From the NCBI GenBank assembly GCA_030628225.1, contig DAOVRJ010000140.1, positions 1 through 6,673 of the forward strand: a stretch of 6,673 nucleotides of DNA. The letters run 5' to 3'. The position numbers and the translations under genes are program-made. Positions 1 to 6,673 of the stretch are shown here, one piece after another; within the stretch, counting starts at the first letter, position 1; each line of letters opens with the position of its first letter. This DNA is from Candidatus Zixiibacteriota bacterium (GTDB lineage Bacteria > SM23-81). A model generated the notes under the pieces. That model saw only the letters and a program-made list of their open reading frames with translations, had not been told where the DNA came from and did no database searches.

Positions 1-807
1 GACCTGGAGGAATACGACTGGCTGCACCTGCATCACGAGGATTTCACCGGCCAGTTCAGCAAATTCATCGCCTTCCGCAACCAGGAGTGGTACCGACGGA
101 TGAAGATCGGGGCCGAGGCCATGGCTCGCAAAATGGGCTTCGCCAAGGTCCCGGATGAAAAAAAGGCCGTGGCCAGAGCCATCCGCGATTACGTGACTCG
201 CGGCGGTTTCCTCTTCGCCATGTGCTGTGCGCCCAACACGATAGACATCGCTCTTGCCGCCGAGGGGGTCGACATCGTGCCCACCGAATACGACGGTGAC
301 CCGGTGGACGCCAACTGCCAGGCCAGATTGGATTTCTCCAAAACCTTCGCCTTCGAGAACTTCGTTCTGGAAACCAACCCCTACTTCAGCCCTTTCGCCA
401 ACATCGACGTCAACCGGGTGAACACGCCGGGGCGGCTGAAGGCCCTGGATTTTACCCTGTTTGATTTCTCGGCCAAGTACGACCCCGTGCCCACTATGCT
501 GGTGCAGGATCACGTGGCTTACATAAAAGGCTACTATGGCCTGGCCACATCTTTTAACAAGGCCTTGATCAAAAAATCGGTAACCATCCTGGGAGAGGTG
601 GAAGGGAAAAACAGGGTCAAGTACCTGCACAGCAACCTGGGGCGGGGAACCTTCACCTTTTTTGGGGGACACGATCCCGAGGATTACGAGCACGCCATCG
701 GCGACCCGCCCACCCAGCTCTCCCTGCACAAGAACTCGCCGGGATACAGGTTGATCCTCAACAATATACTATTCCCCGCAGCCAGGAAGCGGGAGAGGAA
801 GACGTGA
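1..807 (+). CDS. Conserved 'asparagine synthetase B'-named family protein, 5'-truncated by window edge
   Basis: Frame 1 is open from base 1 to the TGA at 805-807, giving 268 residues. The true start lies upstream, because the ATG at 100 falls inside conserved sequence: the 33 codons before it include the family hallmark LHLHHEDFTGQF. Other segments I recognise from Bacteroidota homologues are GGFLFAMC, DIALAAEGVDI, DFSKTFAF, FGGHDPEDY and the C-terminal NSPGYRLILNNILFPAA followed by a basic tail. From memory, full-length members are about 420 aa, so roughly 150 residues are missing. These proteins are often labelled asparagine synthetase B, but nothing visible here resembles a glutamine amidotransferase or ATP-pyrophosphatase domain, so I do not endorse that activity; the function is unknown. 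The next gene, 325 bp away, encodes a PorV-like outer-membrane protein. Family recognition is firm and function is not. Confidence 0.85.
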   Translation, partial: DLEEYDWLHLHHEDFTGQFSKFIAFRNQEWYRRMKIGAEAMARKMGFAKVPDEKKAVARAIRDYVTRGGFLFAMCCAPNTIDIALAAEGVDIVPTEYDGDPVDANCQARLDFSKTFAFENFVLETNPYFSPFANIDVNRVNTPGRLKALDFTLFDFSAKYDPVPTMLVQDHVAYIKGYYGLATSFNKALIKKSVTILGEVEGKNRVKYLHSNLGRGTFTFFGGHDPEDYEHAIGDPPTQLSLHKNSPGYRLILNNILFPAARKRERKT

Positions 808-824
808 CCTTATCAGTAATAAAA

Positions 825-845
825 CTGGATGCTGGATACTGGTTA
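825..845 (+). repeat. Short heptamer tandem array, 3 units
   Basis: CTGGATG, CTGGATA and CTGGTTA begin at 825, 832 and 839, an exact 7-bp period. The GGAT core is the one used in the longer heptamer array at 933-988. It lies just after the stop codon of the upstream gene. Confidence 0.6.
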
Positions 846-889
846 AAAACTTGCTTGTAGAAGACATTAAGCGGAATCCATAAAGTCTT

Positions 890-909
890 AATGTTGATAA
901 TCCAACATT
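890..909. repeat. Perfect 7-bp inverted repeat (possible hairpin)
   Basis: AATGTTG (890-896) and CAACATT (903-909) flank a 6-nt loop. A second pairing, CGGAAT (872-877) with ATTCCG (907-912), competes for the same right arm, so two alternative RNA folds are possible. No T-tract follows, so this is not called a terminator. Confidence 0.4.
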
Positions 910-932
910 CCGGAACAAGATTTTAAGATATA

Positions 933-988
933 GGATCAAGAACTGGGGATGGGGGATCGGGGAACGAGGATCAAGGATCGAGGATCCG
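933..988 (+). repeat. Degenerate heptamer tandem array, 8 units (consensus GGATCNN)
   Basis: Units start at 933, 940, 947, 954, 961, 968, 975 and 982, an unbroken 7-bp phase. They read GGATCAA, GAACTGG, GGATGGG, GGATCGG, GGAACGA, GGATCAA, GGATCGA, GGATCCG. The first four bases are conserved and the last three vary. The array lies in non-coding DNA, and a 7-bp period is not a multiple of three, so it is not a coding repeat. Confidence 0.8.
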
Positions 989-996
989 CCTTTCTC

Positions 997-1071
997 AACT
1001 CTCCCAACTCTCAACTCGCCAAACTCTTTCAACTCTCTGAACTCCCCCAACTCGCTCAACTCTCTAAACTT
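997..1071 (+). repeat. Degenerate nonamer tandem array, 9 units (consensus AACTCNNNN)
   Basis: AACTC (last unit AACTT) recurs at 997, 1006, 1013, 1022, 1031, 1040, 1049, 1058 and 1067. Spacing is 9 bp everywhere except one 7-bp step (1006 to 1013). The spacer bases are pyrimidine-rich and variable. The array follows the 933-988 heptamer array after an 8-bp gap. The reverse-complement version (GAGTT, 9-bp period) occurs beyond the downstream gene at 2167-2207. Confidence 0.8.
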
Positions 1072-1075
1072 CTTC

Positions 1076-1110
1076 CACGCCACACGCATTACACATCACG
1101 CAACACGCAA
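1076..1110 (+). repeat. Heptamer tandem array, 5 units (consensus CACGCAW)
   Basis: Units start at 1076, 1083, 1090, 1097 and 1104: CACGCCA, CACGCAT, TACACAT, CACGCAA, CACGCAA. The phase is an exact 7 bp. The array ends 22 bp before the ATG of the PorV-like gene, so it occupies the place of the expected promoter and leader. No Shine-Dalgarno sequence of useful strength is visible there. Confidence 0.7.
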
Positions 1111-1132
1111 CCAGATAAGGCAACGCGCCAAA

Positions 1133-2092
1133 ATGACGCACATCAAACACATATTCCGACCGATCCTCCCGATCTTACTGGTTATCAGCGTCTGGCCGTT
1201 AACCGCCCTGGCCCAGACCAGCAATATCCCGGCGGCCTTCCTGGACATCGGGTACGGAGCCAGGCCCATGGGCATGGGCGGCGCCTTCGTGGCCATCGCC
1301 GACGACGCCAATGCGATCCTGCACAATCCCGCCGGCCTTGCCCGCCTGGACAGGACACAGCTCACCGGCATGTACGCCAACCAGATGGGCCTGGTACCTT
1401 ATGGTTTTGTGGGTTTCGCCCGACCCCTCTGGCAAAGGATGGGCCTGGGTGGGGGGGCCATCTTCTCCGGCGACGAGGCCCTGCGGGAGATAACAGCGTT
1501 GCTCTCCGTGGCCCGGCGGCTAATACCCGCCCTGGACATCGGTCTCAGCGCCAAGATGCGCTGGGCCACTTACGGGAATAACGCCGATGGCGCCTGGGAT
1601 CCCGGAGGGGGCAACCGCTAGGTACAGGGTCAGGCCCTGGGTTTTGGCTTCGACCTGGGTCTGCTTTACAACCCGACCGAGAGAACCAGCGTGGGCCTGA
1701 TGTGGCGCGACATCCTGGCGCCGGTCACCTGGGAGGCCAACAACGATGCCGGCACAGCCCGGGGTGGGGGGGAATCGATCCCCATGGCGCTCGTTCTGGG
1801 GACGGCCCTCCGGCTGGGTGATGGGTCGAGCTTGTCTCTGAACCTGGACCGCTCGCTGAGCTCCGACGCCTGTGACCGGATCAGCCTGGGCTACGAGAAC
1901 CGGCTGTGGGAGATAGTCTCCGTCCGTGCCGGATTCGGCCAGCAGATCAACGCCGATCCGGACAGGCTCTACTCGCTGGGCATGGGTCTGGAGAGTGATG
2001 TTCTCTCGACCTGGCATCTCGCTTTCGATCTCGCTTACCTGTTTCATGAGCTGGCCAACACGCCGAGGGTGTCGCTGACGATTGGATTTTAA
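1133..2092 (+). pseudogene. PorV/UPF0164-like outer-membrane beta-barrel protein, interrupted by in-frame TAG
   Basis: One frame runs from ATG 1133 to TAA 2090-2092 (319 codons before the stop), broken only by TAG at 1619-1621 (codon 163). The upstream half has a signal peptide (basic start, hydrophobic core, likely cut after ALA near residue 27). It then carries the PorV/PorQ/UPF0164 hallmark: AAFLDIGYGARPMGMGGAF, then VAIADDANAILHNPAGLA. The downstream half continues at once with VQGQALGFGFDLGLLYNPTE, amphipathic barrel-like strands, and a terminal Phe (VSLTIGF) typical of outer-membrane barrels. The total matches the usual family length of about 300-350 aa. If the TAG is real, the products would be a 162-aa fragment and perhaps a restart at ATG 1691 (133 codons). 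PorV relatives are outer-membrane proteins linked to type IX secretion, but no other such component is present. Readthrough or sequencing error cannot be excluded. The start has no strong Shine-Dalgarno sequence. Confidence 0.75.
1619..1621 (+). other. Premature in-frame TAG within the PorV-like gene
   Basis: The codons read GGC AAC CGC TAG GTA CAG GGT CAG, and homology-like barrel sequence continues in the same frame. One substitution (for example from TAT, TAC, TGG or CAG) explains it. TAG also ends the genes at 4889-4891 and 6309-6311, so genome-wide reassignment of TAG to a sense codon is unlikely. Confidence 0.8.
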
Positions 2093-2114
2093 GCGAAGCA
2101 GACTTGCCGCTGTG

Positions 2115-2147
2115 AAAAGCCCGGCCGGTATTGGCAGGGCTTTTTTT
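2115..2147 (+). terminator. Rho-independent terminator of the PorV-like gene
   Basis: AAAAGCCC (2115-2122) pairs with GGGCTTTT (2137-2144). An inner GCC/GGC pair (2124-2126 with 2133-2135) lies beyond a G/A mismatch, and the apical loop is 6 nt. Seven Ts at 2141-2147 form the tract. It begins 22 bp after the TAA, the expected position. It suggests the locus was an active transcription unit and separates it from the downstream operon. Confidence 0.88.
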
Positions 2148-2166
2148 ATTTTGGGGAAGAGATAGA

Positions 2167-2207
2167 GAGTTATGAGAGTTGAGAGAGTTAAGGGAGTTTA
2201 GCGAGTT
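2167..2207 (-). repeat. Nonamer tandem array, inverted orientation (GAGTT, 5 units)
   Basis: GAGTT starts at 2167, 2176, 2185, 2194 and 2203, an exact 9-bp period. This is the reverse complement of the AACTC core at 997-1071, so the PorV-like gene and its terminator lie between two inverted nonamer arrays. Confidence 0.75.
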
Positions 2208-2230
2208 GGGAGCTTCTTGAGCTCGTAGCT

Positions 2231-2259
2231 TGGAACTCGGAGCCCGGAGTGCCACTCCG
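2231..2259 (-). repeat. Heptamer array (GGANNNN, 3 units) ending in a small hairpin
   Basis: GGAACTC, GGAGCCC and GGAGTGC begin at 2232, 2239 and 2246. The last unit also forms CGGAGT (2245-2250) / ACTCCG (2254-2259) with a 3-nt loop. TGGAACTCGGA at 2231-2241 is the exact reverse complement of TCCGAGTTCCA at 2292-2302, linking it as an inverted copy to the next heptamer array. Confidence 0.6.
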
Positions 2260-2290
2260 TCCCCTTTTAATTCGATCTTAATTTCTTTCG

Positions 2291-2318
2291 TTCCGAGTTC
2301 CACGTTCCGCATTCCGCG
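2291..2318 (+). repeat. Heptamer array, 4 units (TTCCNNN)
   Basis: TTCCGAG, TTCCACG, TTCCGCA and TTCCGCG start at 2291, 2298, 2305 and 2312, an exact 7-bp period. GTTCCACGTTC (2297-2307) is the exact reverse complement of GAACGTGGAAC (2575-2585), across the GC-rich island. Confidence 0.7.
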
Positions 2319-2327
2319 CTCGGTGGC

Positions 2328-2366
2328 AACTCATTAACTCAGTAAACTCATTAAACTCTCCAACTT
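2328..2366 (+). repeat. Nonamer array, 5 units (AACTC core)
   Basis: AACTC (last unit AACTT) starts at 2328, 2336, 2345, 2354 and 2362, with spacings of 8, 9, 9 and 8 bp. Same core and orientation as 997-1071. It abuts a T6 run and a G7 run that mark the left edge of the GC-rich island. Confidence 0.65.
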
Positions 2367-2370
2367 TTTT

Positions 2371-2516
2371 GGGGGGGAGGTTTCCCCCTCGCTCCGGCCC
2401 GCGTGGCGCCGCGCGCCACCGGCTGGCTATGGCCTTCGGCCATACCGTCCTTGCTCATCCGCCGCGGCCGGCCGCCAGCCTCGCGGTCCTCCGCTACCCC
2501 CTCGTGGCGGGGATGA
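2371..2516. repeat. GC-rich, palindrome-dense island (REP/MITE-like, non-coding)
   Basis: This block contains many inverted repeats. GGGGGA (2373-2378) pairs with TCCCCC (2383-2388). GTGGCGC (2403-2409) pairs with GCGCCAC (2413-2419). TATGGCC (2428-2434) pairs with GGCCATA (2438-2444). There is a perfect 12-bp palindrome at 2464-2475. GGCTGGC (2421-2427) pairs with GCCAGCC (2474-2480), and TCATCC (2455-2460) with GGATGA (2511-2516). Together they could form a branched cruciform or RNA. Its GC content is far above the flanks, and nonamer arrays of opposite orientation border it. It has no transposase and no credible ORF. The call as a mobile or REP-like element rests on structure only. Confidence 0.55.
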
Positions 2517-2602
2517 GAGTTTGGAGGTTGATAAGAGTTCGGAGATGAGGTCGAGGGTCGGTGCTTTTCATGGTGAACGTGGAACGGAAGTCGGCTGTCG
2601 GT
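2517..2602 (-). repeat. Degenerate nonamer then heptamer arrays, inverted orientation
   Basis: GAGTT at 2517, GAGGTT at 2524 and GAGTT at 2535 form a loose nonamer-like run (steps of 8-10 bp). GGTCG follows at 2549 and 2556. A 7-bp phased run starts at 2575, 2582, 2589 and 2596 (GAACGTG, GAACGGA, AGTCGGC, TGTCGGT). Order and orientation mirror the arrays at 2291-2318 and 2328-2366 on the other side of the island. Confidence 0.5.
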
Positions 2603-2621
2603 TTCGAAGCTCGTTACGTTT

Positions 2622-2715
2622 GTCGAAATGCTTTATTCGTCAGTCGTTATAGCAATTCAGTGGTCTTTCCACGATCAACGATTCACGATCCCCGACTTAC
2701 CTAACGCATTTCGAC
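2622..2715. repeat. 10-bp perfect inverted repeat spaced by 74 bp
   Basis: GTCGAAATGC (2622-2631) is the exact reverse complement of GCATTTCGAC (2706-2715). The interior contains a heptamer array. No ORF of note lies inside. It could be the terminal repeats of a tiny non-autonomous element or simply chance. Confidence 0.4.
2671..2698 (-). repeat. Heptamer array, 4 units (ACGATNN)
   Basis: ACGATCA, ACGATTC, ACGATCC and CCGACTT follow an exact 7-bp phase (CGAT at 2672, 2679, 2686; CGAC at 2693). On the minus strand the units read GGATCGT, GAATCGT, TGATCGT, matching the GGATCNN consensus of 933-988 in inverted orientation. Confidence 0.6.
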
Positions 2716-2750
2716 GCCGATAAATGACAAGCTGTCAGCTAATTTTTTCT

Positions 2751-2770
2751 GCAGAGGCGGGAGCCTCTGC
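2751..2770. repeat. Perfect 8-bp hairpin, GGGA loop
   Basis: GCAGAGGC (2751-2758) and GCCTCTGC (2763-2770) enclose GGGA. A T6 tract (2743-2748) precedes it on the plus strand, so on neither strand does a T-tract follow the stem. It is therefore not a standard terminator and looks like an extragenic palindrome. Confidence 0.55.
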
Positions 2771-2780
2771 GCAAAAACGC

Positions 2781-2804
2781 ACGCGCGATTCATGAACCGC
2801 GCGT
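2781..2804. repeat. 24-bp near-perfect palindrome
   Basis: ACGCGCG (2781-2787) and CGCGCGT (2798-2804) flank the central palindrome TTCATGAA (2789-2796). Only the A2788/C2797 pair is mismatched. It could be a dimeric repressor site or an extragenic palindrome. It lies about 125 bp upstream of the -35 box, far for a simple operator. Confidence 0.45.
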
Positions 2805-2894
2805 GAACACGCTTCTTTGGCCTCGCTCTTCAGAATGACAAAGAGACAAAATTCCTCTCCCAACACGAACCGCGGCTGCTCTCTCATTTCCCGA

Positions 2895-2926
2895 ATCACC
2901 CGATATTTCAATCACCCAATATTTTA
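2895..2926 (+). promoter_or_regulatory. Two contiguous 16-bp direct repeats abutting the -35 box
   Basis: ATCACCCGATATTTCA (2895-2910) and ATCACCCAATATTTTA (2911-2926) match at 14 of 16 positions and end one base before the -35 hexamer. The AT-rich halves could act as an UP element, or the pair as tandem activator sites. Similarity to the other degenerate tandem arrays here makes a purely repetitive origin possible. Confidence 0.45.
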
Positions 2927-2927
2927 C

Positions 2928-2956
2928 TTGACAAATTTGCTAGCCCGTGGTAAGAT
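2928..2956 (+). promoter_or_regulatory. Sigma70-type promoter for the fibre/peptidase-like operon
   Basis: The -35 box TTGACA (2928-2933) is a perfect consensus. The spacer is exactly 17 bp and the -10 box is TAAGAT (2951-2956, 4 of 6). Transcription should start near 2962-2964, leaving a leader of about 100 nt before the ATG at 3065. This is the best promoter in the window, and no comparable one lies before the next two genes. Confidence 0.75.
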
Positions 2957-3051
2957 GGAGTTGAAAACTAAATGCGTTATTCTGACAGATTATGTTGGAT
3001 ATAAGCTCATCGACCTCAATCCGTCTTCCTTTCAAGTCTTCTCATTCTCAC

Positions 3052-3059
3052 AGGAGGTG
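3052..3059 (+). promoter_or_regulatory. Strong Shine-Dalgarno for the first fibre-like gene
   Basis: AGGAGGTG ends 5 nt before ATG 3065, a near-perfect anti-16S match that fixes the start. Confidence 0.9.
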
Positions 3060-3064
3060 CAGCC

Positions 3065-4891
3065 ATGAAAGCGACTGCTATTATGTTCGTGCTGTCGATG
3101 GCCCTGCTATCGACAGCGGCATTGGCCGAGGTGCCCGGCCTGATCAACTACCAGGGCACACTCACCGACCAGTATGGCGTGGCGGCGGATACCACCCTTC
3201 CCATGACCTTTGCCATCTACACCGACTCCACGGGAGGAATGCCCATATGGAATGAGATGCAGCCGGTGGTGGTGGTGAGCCACGGGCTTTTCAACGTCCT
3301 GTTGGGCAGGGAAAATGCCATCTCAGACACGGTTTTCAATGGTCCCTCTTGTTGGCTGGAGATTCAGGTGGGGAGCGATCCGGAGATGCAGCCTCGGCAG
3401 CGAATTGTCGCTGTAGGATATGCCTTTCGGGCCGCAGAGGCCGACACTGCCGACTATAGCCGGAGTGCACTAGCTGTTGATGATGGCGACTGGACCATTG
3501 ATGGCGACGACATGTATTCTGCTGTACCGGGGAATGTCGGCATCGGGACGGCGAGTCCAACGAAGAGATTACATGTGTCCAATTCAACTTCCAGTTTTGG
3601 AATGTTCATGGTGGAAAATTCCAATTCCGGCGATCATGAAGCGACCATCGCATTTAAAGAGGGAAGCGACGCTGCTGGCGATGAGATTTGGGTTGCTGGA
3701 GTCGGGGGATGGGGCAATACCAACGACTTCATCATAGGCCGCGGTGCCACGAAGTTCTTGTTAACGCCAGCCGGAAATGTTGGCATCGGCACGGCGGATC
3801 CAGCCGAGATGTTGCATCTCCACAAATCCTCTGGAACACTCGGTGTGCGCATGTCAAGTGATTCCTTAAGCTATCAGTACTTGAATTTCGGAGCCACGAA
3901 CGGTTATGGAATAGGACGTGATCCTGGCGACAAGTTTTTCATCAACAGAGAAGAACCTCTTGGTTCTGGAGTGTTGAGGATTCTGACAATTCAATCAAAC
4001 GGCAACGTGGGCATCGGGACATTGAGTCCTGGGGCCAAACTGGAGGTGTCTTCTACTGAACCAAATATTTGGCTCAACCGCGGCAGCAGTTCTTATTCAG
4101 CAGACTTTAGTTTTACAACGGCTGGAAGTGCCGATTGGCAAATCTATACACCCGCGGGGGGAAGCGCCCTGAATATTGACAACCAAAGCTCTCAAACAGT
4201 GCAGACATTCCTGCAGAATGGCAACGTGGGCATCGGAGTGACGGATCCCGATGATAAATTAGAGGTGAATGGAAACATCCAACTAACAACTTCATGGCCC
4301 AATATCTCCGGCGAAAACCTCAAAATCTGGGGCAGCTCAGGATCAAACCTGCTTTTGCAGGCGACGACAACAGGAAACGTCGGTATCGGCACCGTGGCCC
4401 CGGGAGAAAAGCTCACCGTTCGCGGAAACATCCGCATAGAGAGCGTAGGCTCAGGTTTGCCCGTCGTTGAGCTGGGCGAAGGGCTTGATTATGCCGAGGG
4501 GTTCGATGTCTCGGCTGCGCAGGGGATCGGTCCCGGCTCGGTGCTGATCATCGACCCGGATAACCCAGGTAAATTGACGCTTTGTGACAATCCTTACGAC
4601 AGCAAAGTCGCCGGCATCGTGGCCGGAGCCAGGGGCCATGGCTCCGGCGTGCGTCTTGGACCAGGCCAGTTTGACCACGACGTGGCTCTGGCCGGGCGGG
4701 TGCATTGCAACGTGGACGCCACGGAGGCCGGAGTGGAGCCCGGGGATTTGCTGACCACCTCGGCCACACCGGGCCATGCCATGAAAGCCGCAGACCATGG
4801 ACGAGCGCAGGGCGCCATTCTGGGAAAAGCCATGGAAAGGCTGGAAAAAGGCCAAAAGGGGCAGATTCTGGTCCTGGTAACCCTTCAGTAG
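3065..4891 (+). CDS. Secreted tail-fibre-like repeat protein, 608 aa
   Basis: Signal peptide with cleavage expected after ALA21. Next comes an N-terminal domain (about 22-130) with the pattern INYQGTLTD...MTFAIYTDSTGG...IWNE...GLFNVLLG...WLEIQVG...PRQRIVAVGYAFRA, which I recognise as a recurring module of secreted fibre-like proteins in uncultured bacteria. The central region (about 150-465) carries five GNVGIG motifs with Gly at residues 156, 237, 313, 386 and 437, usually followed by a Pro and a short beta segment. The C-terminal domain (about 470-608) starts DYAEGFDV and contains GSVLIIDPD, KVAGIVAGA, GRVHCNVDA and GDLLTTSATPGHAMKA. It replaces the peptidase S74 chaperone often found on such fibres, and I see no S74 motif. 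Likely role: exported trimeric surface fibre or adhesin (inference). It is first in a probable operon. The centre is richer in AT than the ends (47% GC at 3841-3900, 73% at 4681-4740), suggesting a mosaic. Confidence 0.85.
   Translation: MKATAIMFVLSMALLSTAALAEVPGLINYQGTLTDQYGVAADTTLPMTFAIYTDSTGGMPIWNEMQPVVVVSHGLFNVLLGRENAISDTVFNGPSCWLEIQVGSDPEMQPRQRIVAVGYAFRAAEADTADYSRSALAVDDGDWTIDGDDMYSAVPGNVGIGTASPTKRLHVSNSTSSFGMFMVENSNSGDHEATIAFKEGSDAAGDEIWVAGVGGWGNTNDFIIGRGATKFLLTPAGNVGIGTADPAEMLHLHKSSGTLGVRMSSDSLSYQYLNFGATNGYGIGRDPGDKFFINREEPLGSGVLRILTIQSNGNVGIGTLSPGAKLEVSSTEPNIWLNRGSSSYSADFSFTTAGSADWQIYTPAGGSALNIDNQSSQTVQTFLQNGNVGIGVTDPDDKLEVNGNIQLTTSWPNISGENLKIWGSSGSNLLLQATTTGNVGIGTVAPGEKLTVRGNIRIESVGSGLPVVELGEGLDYAEGFDVSAAQGIGPGSVLIIDPDNPGKLTLCDNPYDSKVAGIVAGARGHGSGVRLGPGQFDHDVALAGRVHCNVDATEAGVEPGDLLTTSATPGHAMKAADHGRAQGAILGKAMERLEKGQKGQILVLVTLQ
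3091..3117 (+). promoter_or_regulatory. 9-bp perfect hairpin inside the signal-peptide coding region (copy 1)
   Basis: GCTGTCGAT (3091-3099) pairs with ATCGACAGC (3109-3117) across a 9-nt loop, starting 26 nt after the A of the start codon. In RNA a G-U pair (3090/3118) extends it. It could slow early elongation during export. The two LS-containing stretches of the signal peptide encode it, so chance is possible. Confidence 0.4.
3530..4393 (+). repeat. Five dispersed GNVGIG coding repeats within the fibre-like gene
   Basis: The Gly codons opening each GNVGIG motif begin at 3530, 3773, 4001, 4220 and 4373. Spacing is 81, 76, 73 and 51 residues. In each case the DNA is a close variant of GGNAAYGTNGGNATCGG. 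Between motifs the sequence diverges, consistent with beta-structured fibre segments joined by conserved turns. Confidence 0.85.
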
Positions 4892-4893
4892 CT

Positions 4894-4901
4894 GGGAGGT
4901 G
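4894..4901 (+). promoter_or_regulatory. Shine-Dalgarno deciding the start of the peptidase-like gene
   Basis: GGGAGGTG ends 6 nt before ATG 4908. A GTG at 4899 in the same frame lies inside this site and cannot be the start it serves, so ATG 4908 is chosen. Confidence 0.85.
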
Positions 4902-4907
4902 ACGATC

Positions 4908-6311
4908 ATGAAAAAGTTCATCCTGACAATCCTGGTCGCCTCCCTGGGGATCATGGGGCTCATATCATCTGTTCAGGGAGAGATGGTCATCGCCAGCCAG
5001 GATGATCTGCTGGGAAGATATGAGAAAAGCGACCGGGCCTTTAGGCGTCTGCAGATCGGGAAACTTGTCTCCTACTTCCACCAGCGGAAGATCGATGAGG
5101 CCACCGTGGAGAAGGACTTCATACGCTATATTTTCGATGTGAATACCGGAGAGCTCGTTGAAGAAAAACGACAATGGCGAGAAGGACTGCCGGATCACGT
5201 GGCCCCGGTGATCTCTCAAGAGCAGGCGGAATCCATGGTTGATGGCGTCATACGGTTTAGCAGGCTGTACATCATATCCTCCGAGACCGATGTTTTTCGC
5301 ATCGAACCAATCCCGGAAAACCCCTGTTGGGTGGTGTCCAGCAACGTGGGCAAGAGGATCGTTGTCACCATCATCGACGCCATGACCGGCGAAAAGCTGG
5401 GCTACGGGCTCCCGCCGCCATATGAGGGGTTCTCGCTTCGCGGGCGCCATGAAGGTGACTGCAACTTCTGGTATAATCACGCCGAAAACGCCAGGGTCTG
5501 GTTTGAGGCGATGGGGTACAGTACCGAGATGGTCGCTTGCCCCAGCGACGGGAAGGTGCAAAGCCACATTCAATCCGATGACACGGCCATGTTTTACGAG
5601 CTGGCTCATGGGACCTCCGTGAGCTTCCACAACAATAACCCCGATAGCGTAAGTATAACTGCTGCCGAAGTGGAGACTTGGATTGCATCATACGCCAGCA
5701 TGCCCTTCACCTTCATTGGAAGCTGCGGGGGTATGTGCGACACGAGTGATAATACCCTGTCGTATGAGTTCAGGAAAGGTTACAATGTCGATGCTGTAAG
5801 CGTTGGTTATTGCGAGATGTGGATCCCCGGCTGTGAGGCTGACTGCTGGCCCTGGGCCGTAGAATGGCAGACTGAGATGTTCTCTTATATGTATCAGGGC
5901 TACACCGTGGGATATGCCTTTGACCGGGCGAATCTGGCCGTTCCCGCCTGTGCCGATACGAACAATTGCATGCGCATAATCGGGGATACGCAAATGACAT
6001 TCATCCCCCCGGTGACCAGAAGCCTGTGCGGAGATGTCTATGATGGGTACAAAGGTCCCTTGGCCATGAACGCCAGGGATTACTACATCCGCTGCGATAT
6101 CACCGTTCCCAGCGCAGACACACTGACTATCTATTACTCTACTGGTCTGGCATTTATGAACGACTCCAAGATCACTTCTCAGGGAACATTGAACGCAGAT
6201 GGATCTTGGGGTCAGATCAGGTTCGCCGTTGAAGGAGACAGTACCAAGGGGATGGCGTTTACCGGCCAGCTTCGGATGCAGAACGGAGGGCAGATAAAAA
6301 TATATGAATAG
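4908..6311 (+). CDS. Secreted protein with clan CD (caspase/gingipain-like) cysteine-peptidase signature, 467 aa
   Basis: Signal peptide: MKK, a hydrophobic core, and probable cleavage near residue 24 (SVQG/EM). The region about 90-180 (ISQEQAESMV...FRIEPIPENPCWVV...RIVVTIIDAMTGEKLGYG) resembles a PepSY-type propeptide fold. The core has MFYELAHGTS with His234-Gly235, then a hydrophobic strand, PFTFIGSCGGM, with Cys273. A His-Gly and a strand-ending Cys about 40 residues apart is the arrangement of clan CD peptidases (caspases, gingipains, clostripain). Assignment as a peptidase is inference from that pattern. The last 94 residues (from Cys374) form a predicted beta-rich module, with VPSADTLTIYY, ITSQGTLNADGSWGQIRF and GQLRMQNGGQIKIYE, resembling beta-helix C-terminal domains. 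Twelve cysteines in the mature part suggest disulfides outside the cytoplasm. It follows the fibre-like gene by 16 nt and is presumably cotranscribed. It might process or display the fibres, or serve an unrelated secreted function. Confidence 0.7.
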   Translation: MKKFILTILVASLGIMGLISSVQGEMVIASQDDLLGRYEKSDRAFRRLQIGKLVSYFHQRKIDEATVEKDFIRYIFDVNTGELVEEKRQWREGLPDHVAPVISQEQAESMVDGVIRFSRLYIISSETDVFRIEPIPENPCWVVSSNVGKRIVVTIIDAMTGEKLGYGLPPPYEGFSLRGRHEGDCNFWYNHAENARVWFEAMGYSTEMVACPSDGKVQSHIQSDDTAMFYELAHGTSVSFHNNNPDSVSITAAEVETWIASYASMPFTFIGSCGGMCDTSDNTLSYEFRKGYNVDAVSVGYCEMWIPGCEADCWPWAVEWQTEMFSYMYQGYTVGYAFDRANLAVPACADTNNCMRIIGDTQMTFIPPVTRSLCGDVYDGYKGPLAMNARDYYIRCDITVPSADTLTIYYSTGLAFMNDSKITSQGTLNADGSWGQIRFAVEGDSTKGMAFTGQLRMQNGGQIKIYE

Positions 6312-6377
6312 CACCTGAATTTGTGAGGCCACTCTGCGGTCTTTGAGGAGATGTTTATCAAAACCCTTTACCTTCAC

Positions 6378-6385
6378 AGGAGGTG
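6378..6385 (+). promoter_or_regulatory. Strong Shine-Dalgarno for the second fibre-like gene
   Basis: AGGAGGTG ends 4 nt before ATG 6390, one base closer than in copy 1 because one base between SD and ATG is missing. The preceding 60 bp have no recognisable promoter or terminator, so readthrough from the upstream gene is expected. Confidence 0.88.
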
Positions 6386-6389
6386 CACC

Positions 6390-6673
6390 ATGAGAGCGAC
6401 TGCTATTATGTTCGTGCTGTCGATGGCCCTGCTATCGACAGCGGCATTGGCCGAGGTGCCCGGCCTGATCAACTACCAGGGCACACTCACCGACCAGTAC
6501 GGCGTGGCGGCGGATACCACCCTCCCCATGACCTTTGCCATCTACACCGATTCGACGGGAGGAATGCCCATATGGAATGAGATGCAGCCGGTGGTGGTGG
6601 TGAGCCACGGGCTTTTCAACGTCCTGTTGGGCAGGGAAAATGCCATCTCAGACACGGTTTTCAATGGTCCCTC
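6390..6673 (+). CDS. Second secreted tail-fibre-like protein, 3'-truncated by window edge
   Basis: The frame is open from ATG 6390 to the window end, 94 full codons. The protein matches the first 94 residues of the 608-aa fibre-like protein except Lys2 to Arg. It has the same signal peptide (cleavage after ALA21) and the same N-terminal domain opening INYQGTLTD. The start is set by the Shine-Dalgarno at 6378-6385. It lies 78 bp after the stop of the peptidase-like gene and is probably the third gene of the operon. What follows this shared cassette cannot be seen. In a paralogous fibre family one would expect a different repeat region. Four of five differences being silent indicates recent duplication, gene conversion, or strong constraint on the protein. 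Confidence 0.9.
   Translation, partial: MRATAIMFVLSMALLSTAALAEVPGLINYQGTLTDQYGVAADTTLPMTFAIYTDSTGGMPIWNEMQPVVVVSHGLFNVLLGRENAISDTVFNGP

Follow-up and report, generated by a model that had tools for sequence, protein, structure and literature searches.

Phased degenerate tandem arrays in a Candidatus Zixiibacteriota genome are modules of a dispersed intergenic repeat mosaic

The locus and its arrays

The window analysed here, 6,673 nucleotides in length, is the whole of one contig (C71) of the 2.34-Mb, 306-contig genome of a Candidatus Zixiibacteriota bacterium. Its first gene has its nearest relatives in Latescibacteria, Zixibacteria, Calditrichota and similar groups. Three adjoining tandem arrays are situated in the gap between one gene, which ends at 807, and a PorV/PorQ-family gene (1133-2092; NF033709, E 3.6e-23 when read through), the latter interrupted by a single in-frame TAG (1619-1621). 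Recoding of TAG was considered and rejected, since TAG closes 80 of the 298 stop-terminated predicted genes; given that it is an ordinary stop in this genome, the interruption marks a pseudogene, a difference between strains or an error in the sequence. Farther along the contig, two gene starts (3065-3370 and 6390-6673) are nearly identical, the contig ending within the second copy, and the gene that starts in the first encodes a product whose recurring NVGIGT motifs recall trimeric fibre proteins.

Table 1. Repeat arrays and associated modules of the window
Feature	Position	Strand	Remarks
CTGGATN heptamer array, short	824-842	-	2.7 units; Tandem Repeats Finder (TRF); reverse of the ATCCAGN family, recurs genome-wide
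Dispersed linker stretch TTAAAAACTTGCTTGTAG...TTTTAAGATATA	842-932	+	two more copies, on contig C133 (93% and 87% identity)
GGATCNN heptamer array	933-988	+	8 units, no slip; direct reading, TRF, shuffles
Junction AGGATCCGCCTTTCTCA between GGATC and AACTC arrays	981-997	+	dispersed word
AACTCKCHN nonamer array	997-1071	+	9 units, last AACTT; one 2-bp slip
CACGCAW heptamer array	1076-1110	+	5 units; rare family, one other locus seen (L288)
GAGTTNNGM, nonamer array in reverse	2164-2207	-	left outer arm of nested inverted pair
GAGCTCG/GAACTCGG heptamer array	2219-2248	-	left inner arm; aligned with P1 element family
GTTCCGN heptamer array	2290-2321	+	right inner arm
AACTCNNNN nonamer array	2328-2360	+	right outer arm
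TCCACGA heptamer array	2668-2695	+	4 units; TRF; same style of word in G001

The three arrays at 933-1110 are real and not a product of chance. Their positions, their periods and the one 2-bp slip, all described in the initial annotation, were recovered by direct reading. TRF finds all three arrays (scores of 42, 72 and 37, in order of position), and in 1000 dinucleotide-preserving shuffles of 808-1132 a best score of 72 was never reached, 42 was reached in 11 and 37 in 16, with no shuffle yielding three arrays that each scored at least 37. The first array reads GGATCAA GAACTGG GGATGGG GGATCGG GGAACGA GGATCAA GGATCGA GGATCCG, with an exact GGATC in five of the eight units, and its family recurs in the genome with the common unit order CCA-CGA-CAA-CGG. 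The nonamer array reads AACTCTCCC AACTCTC AACTCGCCA AACTCTTTC AACTCTCTG AACTCCCCC AACTCGCTC AACTCTCTA AACTT, the slip residing in its second unit, which is 7 bp long. In the third array (CACGCCA CACGCAT TACACAT CACGCAA CACGCAA), four of the five units carry an exact CACGC.

The sequences around the arrays are themselves repeated. The stretch 800-1200 has 45 matching places in its own genome, and the junction at 981-997 occurs at 19 places in 755 kb (at most two mismatches), followed by AACTC arrays or other modules. One of the C133 copies of the linker stretch has a short GGATC part, separated from the AACTC array by a palindromic element. The arrays at 933-1110 lack an inverted-pair partner and fold no better than shuffles. 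Those at 2164-2360, by comparison, form a nested inverted pair, and 2155-2370 folds below shuffles on the two strands (z of -2.8 and -2.0). Next to this pair lies a GC-rich stretch (2359-2515; CACCGGCTGGCTATGGCC, GGCCGGCCGCCAGCCTCGC) that is another dispersed module, its words occurring about 12 times each in the noncoding DNA of the contigs read.

A genome-wide population of modules

The locus is one instance of an abundant class. In noncoding DNA of contigs that were not picked for arrays, we found 46 arrays of period 7 against 0.5 in shuffles and 28 of period 14 against 0.7; periods 5, 6 and 10-13 were near background and period 8 was slightly raised (8 versus 0.5). Over all contigs read, period 9 yielded 75 arrays against 1.7 in shuffles. 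Period-7 arrays numbered 244 against 2.8 in shuffled noncoding DNA, the arrays thus being tandem, mainly intergenic and present at many loci, as in heptameric STRR. These counts describe one metagenome-derived genome, in which copies are non-independent, contigs were partly picked for holding arrays, and coding was divided from noncoding DNA by a simple home-made gene caller. The families include AACTCKCHN, ATCCAGN, CGARWYT, GTTCCGM, ATTTTKC, CCCTAAY and GGATCNN. The number of units per array peaks at 3-6, which places the first two arrays of the locus at the long end of the range.

The comparison genomes comprised one relative from the same family and two from the same phylum. The nonamer pattern gave 119 overlapping matches in its own genome, at dozens of loci, and 12 in the same-family genome, against 0 for the reversed control. 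Neither of the two other phylum members had any; period-7 arrays in those two numbered 8 against 0.1 expected. The initial annotation had pointed to intergenic periodicity and to related genomes as places where a real element class should become visible. It did in both: intergenic DNA throughout the genome shows elevated identity at periods 7 and 9, and the nearest of the relatives also carries the nonamer. A viral origin was rejected, since 2.9 million viral contigs gave 8 matches to the nonamer pattern, the majority of them in different contexts.

An assembly artefact, or coding repeats mistaken for intergenic ones, would be a highly improbable source of the arrays. Seventy-one of 315 arrays do lie within 150 bp of contig ends, a zone holding 3.8% of bases, but dispersed repeats break short-read assemblies in the same way, most arrays are contig-internal and the nonamer family occurs in a second genome; as for coding repeats, a period of 7 does not keep the reading frame, and predicted genes contain few arrays of these families.

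Degenerate array families, of period 7 and in one case of period 9, are joined by fixed linkers that recur in the genome and are scattered over it, and the three arrays at 933-1110 are modules of this large, mosaic, intergenic repeat population. The P1 element illustrates the architecture: heptamer arms flank a conserved loop, and different modules abut it on both sides. Inverted pairing in a single polarity is frequent among the arrays: neighbouring arrays of the same family within 250 bp are inverted in that polarity 47 times and in the opposite one twice. Palindromes with periodic arms number 116 in 755 kb, or 34 once those sharing a 14-mer are removed; 23 of the inverted pairs come from the GTTCC family and are mostly P1, and since many pairs are copies of one another, the independent cases amount to about five families. 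Arms match at the level of the family. Base-paired palindromes maintained by compensatory change were tried as an explanation and dropped, because in-register matching barely exceeded that of unit-permuted arms in a test biased in favour of the idea.

A palindromic element of about 105 bp (L010 7790-7893; CTGTCATGCCTGCG...GCCGGAATGACA) is present in 13-14 copies beside arrays of the GGATC or AACTC type and is similar to a miniature inverted-repeat element. REP elements mobilised by RAYT would go with an expanded set of Y1 transposase genes flanked by the repeats. The genome has four Y1_Tnp genes, a number not above that in relatives; of the two such loci read, one (L304) has heptamer arrays alongside and the other does not.

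Fixed cores, free positions and possible exchange of units

Within a unit, a fixed core and a fixed period are combined with one to three nearly free positions. Constraint was measured on nonamers chosen for their exact flanking cores, with no condition set on the units themselves. Over 183 such units, deviations from consensus at positions 1-9 numbered 4, 2, 3, 3, 2, 53, 8, 74 and 111, so that each base of the AACTC core deviates in 1-2% of units and position 9 in 61%; counts on 171 distinct contexts were nearly the same (4, 2, 3, 3, 2, 49, 7, 67 and 107). Steps between successive AACTC cores, among those of 5-11 bp, are exactly 9 bp in 263 of 295 cases. In 52 ATCCAGN units, positions 1-3 and 6 are invariant and position 5 is kept in 51, position 4 varies in 15 and position 7 is near random; constraint is less sharp in the ATTTT family. 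The early observation of a steady phase with some bases left free is borne out, in a class that is real and genome-wide.

The units show little or no extra likeness to their neighbours. Nonamer identity is 0.787 within and 0.799 between arrays, all 26 of the listed four-unit nonamer arrays differ from each other, and neighbouring units are no more alike than shuffled ones. Among ATCCAGN units, neighbours are even less alike than expected (identical in 4 of 35 cases versus 8.4, P = 0.014) and alternate units are more alike, in both cases from one of several tests on modest numbers. Next to a linker kept at 94%, a value biased upward because the linker was also the search key, the variable positions agree at 0.57 versus 0.42 for random units, which implies that much unit content has changed since the copies parted. 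In the GGATC and GTTCC families, unit order is kept between copies, pointing for these to copying and not shuffling.

These patterns weigh against replication slippage in steps of 7 or 9 bp followed by neutral drift, which would make the arrays old, decayed microsatellites with no function. Slippage has been proposed for heptamers, which in many bacteria are the most frequent type of long simple repeat, according to Mrazek 2007 as cited in PMC4679880, and some tandem duplication is evident here in 36-bp and 14-bp higher-order copies: at L019 (4493-4578) a nonamer array is a four-unit (36-bp) higher-order repeat, so duplication of several units at once also happens. Uniform drift over the nonamer positions is nevertheless rejected (chi-square P about 1e-93), and a fixed core with fixed spacing and free positions is not what uniform neutral drift produces. 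The near-identical units of slippage-type heptameric STRR were not found, free positions being near random and neighbours no more alike than other units, and likeness within arrays does not exceed that between them. The suspicion that plain slippage is inadequate is thus borne out, and slippage with drift, already disfavoured, is improbable. The companion suggestion of old arrays drifting in place does not fare as well: nonamer units look exchangeable between arrays and the arrays are pieces of a dispersed mosaic, often in inverted pairs, so such drift is not the simplest history.

The same constraint could be read as the work of a protein. The cores would then be putative sites for a DNA- or RNA-binding protein (nucleoid-associated, a global regulator or similar), set in tandem at fixed spacing; purifying selection would hold core and period while other bases drift. 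Strong positional constraint, fixed spacing and the peak at 3-6 units agree with this, as does the proposal that the paired tandem repeats of Geobacter metallireducens are sites for IHF/HU or a global regulator (PMC2700814). Several unrelated cores, however, would demand several proteins, and unit content shifts even beside a kept linker. We regard such recognition arrays as a real possibility, although an unlikely one.

Gene context

At the locus itself, the arrays do fill the place where the promoter of the PorV-like gene would be expected, as initially described, but the class as a whole avoids such places. Codirectional regions hold 2.42 arrays per kb, convergent regions 2.07 and divergent regions 1.14; arrays also become sparser over the final fifth leading up to a start codon. 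The idea of a promoter or leader role was rejected: a sigma-70 scan for a promoter found nothing, and the avoidance of divergent regions and of the bases before starts makes a promoter role for the PorV-like gene unlikely. No effect specific to that gene is indicated at the locus. The same thinning counts against recognition arrays, and the gene context is easier to reconcile with tolerated or 3'-end elements than with promoter elements.

An RNA-level element is a quite doubtful alternative, in which pyrimidine arrays would act as Rho utilization sites or inverted arrays as transcript-end hairpins. The segment 990-1110 (43% C, 6% G), whose sense strand repeats a cytosine-rich core at 9-base intervals, comes close to the RUT site description in PMC6407284, and it alone has the C-rich, G-poor composition with regular sense cytosines; P1-type palindromes, for their part, fold strongly and lie mostly 60-160 bp beyond a stop codon. 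Yet most nonamers located past gene ends have the antisense orientation (40 antisense, 16 sense), a strand bias opposite to that required, on which ground we rejected the arrays as general Rho sites. Furthermore, 933-1110 folds like shuffles and in-register complementarity of inverted arms is marginal. A structured RNA at 933-1110 was likewise rejected, with no Rfam match and no excess folding.

Likeliest origin

The explanation that we consider likeliest, and hold tentatively, is that the arrays are copied modules of a dispersed intergenic mosaic whose units are shuffled by core-guided recombination. Modules may have spread by copying, through recombination or a mobilising enzyme acting in trans. 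Dispersed arrays would exchange units through recombination or template switching with the shared core as guide; units whose core or spacing is damaged would drop out of exchange, and as faulty units leave, core and phase would persist while the other bases saturate. The core may be kept by recombination or by a protein. Exchange between arrays is something we infer from a single genome. Against this reading stand the unit order kept in the GGATC and GTTCC families and the small number of Y1 transposase genes, and neither defined ends nor target-site duplications nor a mobilising enzyme were identified. Protein binding and recombination, on which the initial annotation had speculated, are each a possible role.

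Relation to known repeats

Bacterial heptamer repeats have been known for decades, with no agreed origin or function, and the present class is a degenerate, multi-family version of those known from cyanobacteria, Xanthomonas and Beggiatoaceae. A fixed core with free positions and no special likeness between neighbours is not predicted by the usual slippage account, and a genome with abundant multi-family repeats constrained at the level of single bases allows a direct test of slippage, recombination and recognition against each other.

The known system most like it is formed by the paired tandem multicopy sites of Geobacter metallireducens (hepta- and octanucleotides, GTTGCTYN and MTYCTGA; PMC2700814), which share degenerate 7-8 bp tandem units, free positions, 3-5 units and dispersal. 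Those sites form opposite-strand pairs at variable distance, as do many loci here and the arrays at 2164-2360, whereas 933-1110 is unpaired; the sequences differ, and neither a period-9 family nor multi-family mosaics are part of the description there, in which the IHF/HU or global regulator role is an untested proposal. Cyanobacterial heptanucleotide STRR, or long simple sequence repeats, are likewise of period 7, intergenic and in many copies, but their one or few units are said to recur as near-perfect copies, unlike the several degenerate families, the period-9 family and the mosaics with inverted pairs found here.

GGGNATC repeats of Xanthomonas and Nostoc (PMC4692102) are also dispersed intergenic heptamers that prefer about four units and are fewer between divergent genes, and TRF gives GGGGATC as the consensus for part of 933-988. 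They supply four G-tracts for a quadruplex, whereas 933-988 has only three tracts of at least three G (945-948, 951-955 and 959-962), for which reason a quadruplex there was rejected; nor are the remaining families of this genome rich in G. TAACTGA repeats of Beggiatoaceae, Cyanobacteria and Bacteroidetes (PMC4679880) are intergenic heptamer arrays scattered over phyla, but with one exact unit mostly right upstream of starts, in contrast to the several degenerate, start-avoiding units here. The BrickBuilt MITE of Porphyromonas gingivalis (PMC4596501) resembles the present modules as a dispersed intergenic element with internal tandem repeats and fixed flanks; it has a 23-bp unit, one family and defined inverted-repeat ends, while here no defined ends were identified.

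Beyond the phylum, small samples (80 loci and two pattern searches) gave a weaker excess of period-7 arrays, 20 versus 5.3 in the 80 loci, and CTGGATN in 11 of 290 genomes versus 2 for the reversed control, which is only suggestive of a word common to several phyla. It is conceivable, if rather unlikely, that core words in phased arrays with free bases between them, often in fixed-polarity inverted pairs and kept by core recognition or core-guided recombination, make up a wider class with words such as CTGGATN recurring in unrelated phyla. Degenerate CTGGATN/ATCCAGN heptamer arrays, also in inverted pairs, were seen in two genomes of other groups, one of them a Melioribacter (L125 1638-1773 and L240 1497-1584).
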